A DNA stretch of 64,000 nucleotides from Brevibacterium epidermidis NBRC 14811 (GTDB taxonomy: Bacteria > Actinomycetota > Actinomycetes > Actinomycetales > Brevibacteriaceae). Positions 1 through 64,000 of this stretch are shown here, piece after piece. Location of the stretch: the NCBI RefSeq assembly GCF_001570805.1, contig NZ_BCSJ01000015.1, forward strand, positions 248,001 through 312,000, read 5' to 3'. Position numbers and translations under genes: made by a program. The notes beneath the pieces are model-generated. The model made no database searches. It saw only the letters and a list, made by a program, of their open reading frames with translations, and was not told the DNA's origin. Numbering within the stretch: position 1 is the first letter of the stretch; each line of letters begins with the position of its first letter.

Positions 1-21
1 GGTGTAGACGTTGTCAGTCAT
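1..21 (-). CDS. N-terminal start of an unidentified gene (cut by window edge)
   Basis: Only the first seven codons are visible (MTDNVYT). The ATG at 21 is preceded on the minus strand by a strong GGGAGGA ribosome binding site about eight bases upstream, which is the reason for calling it a start. The product cannot be identified from seven residues. It lies downstream of the deaminase-ASCH gene on the same strand, about 100 bases away, so it may belong to the same transcript. Confidence 0.45.
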
Positions 22-117
22 CGGGTCGAGTCCTCCCGGTCGAGAATGCTTTCCTGCGCCTGTGGCCTTCTGTCACAGTGCTTCGCTGTCCAGCTTAGCG
101 GCTGGGCCCAGAGAGTG

Positions 118-840
118 TCAGATATCGGCCGCGGTTCGACGGAATCTTACGATCTCGACGTTCGCGGCCGCAGGCATGTTTGGGTAGTGACTGCGGACAT
201 TGGCGATATACCGCTCCAATCCACTCTGGCGGGTGAGGTCGAGATCCTCAGGCTGCAGTTCGTCGGTTCGCTTCACCATCACCGAGGCGACTTCCACGGG
301 GAGGGTGCCATGTTCGGTGTTCTCGAAGTACGCCAGAGCCGGACCCGTGCGGTGGCCTTCGTTCCACCGCACCGTCAGCGTCTTCGTCCCATTCGTGACG
401 GCGTCGAAGTAGCGAGCGTGGAACCTCAGCAGTCGTTTCGGTGCAGAATCCGGATGTCGGTAAGAGTGGGGGAGCAGAGCGGGGACCGTGGCGATCGACG
501 GTTCGCCCGTGGTGTCAGCCGGAGCGATGACGAGGGCATCGGGATGGAGGTCGAGGAGGACCTGTCGGCATCGTCCGCACGGAGCCAGCAGCCCACGGCC
601 TTGGTCGCCGACCGCGGCGATCGTGACGAGCGGACCGGCGTTCGCGGCCGCGGCGGTGCCGATCGCGACGAGTTCCGCGCAGGGTCCACCGTTGAAGTGG
701 TGGACGTTGACACCGGTGTGGATTCGCCCGACAGTGTCCATGGCGGCAGCGGCAACGGTGTGGTTTTCATCCGGCCTGAGGCTGCGTACGAGTTCTTTAG
801 CGGCGGCGATTACGCGCAGCTCTGAGTCGAAGAGGCCCAT
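118..840 (-). CDS. Cytidine deaminase-like protein fused to an ASCH domain
   Basis: 240 residues in two parts. Residues 1 to about 115 match the small tetrameric cytidine deaminase fold: zinc and catalytic residues are visible as C54-A-E56 and P-C88-G-R-C91. Residues about 135-240 look like an ASCH domain (a PUA-like RNA or nucleotide binding fold), with the G-T-K-T-L-x-V-R-W signature near residues 150-158. The deaminase half would deaminate cytidine or a modified base or nucleoside; ASCH domains occur with nucleoside-processing enzymes such as YqfB-type amidohydrolases, so a role on modified pyrimidines is an inference. The start overlaps nothing but follows the preceding gene's stop by only 6 bases with no clear RBS, suggesting translational coupling. 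Ordinary cytidine deaminases are about 130 residues, so the extra C-terminal domain is the notable point. Confidence 0.8.
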   Translation of the reverse strand: MGLFDSELRVIAAAKELVRSLRPDENHTVAAAAMDTVGRIHTGVNVHHFNGGPCAELVAIGTAAAANAGPLVTIAAVGDQGRGLLAPCGRCRQVLLDLHPDALVIAPADTTGEPSIATVPALLPHSYRHPDSAPKRLLRFHARYFDAVTNGTKTLTVRWNEGHRTGPALAYFENTEHGTLPVEVASVMVKRTDELQPEDLDLTRQSGLERYIANVRSHYPNMPAAANVEIVRFRRTAADI

Positions 841-846
841 TCGGCC

Positions 847-2424
847 TCAGTCCTGTTTTCCGCGGCGTCCCATGAGGTAGATGATAAACCCTACTGCTGC
901 CATACCGGAGGCGGCGAGAACGAAGATGGGCCAGGAGCTGACGATCGTGGAGATGATGGATTCGCCGAACGAGGTCGCTGGATTCTGATTGGCCCTCGGG
1001 GACGGCTGATCGCCACCCGTGATGAGGTCCGTATCGTCTTTGGGCGTCTGTTCGTCTGGGTTGCGAGGAACCGGATCCGAATAGTCGGGGCGTTCTGCGC
1101 CCTCGTCATCTCCGGGCAGAAATTCATCACCTGCGGTGCCGGGGATGGTTTCGCGTTCGTAGTCGGGAGAACCGTTGCCGTTTGACGGGTCCGGGGTGGT
1201 GCCGTCGGCGTCTGAAGTGCCGGCCGACGAACCGGCACCGTCCGAATCCTTCTCGTCGTCCTCGCCGGAATCCGAGCTGTCGGAATCGCTGCTGCGAGAG
1301 CCGTCGGAGCCCGAACCGGTATCGGAATCAGATTCCCTGCCGTCGGAGTCCCCGTCGGCAGACGTATCTGCCCGTTCCGTCGAGTCCGAATCCGACGAGG
1401 TGGTGCTATCGGTCGAGCTGGTGCTGTCGTCAGAGGTGTCGCTGTCCGAGGACGATCCGTCCGTGCCGGCGTCGCTCGCGGAACCGTCATCGGCTGTGAC
1501 GCCGTCCGTGTCGGCAGATTCGCTGCTGTCGCTGTCGGAACCGTCCGACGAGGTCGACCCGTCCGCCGTCGGAGCGGGGTCGGTGTCCTTCGACCCGCCG
1601 TCGGCACCGGCCTCTGAATCGTCCGAAGTGGATCCGTCCGGGTCGCTGGATGCTTCGGACCCGTCGTCGTCCGGGTAGGGCTGTCCTTCGGTGACGACGA
1701 TAGTGCCGTCCTTGACCTCAAACGTCCACGCGGGGTCCGGTCCAGAGGGAGCGAACTTCTCGAAGTTCATCGGCTCGGTCTGACCTTCGGCAACGATCTG
1801 ACCTTTGTCGTTGAAGTGGTATTCCGAGGGTGCTGATTCAGCAGTCGCCTCGTCGACGGACTGTCCGCTGTCGTCGGTGTCCGATTCGTCCGCGGTCGAG
1901 TCAGAGGCAGTGTCGTCGGATGACTGTGCCGGAACGCGTTTCATCGACTGTTCCGGGGCTTTGAAAGACTTACCGACCCAGCTCTTCGGCAAGGTGCCGT
2001 CAGGGGCATCCTGATCGTTCTCTGGAACGGACATCTCATTGCCGATCTTGTGCCAGTCGGCCGTGAGTTCACCGTCGATCGCGCAGGGTTCGTCTGAGGT
2101 CCAATCCTGATCTTTGCAGGCTTTGTCGCCTTCTTCCTCGTCGCCATCGACCTCGGTCACGCCGTTGTCAGCGCTGCTCGACTCCGCCTCGGCGCCGTCA
2201 GTGCCGTCTGCTGTTGTGTCAGCGTCATCGCTGGAAGAGGAATCTGCGCCGGCAGTTGAATCGGCTCCCGCAGAAGCATCGGCGTCGGGGTTCGAACTGG
2301 CATCGACCGTGGGAATCGGCGAGCTGAATGCAGGCGTGACAGTCGCCGAGATCGGTAGTGCTGCCAGGGCAAGCGCGGAGCCGATTGCGGCGGCTCTGCG
2401 GCTGAACCTGTGTGAGACTGGCAC
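847..2424 (-). CDS. Secreted Ser/Asp-rich low-complexity surface protein with C-terminal membrane anchor
   Basis: 525 residues. Residues 1-34 form a signal peptide (arginine-containing n-region, Ala/Leu h-region). Most of residues 35-450 is acidic low complexity made of Ser, Asp, Gly, Thr and Glu. Two ordered stretches interrupt it: one near 100-165 containing two cysteines in C-K-D-Q-D-W and D-E-P-C, and one near 200-250 containing F-E-V-K-D-G-T-I-V-V. A transmembrane helix at about 493-514 is followed by R-R-G-K-Q-D. There is no LPXTG, so it is probably held by the membrane helix rather than by sortase. The acidic region resembles stalk regions of adhesins, but no binding domain is recognised. 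A promoter-like pair lies about 70-100 bases upstream. Confidence 0.75.
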   Translation of the reverse strand: MPVSHRFSRRAAAIGSALALAALPISATVTPAFSSPIPTVDASSNPDADASAGADSTAGADSSSSDDADTTADGTDGAEAESSSADNGVTEVDGDEEEGDKACKDQDWTSDEPCAIDGELTADWHKIGNEMSVPENDQDAPDGTLPKSWVGKSFKAPEQSMKRVPAQSSDDTASDSTADESDTDDSGQSVDEATAESAPSEYHFNDKGQIVAEGQTEPMNFEKFAPSGPDPAWTFEVKDGTIVVTEGQPYPDDDGSEASSDPDGSTSDDSEAGADGGSKDTDPAPTADGSTSSDGSDSDSSESADTDGVTADDGSASDAGTDGSSSDSDTSDDSTSSTDSTTSSDSDSTERADTSADGDSDGRESDSDTGSGSDGSRSSDSDSSDSGEDDEKDSDGAGSSAGTSDADGTTPDPSNGNGSPDYERETIPGTAGDEFLPGDDEGAERPDYSDPVPRNPDEQTPKDDTDLITGGDQPSPRANQNPATSFGESIISTIVSSWPIFVLAASGMAAVGFIIYLMGRRGKQD

Positions 2425-2495
2425 TACGTTCCTTCGCGGTGGGGATTCCGACTTTATTGGTCAAGGGGACATGACGTTCAGACACATCGGGCACT

Positions 2496-2524
2496 ATCTT
2501 AATGTCTCGACCAGATGTGTTAAA
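2496..2524 (-). promoter_or_regulatory. Predicted sigma-70-type promoter of the Ser/Asp-rich protein gene
   Basis: On the minus strand TTTAAC (2519-2524) is separated by 17 bases from TAAGAT (2496-2501). The -10 element is good and the -35 weak. It lies about 70 bases upstream of the start at 2424, with a visible purine-rich RBS before the start. Confidence 0.4.
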
Positions 2525-2613
2525 GCCGCTGGCGTGTTTCGCCGTGGCGCGGGATCCATGACAGGACCGCGCTTCGGGGCCGGCGAGCAGTCGCCTGCAA
2601 CCCCTTCAGGGAA

Positions 2614-4302
2614 TCAGCGATCCTGAGTTTCGGACTTCTTCGGATATGCCCGAACGGTCGAGTCGTCGCCGAGCACCAGGGCCTTCTCGCCTTTGTCCAC
2701 GACCGCCAGCAGATCGGTATCCGTCTTGAATGCCTGCTTGCCGGCGAGGAGGCATGACGTGTTCGTATCCATCGTGCAGGGGACGATGGAACCGCGAGGC
2801 TCGGAGAGATGGATGTCACGGCTGGAGACGTCCATGAGCAGCAGGCCCGACTCCAGGTCGAAGAGGTAGGGGCCGATGTAGGCGCGTTCTCCGGCCTGTC
2901 CGCGCACCCAGGACTTCTCGCCGACGATGTCGGTCGTCGTGGTCACGGTCGAAAGGATCGACCCGTCTTCGAGGGAGTGGACGACGAGCTGGATCCTGTG
3001 ACCTGAATTCGTCGAAGCGCCCTGTTCGCCCCACAGCGTGATCGCCTTGCCGTGGCCGGCCGAGATCCAGTCGATGATCTTCAGCTCGTCGCCGGGGCTT
3101 TCGAGATCGATGCTGCGTTCCTCGCCGGACTTGATGTTCTTCGCCTTGACCGGACCGTTCCAGTCCGAGCTGAAGAGCTCATCGTTGTCGATGGCCATCG
3201 GTGTCGAACCGGCCTGCGGGGTGGGGACGTTCTCCAAGCCATCGGCACCGAAGGTCGAGAGTTTGTTGCCTGATTTGATGAGCACGCTCTTGCCGGCCGA
3301 AGTGATGCGTGCCTTCTCCGGAAGCTGGTAGCTCTTCGGCTCCGACTCTCCGTCGAAGAGCGCCTCGGCGGTATTGCCCGACTGCCACAGCAGCGCCGGT
3401 TGCCCATCGATGACGGTGTCGACGGCGAAGGTCGGGGATTCGTCGATCTTGGTCTTGTATCGGGACTTGCCGGTGTCTGCGTCGAGGACTTCGAGGCGGT
3501 TGTCGTTGACGAGGAGGACTCCGCGATCGGAAGCCGTCACCGAGGCGCGCTTGGGCACCTTGGCTTCCCACGTTGGGGAATTGTCGTAGCTGGGCACAAT
3601 GTCTTTGGTCTTGTCGACGGAGAGTTCGGATGCGGGATTGACCTGCTGTTCCGAACCGATCGTCTGCGGGGTGTCAGGGGAGTCGACGGGGACGATGTTG
3701 GGAACGACGAAAGCGCCGATCATGAGGATTGCCAGACCGATAAGCACGAGCCCGGGGACGGTGATCTTCTTCAGTCGCTGCGGGCGATTGCGAGCCGAGC
3801 GTTTACGTACCGGTGTCTTCTTCACCGTCGGAGTGGCCGGTGCGGCCGGCCCGGAGAATGGTGTGCCCATCGGGTAGCTGTCGCCGTTCGACCCTGCTGA
3901 ATCGTCCTGGGCAGCGTATCCGTTCTGCCCACCTGCGGCCTGGCCGTTCGTGCTCTGGTCGGCATTCTCCGAATGCCCGGTCTGTCCGGTCGACTCAGCC
4001 GAACTATCTGTCGAACCATCTACTGAACCACCCGCAGCCGAAGCGGTAGACGATTCGCCCGCGACATCCTCGGCGGTGGTGTCTTGTTTGGGGGCGGCCC
4101 CGACCCTGCCTGTCGCATCGATGCCGATCTCGGTCGTCTTCGTACCGTCGTCGATCGTCACGGCCAGGGGAGTCTCGGTCGCCTTGGCATAGTCGCCGAG
4201 GTAAGTGATGGCCTGCCCGGTGTCCGAATAGCGACTCGTCGCCCCGTTGAGGGTGGTGTAGGTGAACCCGTCATCTGAGACGGAGATCAACGCACGAGGC
4301 AT
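2614..4302 (-). CDS. Single-pass membrane protein with extracytoplasmic propeller-like domain
   Basis: 562 residues. Residues 1-75 form a small globular N-terminal domain predicted to be cytoplasmic. Residues 80-165 are a Gly/Ser/Asn-rich linker, 165-180 a basic stretch, and 181-203 a transmembrane helix. The remaining 350 residues are outside and show repeating beta-strand patterns of the PQQ-enzyme-like or beta-propeller type (for example V-L-D-A-D-T-G-K-S, a classic propeller blade end). Two cysteines near residue 500 (V-P-C and S-C-L) could form a disulfide. No catalytic residues are recognised; such proteins often act as sensors or scaffolds. It is upstream of the Ser/Asp-rich surface protein on the same strand (gap 189 bases), so the two may work together at the envelope. 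Confidence 0.7.
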   Translation of the reverse strand: MPRALISVSDDGFTYTTLNGATSRYSDTGQAITYLGDYAKATETPLAVTIDDGTKTTEIGIDATGRVGAAPKQDTTAEDVAGESSTASAAGGSVDGSTDSSAESTGQTGHSENADQSTNGQAAGGQNGYAAQDDSAGSNGDSYPMGTPFSGPAAPATPTVKKTPVRKRSARNRPQRLKKITVPGLVLIGLAILMIGAFVVPNIVPVDSPDTPQTIGSEQQVNPASELSVDKTKDIVPSYDNSPTWEAKVPKRASVTASDRGVLLVNDNRLEVLDADTGKSRYKTKIDESPTFAVDTVIDGQPALLWQSGNTAEALFDGESEPKSYQLPEKARITSAGKSVLIKSGNKLSTFGADGLENVPTPQAGSTPMAIDNDELFSSDWNGPVKAKNIKSGEERSIDLESPGDELKIIDWISAGHGKAITLWGEQGASTNSGHRIQLVVHSLEDGSILSTVTTTTDIVGEKSWVRGQAGERAYIGPYLFDLESGLLLMDVSSRDIHLSEPRGSIVPCTMDTNTSCLLAGKQAFKTDTDLLAVVDKGEKALVLGDDSTVRAYPKKSETQDR

Positions 4303-4318
4303 GTACAGGGTTCCTTGA

Positions 4319-4345
4319 AGATTATCGAGGACAGGGCCGTGTCAA
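4319..4345 (-). promoter_or_regulatory. Predicted promoter for the propeller-like membrane protein
   Basis: A perfect TTGACA (minus strand, 4340-4345) is followed after 15 bases by TAATCT (4319-4324). The spacer is short, but the position 15-40 bases upstream of the ATG and the consensus -35 support it. AAGGA lies between the -10 and the start codon. Confidence 0.5.
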
Positions 4346-4461
4346 TACTAATGAATGTGGAGGGGTGCTCCTACCAGTTTTCCGAAACCGTTATAGATCG
4401 CTACTGAATCGTTGCACGTAATGAGATCTGTGTCTCATTGAGGCTCAAGGGCGGTTCTGGT

Positions 4462-4490
4462 TTGCCCGGGTCAAGTGGTGCGGTTAAGAT
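4462..4490 (+). promoter_or_regulatory. Predicted promoter of tRNA-His
   Basis: TTGCCC (4462-4467), a 17-base spacer and TAAGAT (4485-4490). The expected transcription start near 4497 is about 30 bases before the mature tRNA. Confidence 0.55.
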
Positions 4491-4526
4491 GTATCTTGCT
4501 GTCTGCACGTGAAGTGCAGCGCATGT

Positions 4527-4603
4527 GGTGGGTATAGCTCAGCTGGTAGAGCGCCGCGTTGTGGTCGCGGATGTCGCGGGTTCAAGTCCCGTTACTCACC
4601 CCA
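4527..4603 (+). tRNA. tRNA-His (anticodon GTG)
   Basis: A full cloverleaf can be folded by hand. The acceptor stem GTGGGTA (4528-4534) pairs with TACTCAC (4593-4599) with one G-T wobble. The D-arm, a five-pair anticodon stem CCGCG/CGCGG with loop TTGTGGT (anticodon GTG at 4561-4563), and the TTCAAGT T-loop (4581-4587) are all present. The discriminator is C4600 and CCA is encoded (4601-4603). The extra G at 4527 can pair with C73, the identity feature of tRNA-His. It borders the accessory island. Confidence 0.95.
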
Positions 4604-4606
4604 AAT

Positions 4607-4676
4607 GGGAGAGGTTCAAACCCTCGACAAGAGTAACCACTCTTTATCCGGTTTGAGCCTCTCCCTTCTTTTTCGC
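4607..4676. terminator. Terminator after tRNA-His, overlapping the recombinase 3' end
   Basis: Two 16-base arms (4607-4622 and 4650-4665) pair with one mismatch, and the loop contains a second small hairpin (AAGAGT/ACTCTT, 4629-4644). A T-rich run TTCTTTTTC follows on the plus strand. The recombinase stop codon (4644-4646) lies inside the loop, so the structure can serve both converging transcripts. Confidence 0.8.
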
Positions 4677-6116
4677 TTCAGCGGCCCAGTTCAGGGCGTT
4701 CATCTGCTCCTCCGTGTCGCAGAGCGAACCGAAGGGGCGCTCGTACTCGACCCGCACATCTCCTTCTTCCTCGATGAAGATCCGATGAAAGAACGCCTGG
4801 TTGCACAGCCGCCGGTTCGCGTCATCAGCACGTTGATAGATGCTGACGATGTTGGCGAGCAACCCGAGCGAATCATCGAGGTTCGCCCGGGCTGACGCAT
4901 ACTCGTCATGGTGCGCTTCGAGCCGGTGTTGAATGTCACCGATCTGGTTCGCGATGCGATCTTGCTCCTGCTTCAACAGGTCGATCGGTACCGCCCCCGC
5001 ATAGTGGGCTTGCAACAGTTTCATTCGCTCATCGTCAAGACGGTCGCGCTCGCTCGTCAGCCGCGACAGTTCTTTCGTCTCGTTCGCCATGAGCAGATCG
5101 AAGTCGGCGTGGATCTTCCCGGCGAGGTCTTGCCGCAGCCCAGGTGACACTTCGATCATCTCGTAGTACTTCTCGATGAGCCGCTCAACATCTTCGATGA
5201 GCATCGCCTGACTCGTGCACTCGGTCTTTCCCGAGTGCCTTCCCGAGCACACGAAATACGGGTAGACGTTGCCGTGCCGGTTCTTCGCATTGGTGATAAT
5301 CAGGCGTTCGCCGCACTGGCCGCAATAGACCGTGCCCTTCAAGTAGTGGTCATGCACTTGGGTCGCATCAGCCGCGGACTTGTGTGCGTCGAGCACTGCC
5401 TGCACCTGATACCAGACCTCTTTCGGCACGATCGCTTCGTGGCTGCCCTTGTAGGTTGCACCTTTGAACCTCACATCTCCCTTGTAATACGGGTTCGAGA
5501 GCAATCGGTGCAGGGTTGAGATCGCGATCGGCTTCGAGGGACGTTTCGGTGTCGGCAGGGTGGTGAGCCCACGGGCGATTAGTTCGCGATGGATCTGAGA
5601 GAGCGTCCACCTGCCCGATGCGTACACCTGGAACGCCCACGTAATGTGCGGCGCACGCTCTTCGTCGACCTGCACGGTACGGTTCTCACGGCCGCGCTCG
5701 TCGCGCACACCCACATTCACATTGCCGATCGGTGCTCGATTCGTGGTGCCACCCTGCGCGGCTTTCTGTGTGAGCCCCTTCACTGTTTCGGTAGCGAGGT
5801 TTCGCGAATAAAACTCGGCGATCGATGACATGATGCCGTGTAGCAGCTTGCCCGACGGGGTCTCGTCAATGTTCTCGCTAGCAGAAACGAGCATGACCCC
5901 TGCGTCGCGTAGCGCGAGATGGATGGCTACATCGTCGGCCCGGTTGCGCGCGAGTTGGTCGACTTTGTGCACGATGCAGTAGTTGACCTGATGTTCAGCG
6001 ACATACTTGATCATTCGCATCAGCTCGGGCCGGTCTGCCTTGCGCGCAGATTCGCCAGCATCAACAAACTCTTCGATAACGGGACTGATGCAAAGAAAGG
6101 TGACAGTCCTCTCCAA
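4644..6116 (-). pseudogene. Large serine recombinase lacking its catalytic N-terminus
   Basis: The open frame codes 490 residues from a TTG. Recognisable homology begins only at about residue 13 (V-I-E-E-F-V-D-A-G-E-S-A-R-K), which in intact enzymes lies about 50-60 residues into the protein. The region with the Y-x-R-x-S nucleophile motif is missing. What remains is normal: the rest of the resolvase fold (H-K-V-D-Q-L-A-R-N-R), the recombinase domain, a zinc beta-ribbon (Y-C-G-Q-C-G near residue 265 and C-S-G-R-H-S-G-K-T-E-C), and a C-terminal coiled coil. Reading the same frame upstream of 6116 gives sequence unlike a resolvase N-terminus, so this is a truncation and not a missed start. It cannot recombine alone and is probably the dead integrase of the island beginning at the tRNA. 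Confidence 0.85.
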
Positions 6117-6477
6117 GTCGAGGGCGACAGGAGGAAGAAAACTGTTCAGCCAAGGCCGTTGAGTTGTGCCACCGATTGTGGCGATGACGTAGCAGGTAGA
6201 GGCCGCCTGCCCTCAGCATACGCCGAAGGCTTGTGCGCTGGGAACCCGAAATTCCAAATAGTCGCTCAACCGAAAACAGAATCCCACGCACTCAATCCAA
6301 GAATGTCGGAGGGTAATGGCAATATCAGTTATATGCACACGATGCCGATGATGGTGCAGCCCGAGCTGAGTGCAGCTCTTCCTTTGCATCCGCTCGAAGA
6401 CGGGCGCCTTGGTCTCTACGCTTGGCAGGAAGAAGCATTTTGGATTGGCCTGGTTCTTGTTCCGACCGGTTTCCCTG
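6117..6477. other. Non-coding stretch between recombinase remnant and IS remnant
   Basis: No frame gives a convincing protein here. The sequence is less GC-rich than the chromosome and contains no recognised RNA, repeat or complete gene. It probably replaced the 5' end of the recombinase gene during a rearrangement. Confidence 0.5.
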
Positions 6478-6672
6478 TCAGCCGGTCGGTGACAGAAGCG
6501 TCTCGGTTTCAGCGTAGTACGCCTGTTCGACCTCGATCGGAGTACGCATATCGAGTTCCCCGTGGAGCCGCTCATGGTTCCACCATCACACGTATTCGAG
6601 GGTCGCAAGCTCGACCTGCTCGACCGTCCGCCAGGGCCTTGCTGACGGATCAGTTCGGTCTTGTAGACCTTC
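6478..6672 (-). mobile_element. Remnant of an IS3-family transposase (OrfB C-terminus)
   Basis: Read on the minus strand, one frame begins V-Y-K-T-E-L-I-R-Q-Q-G-P. After loss of one base near 6632 the next frame continues W-R-T-V-E-Q-V-E-L-A-T-L-E-Y-V, then a TGA stop (6586-6588) where a Trp codon is expected, then W-W-N-H-E-R-L-H-G-E-L-D and a natural end P-T-G-stop at 6478. This is the well-known C-terminus of IS3-group DDE transposases, including the last part of the catalytic core. About 65 residues survive with one frameshift and one nonsense change, so it is dead. No terminal inverted repeats were found around it. Confidence 0.8.
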
Positions 6673-6754
6673 ATGGCGCCCAGCAGATCAACCAAGAAGC
6701 GACTCACAGCACCCAAGTAGCTGGTGAGCCACAGAGAGGAGCTCCGAGCACGAC

Positions 6755-6768
6755 TTGATCTAGGTCAA
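6755..6768 (+). promoter_or_regulatory. FNR-type regulator binding site
   Basis: TTGAT-CTAG-GTCAA differs at one position from the FNR consensus TTGAT-N4-ATCAA. Its centre (6761.5) is 41.5 bases upstream of the start point expected from the TAGTCT element at 6791-6796, the class II activator position. The operon downstream encodes a Crp/Fnr protein with the FNR-type recognition residues. Confidence 0.7.
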
Positions 6769-6790
6769 GGCTGAGGCTCTGTCAACACAA

Positions 6791-6796
6791 TAGTCT
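6791..6796 (+). promoter_or_regulatory. Predicted -10 element of the metal operon
   Basis: TAGTCT, with no -35 hexamer at the right distance; the FNR-type box occupies that place, as expected for an activator-dependent promoter. The predicted start is about 6803, giving a leader of about 58 bases before the first gene. Confidence 0.5.
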
Positions 6797-6860
6797 GGGT
6801 CGTGAAGGCCAGGAACCTCCTGGTCGATCCCCGTTTCGGGGTGAAGCGAAAGGACTCATC

Positions 6861-7097
6861 ATGGCGAACGCTACTGACACCACCCACACTCTGCTGCGCG
6901 CCGAGGGTTTCTCGTGCCCGTCGTGCGTGACCAAGATCGAGAAGCAGGTCGGCAAGCTCGATGGCGTCGAGAACGTGACGGTGCACTTCGCCTCGGGTCG
7001 CGTTGAGATCGACCACGATGAGACAAGAAGTTCCGTCGACGATCTCATTGCTGCTGTCGATAAGGCCGGCTATAAGTCGAAGGCCTCCGCGTTCTAG
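6861..7097 (+). CDS. Heavy-metal-associated (HMA) domain metallochaperone
   Basis: 78 residues, a single ferredoxin-like HMA domain of CopZ type. The metal-binding loop is F-S-C-P-S-C at residues about 18-23. AAAGGA lies 7 bases before the ATG. It would bind a soft metal ion in the cytoplasm and pass it to the P-type ATPase encoded next, which lacks an N-terminal HMA domain of its own. The S in C-P-S-C and the lack of a preceding Met differ from the M-x-C-x-x-C of most copper chaperones, so the metal is uncertain. First gene of a seven-gene operon. Confidence 0.85.
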   Translation: MANATDTTHTLLRAEGFSCPSCVTKIEKQVGKLDGVENVTVHFASGRVEIDHDETRSSVDDLIAAVDKAGYKSKASAF

Positions 7098-7148
7098 CCA
7101 AACGGCTCCTAACGCACTAAGTTCACCAATTCGAAAGGCGGCACATTC

Positions 7149-9188
7149 GTGAACGAGTTCCGTAAGTGGCGGTATGGCAACTGGTTCATTCCCGTTGTCT
7201 CGGGCCTCCTCATTCTCGTGTCGTTCGGCGTCGAAAAGCTCTTCGGCAGCAGCTGGAACGTCACGGTCGGTCCGCAATGGTGGATCGACGCTGGCGAACA
7301 CGCCCACGGTTCTGGTCATGTGTTTACCCTTGCGAACGCGTTCATGCTCGCCGCAGCAATTGTCGCGGGGTACGGAATCGTCGTGAAGGCCGTCCGGGCA
7401 CTGCTCGTAAAGTTCATCAGTATCGACCTGCTCGTATCGATTGCAGCGATCGGCGCGACACTCATCGGCAACTTCTGGGAAGCTGCCGCCGTGACGTTCC
7501 TCTTCGCGATCGGTCACGCACTCGAAGCCGGCACGATGAACAAGACCCGTGCAGCGCTCGCTGAGTTGGTCGCGGTGGCCCCCGACGTTGCAGTCGTGAT
7601 GCGCGACGGTGAGCAGGTCGAGATCGCCGCACATCAGGTGCGCATGGGCGAGATCGTGCTCGTAAAGAACGGAGCGAAAGTTCCCGTCGACGGGCAGGTC
7701 GTGTCAGGCACCGGAGCGATCGACGAGGCATCGATCACGGGTGAGTCGATCCCGGTCGAAAAGACGAAGTCAGATCACGTGTTTGCGGGCACGATCTCGC
7801 GGGGCGGATTCCTACAGGTCATGGCGACCGGCATCGGAGCCGACACGACGCTCGCGCGCATCATTCACCGTGTCGAAGAAGCGCAGGATGCGAAAGCGAA
7901 AACGCAGGCATTCATCGACCGATTCTCGAAGTGGTACACGCCCGCGGTGATGGTACTCGCGCTTGCGGCGGGCCTCATCTCTGGTGACGTAGTGCTCGGC
8001 CTCACGTTGCTCGTGATCGGTTGCCCGGGCGCGCTCGTCATCTCGATTCCCGTGGCGATCGTAGCGGGAATCGGCCGCTCGGCCCGCAACGGGATTCTCA
8101 TCAAGGGCGGCGAGTACCTCGAAACCTCGGCCAAGATCTCGGCCGTCGCAGTCGATAAGACGGGGACTCTCACCGAGGGCCGCCCGGTACTCACCGACAT
8201 CGTTGTGCTCAATCCTGAAGCGGATCGGCGCGAGGTGCTTCGCTGGGCAGCCGCCGCAGAAGCAGGGTCCGAGCACCCACTTGCCCGCCCGATCCTCGAC
8301 ACCGCACGAGAAGAAGGAGTGGCCCCCGAGGGCCTTCCGGGATCGGTCACACCGGTCGTGGGCAAGGGGATCGTGGCCGACGCTCACGGCAAGCGGGTAC
8401 TCATCGGTAACGTGCCGCTGCTCGAACAGTACGGGATCGTGAACGACGCGGGGGCGGCTGTGGCTGCGAACAAACTGGCAGCGGCAGGCAAGACCCCCAT
8501 GATTGTCGCGGTCGATGAGAGAGTGCTTGGCGTAATCGGTGTCGCAGACACGATCCGCGAGGATGCCCCCGAGATGATCAGGCGCTTGCACGCTAGCAGG
8601 GTGCAGAAGGTGGTGATGCTCACCGGAGATACGCGCCTTGTCGCCGAAGCCATCGGTGAGGCGGTCGGTATCGATGAGATCCATGCTTCGTTGCTACCCG
8701 AGGACAAGCTCGACGCTGTCGCGCGGTTGCAGCGCGAGGGGCACACGGTCGCGATGGTGGGCGACGGCGTGAACGACGCCCCGGCCCTCGCGACCGCCGA
8801 CATTGGTGTTGCCATGGGTGCAGCGGGCTCAGCGGTGGCCGTGGAGACGGCAGACATTGCCCTGATGGGCGACAACCTCTTGAAACTGCCCGAAGCAATC
8901 AGCCTCGCCAAACGCACCGTGAACGTCATGCGCCAGAACATCTGGATCGCGCTCATCACCGTTGTCGTGCTGCTCGTCGGGGTCTTCGCAGGGGGTGTCA
9001 CGATGGCTATCGGCATGCTCGTGCACGAGGGATCGGTGCTCATCGTAATCCTCAACGCGATGCGCCTGCTGCGCAACACCCAAGGAGCCACTGCGTTGTC
9101 GAGGAGTGAACGCGCCCGAGCCGCACATGAAACAGGCCGCCCGGTCGAACCAGCCACGGCCGAGAGTTCATCCGAACTTCCATCTTAA
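7149..9188 (+). CDS. P1B-type metal-transporting ATPase with CPG motif
   Basis: 679 residues from a GTG start with AAAGG upstream. The protein has N-terminal transmembrane helices, the actuator motif T-G-E-S at about residue 198-201, the membrane metal site C292-P-G in helix 6, the phosphorylation motif D336-K-T-G-T, S-E-H-P-L-A, and G-D-G-V-N-D-A-P-A-L. The usual copper and zinc pumps have CPC or CPH; the CPG variant defines a less studied subgroup whose metal is not settled. The first loop contains an H-x-H-x-x-x-H-like histidine cluster (G-E-H-A-H-G-S-G-H). It should export a metal ion across the membrane using the chaperone encoded just upstream. The C-terminal 40 residues are a soluble tail. 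Second gene of the operon. Confidence 0.9.
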   Translation: MNEFRKWRYGNWFIPVVSGLLILVSFGVEKLFGSSWNVTVGPQWWIDAGEHAHGSGHVFTLANAFMLAAAIVAGYGIVVKAVRALLVKFISIDLLVSIAAIGATLIGNFWEAAAVTFLFAIGHALEAGTMNKTRAALAELVAVAPDVAVVMRDGEQVEIAAHQVRMGEIVLVKNGAKVPVDGQVVSGTGAIDEASITGESIPVEKTKSDHVFAGTISRGGFLQVMATGIGADTTLARIIHRVEEAQDAKAKTQAFIDRFSKWYTPAVMVLALAAGLISGDVVLGLTLLVIGCPGALVISIPVAIVAGIGRSARNGILIKGGEYLETSAKISAVAVDKTGTLTEGRPVLTDIVVLNPEADRREVLRWAAAAEAGSEHPLARPILDTAREEGVAPEGLPGSVTPVVGKGIVADAHGKRVLIGNVPLLEQYGIVNDAGAAVAANKLAAAGKTPMIVAVDERVLGVIGVADTIREDAPEMIRRLHASRVQKVVMLTGDTRLVAEAIGEAVGIDEIHASLLPEDKLDAVARLQREGHTVAMVGDGVNDAPALATADIGVAMGAAGSAVAVETADIALMGDNLLKLPEAISLAKRTVNVMRQNIWIALITVVVLLVGVFAGGVTMAIGMLVHEGSVLIVILNAMRLLRNTQGATALSRSERARAAHETGRPVEPATAESSSELPS

Positions 9189-9203
9189 GAAAGGACCACA
9201 CAC

Positions 9204-9635
9204 ATGAGTGAGAACCAGTTCAGCGTCGGCGAGAAGGCGACGCACTTCATCATCGACGAGGTCGCGAAAGCAAACATGAATTTTCGTCAGGTGCTCTGGA
9301 CGGGAAAGCATTCCCAACTCGTTGCGATGACGATTCCGGTGGGCGGGGAGATCGGCGACGAGGTGCATGACACCACCGACCAGTTGCTGAGTTTTGTGTC
9401 GGGCAGCGGAGAGGCCGACCTTGACGGCGAGACGCACACCGTTGATGCTGGCGACCTGTGCGCTGTCCCGGCCGGTACTCGCCACAACTTCCGCAACACT
9501 GGCGATGAGCCTTTGGTGCTCTACACCGTCTATTCACCTCCGGAGCACGCAATTGACGCGGAGTATGCCACGAAGGAACTCGCTGATGCGGCAGAGGCTT
9601 CGGGTGAAGACGCTCCGCCACAGGCAACCACGTAA
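9204..9635 (+). CDS. Cupin-domain protein
   Basis: 143 residues. A single cupin barrel is visible from about residue 45 to 115: G-x-E-V-H near residue 54 for motif 1 and P-A-G-T-R-H-x-F near 92-99 for motif 2, giving at least two histidines and one glutamate as possible metal ligands. A strong AAAGGA site precedes the ATG. Small stand-alone cupins can be metal-dependent dioxygenases, isomerases or metal stores. Its place 15 bases after the ATPase gene suggests a role in metal handling or in repair of metal or redox damage, but no substrate can be named. Confidence 0.8.
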   Translation: MSENQFSVGEKATHFIIDEVAKANMNFRQVLWTGKHSQLVAMTIPVGGEIGDEVHDTTDQLLSFVSGSGEADLDGETHTVDAGDLCAVPAGTRHNFRNTGDEPLVLYTVYSPPEHAIDAEYATKELADAAEASGEDAPPQATT

Positions 9636-9670
9636 GTGTCACTCACCTGGAGAATGAGGAGAAGTCAATA

Positions 9671-10576
9671 ATGTCGAAAGCGCTGGTCTTCGCCGCCTAT
9701 GGCGGCCCCGAGACGCAGGAACTCGTTGAACGCCCCGCTCCGGCGCCTGGGCCTGGAGAGCTCGCGATCGAAGTGAAAGCGGCCGGGGTGAACCCTGCTG
9801 ACTGGAAGATCCGTGCGGGGCAGATGGGCTCCCACTGGCCGCTTCCCGCACCGATGGGCCGAGAGGCCTCCGGTGTCGTCACCGCCGTAGGCGCAGAGGT
9901 CGAGAGCTTCGCTGTCGGTGACATGGTGCTCGGCCTCGCGGCCAAAGGACAGGGAACGTTCGCGAAGCACACGGTGTTGGATGCGGCACAAACCGTCCAG
10001 AAGCCCGAAGAGCTTTCCTTTGCTGACGCTGCAGCACTGCCTGTCGCAGGGGCGACTGCGTATGACGTGACGCATCAGATCGAGCTGGAACCTGGTCAGA
10101 CGATGCTGATTCTTGGCGCCGGAGGTGGGGTCGGGCTGATGGCGGCGCAGATCGGCAATGTGCACAAGTTCACGGTCATCGGTGTGGCCAGTGCAGCGAA
10201 GCAGGAACTGGTGGAGTCGACCGGCGCGACGTTCGTTGCCTCCGGGGAGGGTGCGGCTGACCGGGTGCGTGCCATCGCGCCGGAGGGTGTTGATGTGCTC
10301 ATCGACGTGGTCGGTGGGCAGGCGCTTCGTGATCTCGCGGTCGTCGCCAAAAACCCGAGCGTCATCATCAGTACCGCAGACCCGACCACCGTGCAGCAAC
10401 TCGGTGGCGTAGCGGTGGTGCGCACGCGTGAAGGGCTCGAGAAGGTCACCGGCGTCGCCCAGTACGGTCTCGTCGACCCGCAGGTGACGGACCGGTACAG
10501 TCTCGATCGGGCTGCGGAAGCCGTCGCCATGGTGGAGGCTGGGCACACTGCCGGCAAAGTGATCATCGAACCATGA
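9671..10576 (+). CDS. Zinc-free MDR-family NADP-dependent oxidoreductase (quinone oxidoreductase-like)
   Basis: 301 residues. The N-terminal GroES-like domain includes A-A-G-V-N-P-A-D-W-K near residue 35. The Rossmann domain has G-A-G-G-G-V-G near residues 155-161 for NADP(H). The cysteines that bind zinc in alcohol dehydrogenases are absent, so it belongs with quinone oxidoreductase and zeta-crystallin-type enzymes. It would reduce quinones or reactive carbonyls in the cytoplasm, which fits a metal or redox stress operon. GAGGAG precedes the ATG. Its stop overlaps the next start by four bases. Confidence 0.88.
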   Translation: MSKALVFAAYGGPETQELVERPAPAPGPGELAIEVKAAGVNPADWKIRAGQMGSHWPLPAPMGREASGVVTAVGAEVESFAVGDMVLGLAAKGQGTFAKHTVLDAAQTVQKPEELSFADAAALPVAGATAYDVTHQIELEPGQTMLILGAGGGVGLMAAQIGNVHKFTVIGVASAAKQELVESTGATFVASGEGAADRVRAIAPEGVDVLIDVVGGQALRDLAVVAKNPSVIISTADPTTVQQLGGVAVVRTREGLEKVTGVAQYGLVDPQVTDRYSLDRAAEAVAMVEAGHTAGKVIIEP

Positions 10577-11241
10577 CCCAGCGGCCTGAGGCACCGACGG
10601 ACGCCGTATTCACAGCAGCACGGACGTCTGATCCTGTGGCCTCAATAAACCGGGTGGCCGATGCATACGGGTCGCCTGAGGTTGATATCGAGGGCATTCT
10701 CGGCGCCGAGATCTCACCGGATGACCCTGACCGTGCGGTCATCGAGCCGTGGGCCGCGGCAGTCGATGGCCCCATTCTTGATGTCGGCGCGGGTACCGGG
10801 CGTTGGACCGGTCACCTCGCACGCCTCGGACACACGGTGGAAGGGCTCGAACCATCGGATCGCCTCATCACGATTGCCCGAGCCAGACATCCCGCGGTTG
10901 TGTTCCATCACGATTCCATCGAAGATCTCGCCCGTTGCGAGATCCGCTGGGGCGGGATCCTCGCCTGGTATTCGACCATTCACATGAGCTCAGAAGAGCT
11001 CCTACACGCGCTCGCAACACTGCGCACTCGGCTGGGTGACGGCGGATCGCTGCTGATGTCCTTTTTCGCGGGGCCGCGGCTAGAGGCATTCGACCATCCG
11101 ATCGCCGCCGCATACCGGTGGCCGATGAACAAAATGGTCGAAGCCCTCACCCACGCCGGGTTCGAGGTGATCGGGCAGCGCTCGAACCCGCGGACGCCCC
11201 ACGCGTACATCACTGCACGCGCCACCCCTGGCTTCAGCTGA
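10573..11241 (+). CDS. Class I SAM-dependent methyltransferase
   Basis: 222 residues; ATG overlaps the stop of the previous gene (ATGA). The SAM-binding motif I is I-L-D-V-G-A-G-T-G-R-W at about residues 67-77, followed by the acidic residue E at the end of strand 2 (V-E-G-L-E-P-S). The rest follows the Methyltransf_25/11 pattern. The first 40 residues are an extra N-terminal segment. The substrate is unknown. Methyltransferases next to metal pumps can act on metalloids (as ArsM does), but the cysteines needed for that are not obvious here. Fifth gene of the operon. Confidence 0.85.
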   Translation: MTQRPEAPTDAVFTAARTSDPVASINRVADAYGSPEVDIEGILGAEISPDDPDRAVIEPWAAAVDGPILDVGAGTGRWTGHLARLGHTVEGLEPSDRLITIARARHPAVVFHHDSIEDLARCEIRWGGILAWYSTIHMSSEELLHALATLRTRLGDGGSLLMSFFAGPRLEAFDHPIAAAYRWPMNKMVEALTHAGFEVIGQRSNPRTPHAYITARATPGFS

Positions 11242-11295
11242 AGCGCGGGTGTTGTGCCACGAGTCGCTATACTAGAAGGGAAAGGAAGGACGCCG

Positions 11296-12018
11296 TTGGC
11301 TGTTTCAACCGATGTGGATGCTGATCCAGCAAATGATCTCTGCGTGGCCCGTGTACCACTGTTTCAAGGGCTCACACATGCGCAGCAAGTGGAAGTTGCG
11401 GGATTTGCACGGACCGTCCGATTAGACGCTGTCGAGCAGGCGTATACAGCAGGCTCGGATATGTCGCAGTTGATGGTGGTGCACACCGGTCAGGTGAAGA
11501 TCGCTCGCACAAGTGCGGCTGGGCACGAGCAGGTGATCCGGGTCCTCGGGCCGGGCGACTTCATCGGAGAATCCGCGTTTCTCACCGGCACGAGACCCGA
11601 TCACGCAGCAGAAGCGCTCGTGCATACCGAACTGTGCGTGTTCCGTCATGCCGATCTCGGGCGTCTCGTCGAGAAGCATCCGAGCATCGGGCTGCGCATG
11701 CTGCAAGGAGTGAGTCAGCGCTTGGATGATACTGAGGCGCGACTGGCTTCTGTCATCTCGGGAAACGTGAGCTCTCGTCTCGCCGATTACCTGCTCTCGC
11801 TCCCTGCGACGCCAGGGCCGCGAGGAGCCACCGACGTGACGCTGCCGCTCGCAAAGAAGGACATCGCTTCGCTCCTGTCCACGACACCAGAGTCCCTCAG
11901 TCGGCAACTTCGCAAACTCACCGACACCGGGGTGATCTCACAACAGGAACAGGGGCGGATCACGATCACTGATGTGACCGCGCTCACCGCACTCTCAACC
12001 CTCTCGAAGAGAGACTGA
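11296..12018 (+). CDS. Crp/Fnr-family transcriptional regulator, FLP-like with two cysteines
   Basis: 240 residues from the TTG at 11296, chosen because GGAAGG lies 6 bases upstream; a GTG at 11254 is in frame but has no RBS, and a TATACT (11268-11273) lies between. Residues 20-130 form the cyclic-nucleotide-binding-type beta barrel (G-P-G-D-F-I-G-E-S), 130-155 the dimer helix, and 165-225 the winged helix. The recognition helix carries E199-x-x-S202-R203, the same spacing as FNR residues that read TTGAT. There are only two cysteines, C16 and C114, too few for an FNR [4Fe-4S] cluster but spaced like the disulfide pair reported in Lactobacillus FLP. It probably controls its own operon through the box at 6755-6768 in response to redox state or metal. 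Confidence 0.88.
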   Translation: MAVSTDVDADPANDLCVARVPLFQGLTHAQQVEVAGFARTVRLDAVEQAYTAGSDMSQLMVVHTGQVKIARTSAAGHEQVIRVLGPGDFIGESAFLTGTRPDHAAEALVHTELCVFRHADLGRLVEKHPSIGLRMLQGVSQRLDDTEARLASVISGNVSSRLADYLLSLPATPGPRGATDVTLPLAKKDIASLLSTTPESLSRQLRKLTDTGVISQQEQGRITITDVTALTALSTLSKRD

Positions 12019-12028
12019 GAACAGCACC

Positions 12029-13954
12029 GTGCCAGCCCAGACCATCGCCCCACGTACCTCGGAAGCGTCACACGCAATGTCATCGACGGTGGAATTTCTT
12101 CGCACCCGCAAGCTCATGATGTTCGTGCTCGTCGGTTTGGCGACCGGGGTTATGCTCTGGCTGACCGGCGCAGAGATGGCTCTCGGGGTCACCGCATACT
12201 TGGTGCTCGGTATCGTGATCGTGATCACCGCGATCGACATGTTCAAAGATCTGATGCGCGGGCATTGGGGGCTCGACATCCTTGCGGTCATCGCCATGAT
12301 CGCGACACTCGCCGTACAGGAATATGTCGCGGGGCTCATCATCGCGTTGATGCTCACCGGAGGGGAAGCACTCGAAGACCTCGCCGCTCGCCGCGCGAGC
12401 CGAGAACTCGACCAACTGTTGAACCGAGCCCCAGCATTCGCGGGTCGAATCCACCCGGTAACAGGTGAGGTCGAACGCATCGCGATCGAAGAGGTGAAAG
12501 TCGGCGACGAACTGCTGGTGCGCTCCTCAGAGATCCTCCCCGTCGACGGGGTGCTCCTATCGGATCACGCGACGATTGATGAATCATCCGTGACCGGTGA
12601 GCCGATCCCGGTGAACTACCACGCGGGCGACCCACTGCTTTCTGGAACGGTCAACAGCACGACGAGCTTCACGATGCGCGCGCAGAAGGTGGCAGCCGAT
12701 TCGAACTACGCCTCGATCGTACGGTTGGTCGAGGAGGCCGTGGACTCCCGGGCACCGATGGTGCGACTCGCCGACCGTTATGCGGTGCCGTTCACCATTG
12801 TGTCATTGCTGATTGCGGGCTTCGCGTGGTTTCTCAGCGGGGACCCGGTGCGATTTGCCGAGGTACTCGTTGTGGCGACGCCGTGCCCGCTGCTCATCGC
12901 CACCCCGGTCGCGTTCATGGGCGGGATGAGTTCCGCGGCAAAGCTCAACGTCATCATCAAAGACGGTGGCGTGTTAGAGGTGCTCGCCCGGGTCCGTGCA
13001 GTCGCATTCGACAAGACCGGCACCTTGACCGAAGGTAAAGCCGACGTCGTCGAGATTCACCCTGCTGCTCTCACCGTAGACGAGACGCTGCAGCTCGCGG
13101 CCGCCGCCGAGCAGTACTCCGTGCACGTGTTCGCCGATCCGATCGTGGCATCGGCACGCACACAGCAACTTGAGCTTCCCGAAGTGGTGACGGCCGACGA
13201 GGTGGCAACAAACGGTGTCCTCGCCTCCCTGGCAGACGGCACCTCGGTGCGAGTGGGCAAGCCCTCATTTATCGAAGAGGTGACCGGGCCGATCGATCGA
13301 CCCGTACTCTCAGCTGGGGAGACGGCCGTCTACGTATCGGTCGGTGACGAGCTCGCCGGAGTGATCATCTTGTCCGACCCGATTCGTGAGCAGTCTGCAG
13401 ACACGGTGTCCCGTCTTCGCCGAGCAGGCGTGGCCGAGATCGCGATGGTGACCGGTGATATCACGTCGACCGCGGAGTCTGTCGCACACGCGGTCGACAT
13501 TCAGACGGTGCACGCTGAGACCACTCCCCAGACCAAGGTGCGGATTGTGCAGGCGATGCGGCCGAGACCCGTACTCATGGTCGGCGATGGGATCAATGAT
13601 GCCCCGGTGCTGGCGGCCGCCGACGTCGGTGTTGCGATGGCGGGCAGGGGTGCAACGGTCGCGAGCGAGTCAGCAGCGGCGGTGATCACCTCGAACGACA
13701 TCGCGCGAGTGGCAGATGTGGCCTATGTCTCGCGGCGCACGGTGCAGATCGCCCTGCAGTCGATCTGGATGGGCATCATCATCTCAGTCGGTTTGATGCT
13801 CGTCGCCGCATTCGGCTATTTGCCGGCGGTGGTGGGAGCGCTGCTGCAAGAGATTGTTGACCTTGCGGCCATTCTGTCGGCGCTCCGCGCGCTCCGAGCG
13901 CACCGGGGTGCGCGGCGCGAGAGCCCTGCTCGGCGGGAAGTGCCGGTAGGCTAA
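12029..13954 (+). CDS. P1B-type metal-transporting ATPase with TPC motif
   Basis: 641 residues from a GTG 11 bases after the regulator gene; an ATG at 12077 is an alternative and neither has a clear RBS. Visible motifs: T-G-E-P-I-P in the actuator domain, T284-P-C286-P-L-L in helix 6, D328-K-T-G-T, and G-D-G-I-N-D-A-P-V-L. The nucleotide-domain S-E-H-P is replaced by Y-S-V-H-V, as in some divergent members. TPC-type pumps (P1B-5 in one classification) have been linked to nickel, iron(II) or cobalt, so its ion probably differs from that of the CPG pump in the same operon. There is no N-terminal metal-binding domain. Last gene of the operon, ending 22 bases before convergent csoR. Confidence 0.88.
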   Translation: MPAQTIAPRTSEASHAMSSTVEFLRTRKLMMFVLVGLATGVMLWLTGAEMALGVTAYLVLGIVIVITAIDMFKDLMRGHWGLDILAVIAMIATLAVQEYVAGLIIALMLTGGEALEDLAARRASRELDQLLNRAPAFAGRIHPVTGEVERIAIEEVKVGDELLVRSSEILPVDGVLLSDHATIDESSVTGEPIPVNYHAGDPLLSGTVNSTTSFTMRAQKVAADSNYASIVRLVEEAVDSRAPMVRLADRYAVPFTIVSLLIAGFAWFLSGDPVRFAEVLVVATPCPLLIATPVAFMGGMSSAAKLNVIIKDGGVLEVLARVRAVAFDKTGTLTEGKADVVEIHPAALTVDETLQLAAAAEQYSVHVFADPIVASARTQQLELPEVVTADEVATNGVLASLADGTSVRVGKPSFIEEVTGPIDRPVLSAGETAVYVSVGDELAGVIILSDPIREQSADTVSRLRRAGVAEIAMVTGDITSTAESVAHAVDIQTVHAETTPQTKVRIVQAMRPRPVLMVGDGINDAPVLAAADVGVAMAGRGATVASESAAAVITSNDIARVADVAYVSRRTVQIALQSIWMGIIISVGLMLVAAFGYLPAVVGALLQEIVDLAAILSALRALRAHRGARRESPARREVPVG

Positions 13955-13976
13955 CCCGCGAGGCCGACTCACACAG

Positions 13977-14288
13977 TCACGATCGGATCAGCCGGTTGAC
14001 CGCGGCAGTGGCCTCCTGAATCTTCTCGTGGGCGGCCTCGTCGCTAAGCTTGGCGGCATCGAGCACACAGTGCTTCAGGTGATCATCGAGCAGCCCCGTC
14101 GCCACCCCCTGCAGCGAGCGGGTGAGCGCACTGACCTGGGTCAGAATGTGGATACAGTACTGCTCTTCGTCGATCATGTTCGCGATGCCCCGGGCCAAAC
14201 CTTCGATTCGTTTCATGCGCTGCAGGTAGCGCTTCTTATCGCCGATATACCCGTGGTGCGACGCGTGCGATTCAGTGGTTGATGACAT
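13977..14288 (-). CDS. csoR: CsoR-type copper-sensing repressor
   Basis: 103 residues, all-helical DUF156 family. The Cu(I) ligands of CsoR are present with the exact spacing C45-x24-H70-x3-C74. Apo-CsoR binds operator DNA and copper releases it. The gene overlaps the end of the copB frame by 17 bases on the same strand, so it was the last gene of the copper module. The residues after the ligands (C-V-L-D-A-A) fit the copper branch more than the nickel (RcnR) or sulfide (CstR) branches. No G-rich CsoR operator was identified by eye upstream of the damaged copB. Confidence 0.9.
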   Translation of the reverse strand: MSSTTESHASHHGYIGDKKRYLQRMKRIEGLARGIANMIDEEQYCIHILTQVSALTRSLQGVATGLLDDHLKHCVLDAAKLSDEAAHEKIQEATAAVNRLIRS

Positions 14289-16378
14289 GTGCTGATCCTG
14301 GGCTGCGTGAGGTCAGTTCGTGCGTTCGAGCACGGCGCAAGAGCTGGGCATTCAGCGCCACGACGATCGTCGACAGCGACATCAGAATCGCTCCGACCGA
14401 CATCGGCAGCACGAACCCGACGCGGGCGAGCACACCGGCGGCAAGCGGCACCGAAATCAAGTTGTACCCCGCCGCCCACCACAGGTTCTGTTTCATCTTG
14501 CGGTAGGCAGCACGTGAGAGTTCGATCACTGAGAGCACCGAACGGGGGTCAGAGCTGGCGAGGATCACCCCTGCCGACGCGATCGCCACATCGGTGCCCG
14601 CCCCGATAGCGATACCAACATCGGCTTGCACGAGGGCGGGGGCATCGTTGACGCCGTCGTCGACCATCGCGACAGCCGTGCCTTCGTGCTGCAACTCGGC
14701 CACCTTCGCGGCCTTATCTTCGGGGCGCACGCCCGCGAACACACGGTCGATACCGAGTTCGCGAGCAACCTCCCCCGCGACGGCTGCAGCGTCACCGGTG
14801 ATCATCACGACCTCAACACCGAGCCGATGCAGTGCGGCGAGGGCATCGCGCGACTCCGGGCGAATCTCATCGGCGAGCTTCAGCCCGCCGATCATGATTC
14901 CGTCGCGAACGACATGCAGAATGATGGCACCTTCGGCCCGCCAGGCATCGGCTGCACCGATCTCGGGCTGCCCGGTTTCTTCCAGAAGCCGGGGCCCACC
15001 GACCCGAATCTCGTGGCCGGCCACGGTGGCGGTGACGCCAACCGCCGGTGAAGAAGAGAACCCGGTGGCGGGTGCAAGGCTGAGGCCTCGGTCGCTCGCC
15101 GCGGCGACGATCGCTTTGGCGAGGGGGTGCTCGCTGTCGGCCTCGGCCGCGGCAGCCAGGGCCAGCAGGGCGTGCTCGTCAACATCGCCGACTGGCGCGA
15201 CACCGGTGACAACCGGTTCGCCCTTGGTGAGTGTGCCCGTCTTGTCGAAGAGCACCGCGTCGACTTGGCGCATCGTCTCGAGCGCGAAACGATCTTTCAC
15301 GAGCACCCCGCCGCGAGCCGCGCGCTCGGTGGCGATGGAAACCACGAGCGGAATCGCCAAGCCGAGCGCGTGCGGGCAGGCGATCACTAGCACGGTAATG
15401 GTGCGCATCACGGCCGCATCTGGGTCGCCCACGAGCATCCAAACGATCGCGGTGATGACCGCTGCGGCGAGGGCGAACCAGAACAGCCACCCTGCAGCCC
15501 GGTCGGCGATGCGCTGCGCCCGAGACGACGAGTCGGTTGATGCCGGCAAGTGTCGTGTCGTCTCCGATGGCGGTGACTCTGACCCGCAGCCCCGAATCGG
15601 TCGCGACCGTGCCGGCGGTCACCGCATCGCCCTCGCTGCGGGTCGCGGGGTGCGATTTGCCGGTGATCATCGATTCATCCATGGCCGCACGTCCGTCAAC
15701 AATCATGCCGTCGGCCGGCACGCTGCCGCCCGGGCGCACGATCACGAGATCATCAACGCGCAACTCCGCCGGGCTCACCGTGACGGCCGTTTCACCCTCG
15801 ACCCGCTCGGCTTCGTCGGGCAAAAGCGCCGCGAGGGAGTCGAGCGCAGAAGTGGTCTGGGCGAGCGAACGCATCTCGATCCAGTGCCCGAGCAGCATAA
15901 TGACCACCAGCAGCGCGAGTTCCCACCAGAATTCGAGCTCGTGATGCAACAGCCCGAGTGTTGCGCCCCACGATGCGAGGAAGGCCACGGTGATGCCCAG
16001 GGCGATCAGCAGCATCATGCCCGGTTTGCGGGCCTTGATTTCGCTCACCGTGTCCGTCAAGAATGGGGAGCCGCCCCAGACATACATCACGGTGCCGATA
16101 ACAGGTGCGATCCACGTGGCCCAGCCTGGTACTGAATAGCCGAGGATCATGGCAAACATTGGCGAGAACGCGACGACTGGCACCGCGAGCTCGAGATTCA
16201 CCCAGAACAGGCGCCGAAACTGTGCCACATGATCGCCGTGGCCGCCGTGGCCGCCGTGACCGCAGTGGCCCATATGGCCAGCGTGACCACCGTGATCCTC
16301 GTGCCCAGTGCGCTCGTGGTGCTCGTGGCCACTGTGAGGCCCGTGGTCGTGCCCGTGGCCCGAGTGTGGCTTCGTCAT
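14272..16378 (-). pseudogene. copB: CopB-type copper ATPase disrupted by a frameshift
   Basis: Two frames together make one P1B-3 ATPase of about 700 residues. The 5' part starts at ATG 16378 (GAGAGGAGA upstream), has a His-rich cytoplasmic tail (G-H-G-H-D-H type, residues 4-50), four helices and the actuator domain with T-G-K-S-H-P, and runs to L-A-G-I-N-R-L at about 15530. The 3' part resumes in another frame at S-S-S-R-A-Q-R-I-A-D and carries the CPH site (15370-15378), D-K-T-G-T-L-T-K-G and the hinge. About six residues expected between the parts are missing, so a short out-of-frame deletion is likely. The hinge reads V-D-D-G-V-N-D instead of the invariant G-D-G, a further sign of decay. 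The gene would have exported copper or silver. Confidence 0.85.
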
Positions 16379-16416
16379 GGGTGTCTCCTCTCGGCTGGGC
16401 GACCGGGCCCGGTGTG

Positions 16417-16605
16417 CTAGGCAGCCTGCTTGGTGATGGACGTGAAGCCGCGCAGACGCAGGCTGTTGCCAACGACGAAGACGCTCGAGAACGCCATCGC
16501 CGGCGATCATTGGGTTGAGCATACCGAACGCTGCGACCGGAATCGCTGCCACGTTATAGGCGAACGCCCAAGACAGGTTCGTCTTGATGGTGCCGAGCGT
16601 CTTGC
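16417..16605 (-). pseudogene. C-terminal remnant of a CopA-type copper ATPase
   Basis: On the minus strand R-K-T-L-G-T-I-K-T-N-L-S-W-A-F-A-Y-N then V-A-A-I-P-V-A-A-F-G-M-L-N-P-M-I-A-G matches the last two helices of P1B-1 copper ATPases. The frame then shifts, and the expected ending M-A-F-S-S-V-F-V-V-G-N-S-L-R-L-R-G-F follows, closing with a TAG at 16417-16419. Just upstream of R-K-T-L there is a TGA, and homology stops near 16605. Only about 60 residues remain. It shows that a copA gene once preceded copB and csoR. Confidence 0.85.
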
Positions 16606-16823
16606 GTCAGAGTCGGATCACATCGACAGCGCTCCGCAGATCGCCGCGCTACTGCCTTTACTCACCGACCTTCAAGCAGTTCGTCTTCCGACCCAGATTT
16701 GTAGAGCGAATGGCAGAAGCTGTTGAGAAGTACCAAGCGCTACTTTGCCGTGCGCCGGTCGAAAAAGGTTCGGTCAAAGTCTGACGGGTTGCAGAGGAGA
16801 TCGAGTGCCGTCGCACTGGCGGC
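16606..16823. other. Junction sequence between copA remnant and ankyrin gene
   Basis: No complete gene. A plus-strand frame ending at 16784 carries a protein-like tail (F-R-P-R-F-V-E-R-M-A-E-A-V-E-K-Y) that may be the 3' scrap of a deleted gene, but it is not recognised. Homology to copA stops abruptly at its left edge, so this is a recombination junction. Confidence 0.4.
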
Positions 16824-17561
16824 ATGACTAGAACTGTCACCTATCCGTGCAGCACTCCCTCCGGCAGCAGTAGTTCCGGTTACACCGTCCGAATGTCGAG
16901 CGTAGGGTGGCAGTTGGAAGTTGATTGGCCAGGCGTGATAGAGGCGGGACTTCTCAGGGAGAGTCACGTCGACAACATCAACCGTCTTGCGGACGTTGCC
17001 AAAGTCGGCAATTGGGAGGCGTTATTTCGTCTTCTTGATCGAGAGCGATTTCTGAACGTAAATCAATGGAGAATCGCTGGTGACTCTTGGTTCACACCAC
17101 TTCACCAGGCAGCTTGGCTCGGCGCCTCATCGGAGGTCGTGGATGAACTCATCCGCCGCGGAGCATGGCGTTCGTTACGGAACGCTGAAGGCGATCGTCC
17201 AATCGTTATTGCTTTGAAACGCAATCATCAGCATCTTGCTGATGCTCTGACCGTGCGTGATCTGAGCGACAACCAGTTGCGAAAGTTTGCTGCATGGGAC
17301 AAGCACCTATCTGAACTGATTCAGGAACGTACCGAGTCTTTGGAGCCCGTAAAGATTCGGCCAATCCCTTCCGAGATCATCGCGTTGGAGACATTGGACA
17401 ATCTGTACTTTGGTTATCCAGGTATGTACGGCGGCTTCTCGATGTCGATATTCACGGGTCGATTGCTGGTTGAGAGTTGGAGCCGAGTCGTTGACGGTTC
17501 AGGCCAGGCCCATGTCATTACCGAGAGCGGTTGTGTGCTTGTCGAGGAAGGCTTCGTTTAA
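16824..17561 (+). CDS. Ankyrin-repeat-like protein of unknown function
   Basis: 245 residues from 16824; an ATG at 16893 would give a shorter 222-residue form, and neither has a strong RBS. One clear ankyrin unit is visible at about residues 88-120 (T-P-L-H-Q-A-A-W-L-G with V-V-D-E-L-I-R-R-G-A) and part of a second at 121-140 (R-N-A-E-G-D-R-P-I-V-I-A-L-K). The C-terminal 80 residues contain aromatic, beta-rich sequence not recognised. There is no signal peptide. Codon use is less GC-rich than the core chromosome, in keeping with cargo of the island. Ankyrin proteins of this kind can be immunity or interaction proteins, but no partner toxin is next to it. Confidence 0.65.
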   Translation: MTRTVTYPCSTPSGSSSSGYTVRMSSVGWQLEVDWPGVIEAGLLRESHVDNINRLADVAKVGNWEALFRLLDRERFLNVNQWRIAGDSWFTPLHQAAWLGASSEVVDELIRRGAWRSLRNAEGDRPIVIALKRNHQHLADALTVRDLSDNQLRKFAAWDKHLSELIQERTESLEPVKIRPIPSEIIALETLDNLYFGYPGMYGGFSMSIFTGRLLVESWSRVVDGSGQAHVITESGCVLVEEGFV

Positions 17562-17974
17562 ATTCTCATGGTCGAGGCTTGATCGACGAGTGCACCAGCT
17601 GCGACTAAGGAGATGCGAACCTGCTTACGGTCGACACCGAGAGTGCGTGAGATAGCGCGCATTGAGATGCCACCGCCGTGCAGCTTCACTATCTCTGCGG
17701 CTTCCTCGATTGTGAGGCCGTGCTGGCGGCGCACGACGTTGCTCCGGGTGAGATGCTTCGAGACGGTTGCACGGTGCACACCATACTTCTGAGCGAGGTA
17801 TCCGACGCTGAAACCAGTGAGGTAATCGTCGACAAGTCGATCTACTTCTGCGGGGGTGAGAAAGGTTTGAGGTTTTCCAATCCTCCTTACGCAAGGCCCT
17901 CGTACGTCGTGAATCGGGGTATTATCGGCCCGCTGCGATACCCGGTATACCCCTCGTTTCCAGCGAGAAATCAA
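17558..17974 (-). CDS. Helix-turn-helix DNA-binding protein, probably derived from a recombinase or transposase
   Basis: 138 residues from a TTG; the true start could be later. Two HTH units are visible: residues about 42-75 (V-G-Y-L-A-Q-K-Y-G-V-H-R-A-T-V-S-K-H-L) and 88-125 (I-S-M-R-A-I-S-R-T-L-G-V-D-R-K-Q-V-R). Tandem HTH units of this kind occur at the C-termini of resolvases and in IS30/IS481-type transposases, and similar small proteins are common in actinobacterial mobile regions. The gene has no catalytic domain. It converges on the ankyrin gene with a 4-base overlap. It is the last coding feature of the island. Confidence 0.6.
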   Translation of the reverse strand: MISRWKRGVYRVSQRADNTPIHDVRGPCVRRIGKPQTFLTPAEVDRLVDDYLTGFSVGYLAQKYGVHRATVSKHLTRSNVVRRQHGLTIEEAAEIVKLHGGGISMRAISRTLGVDRKQVRISLVAAGALVDQASTMRI

Positions 17975-18032
17975 CGATTTCAGCTTCGGGGTGGGGTTTG
18001 AGAACTTTCTACGCAGGGACCCCGAAGAGATC

Positions 18033-18075
18033 GCCCCGCGATCCCTGAGAAATCAGGGATCGTGGGGCGTTTTTG
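18033..18075 (+). terminator. Strong intrinsic terminator at the right edge of the island
   Basis: 16-base arms (18033-18048 and 18053-18068) with a 4-base loop pair completely, allowing one G-T wobble, and are followed by GTTTTTGTTTTG. No plus-strand gene ends just upstream, so the gene it served was probably lost at the island boundary. Confidence 0.85.
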
Positions 18076-18183
18076 TTTTGTCGGGCGCCGTTGTGGGCTC
18101 GAATCCTCTGTTTGTCACAAGCCGGCGTGCCCCGGCGGTCCACTGCATTCGTGTGGACGTCGGATCCTTGATAGGGTCCGCTC

Positions 18184-18825
18184 GTGCGAACAACTACTTC
18201 TCTCGTGATTGCCGCCTGCTCGATTCTGCTGCTGCCGCTGACCGGATGCGGCGCGAACGACCCCGGCACTTCAGACGACGCCAGCGAAGCTTCCGACCCC
18301 GGCAATTCCGCCACCGACGGCAACGGTTCCAAAGAAGGAGGGGCTGATTCGTCGGAGGCGCTGACGGAGAAGCTCACTGCAGCCAACCAGGACGGCACTG
18401 CCGAAGTGACGATCACGGCCCCAGAATCGTGGTACTCCTGGGGTCCGGGAGACAGGGTCAAGAGGGGCGTGATCATGTACACGTCCAATGAAGTCAGCGA
18501 AGATGAGTGGTTCCAGGTCGAGGTGCGCGATGGGTGGCCGCACGAGTGCACACCCGAGAACCTGTCGTCGAAGAAGTGCGAAGTATTCGGAACCAACTAC
18601 TTGGATTATGACACTCTCGAGACCATCTCAATCGGCGGCTACGATGCGCCCGGGTTTGAGTACATCGACGACTTCGATACCTACCACACGCGGGAACAGC
18701 ATCGACTTCTGGACGTGGACGGGACTCAGCTGTCAATCGCGATCAAGACCTCTCCTGCTGAAGAAGAGTTCCCGCAGGTGGTTCTCGACATCCGCGACTC
18801 TCTCACGGTCGAGCACGTCGACTAG
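18184..18825 (+). CDS. Secreted lipoprotein of unknown function
   Basis: 213 residues from a GTG. A lipoprotein signal peptide ends in the lipobox L-T-G-C (Cys at residue 22). Residues 24-60 are a Ser/Asp/Gly-rich linker. The rest is one folded domain (E-V-T-I-T-A-P-E-S-W-Y to the C-terminus) with two cysteines (H-E-C and K-K-C) that may form a disulfide. The domain resembles PsbP/LpqN-like lipoproteins of actinomycetes in its pattern of short strands ending in a helix (F-P-Q-V-V-L-D-I-R-D-S-L), but the match is weak. It is the first chromosomal gene right of the island. Confidence 0.75.
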   Translation: MRTTTSLVIAACSILLLPLTGCGANDPGTSDDASEASDPGNSATDGNGSKEGGADSSEALTEKLTAANQDGTAEVTITAPESWYSWGPGDRVKRGVIMYTSNEVSEDEWFQVEVRDGWPHECTPENLSSKKCEVFGTNYLDYDTLETISIGGYDAPGFEYIDDFDTYHTREQHRLLDVDGTQLSIAIKTSPAEEEFPQVVLDIRDSLTVEHVD

Positions 18826-18869
18826 CGGCCCCCTCGGCATCGTCCTGTCCGCTCTTCCGCTGTCGGTGT

Positions 18870-18906
18870 CCGATCGTCGATAGTTCGGCAGCCGATCGTC
18901 GATAAT
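18870..18906 (+). promoter_or_regulatory. Tandem 13-base repeats and -10 element upstream of the sugar kinase
   Basis: CCGATCGTCGATA occurs at 18870-18882 and again at 18892-18904, a period of 22 bases (about two helical turns). The second copy overlaps GATAAT (18901-18906), a likely -10 element 7 bases before the ATG, which would make the transcript leaderless. The repeats look like an operator. Confidence 0.45.
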
Positions 18907-18912
18907 GGAGCC

Positions 18913-19758
18913 ATGACCATCGACTGCTCCCTGACGGTCGTCGGCAGCATCAACGCCGATCTCACCGCCACCACCACCCGACTTCCCGCCGCCGGCGAAA
19001 CCGTGGGAGGCGGCCGTCTCAGCCGATCGCCCGGCGGAAAGGGCGCGAACCAGGCCGCCGCTGCCGCCCGCCTCGGCGCCTGGACCCGCATGATCGGCGC
19101 GGTCGGTGCAGACTCCGACGGGCGGGCGATGCTGCACGCCCTCCGCGCAGCCGGAGTGAACACCGACGACATCGCCGAGGTGGCCGCCGAGACCGGAGCT
19201 GCGCTCATTATGGTCGACGCCGACGGTGAGAATCAGATCGCCGTGTGCGAAGGCGCGAATGCTTCAGTCAGTCTCGACGGAATCGAATTCGGCGCGGACG
19301 AAGCCGTGCTCACGCAACTCGAGATCTCGCTTGACCTCATCAGCGAACTCGCGAACCGCGTGCCCGGGTTCCTCGCCGTCAATGCGGCCCCCGCACTTCC
19401 TCTGCCCGCCGAGGTAGTCGACCGTGCCGATCTCATCATCGTTAATGAGTACGAACACTCCCAGCTGCCGCAACTGCAGACGGCGAAGCTCGTGGCCGTC
19501 ACTTATGGGGCGAAAGGATCAGCGCTGCTGGCCCGCGGTGAGCAGATCGCCTTCGCCGAGGCAGTCCCGGCGAAACCCGTGAGCACCGTCGGCGCCGGGG
19601 ACGCCTACTGCGCTGCTCTGACCCTGGGGTTAACCAGCGGACTCGAACCGGAACGCGCGCTGCGGGCAGCCAATGCCGTCGGCGCCGCGGTCGTGGAAGT
19701 CGCCTCGGCGCAACCGCAATTCGATCGGTTTGAGACCTATCTGTCAGCACTCGACTGA
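18913..19758 (+). CDS. PfkB-family carbohydrate kinase, ribokinase type
   Basis: 281 residues, the usual length for ribokinase-like enzymes. Motif 1 is G-G-K-G-A-N-Q-A at about residues 42-49; motif 2 is the anion hole and catalytic base in V-G-A-G-D-A-Y near 226-232 with the Asp as base. The N-terminus V-V-G-S-I-N-A-D-L matches RbsK. It phosphorylates a pentose or related sugar with ATP in the cytoplasm. The DapA-like aldolase gene follows 55 bases later, so the two may form a small sugar or sugar-acid utilisation operon, and the substrate may not be ribose. Confidence 0.85.
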   Translation: MTIDCSLTVVGSINADLTATTTRLPAAGETVGGGRLSRSPGGKGANQAAAAARLGAWTRMIGAVGADSDGRAMLHALRAAGVNTDDIAEVAAETGAALIMVDADGENQIAVCEGANASVSLDGIEFGADEAVLTQLEISLDLISELANRVPGFLAVNAAPALPLPAEVVDRADLIIVNEYEHSQLPQLQTAKLVAVTYGAKGSALLARGEQIAFAEAVPAKPVSTVGAGDAYCAALTLGLTSGLEPERALRAANAVGAAVVEVASAQPQFDRFETYLSALD

Positions 19759-19813
19759 CCTGACAGACTGAACACACACGGACCCAACAGCGGCAACCCC
19801 AGGAGGCCCGACG

Positions 19814-20734
19814 ATGAACGCCCCCAATCACGACCCGTCCCTGTTCACCGGACTGAGCGCCTTCCCGCTCACTCCGTTGAAGGACGAAGCCGTCGACGAG
19901 GACGCCTTCATCGGACTCATCGAACGTCTCGTCCTTGCCGGAGTCGACTCGATCACGGCGTTGGGCTCGACCGGTTCGTACGCGTATCTCAACCTCGACG
20001 AGCGTGCCCGGGTGGCCGAGGTAGCCGTCGAATCCGCTCTCGACATCCCGGTCTTCATCGGGGTCGGGGCACTGCGAACGAAAGACGTTCTGGCCAATGT
20101 CGCCTCCGCCGAGGCCGCCGGAGCTCAGGGGCTGCTGCTGGCGCCGGTGAGCTACCAGCCGCTGACCGAGAATGAAGTGTTCGAGCTCTTCCGCACGGTC
20201 ACTGAATCCACTGACCTGCCCATCGTCGTCTATGACAATCCCGGCACCACACACTTCACGTTCACCACCGAGCTCTACGCACGTCTGGCGGCCCTCGACG
20301 GGATCGCCTCGATCAAGATCCCCGGAAAACCTGCCTCACCTGCCGAGTGGGATGAGCGCATCGGCCAGATCCGCGCAGCCATCGGCAACGAGGTGACGAT
20401 CGGCATTTCCGGCGACGCCCATGGTGCCGAAGGCCTCATCGCCGGCTGCGATGCCTGGTACACGGTCATCGGCGGCACCCTTCCCGACCAGACACTTGAG
20501 ATCACCCGCGCAGCCGACCTCGGCAACGCAGAACTCGCCCGCGACCTCTCCGCTGAGCTGCAGCCGCTGTGGGATCTGTTCGCGCAGTTCGGGGGCAGCC
20601 TCCGCGTGACCGCTGCCATCGCCGAACACCTCGACCTCGTGGGTCCGAACAGTCTGCCGCTGCCGGTCCGTGATCTCGACGCGGCAGCGAAGTGCAAGGT
20701 CGCCGAGGTGGCCGACCACCTCGATCTCGCCTGA
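19814..20734 (+). CDS. Dihydrodipicolinate synthase-like aldolase (DapA/NanA superfamily)
   Basis: 306 residues, TIM-barrel class I aldolase. The Schiff-base lysine is in S-I-K-I-P-G-K at about residue 158, and the conserved tyrosine is in V-V-Y-D-N-P-G-T near 139. The first-loop glycine-rich L-G-S-T-G-S motif (G-T-T/S-G-E in true DapA) has G-S-Y instead of G-E, which suggests a substrate other than that of lysine synthesis, such as a 2-keto-3-deoxy sugar acid or a pyruvate-based aldol. AGGAGG precedes the ATG. Paired with the sugar kinase upstream. Confidence 0.82.
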   Translation: MNAPNHDPSLFTGLSAFPLTPLKDEAVDEDAFIGLIERLVLAGVDSITALGSTGSYAYLNLDERARVAEVAVESALDIPVFIGVGALRTKDVLANVASAEAAGAQGLLLAPVSYQPLTENEVFELFRTVTESTDLPIVVYDNPGTTHFTFTTELYARLAALDGIASIKIPGKPASPAEWDERIGQIRAAIGNEVTIGISGDAHGAEGLIAGCDAWYTVIGGTLPDQTLEITRAADLGNAELARDLSAELQPLWDLFAQFGGSLRVTAAIAEHLDLVGPNSLPLPVRDLDAAAKCKVAEVADHLDLA

Positions 20735-20911
20735 CCACGACCCTTTCGCCACCCTTTCCGGCGTGATCGCTGGTTCGTGCCGGATCGCCTTGCAGGTGAG
20801 CATGTTCACCATCCGTCCATCTGCGGTTCGGAACCGGTCCATTCCGGGTGTCTAGGAATAGGTGATTGTGGGCAATTCGGCCCGCGACGCCCTTTCGACC
20901 CCGGAGACTCG

Positions 20912-23071
20912 ATGACGAACCCCCTGTCTGCGAAGACGCTCACGGCCTCGGCGGCCGCACTCCTGCTGGCCACCGGTTTCACCGTCGGCGGTGCGACGAC
21001 CGAAGCAGGTCCCGCGCACGCTGCAGAAGTCGACGAGCCCATCAGCTCCTCGGCCGCGGATGCGCAGATCGAGATGGACTTCCTCGGATCCCACGAGACC
21101 GGTCAGTTCGATGAGTCCGCCGCCGAGATCACCGCCGCCCACGGCGACACGGTCTTCACCGTCAACGCTCAGTCCGCCACCGTCGACGTCATCGACGCCT
21201 CGGAACCGACGGAACCGCAGAAGGTCGACGAGATCACCGGCACCGGCGTCGCGAACTCGATCTCCATCCGCGAGGACGGCCTCGGCGTCATCGCCCTCGA
21301 AGACGAGGACAAGACGAAGCCCGGCACCGTGATGTTCTTCGACGCGAACGACCCCACGGCGGACATCCTCGGCGAGGTTCCGGTCGGTTCTCTGCCCGAC
21401 ATGGTCACGGTCACTCCGGACGGCACCCATGCCCTCGTCGCGAACGAGGGCGAGCCGGCCGACGATTTCTCGACCGATCCCGAAGGCTCGGTGTCCGTCA
21501 TCGACCTGCCCGCCGAGGTGGCCGCGTCGTCGGAGTCGGATGTGCACACCGCGGACTTCCACGAATTCGAAGAGGGCGGGGCGAAGACCCTGCCCGAAGA
21601 TGTGCGGATCTTCGGACCCACACCCGAAGATGACCTGCCGGTCTCGCGCAACCTCGAACCCGAATACATCACCGTAGCCGGTGACAAGGCCTACGCCACC
21701 CTGCAGGAGGCGAACGCGATCGCGGTCGTCGATATCGCCTCGGCGACGGTGGAGGAGATCCTGCCGCTGGGATTGAAAGACCATGGTCAGGCGGGCAACG
21801 GACTTGATGCTTCGGACCGCGATCCCAAGGATGCCCCGACCGTGAACATCACGGAACACGAAGGTCTCAAGGGCGCGTATATGCCCGACACGATCTCGAC
21901 GTTCACCTCGGGTGGCACCGACTATCTGGTGACCGCGAACGAGGGCGACTCCCGCGAATGGGGCGACTTCGTCGATGCGGCCAGGGTCAAGGACCTCGGC
22001 GAGGACGGGCTGGCACCGGTCTGTGAGACCTCGCCGCTGGCGGACAAAATCGGCGATGAGGATCTCGGACGACTGAACATCATCACGGATCTGGGCCTGA
22101 ACGAGGCCGGGGACTGCTACGAGGAGCTCGTGGCTTTCGGCGGCCGGTCGTTTTCCGTGTGGACGACGGATGGGAAGCTCGTCGCCGATTCGGGGGATGA
22201 GTTCGAACAGCTGACCGCCGAGGCGGTGCCGGAATTCTTCAACTCCAACCACTCCGAGTCGAACCTCGAAGGACGCAGCGACGACAAGGGGCCAGAGCCC
22301 GAGGCACTGACCATCGGCCAGGTGGGGGAGACGACCTACGCGTTCGTCGGCTTCGAGCGCATCGGCGGAATCGCCGCCTTCGACCTCAGCAACCCGAGCG
22401 CCCCGAAGTTCGCGACCTACTTCAACAATCGGGACTTCTCTGTCTCCGTAGAGGACGAGATCGGAGATGTCTCGGATCCTGGTGCGCTGCTCGCGGGCGC
22501 CGGAGACCTCGGGCCGGAGGGCATTACGTTCCTCGGCGCCGATGAGTCGCCGACGGGTGAGGCTGCGCTCGTCGTCGGCAATGAGGTCTCAGGAACCACG
22601 AGCCTGTATTCGGTGGCGGACCTGGCCGACGGCGGTGGAGATGACGGCGCTGAAGACGACGGAGACGAGAACGCTGGGTCTGACGAGGATGCGGGTGCCG
22701 GTGCGGACGCCGCGGCCGGCGCCGATGGTGCGGGCAGCGAATCCAACGCGGGATCGGACGCCGGCGGTACCGGTTCCGATTCAGCCGGCACCGGCTCGGA
22801 TTCCGACGCCGACGGCACTGGCTTGGACTCCGACGCGGGAACCGCCGGTTCGAGTGCGTCGTCCGGACCCGATGAGTCCGCCGACGGTGCCGAAGACACC
22901 GCGAACGCCGAGGGTTCTGCGGAAGGCTCCGAGGACTCTGCGGACTCCGATGGGGACCCGCTGCCGCGCACAGGCGCTGACCTTGGTCAGTACCTCATCC
23001 TCGGCGGCATCGCCCTCGGACTCATCGCCATCGGGGTCGCAGCCTTCCTGCTGACGCGCCGCCGCCGCTGA
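20912..23071 (+). CDS. Sortase-anchored choice-of-anchor I family protein (phytase-esterase-like propeller)
   Basis: 719 residues from the ATG at 20912, chosen because the signal peptide begins there; an upstream in-frame start at 20777 lacks one. Signal peptide 1-37 ends at A-H-A-A. The main domain (about 45-580) has the family hallmarks L-P-D-M-V-T-V-T-P-D-G and V-A-N-E-G-E-P, repeated later as V-T-A-N-E-G-D-S-R-E. This propeller is related to secreted alkaline phosphatase and phytase-like proteins. Residues 590-680 are an acidic Ser/Gly/Asp stalk. The sorting signal is L-P-R-T-G, then a hydrophobic helix and R-R-R-R, so sortase should attach it to the peptidoglycan. Possible role in phosphate scavenging or adhesion. 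Confidence 0.85.
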   Translation: MTNPLSAKTLTASAAALLLATGFTVGGATTEAGPAHAAEVDEPISSSAADAQIEMDFLGSHETGQFDESAAEITAAHGDTVFTVNAQSATVDVIDASEPTEPQKVDEITGTGVANSISIREDGLGVIALEDEDKTKPGTVMFFDANDPTADILGEVPVGSLPDMVTVTPDGTHALVANEGEPADDFSTDPEGSVSVIDLPAEVAASSESDVHTADFHEFEEGGAKTLPEDVRIFGPTPEDDLPVSRNLEPEYITVAGDKAYATLQEANAIAVVDIASATVEEILPLGLKDHGQAGNGLDASDRDPKDAPTVNITEHEGLKGAYMPDTISTFTSGGTDYLVTANEGDSREWGDFVDAARVKDLGEDGLAPVCETSPLADKIGDEDLGRLNIITDLGLNEAGDCYEELVAFGGRSFSVWTTDGKLVADSGDEFEQLTAEAVPEFFNSNHSESNLEGRSDDKGPEPEALTIGQVGETTYAFVGFERIGGIAAFDLSNPSAPKFATYFNNRDFSVSVEDEIGDVSDPGALLAGAGDLGPEGITFLGADESPTGEAALVVGNEVSGTTSLYSVADLADGGGDDGAEDDGDENAGSDEDAGAGADAAAGADGAGSESNAGSDAGGTGSDSAGTGSDSDADGTGLDSDAGTAGSSASSGPDESADGAEDTANAEGSAEGSEDSADSDGDPLPRTGADLGQYLILGGIALGLIAIGVAAFLLTRRRR

Positions 23072-23080
23072 CACCAAACG

Positions 23081-23150
23081 CCGACCGCTCATGGTGCCGT
23101 CGCTGTACCGCGTTATGCGGTGAGCGTTCGACGGCAGCATGAGCGGTCGG
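23081..23150. terminator. Long hairpin between converging genes
   Basis: 22-base arms (23081-23102 and 23129-23150) pair with one mismatch, and the loop holds a smaller hairpin ACCGC/GCGGT. It sits between two converging genes, so it may stop both, but neither side has a clear T tract. Confidence 0.6.
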
Positions 23151-23183
23151 TGAATGTGGGTGTCTCGGAGGCGGACGCTCGAC

Positions 23184-24005
23184 TCAGTCGATCTTGCCGA
23201 TGGGTTCGCGCTTCTCGGCCTGGAACTGGTCCTCGGCACGGCCATCGGCCCAGTAGGCCGAGATCGACAGTGCCTCGCGCGGCACTTCGCGTTCCTTGAG
23301 CACCTTGCGGATCGACTTGATCGCCTCGCGCTCGCCGTGGGCGAAGACCTGCGGGGTGCCGGCAAGCCACTCCAATTCCTGGACGCTGCTGATGAGCTCG
23401 TCATACGAGTCCACCCACTTCACCTCGATGCCGGCAGGCACCTCGGGCAGAACCCGGTCGGCCGCCTCGGCGACATGGGCGATGATGACTCCGCGCGCAT
23501 CGGCAGGCATCGCCTCGAGGGCCGTGCTCACTGCGGGAATCGCTGACAGGTCGGCGATGAACAGGTGCCAATCGGACTCGGCGGCGGGAGCGTACTTGCC
23601 GCCGGCTCCGAAGAGCACGAGCCTGTCACCGGGAGCGGCGTTCTTCGCCCAGGGGCCGGCGATCCCGGCATCGTCATGGATGACGAAGTCGATGCTCAGC
23701 CACTTCTCGTCGACGTCGATCTCACGGACCGTGTAGGTGCGGCGACTCGGCAGCTTCTCCGGAGCCTGCTCACGCAGCTCGTCGAGATCATAGGGCGGGA
23801 CGAGCCCGTGGGCGGAGTCGGCGAAGAGGAGTTTGACGTACTTGTCGGTCGCATCGTTGACGGTGATGTTGTCGAAGGTGTCATCACCGCCGAAGCGGAT
23901 CCGCACCAGGTGCGGGGTGACCTCGGTGACCTCGAGGACGGTGAGGATCGCCTGTGCGCGGGCAGGTCGGGCAGTGCGCTCGGGGGTGTTCGGTGCGGTC
24001 GTCAT
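23184..24005 (-). CDS. Siderophore-interacting protein (FAD-dependent ferric-siderophore reductase)
   Basis: 273 residues from ATG 24005 (GAAAGG upstream; an in-frame TTG directly before it is less likely). The N-terminal FAD-binding barrel carries R-R-T-Y-T-V-R near residue 88-94, the family's flavin motif. The C-terminal domain ends with the typical S-A-Y-W-A-D-G-R. Such enzymes (ViuB, FpiA type) use NAD(P)H to reduce Fe(III)-siderophores in the cytoplasm and release iron. A DtxR/IdeR-type box lies upstream at 24083-24101, so the gene should be derepressed when iron is low. No siderophore synthesis or uptake genes are adjacent. Confidence 0.9.
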   Translation of the reverse strand: MTTAPNTPERTARPARAQAILTVLEVTEVTPHLVRIRFGGDDTFDNITVNDATDKYVKLLFADSAHGLVPPYDLDELREQAPEKLPSRRTYTVREIDVDEKWLSIDFVIHDDAGIAGPWAKNAAPGDRLVLFGAGGKYAPAAESDWHLFIADLSAIPAVSTALEAMPADARGVIIAHVAEAADRVLPEVPAGIEVKWVDSYDELISSVQELEWLAGTPQVFAHGEREAIKSIRKVLKEREVPREALSISAYWADGRAEDQFQAEKREPIGKID

Positions 24006-24082
24006 CAACGGCCTTTCTCAAGCGGGGTACCCCTGCGGGCTCGAGGCCGGGTCCGGACGGCGGAGCCGCCTCGGCGCAGGAA

Positions 24083-24101
24083 TTCGGTTAGGCTCACCTT
24101 A
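24083..24101 (-). promoter_or_regulatory. DtxR/IdeR-type iron box
   Basis: The 19-base site matches the consensus TTAGGTTAGGCTAACCTAA at 16 of 19 positions, including the central GGTTAGGCT block. It lies about 80 bases upstream of the siderophore-interacting protein gene, in the expected promoter region. Confidence 0.8.
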
Positions 24102-24173
24102 CCAAATGCCGTTCAGTGCCCACCCTACGGGTTCAACCAGTCGGGAGACCCGACTCCGCCCGGCCCGACTGAA

Positions 24174-25505
24174 CTACCTGATGCGTTCGGCCATCTCCCG
24201 GCGGCGATCGTCGCGGACGCGTTTGAGTCCCTTGACCGATTTGAGCGAATCGAGGATCTCCACGCCCGGCAGCGCCGAATTCGGACCCTTGCACTGCATC
24301 AAGTCGTCGGGATCCATGAGCACCACGCGGATGCCGTCGTCCTCGAGGCGGGACAGCGCCTCGGTGAGCATGTACCTGGCCACCGAGTTGATCTCATTGA
24401 CCCGACGCAGGTCGAGCACGAAAGTGTCCGTGGGCGATTCCGGTTCGTCCATCGCGCGCAGGACGTTCTCCGACCCGCTCCACTGGATGAGTCCCTGGAG
24501 GCTGCAGATGCGGACCATATTGCCCTCGCTGTCGACGAAGCGGCGGTCGCGGCGGATGATCGAACGGGCCGGTTCCGGTGCATCCATGATGTGCAGGCTC
24601 AACCGGTCGGAGAGGTCTCGGAAGATCTTGGCCCCGCGCACGCTCGTGCCGTGTCTGTCCAGGCGCGGAGAGAGGGTCGCAATGCCGACCTGACCGGGCA
24701 TGACTCCGAAAACTCCGCCGGAGACGCCGCTCTTTGCGGGCATCCCGATCTCCGTCATCCAGTCGCCCGCAGCGTCGTACATGCCGCAGGTCATCATGAC
24801 CGCGAGCACATGCCGGTTGACCCTGGGGGAGAGCACCTGTTCGCCGGTCAGCGGGTTGAGGCCGCCTCCGGCCAGGGTGGCGGCCATGATCGCGAGGTCC
24901 TTGACCGTGACGAGGATCGAGCACTGTTCGATGTAGCCGCGGACCACCTCGTCGGGGTCGTCGTAGAAGATGTCGTAGGACCGGAGCATGTTCGCGATTG
25001 CGACATTGCGGTAGGCCTCACGCCATTCGCCGTCGGCGACGTCTTCGTCGATGGTCAGCTCCCGCCCGGCGAAGCGGGAGAGGCCGGAGCGGACGATCTC
25101 GGTGCGTTCGGCCAGGCTCGCTCCCGGATCGCCGAGGATGGAGTGGATGGTCATCGCTCCGGCGTTGATCATCGGGTTGAGCGGCCGACCCGACTTCTTG
25201 TCGAGGGAGAGCTCGTTGAACTTCTCCCCGCTGGGTTCGACGCCGACCTTTTCGAAGACTCCCGCCAGGCCCTCCTGTTCGAGGGCGAGGCCGTAGATGA
25301 ACGGCTTCGACATCGACTGGATGGAGAACGCATGCTCGGCATCGCCGGAGGTGTATTCGATGCCGTCGAGGGTGGAGATGCAGATAGCGAGCTTCTCCGG
25401 ATCGGCGGCAGCGAGAGCCGGGATGTAGTCCGCATTCTCACCGGACCGGTCGGGACGGAAACGATCAAGCGTCTCATCGAGGAAATCCGGAATGGGCGAT
25501 CGCAT
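24174..25505 (-). CDS. glsA: Glutaminase A with C-terminal STAS domain
   Basis: 443 residues from ATG 25505 (AGGAGG upstream; a longer in-frame start at 25574 lacks support). The serine-dependent beta-lactamase-like glutaminase domain covers residues 10-310: the S-x-x-K catalytic motif is S-M-S-K in S-I-Q-S-M-S-K-P-F, and N-P-M-I-N-A-G-A is the next family motif. It hydrolyses glutamine to glutamate and ammonia. Residues about 330-430 are a STAS domain (V-L-D-L-R-R-V-N-E-I-N, L-M-D-P-D-D-L). STAS domains bind nucleotides or anti-sigma-type partners, so the activity may be controlled. Basic bacterial glutaminases of about 310 residues lack this domain, though longer actinobacterial forms are known. 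Confidence 0.92.
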   Translation of the reverse strand: MRSPIPDFLDETLDRFRPDRSGENADYIPALAAADPEKLAICISTLDGIEYTSGDAEHAFSIQSMSKPFIYGLALEQEGLAGVFEKVGVEPSGEKFNELSLDKKSGRPLNPMINAGAMTIHSILGDPGASLAERTEIVRSGLSRFAGRELTIDEDVADGEWREAYRNVAIANMLRSYDIFYDDPDEVVRGYIEQCSILVTVKDLAIMAATLAGGGLNPLTGEQVLSPRVNRHVLAVMMTCGMYDAAGDWMTEIGMPAKSGVSGGVFGVMPGQVGIATLSPRLDRHGTSVRGAKIFRDLSDRLSLHIMDAPEPARSIIRRDRRFVDSEGNMVRICSLQGLIQWSGSENVLRAMDEPESPTDTFVLDLRRVNEINSVARYMLTEALSRLEDDGIRVVLMDPDDLMQCKGPNSALPGVEILDSLKSVKGLKRVRDDRRREMAERIR

Positions 25506-25696
25506 GGCACCTCCTGTGGCAGTAGTGGATGGTCGGCACAGCGCGGCTTGACGCAGACTGCCATTCTCACACACTCTTCCGCCGCGCGCCGTGCTTCAGT
25601 GACTGAGCTGACAGTTCTGCCGAACCGGTCTTGACGTGGCACAACATCGGCGCCGACCGCAGCGGTCGTTCCACCGGCGGGGCCTCGCCGAACAGA

Positions 25697-25732
25697 GATC
25701 GAGCCCCTGCCACATTCGGCAGGGGCTCGATC
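25697..25732. terminator. Perfect hairpin downstream of the antitoxin-like gene
   Basis: 15-base perfect arms (25697-25711 and 25718-25732) with a 6-base loop. It lies just after the stop of the minus-strand gene ending at 25755. The T tract is poor on both strands. Confidence 0.65.
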
Positions 25733-25754
25733 AATTGAAGCAGAAGATCAGTGG

Positions 25755-26066
25755 TCAGCGGTTTCCGGCAGGTCCATTGTCGCCGTCGAAACCATTGTCA
25801 TCTCGGTTCGCACCACCGGCCTGATCGTCTCCGCGATCAGTGCCACCGTTCTGACCACGGTCATTGCCGATGGCGTCATCGGCCGCATCCCGGGCCTTAT
25901 TGATCTTGTCCGAGTGCTTGCCTCCGGTCAGGGAGTCGGCGACACCGGCGGCCTTGTCGAGGACGGAATCGGTGACCTTCTCGGCCTTGTCCGAATTGAG
26001 CTTGTCCTTGACCTTGGGGTCATTGGCGAGGTTCTTGGCTTTGTCGAGGAATTTGTCGAATGCCAT
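25755..26066 (-). CDS. MT0933/Rv0909-type antitoxin-like small protein
   Basis: 103 residues from ATG 26066, where GAAGGA is well placed. The N-terminal 65 residues match the pattern of PF14013-like proteins: F-D-K-F-L-D-K-A-K-N-L-A, then D-K-A-A-G-V-A-D and a final G-K-H-S-D-K-I-N-K-A. The C-terminal 35 residues are a disordered Asn/Asp/Gly tail. The Mycobacterium family is annotated as an antitoxin, but the same fold of amphipathic helices is common as a stress or envelope protein. No toxin gene is next to it, so an antitoxin role is doubtful. Confidence 0.7.
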   Translation of the reverse strand: MAFDKFLDKAKNLANDPKVKDKLNSDKAEKVTDSVLDKAAGVADSLTGGKHSDKINKARDAADDAIGNDRGQNGGTDRGDDQAGGANRDDNGFDGDNGPAGNR

Positions 26067-26159
26067 GGCACGGTCCTTCTCAGTTGGTCGACGTGTCACC
26101 GCCGACATTACGCAGGGCGGCTGAGACCCGGCTGTGGGAATGCACCCGCGTCAGCGAGA

Positions 26160-26219
26160 GATAAGTGGGTACAGATTGCACGTTTCTGCCGCGAAAATGG
26201 CAATCTGGCCCCACTTATC
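26160..26219. repeat. Imperfect 60-base palindromic element
   Basis: 20-base arms (26160-26179 and 26200-26219) pair with two adjacent mismatches around a 20-base loop. It is more AT-rich than its surroundings and lies between two genes on the same strand. It may be a terminator for the SulP gene or a small repeat. Confidence 0.6.
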
Positions 26220-26304
26220 GGGGGAACTCGGGGTGGATGCCGTCTACGCAGCGTCGCCGGACACTAACCCTGCCCGCAGGACGCTACCCCAGCATCGCCA
26301 GGCA

Positions 26305-27888
26305 CTAGCCCAGACCACCGGAGAGCCGAGCATGCAGAGTTTCGGTATAGGCGTTCATTCCGGTGATCTCCACACGCGTGCCCTGCGCCTCGTACTTCGT
26401 CACGATCGCATCGAGGGCGGCAACGGTTGACGCGTCCCAGACGTGCGATTCCGTCATATCGATGACGACGTGATCGGGATCGTGCGTGTATCTGAACTGA
26501 GTCGTCAGGTCGTTTGAGGAGGCGAAGAACAGCTCGCCGCGCACCACATAGCGGGCGACCGCCTCGGCGGTGGAAGCATTTTCGTCTCGCCCCGCCTCGG
26601 TGCCGGTGGGACCATCCGCATCCACACCGATATCCGGCACGGTGACCGTGCGTTCGACGGTGACGAAGTGGGCGACCCGCCGAACGAAGAGCACACTGGC
26701 CACGAACACTCCGACGACGACGCCGATGGCGAGATTGCCGGTGGCGACGACGACCGCAACGGTGGCGATCATGACGAAGGTCTCGGACTTCGGCAGCATC
26801 CGCAGCGTCGAGGGGCGGATCGAATGCCAGTCGAAGGTGTCGACGCAGACCATCATCATGATGGCAGCGAGAGCGACCATCGGGATCATGCCCACGATGT
26901 CGCCGAGCACGACGACGAGGATGAGCAGGAACGCTCCGGCCATGAACGTCGAGATCCGGGTCCTCGCACCCGAGGCACGGACGTTGATCATCGTCTGCCC
27001 GATCATTGCGCACCCGCCCATGCCGCCGAAGAGTCCGGAGATCATGTTCGCGGCACCCTGACCCCAGGACTCACGTGTCTTGTTCGAGTGCGTATCGGTG
27101 ATCTCGTCGACGAGTTTGGCCGTCATGAGCGATTCCATCAGCCCGACCAGAGCCATGGCCAGCGAATAGGGCGCGATCGTGGTGAAGGTCTGCCAAGTCA
27201 GCGGGATGTCCGGAATGAAGAGCTCGGGCAGGCTGCGAGGCAGCTCGCCCTGATCGCTGACGGTGGGGACATCGATGGCGAAGACGATGGCGATGCCGGT
27301 GATGAGCACGATCGTGACCAGCGGTGCCGGCACGACCTTCGTCAGCTTCGGCATGAACATGAGCACGACGATGCCGATGGCCAAGAGCGGGTAGACCATC
27401 CACGGCACCCCGATGACGTGGGGGACCTGGGCCGCGAAGACGAGGATCGACAGGGCGTTGACGAACCCGACCATGACGCTGCGAGGGATGAAGCGGATGA
27501 GCTTCGCGACTCCTGCCACGGCAAGCAGGATCTGGAAGACTCCGGCGAGCATGACGGTGGCGATGAACATGTCCATCCCGTGTTCGCGAGCGACGGGGGC
27601 GATGACGAGCGCCACAGCTCCGGTCGCCGCCGAGATCATGGCCGGTCGCCCGCCGAGGAACGCGATCGAGATCGCCATGATGAACGCGGAGAACAGCCCG
27701 ACCTTCGGGTCGACCCCGGCGATGATCGAGAACGCGATCGCCTCGGGGATGAGGGCCAGACCGACGACAAGCCCGGCCAAGACCTCACGAGTGAGCAGCC
27801 TCGGCGAGGTCAGTGCGGCGAGGACGGTCGGATCGGGGCGGTAGCGACGGGAATCGTCGGCGGTTTCGGCGGGGATGGGAGTCGTCAC
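26305..27888 (-). CDS. SulP-family anion transporter with STAS domain
   Basis: 527 residues. About 11-12 transmembrane helices cover residues 30-400, with the family signature near G-L-A-L-I-P-E-A-I-A-F at residues 42-52 and N-V-R-A-S-G-A-R-T-R in the middle. The STAS domain occupies about 430-520 (V-V-I-D-M-T-E-S-H-V-W-D-A-S). SulP proteins move sulfate, bicarbonate or other anions, often with sodium or protons. The N-terminal half resembles the branch often called SulP sulfate permease but also bicarbonate carriers, so the substrate is open. A second SulP is encoded at 33.2-34.9 kb but is not closely similar. Confidence 0.9.
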   Translation of the reverse strand: MTTPIPAETADDSRRYRPDPTVLAALTSPRLLTREVLAGLVVGLALIPEAIAFSIIAGVDPKVGLFSAFIMAISIAFLGGRPAMISAATGAVALVIAPVAREHGMDMFIATVMLAGVFQILLAVAGVAKLIRFIPRSVMVGFVNALSILVFAAQVPHVIGVPWMVYPLLAIGIVVLMFMPKLTKVVPAPLVTIVLITGIAIVFAIDVPTVSDQGELPRSLPELFIPDIPLTWQTFTTIAPYSLAMALVGLMESLMTAKLVDEITDTHSNKTRESWGQGAANMISGLFGGMGGCAMIGQTMINVRASGARTRISTFMAGAFLLILVVVLGDIVGMIPMVALAAIMMMVCVDTFDWHSIRPSTLRMLPKSETFVMIATVAVVVATGNLAIGVVVGVFVASVLFVRRVAHFVTVERTVTVPDIGVDADGPTGTEAGRDENASTAEAVARYVVRGELFFASSNDLTTQFRYTHDPDHVVIDMTESHVWDASTVAALDAIVTKYEAQGTRVEITGMNAYTETLHARLSGGLG

Positions 27889-27954
27889 GACCGGAACATT
27901 ACCCGATCGCCGAGGCGGCCCGACCCGACCGTTGCCGCCAGGCTTCCCCGCCTG

Positions 27955-28689
27955 TCACTGCAGGCTGACCCCGGATCCGTGGAGGCGGACCTGCAGTCCC
28001 GAGTCGGTGGCGGTGATGTCCGTGAGCTCGAGACCAGCGGGCAGGAAGTCGAGGTCGATGACGATATCGGAGATCGCCGAGGTGAGGAATGATGGCAGGC
28101 GGTCGAGGGAGAACTCCGCCGAACCGAGCTTGATCGTGGTCGCATCGACGACGGCCCGTCTGCCGTCGGTCTTCGGGTCGATGCCCACGAGCAGATCCTG
28201 ACCGAGCATCGAGCCCTTGAGGAAGAGCTCGCCATCGACGGTCGTGAACGACATCCCTTCGGGCAGGTTCGCATGTTCCGCGGCAAGCTCATCAAGCGTC
28301 GAGTGGGGGAGCACCGCAGTGCCGTCGACGGTGCCGATCGGCTTCGACCCGCTGGTCGGAACGTCATAGAGCTTCGCATCGACATCGGTGAAGTCGACGC
28401 CCTCATAGGTCGCTTCGTGAGCGGTGACATGCACCGAGTTCAGCTCTTTGGAGGCCAGCTGCGTGAGGATGGGGAAGCCTTCGACGGAGACCTCGGACTC
28501 ACCGTAGCCGGCCAGTCCATCGGCGATGCGCTGCTCCGTGGTGTAGTCGACGATGCGGTCGGCCGCGATCACTCCGATGATGAGAGTGATGACGATGACG
28601 ACGGCGGAGACGATGAGCTTCGTCCGCCCGCTGCGACGTCGTGGCCGGTCATCCGGCCGCGGATACTGAAGAGTCTGCGCCGTGGTCAT
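27955..28689 (-). CDS. LmeA-like phospholipid-binding protein (DUF2993)
   Basis: 244 residues from ATG 28689; an ATG at 28698 and longer in-frame starts are possible. A single N-terminal membrane anchor lies at about residues 24-45, followed by an extracytoplasmic domain of repeated beta strands typical of DUF2993 (D-G-L-A-G-Y-G-E, V-E-G-F-P-I-L-T-Q). In mycobacteria LmeA binds phosphoinositides and supports lipomannan elongation. Brevibacterium-type bacteria lack mycolate layers, so the lipid here may differ. It follows lutC on the same strand by about 70 bases but has no clear link to lactate use. Confidence 0.8.
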   Translation of the reverse strand: MTTAQTLQYPRPDDRPRRRSGRTKLIVSAVVIVITLIIGVIAADRIVDYTTEQRIADGLAGYGESEVSVEGFPILTQLASKELNSVHVTAHEATYEGVDFTDVDAKLYDVPTSGSKPIGTVDGTAVLPHSTLDELAAEHANLPEGMSFTTVDGELFLKGSMLGQDLLVGIDPKTDGRRAVVDATTIKLGSAEFSLDRLPSFLTSAISDIVIDLDFLPAGLELTDITATDSGLQVRLHGSGVSLQ

Positions 28690-28762
28690 GGACTCCATTG
28701 TTCCGCACTCGCCGAGGCGTTCGCACACTTCGGCGCGGCAGAACCGACAGCTCCCGGTCGGC

Positions 28763-29485
28763 TCATCCGTTGAGGATGATGACGTCGAGAGTGCGCGGAC
28801 CGTGCACACCTTCGACCCGGCTGAGTTCGATATCGCTCGTGGCCGAAGGCCCGGAGATGAACGTCAGCGGTGCGTGCGCGTCGAGGCGGGCGATCCCCTC
28901 GGGGACGATGTCGACGATGTCGTCGACGCGGACGATGCACACATGATGGTCGGGCACGAGCGTGATCGCCCGTCGTCCGCAGGCAGGCGAACTGTCGAGC
29001 ACGATCGTCCCGGTCTGCGCGATCGCCACCGCCGAGGCGGTCACCACCGCACCCTGACCATCGAGTTCGTCGACGGTGAGCTCCTCACCCGGGGCATCGA
29101 CCCGCACCTCACCGGAGAAGCCCTCCACCCAGGACTCGTCGAGACCGCGGGGGACGACGACCGAGGAATGATCGCCGATGAGTTCGGCGATCGTGGCACT
29201 CGGGTCACCATCGGCGCGGTGCACGTTCGCTTTGTAGTCGACGAGGCGGTCGATGAGCAGTTCGACGAGGTCCTCACCCGTGTGCGCACCCTTATGGTGG
29301 TAACCGGAGTCCGCGGCCGTGGCAGCATCCTTCGCCGAGGCGGCCCCACCGGAATCCGAGTCCGCCGTGCCGACCCGGCCCGGTGTCGCCGACTTCGGTG
29401 AGGACGACACGTATTCCCCGCCGCCGCGGCGACCGAGTGCTTCACTGATGCGGGCGAGGATCTCCTCGCGGGCGGTGTCGGTCAT
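28763..29485 (-). CDS. lutC: Lactate utilization protein C
   Basis: 240 residues; the ATG at 29485 overlaps the lutB stop (ATGA), which decides the start. LutC/YkgG family with G-T-I-V-L-D-S-S near residue 160 and P-D-H-H-V-C-I-V near 180. The protein is part of the LutABC complex that oxidises L-lactate to pyruvate. The N-terminal 60 residues include a Ser/Ala/Gly-rich insert longer than usual. Third gene of the lutABC operon, transcribed leftwards. Confidence 0.92.
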   Translation of the reverse strand: MTDTAREEILARISEALGRRGGGEYVSSSPKSATPGRVGTADSDSGGAASAKDAATAADSGYHHKGAHTGEDLVELLIDRLVDYKANVHRADGDPSATIAELIGDHSSVVVPRGLDESWVEGFSGEVRVDAPGEELTVDELDGQGAVVTASAVAIAQTGTIVLDSSPACGRRAITLVPDHHVCIVRVDDIVDIVPEGIARLDAHAPLTFISGPSATSDIELSRVEGVHGPRTLDVIILNG

Positions 29486-31005
29486 CGCTGTCCTTCCTCG
29501 TCCTGGCCGTCGGCTTCTTCTTCGGCCCACAGCTGCCGGAAGCTCTTCTCCGGCAGGGCCGGAATGTCACGGCTCGACGTCCAAGCGCCGGCGATTCCGG
29601 GCAGGTCGTTGATCTGCTCACCGCCGGTGACCTTGTGCGCCAGGGGCAGTCCCTTCTCCGCCGCGGCCATCCGCTTTCCGTCGCCCATCATCCAGGACGC
29701 ACCGGTGAGGGCGGCGTCAAGCTGGGAGGACACGGGGGAGTGGTTGGCTTCGACATCCTCGTTGCGCAGATGGACGAGGATCTCCGGGATGTTGATCTTC
29801 ACGGGGCACACGTCGTAGCAGGCGCCGCACAGGCTCGAGGCGTACGGCAGCGAACCGTTGCCCTGCTCTTCGACTCCTGTGAGCAGCGGGGACAGGATCG
29901 CGCCGATCGGTCCCGGATAGGTCGAGCCGTAGGCGTGGCCGCCGGTGCGTTCGTAGACGGGGCAGACGTTCATGCAGGCCGAGCAGCGGATGCAGTTGAG
30001 AGCCGTTCGTCCGTGCTCGTCGGCCAGCGCTCGGGTGCGTCCGTTGTCGAGGAGGATGAGGTGGACGTTCTGCGGACCGTCGCCTTCGGACACACCGGTC
30101 CAGAACGAGGTGTACGGGTTCATCCGCTCGCCGGTGGACGACCGGGGCAGCAGCTGCATGAACACCTCGAGGTCGGCGAACTTCGGCAGCAGCTTCTCGA
30201 TGCCCATGACGGTGATGAGCGTCTCCGGCAGGGTCAGGCACATCCGCCCGTTGCCTTCGGACTCGACTACGCCGAGGGTGCCGGTCTCTGCGATGCCGAA
30301 GTTCGCTCCGGAGATCGCGACCTTCGTGGTAAGGAATTTGTGGCGCAGATGTCGGCGGGCCGCCTCGGCGAGGACGGCCGGTTCGTTCGTCAGCTCTCCG
30401 GCGTCGGGCATCTTGTCCATGAAGATCTCACGGATCTCATCCCGGTTGCGGTGGATGGCGGGAACGAGGATATGGCTGGGTTTGTCCTCGCCGAGCTGGA
30501 CGATGAGTTCGGCCAGGTCCGTCTCGAACGCATCGATGCCCTCGGTCTCGAGGTGTTCGTTGAGCCCGATTTCCTGAGTGGCCATCGACTTGACCTTGAT
30601 GACCTCGCGGCGACCGTTGTCGAGCACCGGGGCATTGTCCTCGACGAGCTCGGTGACGATGGCATTGGCCTCATCGGCGTCACGGGCCCAGTGGATGATG
30701 CCGCCGGCGGCGGTGAACGCGGCTTCGAACTGTTCGAGGTATTCGGGCAGGTTCGCCATCACCTCGTTCTTCGTGGCTTCACCGGCATCGCGCAGGGCTT
30801 CCCAGTCGTCGAGCTCGGAGACGACCTCGGCGCGCTTGGATCGGATCGATGAGGTCGCATGGCCGATGTTGTTGCGCAGCTGCTGGTTGCTCAGATGTTC
30901 GTGTGAGGCCTCGGGAAAGGCCTCGGCTTCGATGATGTTGCCCTGCCCGGCGGGCAGATCGCTGCGTCGTTTCGACGGCAGCAGCGGCATTCCCAGAAAG
31001 GTCAT
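29482..31005 (-). CDS. lutB: Lactate utilization protein B (iron-sulfur subunit)
   Basis: 507 residues. The N-terminal two thirds is the LUD domain (G-I-A-E-T-G-T-L pattern seen as F-G-I-A-E-T-G-T-L-G-V-V). Two ferredoxin-type cluster motifs follow: C-I-R-C-S-A-C-M-N-V-C-P and C-G-A-C-Y-D-V-C-P, for [4Fe-4S] centres. It would pass electrons from lactate oxidation toward the quinone pool. It starts four bases before the lutA stop and overlaps lutC. The C-terminal tail is Glu-rich. Confidence 0.94.
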   Translation of the reverse strand: MTFLGMPLLPSKRRSDLPAGQGNIIEAEAFPEASHEHLSNQQLRNNIGHATSSIRSKRAEVVSELDDWEALRDAGEATKNEVMANLPEYLEQFEAAFTAAGGIIHWARDADEANAIVTELVEDNAPVLDNGRREVIKVKSMATQEIGLNEHLETEGIDAFETDLAELIVQLGEDKPSHILVPAIHRNRDEIREIFMDKMPDAGELTNEPAVLAEAARRHLRHKFLTTKVAISGANFGIAETGTLGVVESEGNGRMCLTLPETLITVMGIEKLLPKFADLEVFMQLLPRSSTGERMNPYTSFWTGVSEGDGPQNVHLILLDNGRTRALADEHGRTALNCIRCSACMNVCPVYERTGGHAYGSTYPGPIGAILSPLLTGVEEQGNGSLPYASSLCGACYDVCPVKINIPEILVHLRNEDVEANHSPVSSQLDAALTGASWMMGDGKRMAAAEKGLPLAHKVTGGEQINDLPGIAGAWTSSRDIPALPEKSFRQLWAEEEADGQDEEGQR

Positions 31006-31997
31006 CGCAGGCTCCCTCCGCTCACTTCTGCTCCTTCGCTCGGCACCCGCAACGGGTCATCCTTCGTCGACGCGAGGATCCGGGCCAAATGGACCGCGGC
31101 CTGACCGACGCGGAACCCGGACTGGGTCCGGCTCGGCTCGGCCGGAGCGGTGCCTCGCTGGCCTGGGGTGAGGTGGTCGTCATCGTCGGCGCCGACGACC
31201 GTGGTCAGTCTCTCGGTCGTGTGTCCCTGAGCATCGGTCGTGCTCGTCTCCTTGACGTGGATGGCCGTGACGTCCGGGGCGCCGTCGAAGCGTCCGGTGC
31301 GTTCGAACCGGGACATTCCGCCGCCGATGTGCAGCAGGCAGGAGGCGTCGCCGCCGGTGCACAAATCGGCTTCGGTCGCCTGGATCGTGCGCACCTTGTC
31401 GGCGAGCATCGCCGAGGACACCTCGGGGTTCTTCACGGAGAAGGTGCCGCCGAACCCGCAGCAGGAATCGGCCAGGGGCAGTTCGACGAAGTCGATGCCC
31501 TCGACCGACCGGACGAGGGAGGACTGCCGGTCGCCGAGGCGCAGCAGCCGCATTCCGTGGCACGAAGGGTGATACGTGACTCGGTGCGGGAAGTACGAGC
31601 CGAGGTCGGCTGCGGCATCCGTGACGCCTTCGATATCGGTGAGGAACTGGGTGAGTTCATAGGTGCGGTCGGCCACCTCGGAGGCTTCGGAGGCCAGAGC
31701 ATCATTGCCCATCCGCTCGGCGACCATCGGCTGCTGGTGGCTCAGAGAGGCCACACAGGAGGCGGAGGGGGCGACGGCGACGTCCCATTCGGTGCTCGTG
31801 AAGGCGCGGACGTGATTGGCGATGACCGGTTCAGCCTGTGCGAATTTTCCGGAGTTGATGTGCATCTGCCCGCAGCAGGACTGACCTTCGGGGAAGATCA
31901 CCTCGTGGCCGAGCCGGCGCAGAATCCTCACGGTTGCCTGCGCAACCTCGGGATACATCGCATCGACGATGCAGGTGGCGAACAGTGCGATCCTCAT
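31002..31997 (-). CDS. lutA: Lactate utilization protein A (CCG-domain iron-sulfur subunit)
   Basis: 331 residues from ATG 31997 (GGAGG 5 bases upstream; the longer in-frame start at 32126 gives an unrelated N-terminal extension). Two CCG domains are visible: G-Q-S-C-C-G-Q-M-H near residues 38-46 and D-S-C-C-G-F-G-G-T near 180-188, which bind iron-sulfur clusters in glycolate and heterodisulfide reductase-like proteins. The C-terminal 80 residues extend beyond the usual length of about 250. First gene of lutABC; no lactate permease or GntR-type lutR is adjacent. Confidence 0.92.
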   Translation of the reverse strand: MRIALFATCIVDAMYPEVAQATVRILRRLGHEVIFPEGQSCCGQMHINSGKFAQAEPVIANHVRAFTSTEWDVAVAPSASCVASLSHQQPMVAERMGNDALASEASEVADRTYELTQFLTDIEGVTDAAADLGSYFPHRVTYHPSCHGMRLLRLGDRQSSLVRSVEGIDFVELPLADSCCGFGGTFSVKNPEVSSAMLADKVRTIQATEADLCTGGDASCLLHIGGGMSRFERTGRFDGAPDVTAIHVKETSTTDAQGHTTERLTTVVGADDDDHLTPGQRGTAPAEPSRTQSGFRVGQAAVHLARILASTKDDPLRVPSEGAEVSGGSLR

Positions 31998-32292
31998 CTG
32001 ACCTCCAAGCCGGACGCTGTGCAAATGCGGTTGGCGGGATCGCTGGCCGACCAGGACGATGCCGTGATCGCTAACGGTCCGTGTCACTCCATGCTCAGAC
32101 CGTAGCACCGGGGTCTGACGCGGCAAATGTGCACGATCGGACGTGCGCGCCGGTAGGCGGATCGACGGCGAAGTCCAGCCGCCTCGGGGGAGGACGGAGC
32201 GATTTAGGTCCTATGACACTGCGCTAATCTCCCGGCGACGACGGACACGCATACCCATTTACCTGGGACGGGACCGCCCATAGGATGACGAT

Positions 32293-33213
32293 ATGGATTC
32301 CCAGCGCACACAGAACATCAGAGCGGTCTCGGCCCGCATCAACTCATTCCACTCGTCGATCTACTTCTCGCAGACGGTCGGCGCCGAATACGCGAAGTAC
32401 GGACTCGAACCCGGAGTCGAGGGCAATATGGCCGCCCGTTCGGCTCCGCTGGGACGGGTGAATCCCGGAGTCGTCAGCGCCGCGTATTACAACTATTCCC
32501 CGAACTTCGTCGCCGATATGCTGCCCCGCCTGTGGGAGACCGTGACCCCGGAGCAGATGGTCCAGGCCCGCTTCGACGCCGTGAGCGCGTTTATGGCCGA
32601 ACTCTTCGGCGACCGTGACGACATCGCCCTGCTCACCGAGGCGGCCACCCAGATGACGGAGACGCTGGCTCCCGTGCTCGCCACCATGGACTTCTCCGGC
32701 CGCACCCTGGCCGCCGCCACCGCCGATGTCATCGGCGGCCACCAGGCGACCACCGCGTTCGAGAAGATGTGGGACGTGGCGACCGTGGCCCGCGAATTCC
32801 GCGGCGACGGCCACGTCGCCTCCCTCGTCACCGCCGGTGTGCCCGGAATCGACGCCCTCATGCTCGACGTCGCGACCGGCGCCGGATTCCGTCCCCGGGC
32901 CGCGCAGAAGACCCGCGGCTACACCGACGAGGAATGGCAGACCGCGCAAACCAGGCTCGCCGAGGCGGGGCTGATCACCGTGGACAAGGACGACCGCGGG
33001 TTTGACCTTCCCACCATCACCGAGGCGGGACGTGACCTGAAGGAACAGGTCGAAGTCCTCACCGACGGCACAGTCGTGGCCGCATGGTCGGTCCTCGATG
33101 ACGAGACGATCGAATCGCTGCTCTCGCCGAGCCGTGACCTGCTGCGCGTCATCGCGAAGTCCGGTGCCTTCCCGTCGAACATCTTCGCCCGCCCCGAGAA
33201 GAAGGCCGGCTGA
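32293..33213 (+). CDS. SCO6745-family protein
   Basis: 306 residues, mostly helical, with the family's N-terminal pattern (H-S-S-I-Y-F-S) and Y-Y-N-Y-S-P near residue 65. The fold includes a winged-helix-like region near 210-250 (R-L-A-E-A-G-L-I-T-V-D), so a regulatory role is possible, but no member is well characterised. AGGATG lies before the ATG. It is transcribed away from lutABC, with a 295-base divergent region that shows no clear operator. Confidence 0.7.
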   Translation: MDSQRTQNIRAVSARINSFHSSIYFSQTVGAEYAKYGLEPGVEGNMAARSAPLGRVNPGVVSAAYYNYSPNFVADMLPRLWETVTPEQMVQARFDAVSAFMAELFGDRDDIALLTEAATQMTETLAPVLATMDFSGRTLAAATADVIGGHQATTAFEKMWDVATVAREFRGDGHVASLVTAGVPGIDALMLDVATGAGFRPRAAQKTRGYTDEEWQTAQTRLAEAGLITVDKDDRGFDLPTITEAGRDLKEQVEVLTDGTVVAAWSVLDDETIESLLSPSRDLLRVIAKSGAFPSNIFARPEKKAG

Positions 33214-33220
33214 AACCCCG

Positions 33221-34885
33221 TCAGCTCTGCCGTGCCCGCTCCACATGCGAGCGGGCATGGTCGAGGGCGGCCGGCAGCTCGTCGAAGAGGTGCCGGTGGT
33301 GGCGCAGTGCGGCGAGCACCCCGACCTGTTCGAACAGACCGGCCTGGCTGTCCCTGACTCCCTTGATGAGCACCGTGATCCCGCGACGCTCGAAAGCCGT
33401 GACCATATCGGTGAGGATGTGGGCGCCGGTGGCGTCGACGAGTTCGAGCTGCGACATGCGCAGGACGACGACCTCGACTCCCCGGAGGTCCAGAACCTCA
33501 TTCGAGATGCGATCGGCCGAGGCGAAGAACAGCGGTCCTCGGAAATGGACGATCGCGATCCTCTCGTCACTCGGATCCGCGGACTCCGATTCCGAGAGGC
33601 GTTCGATGCGCACGGACGTCATCGATGACAGCTTCCGCAGAGCGAAGACCGCTGCCACGACGACACCGATGCCCACAGCGACGATGAGGTCGAACGAGAC
33701 GGTGATGAGCGCGGTGATGATGAACCCGAAGGCATCGGATCTCGTCGACCGCAGAATCGAGCGCATCGTATCGACGTTCACCATCCGCACCGCGGTGACG
33801 AAGAGGACTCCGCCGAGAGCCGCGAGCGGAATCCTGCTCACCGGCGCCGCTGCCACCAACACGATGAGCAGCAGCACGAGCGCGTGAACGATCGAGGCCA
33901 AGCGCGTGCGACCGCCGGCACGGATGTTCACTGAGGTGCGAGCGATGGCACCGGTGGCAGGAATGCCGCCGAAGAGCGAGGACCCGATCGAAGCGACGCC
34001 CTGACCGACGAGCTCACGGTCGGGCTGGTACGCGCCGGCGTCGGACATCGACGAAGCGACCCTGGCCGAGAGCAGCGATTCGATGGCCGCGAGTGCGGCG
34101 ATCGTGCCCGCCGCCGGCAGCAGAGTCGGCAGGGCGGCAGGATCGATGACCGGCAGACTGGGGGCCGGAAGCGACTGCGGGATTGCTTCGATCGTGGCCA
34201 AGGGGTTGGGCACGATTCCGGCGAGCACGGTGACGACGATGATGCCGACGAGCGATCCGGGAATCGACTCATGGATCTTCGGCGCCACCACCATGCAGAC
34301 GGCGACGATCGCGACGGCGCCCAGAGAATAGGGCAGATACGACCAGTCCGCCGAGGACACGAGCTGCACGGCGGCGGCGAAGGCATTCGTGCTCACTTCA
34401 CCCGGAGCCAGATCATCAGGGGTCGTCACGAACGGCACCTGCTGGAGGAAGATGATCGCGGCGATGCCGACAGTGAATCCCTCGATCACCGGCCACGGGA
34501 TGAACGACACGGTTCGGCCAAGACGCAGCAGACCGGCGGCGACGACGATGAGGCCGGCGATGAGAGTGACGGCGATGACCGCCTCGGCGCCGTGGCTGGC
34601 CACGATCGGCACGAGGACGACGGCCATGGCGCCGGTGGGACCGGAGATCTGCAGGTGGGATCCGCCGAAGACCGCGGCGAGGAAGCCCGCGACGATCGCG
34701 GTGATGAGTCCCTGTTCGGCTGTGAGCCCGGAACTGACCCCGAAGCCCAGAGCCAGGGGCAGGGCGACGATGCCGACGGTGGCACCGGCCAGCAGGTCCT
34801 TCGGCCAGGAGCGGCGGGTCTCACGGTAGTCGGCGAGCGACGGCAGCAGAGACCGGGTGTGGCGCAGCAGCGATGCGGGGCTCAT
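33221..34885 (-). CDS. SulP-family anion transporter with STAS domain, paired with an ArsR regulator
   Basis: 554 residues. About 12 helices in residues 30-420, with G-A-T-V-G-I-V-A-L-P-L-A-L-G-F as the first signature and G-P-T-G-A-M near residue 85. STAS domain about 440-540 (V-V-L-R-M-S-Q-L-E-L-V-D-A-T-G), with Asp-Ala-Thr-Gly in the place of the phosphorylatable D-S/T of anti-anti-sigma factors. The G-L-S-G-A/T-Q-type second signature suggests the sulfate or bicarbonate branch. Its ATG overlaps the ArsR stop (ATGA), so the two are one operon and the ion it moves is probably the ArsR signal or linked to it. Confidence 0.9.
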   Translation of the reverse strand: MSPASLLRHTRSLLPSLADYRETRRSWPKDLLAGATVGIVALPLALGFGVSSGLTAEQGLITAIVAGFLAAVFGGSHLQISGPTGAMAVVLVPIVASHGAEAVIAVTLIAGLIVVAAGLLRLGRTVSFIPWPVIEGFTVGIAAIIFLQQVPFVTTPDDLAPGEVSTNAFAAAVQLVSSADWSYLPYSLGAVAIVAVCMVVAPKIHESIPGSLVGIIVVTVLAGIVPNPLATIEAIPQSLPAPSLPVIDPAALPTLLPAAGTIAALAAIESLLSARVASSMSDAGAYQPDRELVGQGVASIGSSLFGGIPATGAIARTSVNIRAGGRTRLASIVHALVLLLIVLVAAAPVSRIPLAALGGVLFVTAVRMVNVDTMRSILRSTRSDAFGFIITALITVSFDLIVAVGIGVVVAAVFALRKLSSMTSVRIERLSESESADPSDERIAIVHFRGPLFFASADRISNEVLDLRGVEVVVLRMSQLELVDATGAHILTDMVTAFERRGITVLIKGVRDSQAGLFEQVGVLAALRHHRHLFDELPAALDHARSHVERARQS

Positions 34886-35253
34886 GCGGTTTCCGCGCCC
34901 GGGATTGTCGGCAGAGACCGGGCCTCGGCGAGCCGCTGCTCATCGTCTTCGAGCATCGTCAGCAGCAGGCTCCTGGCCACCGCGAGGAGCTCTGCGGTGC
35001 GGCGGTCGGCCAGACGGTAGTAGACATGGCTGGCTCGACGTTCGGATTCGACGAGACGGTGGCGCCGCAGCACCGCGAGATGCTGCGAGAGGTGGGAGGC
35101 CTCGAGTGCGGTCTCGGCCTGCAGATCGGCCACACTGACCTCGTCGTTGCCGGAGAGGAGCTCGAGGATGCGGATGCGGAACGGGTGGGCGAGGCCCTTG
35201 AAGAGGTTCGCCTTGACCTCGTACAGGGGGCGCTGAAGCTGATTCAATGGCAT
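34882..35253 (-). CDS. ArsR-family winged-helix repressor without metal cysteines
   Basis: 123 residues. HTH recognition region is L-E-A-S-H-L-S-Q-H-L-A-V-L at about residues 50-62. The ELCVCDL metal motif of ArsR/SmtB is E-V-S-V-A-D-L here, and no cysteine exists in the protein, so it does not sense metal through the classic site. Its start codon lies inside a 16-base palindrome (35252-35267) that also covers the -10 element, indicating autoregulation. It overlaps the SulP gene and presumably represses it until an anion or redox signal appears. Confidence 0.85.
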   Translation of the reverse strand: MPLNQLQRPLYEVKANLFKGLAHPFRIRILELLSGNDEVSVADLQAETALEASHLSQHLAVLRRHRLVESERRASHVYYRLADRRTAELLAVARSLLLTMLEDDEQRLAEARSLPTIPGAETA

Positions 35254-35268
35254 GATGAAATCATCATA
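35252..35268 (-). promoter_or_regulatory. Palindromic operator over -10 and start codon of the ArsR-SulP operon
   Basis: ATGATG-AAAT-CATCAT (35252-35267) is a perfect 16-base palindrome. On the minus strand it contains TATGAT (35263-35268), a consensus -10 element whose start point would fall at or within a few bases of the ATG at 35253, so the transcript is probably leaderless and the repressor blocks RNA polymerase directly. Confidence 0.65.
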
Positions 35269-35307
35269 TCGAATGCCCGGCTTGGGATCCGGCTGGTCTC
35301 AGGGGAT

Positions 35308-35341
35308 GAAAAGCCCGGTTCCGCAGCTGCGGAACCGGGCT
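35308..35341 (-). terminator. Intrinsic terminator of orn
   Basis: A perfect 30-base palindrome (35312-35341) is followed on the minus strand by TTTTC. It lies 30 bases after the orn stop. Confidence 0.85.
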
Positions 35342-35370
35342 GTGCTCACGATCGCCTCGCCGGGCGGCGG

Positions 35371-35991
35371 TCAGTCCTCGTCGGTCTGCTTCGGGTAGTT
35401 CTCGGCCACCTCGGCGGCAATCGACTTCGCTTCGTCGGAACTCGGCCCATCGGCGGAGAACACGGCCCGGCGGTAGTACTGGAGCTCGATGATCGAGTCG
35501 ATGATGTCGCCGAGCGCGCGGTGCCCGCCGTGCTTCGCCGGTGCCTGGAAGTAGGCGCGGGGGAACCACTGCTTGGACAGTTCCTTGATCGAGGAGACGT
35601 CGATGATCCGGTAGTGCAGGTACTCGACGAGTTCGGGCATCTGCTTATTGAGGAACACCTTGTCGGTGCCGACCGAGTTTCCGCCCAGCGGTGCCTTCCC
35701 GGACTCGGGGACATGCTTCTTCACGTATTCGAGGACTCGGGTCTGCGCCTCGGCGACGGTGGTGCCCGCGTCGAGTTCGGTGATCAGGCCCGAGGTGGTG
35801 TGCATATTCGTGACGAACTCGTTCATGTTCGCCAGTGCATCCGCCGAGGGCTTGATGACGATGTCGATTCCGTCGTCGAGGGGGTTGAGCTCGAAGTCGG
35901 TGACGATCGCAGCCACCTCGATGAGTTCATCCCGCACCTCGTCGAGGCCGGTCATTTCGCAGTCGATCCACACAATTCTGTTGTTGCTCAC
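35371..35991 (-). CDS. orn: Oligoribonuclease
   Basis: 206 residues, the usual length. DEDDh exonuclease motifs: W-I-D10-C-E12-M-T-G-L near the N-terminus, the middle Asp region, and H-R-A-L-G-D-I with the catalytic His and last Asp. It degrades two- to five-base RNA fragments (including pGpG) to mononucleotides in the cytoplasm. The gene stands alone with its own terminator. Confidence 0.95.
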   Translation of the reverse strand: MSNNRIVWIDCEMTGLDEVRDELIEVAAIVTDFELNPLDDGIDIVIKPSADALANMNEFVTNMHTTSGLITELDAGTTVAEAQTRVLEYVKKHVPESGKAPLGGNSVGTDKVFLNKQMPELVEYLHYRIIDVSSIKELSKQWFPRAYFQAPAKHGGHRALGDIIDSIIELQYYRRAVFSADGPSSDEAKSIAAEVAENYPKQTDED

Positions 35992-36265
35992 CCGCCCAGC
36001 TTAGGGCAGGGAAAGGCGGTAGGGACATTCTGGGGTGGAATCTGTGCACATCCACGGCCGGGTCACGGCCGCCTCGGCGAGGGCGGAGGACGGAGTGCGG
36101 ACGGCCGTCGGAGGGCCGCCTCGGCGACGTTCAGGGAAAGGGTTGGCGTGTGAACGTCGACACACACTGAGTGTGCGCACAAAGGCTATGTCCGTCATGT
36201 GACCTAAACTTGAAGAGTCCCCGAACCAGGGGTGCCATTTTGCTCGGCTGAGGGAAGGTACGCAC

Positions 36266-37885
36266 GTGCGTTACACAATCGCTGTGATTCTCATGGTGGT
36301 GGGTGTCGTCGTCGGTGGCCTCGGCATCCTGCAGAAGACCCTGTGGGCGCCGGAGGATACGATCACTGCCACCGCGCAGATCGACGCCGACAAACCGGCA
36401 GTCATCGTCGACCCCGGAATGCTCAACCTCTACGAAACGCCTGCGACCCTGACAGTCAAGGGCAGCGGTGATCTCACGATCGCCCAAGCCCCGATCGAAA
36501 ACGTCGAAGCCTGGGCAGGACAGTCCGCCTATGACCGCGTCACCGGCCTCGCCGAAGGCGGCAAGCTCACGGTCAAGGGCACCGACGGTGAGGGCAAGGT
36601 TCCCGACCCCGCCGGAGCCGACCTCTGGCAGTCCGAAGTCACCGGCACCGATTCGGTGGAACTCGAATGGAACGATGACGCCAACCGGACCGGATTCCTC
36701 GTCGCCGGCGACGGCGAAGCCGGACAGGTCAATTCCGTGACCGTGACCTGGCCCAACCACGCCGAGACACCATGGGCGATCCCGCTGATGATCATCGGCG
36801 GCGTCGTCTTCGTCATCGGCGTCGTCCTCCTCTTCCTCGGTGCGAACAATTCGAAGAAGGAAGCGAACCGACGCAAGGCGCGTCAGGAACGCCGCCGCAA
36901 GCTCGCCGAATACGGCACCGCATTCGCCGTCGTCCCCGTGCTCGCGCTCAGCGCCTGCGGGCCGGAAGAGCTGCCGAAGCCCGAACCCTCCGAGGCGCCG
37001 AGCTCGGCCGCCGCAGGAGTCACCGACGACCAGGCGAAGCGGATCCTCGACTCCGTGGCCGCCGACGTCAAGGCCGCGGACAAGAAGACCGATAAGAAGG
37101 CGCTGGCAGAACGTGCCGCCGGTCCCGCCCTCAAACAGCGTGAGGACCTGTACAAGGTCAAGGAGAAGGTCGAAGACCAGAAGATGGCGCCGGCCGTAGC
37201 CAGCGAAGAGATCGTCGCGAACTACACCTCCGCCACCGATGCCTGGCCGCGCGTGACCAGCCTCATCACCTCTGCGGGCGGAAACTCGCAGCTGCTGGTG
37301 CTGACCCAGGAGGATCCGCGCAGCAACTACAAACTGTGGTCGCAGACCCAGCTGACGGCCGGCACGAAGCTGCCCGAGCTGCCTGACTCGCGTCAGGGCG
37401 CGAAGATGCTCGAACCGGGCGCCAAGGGCTTCGCCACGACTCCGGAGAAGGCCGTCGCCGACTACGCGAAGGCACTCGGCAGCGGAGCGGACTCGAAGGA
37501 AGCGAAGAAGTTCGCCTCCGATGACTTCTCGAAGTCCATCTGGAAGAACCAGAAGGCTCAGAAGGACAGCGCCGCAGCCGGCAAGGCCGAAGTGGACTAC
37601 AAGTACACCCCGGGCAAGGAGCTCGTCGCCCAGGGCACTGCCGGCGATGCCGCTATCGTCACCGGAGTCATCGACGCCGAGTCGACGATCAGTCCCGAGT
37701 CGAAGGAAGGACGCACGGGCACCCTGACCCTGTCGTCGCCGCAGAAGGATCTCGTCGGTTCCGCAACGACCAGGGAACCGGTGACGACGAAGACCACTCA
37801 GGTGCTCACTTTCCTCGTGCCCAAGGACGGCAAGGTCAAGCTCATCGGCGGTCTCGAGACTCTCGCCGGAGCCGAAGCAGGCTGA
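36266..37885 (+). CDS. Envelope protein with two membrane segments and an internal lipobox-like motif
   Basis: 539 residues from GTG 36266. Layout: transmembrane helix 1 (about 5-27), extracytoplasmic domain 1 (28-168), helix 2 (170-192), a basic loop, then a third hydrophobic segment ending in A-L-S-A-C-G near 228-233, a Pro-rich linker and extracytoplasmic domain 2 (245-539). It looks like a small membrane protein fused to a lipoprotein, with the lipobox now internal. Domain 2 repeats features of NTF2-like or SCP2-like accessory domains but is not recognised. The gene two places downstream has the same architecture. No enzyme motif is visible. Confidence 0.6.
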   Translation: MRYTIAVILMVVGVVVGGLGILQKTLWAPEDTITATAQIDADKPAVIVDPGMLNLYETPATLTVKGSGDLTIAQAPIENVEAWAGQSAYDRVTGLAEGGKLTVKGTDGEGKVPDPAGADLWQSEVTGTDSVELEWNDDANRTGFLVAGDGEAGQVNSVTVTWPNHAETPWAIPLMIIGGVVFVIGVVLLFLGANNSKKEANRRKARQERRRKLAEYGTAFAVVPVLALSACGPEELPKPEPSEAPSSAAAGVTDDQAKRILDSVAADVKAADKKTDKKALAERAAGPALKQREDLYKVKEKVEDQKMAPAVASEEIVANYTSATDAWPRVTSLITSAGGNSQLLVLTQEDPRSNYKLWSQTQLTAGTKLPELPDSRQGAKMLEPGAKGFATTPEKAVADYAKALGSGADSKEAKKFASDDFSKSIWKNQKAQKDSAAAGKAEVDYKYTPGKELVAQGTAGDAAIVTGVIDAESTISPESKEGRTGTLTLSSPQKDLVGSATTREPVTTKTTQVLTFLVPKDGKVKLIGGLETLAGAEAG

Positions 37886-37887
37886 GT

Positions 37888-37918
37888 CGGAAGGGTCGAC
37901 ACCGCGGCGTCCCTTCCC
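37888..37918 (+). terminator. Weak hairpin after the envelope protein gene
   Basis: GGAAGGG and CCCTTCC pair around a loop that itself can pair partly (CG-C...G-CG). There is no T run. It may attenuate transcription into the thioredoxin gene. Confidence 0.35.
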
Positions 37919-38037
37919 TGACGGCTGAGGAAATAGCCGTGGACGCACCGGTGTTGATACGTTCTGTTGGATAAGCATGGACCAGGTGCCGTCACGGTTA
38001 TCGCCGAGCGCACCGACCGCGTCACAAAGGAGACCAC

Positions 38038-39009
38038 GTGTCAATGGATCCCTCGCAGGAGAACGCGCAGCCCAATCAGGGACTCGACCTGTCGGCAGTG
38101 CGCAGCAAGAATATGCCTGCCGACCAGGGCGGGCAGCCCGGCGGTGCGGCTCCCGGTGCCGGTGGCGCAGGTGGCGCCGGTGGTCAGGACCCGAACGCGG
38201 TTGCCGTTCCGGGACTGGTCTTCGATGTCGATGAATCGACCTTCACTAGCCTCGTCGCGATCTCCGATCGCGTGCCCGTCGTCATCGACCTGTGGGCCGA
38301 ATGGTGCGAACCCTGCAAGCAGCTCTCTCCGGTCCTCGAACGCGTCGTCACCTCCTATGGGGGACGCCTCGTGCTGGCGAAGGTTGACGTCGACGCGAAC
38401 CCGCGTCTGCAGCAGGCCTTCGGTGTCCAGTCGATCCCCACGGTCGTCGCCCTCATCAAGGGCCAGCCCGTGCCGCTGTTCCAGAGCGCTCTGCCCGAAC
38501 CGCAGGTCCAGGCGTACTTCGACGAACTGCTCAAGCTCGCCGGTGAGAACGGCGTGACCGGCTATGCGGCCGTCGGGGGAGCCGAGCCGGAACCGGCCGG
38601 TCCCGCCCACCCGGAGGCCGAAGAGGCACTCTCCAAGGGCGACTTCGACACCGCCGAGAGCCTGTTCAAGGCCGCCCTGGCGAACTCTCCGGCCGACGAA
38701 GAGGCGAAGTTCGGTCTCGCCCGGGCAGGGCTGGGCCGTCGCCTCATCGACAAGGAACCGGCCGACCTCATCGCCGCCGCCGATGCCGACCCCAAGGACG
38801 TCGAAGCCGCGAAGGCGGCCGCCGACGCCGAGATCGCCAGCGGAAATGCCGGCAGCGCCTTCAACCGACTCATCTCTCTCATCCGCACCACCGCGGGTGA
38901 TGAGAAGGAATCCCTGCGCCTGCGCGTCCTCGATCTCTTCGAGGTCCTCGGCGCCGACGACCCAGCCGTGACCAAGGCACGGACCGCACTCATGAGGGCA
39001 TTGTTCTGA
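38038..39009 (+). CDS. Thioredoxin-TPR co-chaperone (YbbN-like)
   Basis: 323 residues from GTG 38038 (AAGGAG upstream). Residues 1-55 are a Gly/Ala/Gln-rich disordered leader. Residues 58-165 are a thioredoxin fold with W-C90-E-P-C93, so an active dithiol is likely, unlike the S-x-x-C of E. coli YbbN. Residues 190-323 are tetratricopeptide-like helices (A-E-E-A-L-S-K-G-D-F-D-T-A-E). No signal peptide, so it is cytoplasmic. YbbN-type proteins hold unfolded clients for chaperones. It sits between the two look-alike envelope protein genes and its stop overlaps the next frame. Confidence 0.9.
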   Translation: MSMDPSQENAQPNQGLDLSAVRSKNMPADQGGQPGGAAPGAGGAGGAGGQDPNAVAVPGLVFDVDESTFTSLVAISDRVPVVIDLWAEWCEPCKQLSPVLERVVTSYGGRLVLAKVDVDANPRLQQAFGVQSIPTVVALIKGQPVPLFQSALPEPQVQAYFDELLKLAGENGVTGYAAVGGAEPEPAGPAHPEAEEALSKGDFDTAESLFKAALANSPADEEAKFGLARAGLGRRLIDKEPADLIAAADADPKDVEAAKAAADAEIASGNAGSAFNRLISLIRTTAGDEKESLRLRVLDLFEVLGADDPAVTKARTALMRALF

Positions 39010-40850
39010 TCCAGCGAATCCGACTCATCACTGCCATCCTCTTCGGCGTAGCGGCACTCACGCTCGCCGGACTGGTCATCTCCGCACTCTCGGTCGTCGG
39101 CACCGACGAGATCACCGAGACGCCGGCCTTCAAGGTCAAGGACGGGGCCTACGCCGTCGTCCTCGATGAAGCGATCGTGCCCTATTCGGGCTCGAGCGTG
39201 ACCGTGACGGCGAAGAACTCGAAGGGCACTGAGCTGTTCGTGGGCACCGCCAGCGGGGTGGACGCAGACAGCTACCTCGACGGAGTGGCGCAGGAGCAGA
39301 TCAGTGATGTGTCGTTCCCGAAGGCTGCCTCCCACCGGTTCACTCCCGGCGATGAGAAGCCGGAAGCCGATATCGCCGACCGCGACTGGTGGATCAGCAC
39401 GGACACGGGAAAGACGGTCGCGAAGACCTTCGACCTCGATGCCGAACCGCAGGTGCTCGTCATCGCCCCTGCGAACTCCGATGACAGTCTCGACGGAACG
39501 ACGGTGAGCCTCCAGATGCGCGTCAAGGGTGTGTTCGCACTCAGCCTGCTCGGCATTGCCGGCACGATCATCCTTGCCGGGTTCTCGGTGTTCTTCTTCA
39601 TGCGCTGGTGGGCCTCACGCATCCGCCCGCCGAAGAAGGGCGCCGGACGCCCAGACAGCAGCGGACCCAAGAGCGGCGATGGCCCCAACGACGGCAACGG
39701 GCCGGGCAGCGGACGCGGCTCCGACGACGACTCCCGCCGTGGCCGCCGCAAATCCACCGATGCTCGCGCGGGCAAGGGCGAGCCGGGACCGGCGACCCAG
39801 CCGATCTCGACAGTGCAGCCGGGAACCGCAAGCCAAGCCCCGCCTCGGCGACGGGATCTGCGGAACCGTCGCTCCCTTCGGACGGTGACGGCCGCGATGT
39901 TGGGCTCGGGACTCGTGCTCAGCGGCTGTGCGAACATGCCGATCGCCAAACCCAGCAACCCGGACGTCACCCCGTACGAGCGCGCCGCGGTGCGCCCCGG
40001 TGAGGCAGGGAAGTTCATGACGAACTACACGGAGTCGCTGGACAAGACCCTCGGCGACAAGGGCACCGACCTCGACAAGATCCAGGCGGCACCGCTCATC
40101 GACCACACCCGCGCACAGATCCAGATCGCGGACAAGGCGAAGCAGAAGCTGCGCGCACCGAACTTCACCGAGGTCGTCGCCGGCAGCCCGAGCTTCACCG
40201 AATACCCGATGTGGTTCTACGCTTTCGGCACCGCAGACAAGAAGTCCACGGACGGGGACAAGCAGCTGACCCAGGTGATGCTGGTGACGCGCGAATCGGC
40301 ATCGTCCGATCCGCTCGTGCGCTCGGCGTCCTATATCCCGACCGACCAGATGCCGACCCTCATGGCCGATGACAAGGGTGCCGTGAAGGAGGGGCCCGAG
40401 GACTTCGCCGACGATATGAAGACCGCCTCCGGTGACGTCTCATCGTTCCTCGTCGACGGCAAGGCGAAGTCCGGGGGGCCCGAAGGACTCAAGGAGGGCG
40501 GATTCAAGGGATTCCGCGACTACCTGGGCGACCTGCGGGACAAGGACTCCGGCTTCGACAAGGTCGACGTCGACTGCAAGCCCTATGAGGACCTCAAGTT
40601 CGAGGACATGAACTTGAGCACCGAGAACGGTGCGATCGGGATGGGCGAAGTCCGCTGCACGCTGACGATCAAGGCCCCGTCGGACTACGCTCTCGACCTC
40701 GGCGACACCGTCGAGGCCGTGAAGACGAACGACAAAGAGGGCGACACCATCAAGGTCGACACCGCACACCCATACGTGCTGATGAAAACCGGTGACGAAC
40801 TCACGGCTGTGGCCACCGACTGGAACGTGCTGTCCTCCAAGGTTGAGTGA
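39006..40850 (+). CDS. Second envelope protein with internal lipobox-like motif; non-canonical start
   Basis: 614 residues if translation begins at CTG 39006. The frame is open and clearly coding from there: a membrane helix (I-T-A-I-L-F-G-V-A-A-L-T-L-A-G) begins within ten residues, and the first ATG/GTG/TTG-type start in frame (39177) would delete it. GAGGG lies about 7 bases before the CTG, and the CTG overlaps the previous TGA. ATT at 39000 is another option. Layout matches the protein at 36266: helix 1, domain 1, helix 2 (about 175-200), charged Gly/Pro linker, a third hydrophobic segment ending in V-L-S-G-C-A, then a large outer domain. The function is unknown. Confidence 0.65.
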   Translation: MIQRIRLITAILFGVAALTLAGLVISALSVVGTDEITETPAFKVKDGAYAVVLDEAIVPYSGSSVTVTAKNSKGTELFVGTASGVDADSYLDGVAQEQISDVSFPKAASHRFTPGDEKPEADIADRDWWISTDTGKTVAKTFDLDAEPQVLVIAPANSDDSLDGTTVSLQMRVKGVFALSLLGIAGTIILAGFSVFFFMRWWASRIRPPKKGAGRPDSSGPKSGDGPNDGNGPGSGRGSDDDSRRGRRKSTDARAGKGEPGPATQPISTVQPGTASQAPPRRRDLRNRRSLRTVTAAMLGSGLVLSGCANMPIAKPSNPDVTPYERAAVRPGEAGKFMTNYTESLDKTLGDKGTDLDKIQAAPLIDHTRAQIQIADKAKQKLRAPNFTEVVAGSPSFTEYPMWFYAFGTADKKSTDGDKQLTQVMLVTRESASSDPLVRSASYIPTDQMPTLMADDKGAVKEGPEDFADDMKTASGDVSSFLVDGKAKSGGPEGLKEGGFKGFRDYLGDLRDKDSGFDKVDVDCKPYEDLKFEDMNLSTENGAIGMGEVRCTLTIKAPSDYALDLGDTVEAVKTNDKEGDTIKVDTAHPYVLMKTGDELTAVATDWNVLSSKVE

Positions 40851-40880
40851 CCCTGGGCGCTTCGCTCGGCGTGTCAGGAC

Positions 40881-40942
40881 CAGCGGGTTCAAAATTCATA
40901 CGCACTGATCAGGATCACCACATATGAGTTTTGAACCCGCTG
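40881..40942. terminator. Long inverted repeat between converging genes
   Basis: 20-base arms (40881-40900 and 40923-40942) pair with one mismatch around a 22-base loop. It lies between the stops of two converging genes and is less GC-rich than its surroundings. No T tract. Confidence 0.6.
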
Positions 40943-40968
40943 ATACCGCAGTCAACCGCGGTACGCGC

Positions 40969-41478
40969 TCAGCCGCGGTCGGCGCGGCGGCCGACGCGCA
41001 GCAGCCACCACAGGCCGATGAGCGGCAGGATCAGCGGAATATAGCCGTATCCGCTGCCGAAGTTCGACCACACCGAGGGATTCGCGAAGTCCTCGGGATG
41101 GGTGTGGCTGAGGATGCCGACGACGATGACGCCGACGAATTCGATCGCGCAGGCTGCGACGGCGATCCGGTGCGAGACGCGGTTGCCGATGACCAGGCAG
41201 ACCGTGGCGAGGATGTAGATCACCGCGGCCAGCGCGGACAGTGAGTATGCGATCGGCGCGACGTCGAATTCGCGGATGAGCTGGTAGCCCGCCCGAGCCG
41301 TGGCCGAGAGCGCGAAGACCGCGTACACCGCAGTCAGTGCCCGCCCCGGTCCCGTATGCATCGCCGAATACGGCGAGCGTGCCGTCTTTCCCCTCGCCGA
41401 GGCGGCCCCGGAGTCCACATTGTCCGCTGAGTTCGCATCGTCGGCGGAATCCCCGCCGAACCGGTTGCGCCTGGTCAC
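40969..41478 (-). CDS. Small integral membrane protein
   Basis: 169 residues from GTG 41478, chosen because GTGA overlaps the upstream stop; a TTG at 41484 is in frame. Residues 1-40 are a cytoplasmic disordered tail, followed by four predicted helices (about 47-70, 80-103, 105-128, 140-158). The final W-W-L-L-R-V-G-R-R-A-D-R is a basic cytoplasmic end. The pattern is common in actinobacteria without known function. Forms an operon with the next membrane protein gene. Confidence 0.75.
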   Translation of the reverse strand: MTRRNRFGGDSADDANSADNVDSGAASARGKTARSPYSAMHTGPGRALTAVYAVFALSATARAGYQLIREFDVAPIAYSLSALAAVIYILATVCLVIGNRVSHRIAVAACAIEFVGVIVVGILSHTHPEDFANPSVWSNFGSGYGYIPLILPLIGLWWLLRVGRRADRG

Positions 41479-41846
41479 TGCCAAATCTGGTCCAATCTCT
41501 CGATCATCACGATCACCGTCAGTCCTGCCGCGGCCAGCACTCCCGGCCCCCAGCGGCTGAGCTCTGCGAATGCCCAGAACCCTGCCAGCGCCATGACCAT
41601 GATCGCGGTGATGATGTAGCCGAAGTAGAGCAGCGGGTCGACATCATGAGTGGAGCCGAAGGTCGCAATCGAGATGATCAGCTGCACGATGAGCAGCAGC
41701 AGAAGAATAGCGGCACCGCCGAGCAGGGCCTTGCCTGCCGGACGGTTGCGGATGGTCTCGATGATCGACCACAGGGCCAGGATGCCGGTGACGGCATAGA
41801 GGACGTAGGTGAAAACTGTGAACACCCGACCCAGTTTAGTCGGCAT
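41475..41846 (-). CDS. Small integral membrane protein
   Basis: 123 residues from ATG 41846; a GTG at 41825 is an alternative. Four helices are predicted (about 8-28, 42-62, 72-92, 98-116). The end overlaps the start of the neighbouring membrane protein gene, so the two are translated together and may form a complex. The gene is divergent from the cysteine desulfurase gene with 93 bases between. No family is recognised. Confidence 0.75.
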   Translation of the reverse strand: MPTKLGRVFTVFTYVLYAVTGILALWSIIETIRNRPAGKALLGGAAILLLLLIVQLIISIATFGSTHDVDPLLYFGYIITAIMVMALAGFWAFAELSRWGPGVLAAAGLTVIVMIERLDQIWQ

Positions 41847-41939
41847 CCGGTCTTGGCAACTCGTCCGGATGTGCCCATGCGCGGGTGAGATGCCGCACGG
41901 ATCCTGGCCGTAGCCTGGCACACGCCCTAAAATTGCAGG

Positions 41940-43151
41940 GTGCCCATCTATCTCGATCACGCAGCCACCTCGCCGATGCCCGCCGAGGTGCTCGAGGTGT
42001 ACACGAAGGAGCTGGCCCGCAGGGCCAATCCCTCGGCCCTGCACGCGGTCGGACAGGCGGCACGGATGCGCATCGAGGAAGCACGCGAAGGCATCGCCCG
42101 CGCGGTCGGCGCAGCCACCTCGTCGGAGGTGATCTTCACTTCGGGAGGCACCGAGGCGGACAATTTCGCCCTCAAGGGCCTCTACCTCGCCCGGAACGGC
42201 GGAACGTTCACCGCGCCCGCACGCCCGCGGGTGCTGACGACGACCATCGAACACCCAGCGATCATCGAAACCGTGGAGTGGTTGGAAGCTCAGGGCGCCG
42301 AAGCCGTCTATCTCGACGTCGACTCCACCGGACGTCTCGACCTCGACGCGGCACTGACGGAACTGCGCCGCGACCCAGAACGCACTGCACTCATCAGCGT
42401 GATGGCAGCAAACAACGAGATCGGCACTCTGCAGCCGATCGCCGAGATCGGTGAAGTCGCCGCCGAACTCGGCATTCCCTTCCACGTCGACGCCGTGCAG
42501 GCACTCGGGCAGATCCCGCTCGACTTCGCCGCCCTCAAGGCGACGGCGATGACGATCACCGCACACAAGATCGGTGGACCCGTCGGCATCGGCGCACTCC
42601 TGCTCGGCCGTGGGGCGACTCCGGCGCCGATCCTCCACGGTGGGGGACAGGAACGCAGCGTGCGCTCGGGCACCCTCGACGTCGCCGGAGCAGTGGCCTT
42701 CGCCGCGGCCGTCGACCTCGTCACCACCGACCTCGAAGCCCGGTCGGCACGACTGTCGGAGCTGCGCGACCGCCTCATTGCGGGAATCGAATCGAGCATC
42801 GACGGCGCCGTGCTCTCCGGTCCCCGCGGAGCGGACCGGCTGCCGGCCAACGCCCACTTCACATTCCCGGGCTGCGAGGGGGATTCGCTGCTGTTCGGTC
42901 TCGATGCCAGGGGATTGGCCACCTCGACGGGTTCGGCCTGTTCGGCAGGCGTCTCCCGTCCCTCCCACGTGCTTCTGGCATGCGGGCTCGATGAGGACAG
43001 CGCCCGGACCACACAACGCTTCACGCTCGGTCACGACACGACCGAAGCCGATGTCGATGCGCTGCTCGCGGCCCTGCCCGAGGTCGTCGAACAGGCACGC
43101 CGAGCCGGGATGGTTTCGGCAACACCCCGATGGATGCAAGGAGCATCATGA
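41940..43151 (+). CDS. Cysteine desulfurase (NifS/IscS-like)
   Basis: 403 residues from GTG. The PLP lysine is K210 in T-A-H-K-I-G-G, the catalytic cysteine C334 in G-S-A-C-S-A-G, and the N-terminus Y-L-D-H-A-A-T is typical. It moves sulfur from cysteine to an acceptor. Its ATGA overlap with mnmA indicates that it delivers sulfur for tRNA thiolation. This order is conserved in actinobacteria (Mycobacterium Rv3025c-Rv3024c). Confidence 0.95.
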
Positions 43152-44362
43152 GAGTACTCGTCGCCATGTCCGGCGGAGTCGATTCGTCCGTAGCCGCGGC
43201 ACGCGCCGTCGACGCCGGACACGAAGTCGTCGGCGTCCACCTCGCCCTGTCCCGGATGCCCGGCACCCTGCGCACCGGATCGCGTGGCTGCTGCACGATC
43301 GAAGACTCCCGCGACGCCCACCGCGTGGCGGGAATGCTCGACATCCCCTTCTACGTCTGGGACTTCTCCGAACGGTTCAAGGAAGACATCGTCGATGACT
43401 TCATCGCCGAATACGCCGCCGGACGCACCCCGAACCCCTGCATGCGCTGCAACGAGCGCATCAAGTTCGCCGCCCTCCTCGACCGAGCCCTCGCGCTCGG
43501 CTTCGACGCCATCGCCACCGGCCACTATGCCGAGGTGCTCCGCGACGACGAAGGCCGGCCCGAACTGCACCGCGGTGAGGACCTGGCCAAGGACCAGTCC
43601 TACGTCCTCGGTGTGCTCACCTCCGACCAGCTCGAGCACTGCTACTTCCCGATCGGTGCCACCGCATCGAAGGCAGAAGTGCGCGCCGAGGCGGCCGAGC
43701 GCGGTTTCTCCGTGGCGAACAAGCCCGACTCCTACGACATCTGCTTCATCCCCGACGGTGACACGAAGGCCTGGCTGGCCGACAAGATCCCGATGCGTCC
43801 GGGTCTCATCAAGGACTCCGAAGGCGAAGTGCTTGGGCGTCACGACGGAGCGATGACGTACACGATCGGCCAGCGCAAGGGCCTCGGCATCGAGAAGCCC
43901 GCTGCCGACGGCAAGCCGCGCTTCGTCACCGGTCTCGACCCGGCGACGAACACCGTCACCGTCGGATCCCGCGCCGACCTCGCGGTCTCCCACCTCACCG
44001 GAATCCGCACCTCCTGGGCCGGAGCCGCCCCGTCGGACATGGGGGACACCCCGGAGACCGGCATCGACTGCGAAGTGCAGATCCGTGCCCACGCCGACCC
44101 GGTGCCGGCTCGTGCCTGGCTCGGCGAATTCGTCGCCGAGGCGCCCGAGCATGAGGCGAATCCGGTCATCGACGAAGTCGAGGTGCCTGCCGCACGTCCG
44201 GCCGGGCAGCTCATGCACGTCGACGTCGATGAGGAACTCTCCGGAGTCGCCCCGGGCCAGACCATGGTGATCTACCGCGGCACCCGTGTGCTCGGTCAGG
44301 CCACCATCGACGCCACGGCGAAGGACCGCATCACCCCGGCGCCCGAATTCGCCGGCACCTGA
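43148..44362 (+). CDS. mnmA: tRNA-specific 2-thiouridylase MnmA
   Basis: 404 residues from ATG 43148 (AAGGAG upstream; overlaps the previous stop). P-loop S-G-G-V-D-S-S at residues 9-15, N-P-C-M-R-C-N with the first catalytic cysteine near residue 98, and D-I-C-F-I-P near 200 with the second. It activates U34 of tRNA Lys, Glu and Gln with ATP and adds sulfur supplied by the desulfurase encoded just upstream. The central domain is typical; a C-terminal insert of 20-30 residues is longer than in E. coli. Confidence 0.96.
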
Positions 44363-44451
44363 ACCGCCTCGTCGCTGGCATCTGAGCCGCCGCACCTCAC
44401 CGAGGTGACGGATTCGGTCCCGATGTCTGCCACTGGCGATACTCTGGGGGC

Positions 44452-46552
44452 ATGAAGGAATTTCCCCAAGATGTCGTCACGGCACCTTATGGAACCTGGT
44501 CTTCACCTCTCAATGCCGCCGAGGTGGCTGCCGGTGCCGCTCCGATCTTCGATGCCGCCTTCCGCGGGGACGAGATCTTCTACTCGACGAAGATCCCCGC
44601 AGAGAAGGCCCGCACCGGTCTCGTCCGCACGTCGCTGTCGCATCCGGGAGACAGCGAGCAGATCATTCCTTCGGGTTTCAATATCCGCTCCGCCGTCCAC
44701 GAATACGGGGGAGCCTCGTGGGCTCTCGACCAGAGCAGCGAGGTCATCTACTTCGTCAACGCCGCTGATCAGCGCGTCTGGCAGATCATTCCGGGGCGTG
44801 CCCCGCATGCCCTGACCCCGGACACCTCGGGGCGGATCCGCTATGGAGATCTGCACATGAGTCCGTGGGGTCTGCTGTGCGTGCGTGAGGACTGCCGGTC
44901 CACTCGACGTGAACGCGCCATCGTGCTGCTGACCAAGCACGGGACGACGAATGTGCTCTCGACCTACTCTCATTTCATGGCCTGGCCCAGGCTCTCACCC
45001 GACGGAAGCACCCTGGCATTCATCGGTTGGGAGCACCCGAACATGCCCTGGGACGGAACCACACTGTGGCTGGTCGATGTCCGCACCCCCGCCATCCCGG
45101 CGGTCGCAGTGCTCAGCGGCGACGGCATCGAACGTCCGCGCAGATCCGACCCGGGGCTGCCGAGCCCGACCGACCCAGGAATCTCGTTGCTCCAGGCGGA
45201 ATTCACCTCGGATTCCTCCCTCCACGTCATCTCCGACCACGACGGCCACTGGTCGTTGTACGGCCTCGACATCGACCCCGTCGCCGCGCGTCCCCTCATC
45301 ACCGCCCCACGTCACGCACCGGCCCCCGAACAGATCGGCTTCGACCGGCTGCAACCGGTCATCGACACCGGTGAGGAGATCGGCGGTGCCCTCTGGCAGT
45401 TGGGCACGAGGTGGCATCTCAATGACGGCGATGAAGTGTGGGCGCATTCGCAGGCGGCCACCGCAACACTCGTGCGCCGCAACTTCACTGACGCAACCGC
45501 CGCACCGTCCCTCGACCCGGTCGCTCCCGACCCGGCCGCAACGGACCCCGCCGCCACGGCCCCCGGCGCAGCCGCCACGACCTGGGAGACCATCGACTCG
45601 ACGGGGGAGACGTTCGGCACGATCGAACTCCTCGACCTCGGACGCACCCACCTGCTGCTGACTGCGAAGTCGACCCGGCGCACCGGAGTCCTCTACGCCG
45701 TCGACCGGGTGACCGGACTGTTCACCGAGATCGCCAGCGAACGCCTCGACACCCACCAGGGCTATTACTCCCGCCCGCGGGTCGACGAACTCGGGGGAGT
45801 GCCCGTCGTCATCCATTCGCCCCACAACCCCCGCTTCGCAGCCCCCGACGACGAACTCCCACCCTTCGTCGTCTCGATCCACGGCGGACCGACAGGGCAG
45901 GCAACCCCGGAGATGACGGCCCGCACGAGCTTCTTCACCTCGCAGGGCATCGGCGTCCTCGAGGTCAACTACGGCGGGTCGACCGGATTCGGCCGAGCGT
46001 GGCGCGACCGGCTGCGCGGGCAATGGGGAATCGTCGACGTCGAGGACACCGTCGCCGCCGTCAACGGACTCGTCGCCGCTGGACTCGCCGACCCGAACCG
46101 CATCGCGATCTCCGGAGCCTCCTCTGGCGGATGGACCGTGCTGACCGCCCTGGCCTCGACGAACGTGTTCGCCTGCGGCACCTCGTACTTCGGGGTCACC
46201 GACCTCATGCGCTTCGTCGTCGACACCCACGACTTCGAATCCCATTACATCGACGGACTCGTCGGCCCCTGGCCCGCCGCACAGGACGAATACATCACCC
46301 GGTCGCCGATCCGCCGAACCACGGATATCAACGTGCCCGTGGCCGTGATGCAAGGCGACCGAGACCCGATCGTCCCGCCCTCACAGGCCCAGGAGTTCGT
46401 CGATACACTCGAACTGGCCGGAGTGGAGTACATTTACCGTCTGTACAAGGGCGAATCCCACGGCTTCGTCCGCGCCGAGACCATCATCGATTCCCTGGAA
46501 AGCGAGTTCGGATTCTATGTCGACGTCTTCGGAATCCCCCGCGCCCACCAGC

Positions 46553-46560
<8 letters not shown>
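44452..46560 (+). CDS. S9-family prolyl oligopeptidase-like peptidase
   Basis: 702 residues. N-terminal propeller-like domain (1-430) with an inserted Ala/Pro/Asp-rich linker near 355-380, then the alpha/beta-hydrolase domain. Catalytic triad candidates: S557 in G-A-S-S-G-G-W, Asp in Q-G-D-R-D-P-I-V-P, and His in G-E-S-H-G-F. No signal peptide, so it acts in the cytoplasm, probably on short peptides with proline or as an acylaminoacyl-peptidase. The next gene overlaps its stop by 8 bases. Confidence 0.9.
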
Positions 46561-49929
<3,369 letters not shown>

Positions 49930-50052
49930 TGGAATACATCCCGGACCCGGGAGGTTCCATGGTGCGGCTGTGATTCGTTCGTAACCGAACTCGAAGTCGG
50001 GGTTCAGACTCAGCCAAGCTCAGAGACAGCTTCGAGTGGAAGAGTGTGGGAC

Positions 50053-50523
50053 ATGAGATGGATTCCCCGACTCCTCGCCGGCACCTGCGTGGTCGTCGCC
50101 GCGGCCCTGACCGCAGTGCCGGTGACGGCAGGCCTGGCAGACCTGGTTCTCAACCCGGGACCGAACAGCACCAAACGCAGTGCTCAGCCGGCACTGACGT
50201 CCATGCGCACTCCGGCCGCACCGGCCACTGCGCGAACCGAGGAGTCGACGACCGCATTCGTCGGCGACTCGACAGATGATCATGAGGTCATCGAAGGCAC
50301 CATCGTCGATGATTCGAGTGCAGCCGCCGCACTCTCGACCGGCACCGAACTCGTCGCAGCCACCACGGCCGACGCTCAGTCCCGTATCGCCGATCTCTCT
50401 GCCGACCTGCAGGCCGGAGTCTCGGCCGGCGAGTTCACCCAGGCCGACGCCGACCGCGTCCTCGCTGACATCGCCCCCTACATCCACGGCGACCGCACCT
50501 GGCCCGAACGCCTCACCTCCTGA
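50053..50523 (+). CDS. Small secreted or membrane-anchored protein
   Basis: 156 residues from ATG 50053; GTG 50044 is also possible. An N-terminal hydrophobic stretch (about 5-33) is either a signal peptide (ends near V-T-A-G-L-A) or an anchor. The rest is Ala/Thr/Ser/Asp-rich with one helix-forming segment at the C-terminus (S-R-I-A-D-L-S-A-D-L-Q-A-G-V). Not recognised. A perfect 64-base palindrome begins three bases after its stop. Confidence 0.6.
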   Translation: MRWIPRLLAGTCVVVAAALTAVPVTAGLADLVLNPGPNSTKRSAQPALTSMRTPAAPATARTEESTTAFVGDSTDDHEVIEGTIVDDSSAAAALSTGTELVAATTADAQSRIADLSADLQAGVSAGEFTQADADRVLADIAPYIHGDRTWPERLTS

Positions 50524-50525
50524 CA

Positions 50526-50589
50526 ATTACTACCTGACGGCGGCCCAGCAACCTCGCGCGAGGTTGCTGGGCCGCCGTCAGGTAGTAAT
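50526..50589. repeat. Perfect 64-base palindrome
   Basis: Every base from 50526 to 50557 pairs with 50589 to 50558; I checked the pairs in order. The ends ATTACTACC/GGTAGTAAT are AT-rich and the centre is CGCG. It starts just after the stop of the small secreted protein gene. On a transcript it makes one long stem without a loop. It has no T tract. It could be a strong terminator or a mobile palindromic unit. Confidence 0.95.
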
Positions 50590-50676
50590 GGGGGAAGGTC
50601 ACAGCGCACCGTCGGAACCGCGTCCGGTGGAGAGACTAGACTGGGGGCGAGTGAAAACGACGATGAAAGGCAGGGA

Positions 50677-50982
50677 ATGACGGAGTCTTCCGCAATCACC
50701 CCCGAACAGGTGGAGCATCTGGCTTCACTGTCTCGGATCGCCATGAGCGAAGACGAGCTGAAATCGCTCGCCGGTGATCTCAGCACAATTCTGGGAAACG
50801 TCGCCAGGGTCAACGAAGTGGCCGGCGACGACGTACCCGCAACCAGCCACCCCATCCCGCTGACGAACGTCATGCGCCCCGACGTCGTGGGCGAGACGCT
50901 GACCAGCGAACAGGCACTGGCCTCGGCCCCGGCCGCCGAGGACGACAAGTTCCTCGTCCCGCAGATCCTCGGGGAGGAATGA
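50677..50982 (+). CDS. gatC: Aspartyl/glutamyl-tRNA amidotransferase subunit C
   Basis: 101 residues. Typical N-terminal helices [15 protein letters not shown] and the C-terminal F-L-V-P-Q-I. GatC clamps GatA to GatB. It is followed by gatA with a one-base gap. Confidence 0.95.
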
Positions 50983-50983
50983 G

Positions 50984-52486
50984 ATGACCGAACTGACGAA
51001 CAAGAGCGCCCTCGAACTCGCCGCAGGACTGAAATCCGGTGAGTTCTCCTCCGTCGAAGTCACGCAGTCCCACCTCGACCGCATCTCCGCCACCGAGGAT
51101 GACTTCAACTCCTTCATCACCGTCACCGACGAACTCGCCCTGGAGACCGCGAAGGCCGTCGACGCCAAGCGCTCCGCCGGTGAGGACCTCCACGCCCTGG
51201 CAGGCGTCCCGGTGGCGCTGAAGGACCTCGTCGTCACCGAAGGTGTGGCCACCACTGCGGGATCGAAGATGCTCGAGAACTGGGTTCCGCCCTACGAGTC
51301 GACCGTGCACAACAAGGTCAAGGCCGCTGGTCTGCCGGTGCTCGGCAAGACCAACCTCGACGAATTCGCGATGGGATCGACGACCGAGCACTCGGCCTTC
51401 GGCAACACCCGCAACCCGTGGAACCTCGAGCACGTGCCCGGCGGTTCCTCTGGTGGTGCGGCCGCAGCCCTCGCCGGTTTCCAGGCCCCGCTGTCCGTGG
51501 GCACCGACACCGGCGGATCCGTCCGCCAGCCCGCAGCGTTCACTGGCACCGTCGGCGTGAAGCCGACCTACGGTTCGATCTCGCGCTTCGGCATCATCGC
51601 CATGGCCTCGAGCCTCGACCAGGTCGGGCCGATGGGCCGCAACGTCGCCGATGCCGCAGCTCTGCACGAACTGCTGGCCGGACACGATCCGCTCGATTCG
51701 ACCTCGCTGCCCGATGAGGTCGGCGGGTTCCTCAATGCCGCTCAGACCAGCGATCTCAAGGGCAAGAAGCTCGGCGTCATCAAGCAACTGGCCGGTGAGG
51801 GATACCAGGACGGAGTCCGCACCGCGTTCACCGCAGCCCTCGAGACCGCTGCTGCCGCCGGTGCCGAGATCGTCGAGGTCGACTGCCCGTCGATCTCCTA
51901 CGCCCTCGACGCCTACTACCTCATCATGCCCTCCGAGGTGTCTTCGAACCTGGCCCGCTACGACGGCATGCGCTATGGCCTGCGCGTCGAACCGGAATCC
52001 GGTCCCGTCACCGCCGAGACCGTCATGTCGGCCACTCGTGCCGCCGGCTTCGGCGATGAGGTCAAGCGCCGCATCATCCTCGGCACCTACGCTCTGTCGG
52101 CCGGCTACTACGACGCCTACTACGGTTCGGCGCAGAAGATCCGCACCCTGGTGCAGAACGACTTCGCGAAGGCCTTCGCCGCCTGCGACGTCCTCGTGTC
52201 TCCGACGACTCCGACGACCGCGCTGAAGTTCGGTGCGGAGAAGGCCGCCGACCCGATGGCCCTCTACCTCGGCGACGTCGCGACGATCCCGGCGAACCTC
52301 GCCGGCATCCCCGGACTTTCCCTGCCCGCAGGTCTGGCCGATGGTCTGCCCGTCGGCTTCCAGATCCTGGCTCCGGCCCGTGAGGACATCAAACTCTACG
52401 AGGTGGCCGGCCCCTTGGAAGCCGCACTCGAATCCGCCGGCGGACGCGTGCTCGACACTCTCGCGGAAGGACTGAACGCCAAGTGA
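50984..52486 (+). CDS. gatA: Aspartyl/glutamyl-tRNA amidotransferase subunit A
   Basis: 500 residues. Amidase signature: catalytic Lys in L-K-D-L near residue 80, G-G-S-S-G-G near 152-157 and D-T-G-G-S-V-R near 172 with the catalytic Ser. It releases ammonia from glutamine or asparagine for GatB to convert Glu-tRNA-Gln and Asp-tRNA-Asn. It lies in the gatCAB operon, and its stop overlaps the gatB start. Confidence 0.97.
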
Positions 52487-53964
52487 AATACGAAGACGCG
52501 ATCAAGAAATACGATCCGGTCATCGGCATCGAGGTCCACGTCGAACTCGGCACCGCGACCAAGATGTTCGACGCCGCCCCCAACACCTTCGGCGGGGGAC
52601 CGAACACCAACGTGACCCCCACCTCCCTCGGCCTGCCCGGGTCCCTGCCCGTGGTCAACGAGAAGGGTGTGGAGTACGCGATCAAGATCGGTCTGGCGCT
52701 CGGCTGCGAGATCGCCGAGACCTGCCGGTTCGCCCGCAAGAACTACTTCTACCCGGACGTGCCCAAGGACTTCCAGACGAGCCAGTCCGATGAGCCCATC
52801 GCGGCCGAAGGCCAGGTCGAGGTCGAACTCGAGGACGGCACCATCGTCACCGTCCCCGTCGAGCGCGCCCACATGGAGGAAGACGCCGGCAAGAACACCC
52901 ACGTGGGAGGGGCCACCGGCCGGATCCAGGGTGCCGACCACTCTCTCGTCGACTACAACCGCGCCGGTGTCCCGCTCGTGGAGATCGTCACCCACCCGAT
53001 CACCGGGACAGGGGAGAGAGCCGCCGAGGTGGCCGCCGCCTATGTGCGCACGCTCCGTGACATCTTCCGCGCCCTCGACGTCTCCGAAGCCCGCATGGAA
53101 CAGGGCAACGTCCGCGCCGACGTAAACGTGTCCCTGCGGGAGAGCCCCGATGCACCGCTGGGCACCCGCACGGAGACGAAGAACGTCAACTCCTTCCGTT
53201 CGATCGAACGCGCAGTGCGTTTCGAGATCGGCCGCCAAGCGACCCTCCTCGAAGCAGGGGAGAAGGTCGTGCAGGAGACCCGCCACTTCCATGAGGAGAC
53301 CGGCGAGACCTCGTCGGGGCGTCCGAAGTCCGACGCCGACGACTACCGCTACTTCCCGGAGCCCGACCTCGTCCCACTGCAGCCGTCCCGCGAATGGGTC
53401 GAGGAGCTGCGGGCGACCCTTCCCGAGCTGCCGGCGCAGAAGCGCCGCCGCCTCCTCGGTGAGTGGAAGTTCTCCGACCTGGAGATGCGCGACATCGTCA
53501 ACGCGGGACTCCTCGAAGCCATCGAGGACACCGTCACCGCAGGTGCGAAGCCTGCGAAGGCGCGCAAATGGTGGACCGGTGAGGTCGCCCGCCTGGCCAA
53601 CCAGGAAGATAAGCACCCCACCGAGATCATCACACCCGCCCAGGTGGCAGGCCTCGTCGATCTCATCGATCAGGGCAAACTCAACGACAAGCTGGCCAAG
53701 GATGTGCTCACCGGAGTCGTCGCCGGCGAAGGCGAGCCCGCCGAAGTGATGAAGGCCCGCGACCTCGAGATCGTCGAGGACACCGGGGCGCTCGAAGCCG
53801 CCGTCGAGGAGGCCATCGCGGCCAACCCCGATGTGGTCGAGAAGATCAAGGGCGGAAAGATGCAGGCCATCGGTGCGCTCATGGGTCCGATCATGAAGGC
53901 CACCCGCGGACAGGCCGATGCCGGAAAGGCCAAGGACCTCATCCTCGCCAAGATCAACGGCTGA
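52483..53964 (+). CDS. gatB: Aspartyl/glutamyl-tRNA amidotransferase subunit B
   Basis: 493 residues from GTG 52483 (GTGA overlap with gatA). Family signature at the N-terminus: [11 protein letters not shown]; the kinase-like cradle domain, then a YqeY-like tail domain at the C-terminus. It phosphorylates Glu on mischarged tRNA and accepts ammonia from GatA. All three genes are present and intact, so Gln-tRNA and/or Asn-tRNA is made by the indirect route. Confidence 0.97.
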
Positions 53965-54177
53965 GAACAGGTCCGACGCTGATCCTGATCGGAGCCGGTG
54001 CTTGATAGCGCCGACCGAAACTCAGGATTGATCCAGCCACACCCTCTAGACTGTGCGTCCAAGGGAACCGAACGGTTTCCCGAACACAGCGGAGGGTGTG
54101 GCTGTTCGCATTCCCCGCAAGCGATGGCCCGCAGGGACAGGGCCGAATGCGTGACCCACACGCGTGGAGGTGAAGCG

Positions 54178-55212
54178 GTGTCTGAGTGGAAGTCGCTGTG
54201 GAAGAGCGAATGCGGGAAGTCCGCGCCGATCTATCGGGTGCTCGTGCCCGACAGCGTCAACGAGGCGGTGCTGCGTGCCTGGAGCGCCCGCGGTTACCGT
54301 TACACGGCAGGAGCCCCGAGCGCGATCATGCTCACCGGGGGAATGAGCCGGAACTTCTTCCGCTCCAGCGTCCTGTTCAAGGGCGGTACCGCCGCCGGCA
54401 CTGCCGTGACCGCAGGATTCGCAGCACCTGGTGGACTGGCACTGGTCTCGGGATTCGCCGATGCCGCACTGACCTTCGGCGGAATGGGAGCGGCAACTGC
54501 CGTGGGAACCGGGATCTTCGCCGCCGTCACCGGCCCCAAATACCTGCGTGACCCGAAGCGTCTGAGCCGGAAGAACCGGCGCAAGGTCGCCGGCGCCAAA
54601 TGGGTGACCCCGGCCAGCCTCGGCTATCTGCCCGGTCGCAAGGAAGGCCGCGATACAGACGAACAGCGCCTGTTCCATCTCGCCGTCACCATTGCTCGCA
54701 AGATCGTGCGCACCCGTGCTTGGACCCACCCGATACTCAAAGACCACGTCTCCCGCGTCGACCTCGACCACGCTGTGGCCTCCATCGGCGTGCGACTGCA
54801 GGAACTCGTCAGTCTGCGCGAGGAGATCGAAGGCATCCGCGATGCGGGAACCGCGAAGTCGGTGGAGACATATCTGTCGAAACTGGCCGTCGCGTTCTCG
54901 TCGATGGCGCGCCGCGTGGAGTCGATGCACGAATACTATGAGCGTCTGCTCGACCTCGATCAGCAGCTCATGCTGCTGCACAACTCCGAACGCTCCCGCG
55001 AACTCGGCGATCGGGTGCTCGACGTGCTGTCCCGCACAGCCGCCGATGATTCCGCCGATTGGCAGTTCAGAGAGTTGCGCATCGATGCGGATTCGCAGTC
55101 TTCGATCATCTCCGGGCTCGTCGCCGAACTCGATCAGACCGCCGATGACTTCGACGACTTCGACAGCCGTCTGGCCGCGGCACAGAAGTCCGTGGACGAA
55201 CTCGAGGCTTAG
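54178..55212 (+). CDS. Membrane-associated protein with glycine-rich helices and coiled-coil tail
   Basis: 344 residues from GTG 54178, chosen because GGAGG lies 7 bases upstream; earlier in-frame starts have none. Residues 1-60 are soluble, then two hydrophobic Ala/Gly-rich segments (about 65-95 and 97-122), then a basic stretch (R-L-S-R-K-N-R-R-K), then a long helical region with coiled-coil character from 150 to 344 (E-Y-Y-E-R-L-L-D-L-D). It ends in an acidic tail. The layout resembles proteins that tether to membrane by a hairpin. Function unknown. Confidence 0.65.
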   Translation: MSEWKSLWKSECGKSAPIYRVLVPDSVNEAVLRAWSARGYRYTAGAPSAIMLTGGMSRNFFRSSVLFKGGTAAGTAVTAGFAAPGGLALVSGFADAALTFGGMGAATAVGTGIFAAVTGPKYLRDPKRLSRKNRRKVAGAKWVTPASLGYLPGRKEGRDTDEQRLFHLAVTIARKIVRTRAWTHPILKDHVSRVDLDHAVASIGVRLQELVSLREEIEGIRDAGTAKSVETYLSKLAVAFSSMARRVESMHEYYERLLDLDQQLMLLHNSERSRELGDRVLDVLSRTAADDSADWQFRELRIDADSQSSIISGLVAELDQTADDFDDFDSRLAAAQKSVDELEA

Positions 55213-55230
55213 GCCCTCACCGGCCCGAAC

Positions 55231-55803
55231 TCAGTGACCGAAGGGGTCCGGGTCGACTCCCGGCATCCATGACAGCCCCGGCTGATTATAGCCATGAGCC
55301 TCCTGGGCCTTCTTCCACTTCTTCGACCAGCGCTTATCGAGACGGTCGACGTAGAGAGTTCCCTGCAGGTGGTCGTATTCGTGTTGCATGATGCGGGCGA
55401 ACCACCCGTCCGCGCTCAGCGTTACCGGAGCACCTGACTCATCGAAGCCGTTGACGGTGACCCTGTCGGCACGTTTGAGCGGGAAGTCGAGACTCGGCAC
55501 CGACAGGCATCCTTCCGTCTCATCGTCGGGATCGGGACGCGTGTCCGGGACCTTCGATGCGATGAGCACGGGATTGACGAAGGTGCCGCGACGACGCACA
55601 CCATAGTCGTCGTCGGCGTTGAAGACGAAGATGGACTTTCCGACGCCGATCTGCGGCGCGGCCAGACCGACGCCGTTGCTGGCATCGAGGGTCTCGTGCA
55701 TGTCTGCAACAAGCTCGGCGAGATCGTCATCGAACTCGGTGATCTTCTCGGCACGACGATGCAGAACGGGCTCGCCGTAGACGACGATGGGATGAATAGC
55801 CAT
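55231..55803 (-). CDS. def: Peptide deformylase
   Basis: 190 residues. All three motifs: G-V-G-L-A-A-P-Q-I-G at 44-53, E-G-C-L-S-V-P with the metal ligand C99, and Q-H-E-Y-D-H with H141, E142 and H145. It removes the formyl group from nascent proteins in the cytoplasm. It converges on the membrane protein gene. A small palindrome CGGTCT-ATGG-AGACCG (55818-55833) lies just upstream of its start. Confidence 0.97.
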   Translation of the reverse strand: MAIHPIVVYGEPVLHRRAEKITEFDDDLAELVADMHETLDASNGVGLAAPQIGVGKSIFVFNADDDYGVRRRGTFVNPVLIASKVPDTRPDPDDETEGCLSVPSLDFPLKRADRVTVNGFDESGAPVTLSADGWFARIMQHEYDHLQGTLYVDRLDKRWSKKWKKAQEAHGYNQPGLSWMPGVDPDPFGH

Positions 55804-56197
55804 GAGGACAATCGTATCGGTCTATGGAGACCGTCTCAGACCCCGCCCGACGCCAGTTCCCCGTCAGTGCAGGGACGAACTCACCGAGGCGGCCATTTCG
55901 GTGATTTGGTTCACCGATTGCTCAGCGGTTGGCCCGATCCGGCTCTGATGCAGGTCGATCGATACGTGATTATCTCGGGTCTGTGTTACACGGCGTCATA
56001 AAGTTTCGCCCCCAGCGAACAGAGATTGTTGAGCAACATTTCTGGGAACATTTTCAGGGTCGGCGTGGTTATGATGAGCACAAGCCGTCTCGGACCACGA
56101 GATGAAAGCTGTCGCTCAACCCCCTGCCGGAACATCCCTGCCGAGTGGTGAGAGGCCTGTGACGGCGGGTGCACACAGTAGCGTGAAAGGACTTACT
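55804..56197. other. Divergent intergenic region between def and cysK
   Basis: 394 bases without a gene. It holds the short palindrome at 55818-55833 near def, the palindrome TGTTG-AG-CAACA (56025-56036), and a possible TATGAT -10 element near 56070. The cysK leader is over 120 bases and carries no recognised riboswitch or T-box pattern. It may be a site of cysteine or sulfur control, but no known operator is seen. Confidence 0.4.
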
Positions 56198-57124
56198 TTG
56201 ACCATCTTCAACAACGTTTCCGATCTGGTCGGCCGTACCCCACTGATCCGCGTCAACAAGGCCAGCGAACGCTCCGGTGCCGAAATCGTCGCGAAGCTCG
56301 AATCGTACAACCCGGGCAACTCCGTCAAGGACCGCATCGGTGTGGCGATGATCGACGCAGCCGAGAAGTCGGGCGAACTGCAGCCCGGCGGCACCATCGT
56401 CGAGGCCACCTCCGGAAACACCGGCATCGCCCTGGCGATGGTCGGCACCTCGCGCGGCTACAAGGTCAAGCTGACGATGCCGGAGTCGATGTCGAAGGAA
56501 CGTCGCGCTCTGCTGCGCGCCTTCGGGGCCGAGCTCGTCCTCACCGACAAGGCCGACGGCATGAAGGGTGCGGTCGCCAAGGCCGAGGAACTCGCCGCCG
56601 GCGGCGCCGTGCTCGTGCGCCAGTTCGAGAACCAGGCCAATGCCGAGATCCACAAGGCCACCACCGGCCCCGAGATCCTCGCCGACACCGACGGCAAGGT
56701 CGATATCTTCGTTTCCGGCATCGGCACCGGCGGCACCATCACCGGTGCCGGCGCAGCCCTGCGCGAGGCCAACCCTGACGTGAAGATCGTCGCCGTCGAG
56801 CCCGCCGCTTCGCCGCTGCTGACCGAAGGCAAGGCCGGACCGCACGCGATCCAGGGGCTCGGCGCGAACTTCGTGCCCAAGGTGCTCAACACCGAGATCT
56901 ACGACGAAGTCGCCACCGTCGACAACGATGCAGCCATCGAGCGTGCCCGTGAGGTCGCGAAGGAAGAGGGCCTCCTCGTGGGCATCTCCTCCGGTGCTGC
57001 CCTGGCGGCGGCCGAGGCTGTCGGCGCACGCCCGGAGAACGCCGGCAAGCGCATCGTCGTCATCCTCCCTGACTTCGGTGAGCGCTACCTGTCGACACCG
57101 CTGTTCTCCGAATACCTCGACTGA
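56198..57124 (+). CDS. cysK: Cysteine synthase A (O-acetylserine sulfhydrylase)
   Basis: 308 residues from TTG 56198, which gives the family N-terminus ([11 protein letters not shown]) and has AAAGGA 7 bases upstream. The PLP lysine is K44 in N-S-V-K-D-R. T-S-G-N-T-G binds the carboxylate of O-acetylserine. It makes cysteine from O-acetylserine and sulfide; the C-terminus of CysE can regulate it. cysE follows 146 bases later. Confidence 0.96.
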
Positions 57125-57270
57125 CATCGAGTGATCAGCGTGAGGGCGTCAGACTTCGGTTTGGCGCCCTCGCTGTCTGAGGAGTTCTGCGTCAGAGAGG
57201 CGTGGGAATTCTTTCGACCGGATCCGACTTGCACGAGATAGACCGAGACTGATGAGCAAGGGAGTCAACG

Positions 57271-57945
57271 ATGAAGGCACTGTGGGCAGCGGCCGCGGCC
57301 GCCGTGGGTGCGGCAGCCTATGGACTGAGCCGACCCGGTGTGCGCGAGACGCTCAAAGAAGACCTTGAGACCGTGAAGCGACGCGACCCGGCGGCACGCA
57401 ATGATTTCGTCTCGCTGGTCTCCTACCCCGGCATGCACGCCATCTGGGCGCACCGCGGACTGCACCGGCTGTGGCAGCACGACGCGGGAAAGGTGCCGGC
57501 TCGACTGATGTCTCAGCTCGTGCGGACGCTGACCGGGGTCGAGATCCATCCGGGAGCGGAGATCGGGCGTCGATTCTTCATCGACCATGCCAACGGCGTC
57601 GTCATCGGCGAGACCTCGGAGATCGGCGACGACGTCATGCTCTACCACCAGGTCACCCTCGGCGGCACGTCGATGGCGCAGACGAAGCGGCACCCGACGA
57701 TCGGCAATCACGTGCTTGTCGGTGCCGGGGCGAAGATCCTCGGCCCTGTCGTCGTCGGCGACAACTCCGCGGTCGGCGCCAATGCAGTCGTCGTCAAGGA
57801 CGTGGCAGCCGACTCGAGTGCTGTGGGAATTCCCGCAACCGTGCGCTCGAAGAAGAAGGACGGAGCCGCCTCGGCGAAAGCGGAGGTCGAAGCGTCGACG
57901 AAACGTCCGGACTTCATCCTCGAGGACCCTGCTCTCTGGATCTGA
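57271..57945 (+). CDS. cysE: Serine O-acetyltransferase
   Basis: 224 residues. A hydrophobic Ala-rich N-terminus (1-18) precedes the usual R-E-D-L and D-P-A-A; the left-handed beta-helix repeats span 90-175 with H-P-x-[13 protein letters not shown] and H-P-T-I-G. It makes O-acetylserine from serine and acetyl-CoA for CysK. The C-terminus [11 protein letters not shown] ends in Ile, as needed to insert into the CysK active site. A hairpin follows at 57969-57996. Confidence 0.95.
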
Positions 57946-57968
57946 CCACCACCCCGAACCGCGTGAAG

Positions 57969-57996
57969 GCGGCCCCTGCCTTTCGGCGGGGGCCGC
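57969..57996 (+). terminator. Terminator-like hairpin after cysE
   Basis: GCGGCCCCTGCC and GGCGGGGGCCGC pair around TTTC with one mismatch. The T tract is weak (TCTG). Confidence 0.6.
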
Positions 57997-58050
57997 TCTG
58001 CATCCCCGGGAATACTTTCGCGGCCACTTCTGTTAAGATTTCAACTAGTT

Positions 58051-58066
58051 ACTTCAAAATTGAAGT
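58051..58066 (+). promoter_or_regulatory. Palindromic MarR-type operator
   Basis: ACTTCA-AAAT-TGAAGT is a perfect palindrome about 60 bases upstream of the flavin monooxygenase gene. A TTCAACTAG sequence close by (58030-58048) may be a second half site. The last gene of the operon encodes a MarR protein. Confidence 0.6.
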
Positions 58067-58124
58067 TAATCCAATGAGGAGGCCGGTCGTGCGAACCCCG
58101 ATCGGCCCAGATGCAGGAGGCGTC

Positions 58125-59315
58125 ATGGAATTCGGAATCTTCACCATCGGCGATGTCACCACCGACCCCACCGACGGCACCACCGTCAGCGAGAACCAGC
58201 GGATCAAGAACACCGTCGAGATCGCCAAGAAGGCAGAAGAAGTCGGCCTCGACGTCTTCGCCACCGGTCAGCACCACAACCCGCCCTTCGTGGCCCCGGC
58301 GAACCCGCCGATCCTGCTGGCCAATATCGCCGCACAGACAGAGAAGCTCGAACTCTCCACGGCGACGACGCTCATCACCACGACCGATCCCGTGCGCATC
58401 GCCGAAGACTACTCGTACGCGCAGCACCTTTCCGACGGTCGCATCAGCCTGATCATGGGCCGCGGCAACACCGGCCCCGTCTATCCGTGGTTCGGCAAGG
58501 ACATCCGTGCCGGCATCCCGCTGGCGGTCGAGAACTACAACCTGCTCTACCGTCTGTGGCGTGAGAAGAACCTTGACTGGGAAGGCAAGTTCCGCACTCC
58601 GCTGGGCGGCTTCACCGTCACCCCGACCCCACTGGACGAAGTGCCGCCGTTCGTCTGGCACGGATCGATCCGCAGCCCCGAGATCGCCGAACAGGCCGCC
58701 TACTACGGCGACGGGTTCTTCCACAACAACATCTTCTGGCCGACCTCGCACACCGCGCGGATGGTTCAGCTCTACCGTCAGCGCTATGAGTACTACGGCC
58801 ACGGCACGGCCAGCCAGGCGATCGTCGGCCTCGGCGGTCAGGTATTCATGCGCAAGAACTCCCAGGACGCCGTCCGCGAGTTCCGCCCCTACTTCGACAA
58901 CGCCCCGGTCTACGGCCACGGACCCAGCCTCGAGGACTTCTCGACGCAGACCCCGCTGACCGTCGGTTCGCCGCAGCAGGTCATCGAACGCACCCTGAGC
59001 TTCCGCGAATGGGCTGGGGACTACCAGCGCCAGCTCTTCCTCATCGATCATGCGGGACTGCCGCAGAAGACGGTGCTCGAACAGCTCGACCTCCTCGGCG
59101 AAGAGGTCATCCCCGTCCTCCGCGAGGAGTTCGCGAAGGGCCGCCCGGCCGACGTCCCCGACGCTCCCACCCACGAATCCCTCGTCATCCGCCATCGCGA
59201 AGGCCGGGACCCGATCCCCGGCGGCGGAGAGGGATCGCGTGCGTTCGAAGACCGGCAGGCACGCGCCGCCGAAGCGGCCCAGAATGCGACACAGGAAGGA
59301 GCGAATCGCTCATGA
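58125..59315 (+). CDS. FMN-dependent luciferase-like monooxygenase (CE1758 family)
   Basis: 396 residues from ATG 58125 (AGGAGG 5 bases upstream). The bacterial luciferase TIM barrel is visible: D-V-F-A-T-G-Q-H-H at residues 43-51, I-S-L-I-M-G-R-G-N-T-G near 105-115, and P-F-V-W-H-G. The C-terminal 70 residues are less ordered. It would oxidise an unknown substrate with reduced FMN and oxygen. The next gene encodes the FMN reductase partner (CE1758/CE1759 pair of Corynebacterium), and the operon is closed by a MarR regulator. Confidence 0.92.
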   Translation: MEFGIFTIGDVTTDPTDGTTVSENQRIKNTVEIAKKAEEVGLDVFATGQHHNPPFVAPANPPILLANIAAQTEKLELSTATTLITTTDPVRIAEDYSYAQHLSDGRISLIMGRGNTGPVYPWFGKDIRAGIPLAVENYNLLYRLWREKNLDWEGKFRTPLGGFTVTPTPLDEVPPFVWHGSIRSPEIAEQAAYYGDGFFHNNIFWPTSHTARMVQLYRQRYEYYGHGTASQAIVGLGGQVFMRKNSQDAVREFRPYFDNAPVYGHGPSLEDFSTQTPLTVGSPQQVIERTLSFREWAGDYQRQLFLIDHAGLPQKTVLEQLDLLGEEVIPVLREEFAKGRPADVPDAPTHESLVIRHREGRDPIPGGGEGSRAFEDRQARAAEAAQNATQEGANRS

Positions 59316-60025
59316 GTACGAACACGATGCACATCGTGGCCGTGACCACCTCGCTCAGCGAGGACTCGACCACACTCAAACTCACCGATCGAGTGCTCGC
59401 ATCTGCCGCCTCGGCGGGGGAATCGGTGGGCATCGACGTGACCACGGACGTCATCAACGTCCGCAGCCTCGCCACCGCGCTCACGGATATGACCCTGACC
59501 GGGTTCCGCTCCGAAGCGTTGGAGCAGGCATTTGCGACCATCGCCGCCGCCGATGCGATCGTCACCGTCGCACCGGTGTACAAGGCAGCCCCCGTCGGCC
59601 TGCACACCCTGTTCTGGCAGCTCGTCGACGACAGGGCGCTGAGCCGCAAGCCCGTGCTCATCGCCTCCACCGGCGGAACTGCCCGCCATTCGCTGGCCGG
59701 GGACGCGGTGCTGCGGCCGATGCTGTCCTACCTCAAGGGCATCGTCGTGCCCACCACGGTGTTCGCCGCGACCGACGACTGGGGAACCGTCGAAGGCGGC
59801 CGTGCGCTGACCGCCCGGATCCGCCAGGCGGGGGAGGAACTCGTGTCCCTGACCGCAACGATCATCGGGGCCGGAAATGACGACTTCGCCGAGGTGGCCG
59901 ACCCCGATTCGCACGCAGGTGCAGGGGCGAACGCGACCCGGGGCACCTCCTCGGTGCATCGCGGAATCGTCGACGAATTCGACCCCGCGAACGTCACCCC
60001 GTTCGCACAGCTGCTCGAGGGCTGA
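59312..60025 (+). CDS. FMN reductase (CE1759 family)
   Basis: 237 residues, ATGA overlap with the monooxygenase gene. Flavodoxin-like NADPH-dependent FMN reductase fold: V-T-T-S-L-S-E-D-S-T near residue 12, P-V-Y-K-A-A-P near 88, S-T-G-G-T near 112. It supplies FMNH2 to the monooxygenase encoded upstream. The last 40 residues are a C-terminal extension. Confidence 0.92.
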   Translation: MSTNTMHIVAVTTSLSEDSTTLKLTDRVLASAASAGESVGIDVTTDVINVRSLATALTDMTLTGFRSEALEQAFATIAAADAIVTVAPVYKAAPVGLHTLFWQLVDDRALSRKPVLIASTGGTARHSLAGDAVLRPMLSYLKGIVVPTTVFAATDDWGTVEGGRALTARIRQAGEELVSLTATIIGAGNDDFAEVADPDSHAGAGANATRGTSSVHRGIVDEFDPANVTPFAQLLEG

Positions 60026-60026
60026 G

Positions 60027-60491
60027 ATGACGGAGATCAGATTCGGACTCGGGAAGGAGACGCTGGCGCAGAACGCGTGGCGGACCTATTTCGAGACCTC
60101 GCAGCGCCTCCGTCAGGCCCTCGAAGTCCAGCTCAAGGACGATGCAGGGCTCGACGTCAGCGACTACAACACTCTGCTCCTGCTGTGGGAAGCACCGGAG
60201 CGGACACTGACGATGAGCGCCCTGGCGAAGAAGCTCGTATTCTCGCCGTCGCGGCTGAACTATCGGATCAAGGTCCTCGTCGACGCAGGACTGGTGACGA
60301 AGACCCAGTGCCTCGACGACGGGCGCGCGCACAATGTGGCGCTGACCGAGGCGGGGGCACGGGCATTCCTGTCCGCGGGCTCCAAGCACAAGAGCTATGT
60401 CGACGAGGTCTTCTTCGACCATGTCAGCGACGCCGAACTCGAGGTGATCGAGGCCGTGTTCACACGGATCGGGAACTCCCTGCCCGAGTGA
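60027..60491 (+). CDS. MarR-family transcriptional regulator
   Basis: 154 residues from ATG 60027, one base after the previous stop. Winged HTH: recognition helix F-S-P-S-R-L-N-Y-R-I-K-V-L at about residues 73-85 and wing D-D-G-R-A-H-N-V-A-L. There is one cysteine (T-Q-C) near the wing, so oxidation or alkylation sensing is possible. It probably represses the operon through the palindrome at 58051-58066. Confidence 0.9.
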   Translation: MTEIRFGLGKETLAQNAWRTYFETSQRLRQALEVQLKDDAGLDVSDYNTLLLLWEAPERTLTMSALAKKLVFSPSRLNYRIKVLVDAGLVTKTQCLDDGRAHNVALTEAGARAFLSAGSKHKSYVDEVFFDHVSDAELEVIEAVFTRIGNSLPE

Positions 60492-60527
60492 TGAAGCGGG
60501 TTCCGGCCGAGTGATGAAGCGGGTTCC
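60485..60527 (+). repeat. Two tandem 20-base repeats across the MarR stop codon
   Basis: CGAGTGATGAAGCGGGTTCC occurs at 60485-60504 and 60508-60527 (period 23). The first copy contains the MarR stop codon; the second lies just after it. It is a small duplication at the gene end. Confidence 0.8.
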
Positions 60528-60604
60528 TCCCGTGTGCTGAGGCCCGCCATCTCAGAGTGACGAAGTTCTCGGCGCGGGGCGGGTCTGCGTGCCACAATGT
60601 GGGC

Positions 60605-61549
60605 ATGTCCATCACCACAATCGCCTTCCCGAACTCCGAGCTCCGCAACCGTGTGATCGCTCAGATCCCTGCTCACCAGCGCGCCGATGTCGACCTCGTC
60701 GTCTTCTCCGATGCCGAGCGATCGGCCAAGCTCAGCCGCGACGATGTCGACGTCGTCGTCCTGCCCTACCTGGATTCCGGACCGACGATCGAGCTGCTCG
60801 ACGAACTGCCCAACCTGCGCTTGGTGATCACGCAGACGACCGGATTCGACCCCGTCTCCCACCTGCCCGAACGCGGGATCCAGGTCGCGACCGCCTCGGG
60901 CGTGCACACCGGAGGAACCGCCGAGCTCGCTCTGGCACTGACCCTGGCCAGCCTACGCGGCATCGACGACGCCGTGCGCTCGCAGGTCTCGCGGGTGTGG
61001 GAGCACCATCGCTACCGTTCGCTGCAGGACCGTCGCGTGATGATCATCGGCGTCGGTGAGATCGGCTCGGCCATCGCCGATCGCTTCGACCCCTTCGAGG
61101 TTCAGCTCACTCGCGTGGCCTCGACCGCGCGTGAGGACGAGCGCGGGAAGATCCACGGCGTCGACGAGCTGCCGAAGCTGCTGCCCCACACCGAGGTGGT
61201 TGTGCTCATCACCCCGCTCAACGAGGGCACCCACCACCTCGTCGACGAGAAGTTCCTCAGCCAGCTTCCCGACAATGCGCTCATCGTCAACGTCGCCCGC
61301 GGCAAGGTGGTCGACACGGATGCGCTCGTGGCCGAGCTCGCCACCGGCCGACTCCATGCCGCCCTCGACGTCACCGACCCGGAGCCGCTGCCGCGCAACC
61401 ACGCACTGTGGGGCACCCCGAACACCCTCATTACGCCCCACGTCGGAGGCGACACCTCGGCGTTCGAGCCCCGAGTCGTGAAGATTCTCGCCGAGCAGGT
61501 CAGGCGGATCAACGACGGGCAGCAGCCGGTCAACCTCATCAAGGCCTGA
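60605..61549 (+). CDS. D-isomer specific 2-hydroxyacid dehydrogenase
   Basis: 314 residues from ATG 60605. Rossmann motif G-V-G-E-I-G near residue 143, substrate-binding region A-R-G-K-V-V-D near 225, Arg and the catalytic Glu in D-P-E-P-L, His in I-T-P-H. The first 100 residues are the lid domain. Such enzymes reduce 2-ketoacids, and this one resembles phosphoglycerate and hydroxypyruvate branches, so the substrate is not fixed. Stands alone. Confidence 0.88.
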   Translation: MSITTIAFPNSELRNRVIAQIPAHQRADVDLVVFSDAERSAKLSRDDVDVVVLPYLDSGPTIELLDELPNLRLVITQTTGFDPVSHLPERGIQVATASGVHTGGTAELALALTLASLRGIDDAVRSQVSRVWEHHRYRSLQDRRVMIIGVGEIGSAIADRFDPFEVQLTRVASTAREDERGKIHGVDELPKLLPHTEVVVLITPLNEGTHHLVDEKFLSQLPDNALIVNVARGKVVDTDALVAELATGRLHAALDVTDPEPLPRNHALWGTPNTLITPHVGGDTSAFEPRVVKILAEQVRRINDGQQPVNLIKA

Positions 61550-61597
61550 TGTTCCACCGCAGCACTGAGGCTTTCGAACAGGGCTGACGTGCCGTCA

Positions 61598-61621
61598 TTA
61601 GGTCACGCGAATCTGACCTAA
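61598..61621. promoter_or_regulatory. 24-base inverted repeat upstream of ilvD
   Basis: TTAGGTCA and TGACCTAA are perfect 8-base arms with an 8-base spacer. The spacing puts the arms on one face of the helix, as in dimeric regulator sites. It lies about 110 bases upstream of ilvD. Confidence 0.5.
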
Positions 61622-61647
61622 GCAGGCCCGCAACTCCGCCTCGCTGT

Positions 61648-61695
61648 CGGACTCTCGCGTGGTGCCCAGGAGAGGTTCCACCATGCGAGAGTCCG
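61648..61695 (+). promoter_or_regulatory. 16-base-pair hairpin in the ilvD leader
   Basis: Arms 61648-61663 and 61680-61695 pair fully, with one G-T wobble, around a 16-base loop. The hairpin ends 36 bases before the ilvD ATG. It has no T tract. It may be a leader control element or the terminator of the previous gene. Confidence 0.5.
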
Positions 61696-61731
61696 GCGTG
61701 CGGATGCTGAAATCGGGCGTAGCATGCCTGC

Positions 61732-63444
61732 ATGAGCATCGATACAGACAACACCACTCCCGACATCAAACCCCGTTCCCGCGATGTCACGGACGGCCTC
61801 GAAGCCACCGCCGCACGCGGAATGCTTCGCGCCGTCGGCATGGGCGACGATGACTGGGTGAAGCCGCAGATCGCGATCGCGACCTCGTGGAACGAGATCA
61901 CCCCCTGCAACATGTCGCTGCAGCGTCTCGGTTCGGCCGCCAAGGAAGGCGTCCACGAGGCCGGCGGCTTCCCGCTGGAATTCGGCACCATCTCCGTCTC
62001 GGACGGAATCTCGATGGGCCACGAGGGGATGCACTACTCGCTGGTCTCCCGTGAGGTCATCACCGACTCCGTCGAAACCGTGATGAGCGCCGAACGGCTC
62101 GACGGCTCCGTGCTCATGGCCGGCTGCGACAAGTCGATCCCCGGAATGCTCATGGCCTCCGCCCGCCTCGGACTCTCCAGCGTCTTCCTCTACAACGGTT
62201 CGATCATGCCCGGAACCGCAAAGATGGAGGACGGCTCGGAGAAGGAAGTCACCCTCATCGATGCCTTCGAGGCCGTCGGCGCCTGCCGCGCCGGCACCAT
62301 GTCCCAGAAGGACGTCGACGCCATCGAACGTGCCGTCTGCCCCGGTGAGGGTGCCTGTGGCGGAATGTACACGGCGAACACGATGGCCTCGGCCGCCGAG
62401 GCCATGGGGATGTCGCTGCCGGGTTCGGCCGCTCCGCCGGCCATCCACCGCAATCGCACGATGTTCGCTCGCAAGTCCGGCGAGGCGGTCGTGAACATGC
62501 TGCGCCAGGGCATCACTGCGCGCGACATCATCACCCGCGAATCGCTGCACAACGCCATCGCCGTGGTCATGGCCTTCGGCGGTTCGACGAACGCAGTCCT
62601 CCACCTGCTGGCCATCGCCCACGAGGCCGGAGTGGAACTCGAGCTCGACGACTTCAACCGCATCGGCGACAAGGTTCCGCACCTGGGCAACGTCAAGCCC
62701 TTCGGCCAGTACGTGATGAACGATGTCTTCAAGATCGGCGGCGTGCCCGTGATCATGAAGGCCCTCCTCGACGCCGGTCTGCTCAACGGCGACTGCCTGA
62801 CCGTGACCGGCAAGACCGTGGCCGAGAACCTCGAGTCGATCAACCCGCCGGACCCGGACGGGAAGATCCTGCGCGCGCTCAACAACCCGATCCACGCCAC
62901 CGGCGGCCTCACCGTGCTGCAGGGATCTCTAGCTCCTGAGGGTGCCGTCGTGAAGTCCGCGGGCTTCGACGCCGATGTATTCGAAGGCACCGCTCGCGTC
63001 TTCAACCAGGAGAAGCCGGCGATGGATGCCGTGCTGAACGGCGAACTGAAGAAAGGCGACGTCGTCGTCATCCGCTACGAAGGACCCAAGGGCGGACCCG
63101 GAATGCGCGAGATGCTCGCGATCACCGGAGCCATCAAGGGCGCGGGTATCGGCAAGGACGTCCTGCTGCTCACCGACGGCCGCTTCTCCGGCGGTTCGAC
63201 CGGTCTGTGCATCGGCCACATCGCCCCCGAGGCGGTCGACGGCGGCCCGATCGCGCTCGTCGAGGACGGTGACAAGATCACCGTCGACATCGCGGCCCGC
63301 TCGATCGAGCTCCACGTCGACGAGGAGGTGCTGGCCGAGCGTCGCAAGTCCTGGACGATCCCGGACAACCATCGCCTCACCGGCGTGCTCGGCAAGTACG
63401 CGAAGCTCGTGCAGTCGGCGTCGAAGGGCGCGGTCTGCTTCTGA
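61732..63444 (+). CDS. ilvD: Dihydroxy-acid dehydratase
   Basis: 570 residues, usual length for the shorter class. Cysteines C59, C132 and C203 have the spacing of the three [2Fe-2S] ligands of actinobacterial and plant DHADs (P-C-N, G-C-D-K-S, V-C-P-G-E-G), and C209 is in A-C-G-G-M. It converts dihydroxyisovalerate and dihydroxymethylvalerate into the ketoacids of valine and isoleucine. A strong hairpin ends the gene. Confidence 0.96.
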
Positions 63445-63514
63445 TCCAGCTCAAGGTCCATTGCTGACCCCGCACGCTTCCGCGTGACGCTCAGCGACAC
63501 GGATCGGTACCACC

Positions 63515-63562
63515 ATCGCCGAGGCGGTGCAGACGTCACGTCTGCACCGCCTCGGCGATTTT
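63515..63562 (+). terminator. Terminator of ilvD
   Basis: 22-base perfect arms (63515-63536 and 63538-63559) followed by TTTTG. Both arms contain the window's common 10-mer CGCCGAGGCG and its complement. Confidence 0.85.
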
Positions 63563-63702
63563 GTGGGGATCTTCGCTGATCACAGCATCAGCTGATCTGA
63601 AGCCGCGACACGGAACTACAGTTACCGAAAAGTTACTTCGGCGTGTCGCGCGGATTTCCGGGGGACACGCGGCCTTGTCGCAATGATTACTGCAAGAGAC
63701 GT

Positions 63703-63731
63703 TTGTGCAACAGGTCACACAGGGATACAGT
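63703..63731 (+). promoter_or_regulatory. Predicted promoter of the ABC permease operon
   Basis: TTGTGC (63703-63708), a 17-base spacer and TACAGT (63726-63731). The start point is expected near 63738, about 200 bases before the permease ATG. Confidence 0.55.
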
Positions 63732-63824
63732 GCAGACACGTTCAGTCTTCTGTGATGAACCATTGACGGTTCACTCATATTGACTGATCAGAGGAAAATT
63801 CGCGCAAAGGAACCTTGATCGTTG

Positions 63825-63932
63825 ATGATTCGCACCGCTTACCCGATTCGCCGTGAGATCTACTCTCAGCTGCCGGGTCCCATGCACCATTACTCGATGA
63901 CCGGTGAGGCTCGGCTGATCCCTGTGTCGTAG
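63825..63932 (+). CDS. Short upstream ORF of 35 residues
   Basis: ATG to TAG, 8 bases before the permease start. There is no good RBS (AACCTTGATCGTTG). The residues (M-I-R-T-A-Y-P-I-R-R-E-I-Y-S) include aromatic and basic positions, and no family is recognised. It may be a leader peptide or chance. Confidence 0.35.
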   Translation: MIRTAYPIRREIYSQLPGPMHHYSMTGEARLIPVS

Positions 63933-63940
63933 TCGACGCC

Positions 63941-64000
63941 ATGGGCAAATACGTTCTGCGGCGGTTCATCAACTACTTCATCCTCGCGTTCATAGCGACG
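63941..64000 (+). CDS. ABC transporter permease, DppB type (partial)
   Basis: The first 20 residues, M-G-K-Y-V-L-R-R-F-I-N-Y-F, begin with the basic-then-hydrophobic N-terminus typical of peptide or nickel permeases. The gene runs off the window edge, so the family is likely but not certain. Confidence 0.65.
   Translation, partial: MGKYVLRRFINYFILAFIAT

Follow-up and report, generated by a model that had tools for sequence, protein, structure and literature searches.

How does a palindrome of 64 bases, perfect and without a loop, come to stand behind a stop codon in a Brevibacterium genome, and what keeps it perfect? Long loopless palindromes are expected to be unstable. The palindrome lies in a window of 64,000 nucleotides, by which we mean the whole stretch of DNA analysed. 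The initial annotation described it as a perfect 64-base palindrome following a small secreted-protein gene, considered it either recent or under selection, and offered a terminator and a mobile palindromic unit among its possible identities.

The palindrome and its setting

An inverted-repeat search bears out the described geometry: 64 of 64 bases belong to a perfect inverted repeat, whose 32-nt arms (50526-50557 and 50558-50589) are 100% complementary with 0 nt between them (Table 1). The scan of the window returned 34 inverted-repeat pairs, and no other matches the palindrome in length and perfection. By simple arithmetic, 64 kb of sequence would hold such a perfect pair of 32-bp arms by chance with a probability near 64000 x 4^-32, which comes to the order of 1e-15. 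Folded as RNA, the palindrome region reaches -73.1 kcal/mol, far more stable than 200 shuffled versions, which average -33.4 (sd 3.2; z = -12.4). The stretch 49900-51000 holds no site that resembles a terminator and has a T-run. Rfam gave nothing above its gathering cut-off in the search; its nine matches were all sub-threshold, the four best on the palindrome being microRNA precursors, an identity that we do not believe and rejected.

The palindrome ends a 159-aa ORF, with ligA upstream and gatC and gatA downstream. The ORF has a positional homologue, 45-46% identical, in two relatives (G024 and G018). It precedes the palindrome as annotated; the feature that suggests secretion is its hydrophobic N-terminus, and a Pfam search of the ORF gave nothing above the cut-off.

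Table 1. Features at and around the palindrome (window coordinates), and loci of interrupted copies
Feature	Position	Strand	Basis
159-aa ORF bearing the palindrome at its end	50044..50523	+	ORF list; Pfam; positional homologues in relatives
Stop codon TGA (50521-50523) and gene-side border CAATTA	50521..50529	+	sequence; core starts 6 nt past stop
Perfect loopless palindrome, family A copy	50526..50589	.	inverted-repeat search; own-genome search
56-bp family core CTACC...GGTAG	50530..50585	.	same length in 186 of 189 copies
Far border TAAT, then G-rich DNA without U-tract	50586..50597	+	sequence
gatC, next gene downstream of the palindrome	50677..50982	+	ORF list; Pfam
gatA, after gatC	50984-52486		ORF list; Pfam
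Loci with A palindromes split by IS110-family or rve-type elements	L441, L451, L453, L459		

The worry that the palindrome is an assembly artefact, a collapsed inverted repeat, can be laid to rest as having next to no chance of being right. Contigs of the organism's own draft genome (G000) do end within copies of the palindrome (C2, C4, C5, C6, C12, C13, C16, C18 and others), indicating that the repeat breaks assemblies; copy counts from drafts are therefore probably low estimates. Against an artefact, several assemblies made separately have the palindrome in the same gene gap, among them those of G019 and G012, each a single contig.

A dispersed family at gene ends

The initial annotation had suggested looking for copies in the genome and its relatives, and these proved numerous. 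The window palindrome is one of about 70 near-identical copies, here called family A, in its own Brevibacterium genome. A search of this genome found at least 40 places, each matched on both strands (the best 40 of 87 candidates were scored), and a 15-nt arm pattern with one mismatch allowed matched 69 + 66 = 135 times versus 3 + 3 = 6 for a reversed control. Clear expansions are present in 21 of 57 Brevibacterium genomes, with 55-84 arm matches per strand in 14, 30-36 in three and 7-16 in four; in the remaining 36, neither strand has more than 8. A search of 39 genomes gave matches in 14, all from one genus, and in none of the 14 genomes from other families. A scan of assembled contigs found at least 101 matching stretches, and all 80 among the matches listed are titled Brevibacterium. 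Searched with the palindrome, plasmids, phages and viral contigs gave no match, and a plasmid or phage origin was rejected on this ground. Searches of the open-access PMC literature on Brevibacterium palindromes, on gene-end repeats and on the sequence itself yielded no description of this palindrome family, and the available portions of two Brevibacterium genome papers (PMC5719810 and PMC6579920) do not mention the palindrome.

For the anatomy of the family we collected 189 distinct copies from several species, orthologues included, leaving out two duplicate loci (L003 and L005), copies less than 60 nt from a locus end and copies with more than four arm mismatches in all. The core is exactly 56 nt long in 186 of the 189. 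The consensus, CTACCTGACGGCGGCCCAGCAACCTCGC followed by its reverse complement, is a perfect palindrome; 68 of the 186 cores have no mismatched pair and 118 have one to five. Mismatch-free cores number 5 of 42 in the window's own genome, which places the window copy at the perfect end of the range. On the gene side of 125 copies that stand at the end of a single gene, the border consists mostly of C-rich DNA with AATT(A/G), the type found in the window being the third commonest. The commonest far borders of the same copies are TTCT and (T/C)AAT, followed by G-rich DNA, and a T-run or U-tract after the palindrome was found in none of them. Since the borders are orientation-specific, the two sides of the element differ, one facing the gene and the other away from it. 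The gene-adjoining arm departs from the consensus at 130 of 3500 positions versus 219 of 3500 for the far arm. What looked like a strand asymmetry along 2 Mb of G040 turned out to be an artefact, the far arm being present in most of the 20 stretches read.

The copies lie close behind stop codons. With genes called by a simple codon-usage script, so that single distances may be wrong, 155 of the 181 copies having a stop-facing gene start within 15 nt past the stop codon and 170 within 30 nt; random intergenic windows give 9.9% and 17.1%. A distance of 3 nt from the stop codon is the commonest, seen in 58 copies; in most of these, stop codon and border run together, as in TAATTA. By context, 69 of the 189 copies are convergent, 101 tandem and 6 divergent, one is inside a called gene and 12 have a missing neighbour, while intergenic gaps of at least 60 nt (n = 596) include 125 divergent and 77 convergent ones. 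For 42 copies, both convergent genes end within 30 nt of the palindrome.

Other hairpins were seen along the way. The 400-kb stretches from five genomes hold 95 long, near-perfect hairpins of at least 16 pairs that have at most a slight T-run. They are common where genes end in convergent or tandem arrangement; two are inside called genes and one is in a divergent gap. In the window itself, a perfect hairpin at 63515-63559 (22-nt arms, 1-nt loop, then TTTTGTG) has near-identical counterparts in the G019 and G018 stretches and looks like an ordinary conserved terminator. An imperfect palindrome at 40881-40942, around GGTTCAAA...TTTGAACC, occurs at four places in the same genome, with similar hairpins in stretches from other species, and is a member of a small third repeat family.

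Insertion sequences have landed in several family A copies. An IS110-family element (PF01548, PF02371) splits a palindrome in G000 (C2), and IS110-family elements split two more in G040, both at the same point before GTAG. Matching IS ends lie inside the palindrome at a contig end of G021 and also in L173. Another G040 copy is interrupted by a different element, which carries rve domains and has a 14-bp stretch repeated on both of its sides.

Age, symmetry and exchange

Judging from the positions that genomes hold in common, family A sites are old and common to several species. Within the 400-kb stretches, all eight sites are common to G019 and G012. G000 has seven of the eight, the eighth being a solo arm of doubtful descent; the four sites of G024 are all among the eight, and G018 has none. 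Aligned-DNA identity to G000 is 89% for G019, 92% for G012, 81% for G024 and 79% for G018, and the flanks at common sites are ~70-95% identical. Of the two options first proposed for the palindrome, recent origin is thus dismissed for the sites; as to the other, selection, symmetry is maintained by compensatory double changes at several pairs: core pairs 6, 12, 14, 16, 17 and 26 are paired more often than in all 300 shuffles, a comparison that ignores kinship among the copies, and pairs 20 and 21 show no covariation in the 186 cores. The intermediates comprise 27 G-U and 25 C-A pairs, and no G-U bias that would point to selection at the RNA level was found among them. With C-A about as frequent as G-U, an RNA stem alone may not explain the symmetry, and it is reasonable to infer that one arm is corrected by the other at the DNA level.

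Orthologous copies in G012 are closer than unrelated copies (mean 2.3 versus 4.0 differences). In G040 they are no closer (4.0 versus 4.0), and copies within G040 differ by 2.5; the same lack of orthologue closeness holds for G019, G005 and G024. The G019 orthologue mean is 4.1 without two of nine rows that mispair neighbouring sites, and 5.1 with them. That orthologues are no closer than unrelated copies in several genomes points to a partial homogenisation of family A within genomes, to which shared constraint could add. In a gatC-gatA tree, genomes with and without family A stand side by side, for example G005 next to G018 (support 0.87).

The same gene ends were compared in relatives that lack A at some or all of them. 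G018 has other hairpins at three of seven mapped ends: at s4, at s5 and at s6, where the hairpin is weaker and has a T-run. The four G024 ends that lack A all fall outside the stronger hairpins. The window's own site, s3, has no strong hairpin in the two relatives without A (ranks 179 of 217 and 149 of 192), and neither relative has one at s7. The proposition that every gene end with A needs a strong hairpin was rejected on the evidence of these two sites.

At s5, the hairpin of G018 is a member of another dispersed palindrome family, B (CTAAACCTCCCCGACGTCACTAAT ... ATTAGTGACGTCGGGGAGGTTTAG around GGCGCC), unrelated in sequence to A and with 44 nt between fixed points in all copies having both motifs. 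Among 28 genomes, s5 holds A in 10, a truncated, remnant or degenerate A-like sequence in three (G021, G041 and G066, the last judged by eye), B in five (G022, G011, G070, G018 and G054) and neither in 10. There, the flanks agree at 95-97% between G005, which has A, and G018, which has B. Seven of the nine distinct B slots over G018, G011 and G070 carry A in another species. A match on both flanks places A in other species at six B slots (P1, P2, L364, L367, L368 and L373), the match at L367 being loose at about 1 kb; s5 was scored for A and B by direct reading instead. Without s5, the two-flank test gives 5 of 8 for G018, 5 of 8 for G011, 5 of 6 for G070, 2 of 2 for G041 and 1 of 1 for G039, and a looser one-flank test gives more overlaps. 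Since A occupies only about 4% of gene ends with a gap of at least 40 nt (7 palindromes, 190 ends, G000), overlap by chance is unlikely, B slots having been compared with the collected A loci.

At P1 and P2, A is present in 10 of 21 genomes (incomplete at one end in G068 and G039) and B in five, never mixed. The gene between them (L010, L411-L431) is 63-95% identical to the query in A genomes and 46-52% in B genomes. This difference in gene type between A and B species makes P1 and P2 one linked exchange, as if palindromes and gene had been exchanged together. Recombination between related strains may explain the latest of the swaps between A and B. The exchange at the same gene ends is the surprising part of these observations and worth following. 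A bolder proposal, which we regard as rather improbable, is that a limited set of gene ends serves as exchangeable hairpin slots, each lineage filling them mostly with one family kept alike by slot-to-slot copying, and that the families displace each other, A by B or B by A, between genes 95-97% identical up to their stop codons. Such copying could proceed, for example, by repair after cleavage of an extruded palindrome or by IS110-type RNA-guided recombination.

Proposed role and known systems

We think it probable that family A, REP-like in character, supplies U-less hairpins at 3' ends by which transcripts are ended, insulated or guarded. When transcription comes from the gene side, the palindrome would give an RNA hairpin with a stem of about 28-32 bp that starts a few nucleotides past the stop codon. 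This hairpin would set the message's 3' end although no U-tract follows, halting or insulating transcription, in both directions between convergent genes, and would shield the mRNA end from exonucleases. Standing so near the stop codon, the stem may also slow the last ribosome. The proximity to stop codons, the few divergent contexts, the convergent pairs ending at the palindrome, the kept pairing, the orientation-specific borders, the commonness of T-run-free hairpins in the genus and the other hairpins of G018 at s4, s5 and s6 all support a 3'-end role. Speaking against it are the missing U-tract, the gene ends s3 and s7 that can do without a strong hairpin, and a sequence conservation that exceeds what a terminator needs; the unbiased intermediates argue against a purely RNA-level constraint. 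According to the title of one study, mycobacterial polymerase reportedly needs the U-tract. U-less terminators are common in mycobacteria, as stated in the accessible part of PMC8355165. The terminator and the mobile palindromic unit offered by the initial annotation are therefore each partly right: copies are located at gene 3' ends, as for a terminator, and make up a dispersed family, as for a mobile palindromic unit.

Alternatively, family A could be a palindromic element of mobile or selfish nature, like a REP or a MITE, which spread in trans; its persistence behind stop codons would then mainly reflect the harm done by insertions at other places, and any 3'-end role would be incidental. 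Dispersed near-identical copies with a patchy distribution across the genus would suit such an element, as would the sister genomes G005 and G018, which differ at s5 in the palindrome only, and paralogues about as alike as orthologues in several comparisons. We nevertheless find this explanation unlikely, given that G019 and G012 share all their sites in the 400-kb stretch and that no clean empty sites, insertion boundaries or target duplications were seen at the compared sites. In addition, the Y1_Tnp (PF01797) transposase of the RAYT type is present in 0 of 57 Brevibacterium genomes, the window's own included (the control matched 5 of 14 known genomes), and the precision of the 3-nt stop spacing and of the conserved borders goes beyond what avoidance of genes by itself would predict.

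Still less likely, in our judgement, is recognition of the duplex palindrome itself by a dimeric protein, nucleoid factor or recombinase, which would preserve the sequence and not an RNA hairpin. The tight tie to stop codons and the avoidance of divergent gaps do not suggest it, and an unrelated palindrome at the same gene ends speaks for structure and place outweighing this particular sequence. The fixed 56-nt length, the many invariant positions and the absence of a G-U bias would nonetheless fit, and loss or decay across whole lineages would agree with loss of a partner protein. A putative translational element, whose stem by the stop codon slows ribosomes and lowers the output of the upstream gene, has the lowest standing of these three and strikes us as very improbable: it would leave the convergent symmetry and the far border unexplained. 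Its appeal comes from E. coli REPs, which lower upstream output when within 15 nt of a stop codon, according to the consulted part of PMC12306157; 11% of E. coli REPs lie that close by the same partial source, versus 155 of 181 family A copies.

Despite the instability expected of long loopless palindromes, dozens in each genome persist at gene ends that species share, and their symmetry is maintained. This makes family A a natural setting in which to ask how perfect palindromes endure and stay alike and how actinobacteria end transcripts in the absence of U-tracts; families A and B together allow the same for how the hairpin at a given gene end changes its repeat family. Family A copies also account for breaks between contigs of Brevibacterium drafts and show where IS110 elements land.

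Several known systems resemble family A in part. REPs are reportedly targets of IS110-family elements such as IS621, the subject under which PMC1525189, PMC11208160 and PMC11187229 are listed; here too IS110-family elements lie inside a repeated palindrome, two at the same point, but the host is an actinobacterium. Like the REP/BIME sequences associated with RAYT, as far as the available part of PMC2817692 describes them, family A consists of many dispersed extragenic palindromic copies at gene 3' ends and is an IS target. It differs in being perfect and loopless, with a 56-bp core nearly always adjoining a stop codon. In RAYT-type REPs a GT(A/G)G head directly precedes an imperfect or interrupted palindrome (same partial source), whereas the GTAG of family A is the 3' end of the stem itself; with no Y1_Tnp in the 57 genomes, a RAYT-driven REP was rejected. 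With U-less intrinsic terminators, in the portion of PMC8355165 at hand, family A shares a GC-rich hairpin just past the stop codon and not between divergent genes, but it has almost one sequence at dozens of gene ends and no loop; from canonical intrinsic terminators, which likewise have a GC-rich hairpin soon after the stop codon, it is separated by the missing U-tract. The inverted-uptake-sequence terminators of Neisseria and Pasteurellaceae, by the part of PMC1852404 consulted, also double a repeated conserved sequence as gene-end hairpins; they are 9-11 nt long with about 1000 or more copies, in contrast to 56 bp, about 70 copies (69 + 66 arm matches in the window's genome) and constant pairing in family A. 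Lacking the head and the transposase of RAYT-type REPs and the U-tract of canonical terminators, family A is best described as REP-like and new, a set of loopless palindromes standing at the ends of genes that most probably act as U-less 3'-end hairpins.
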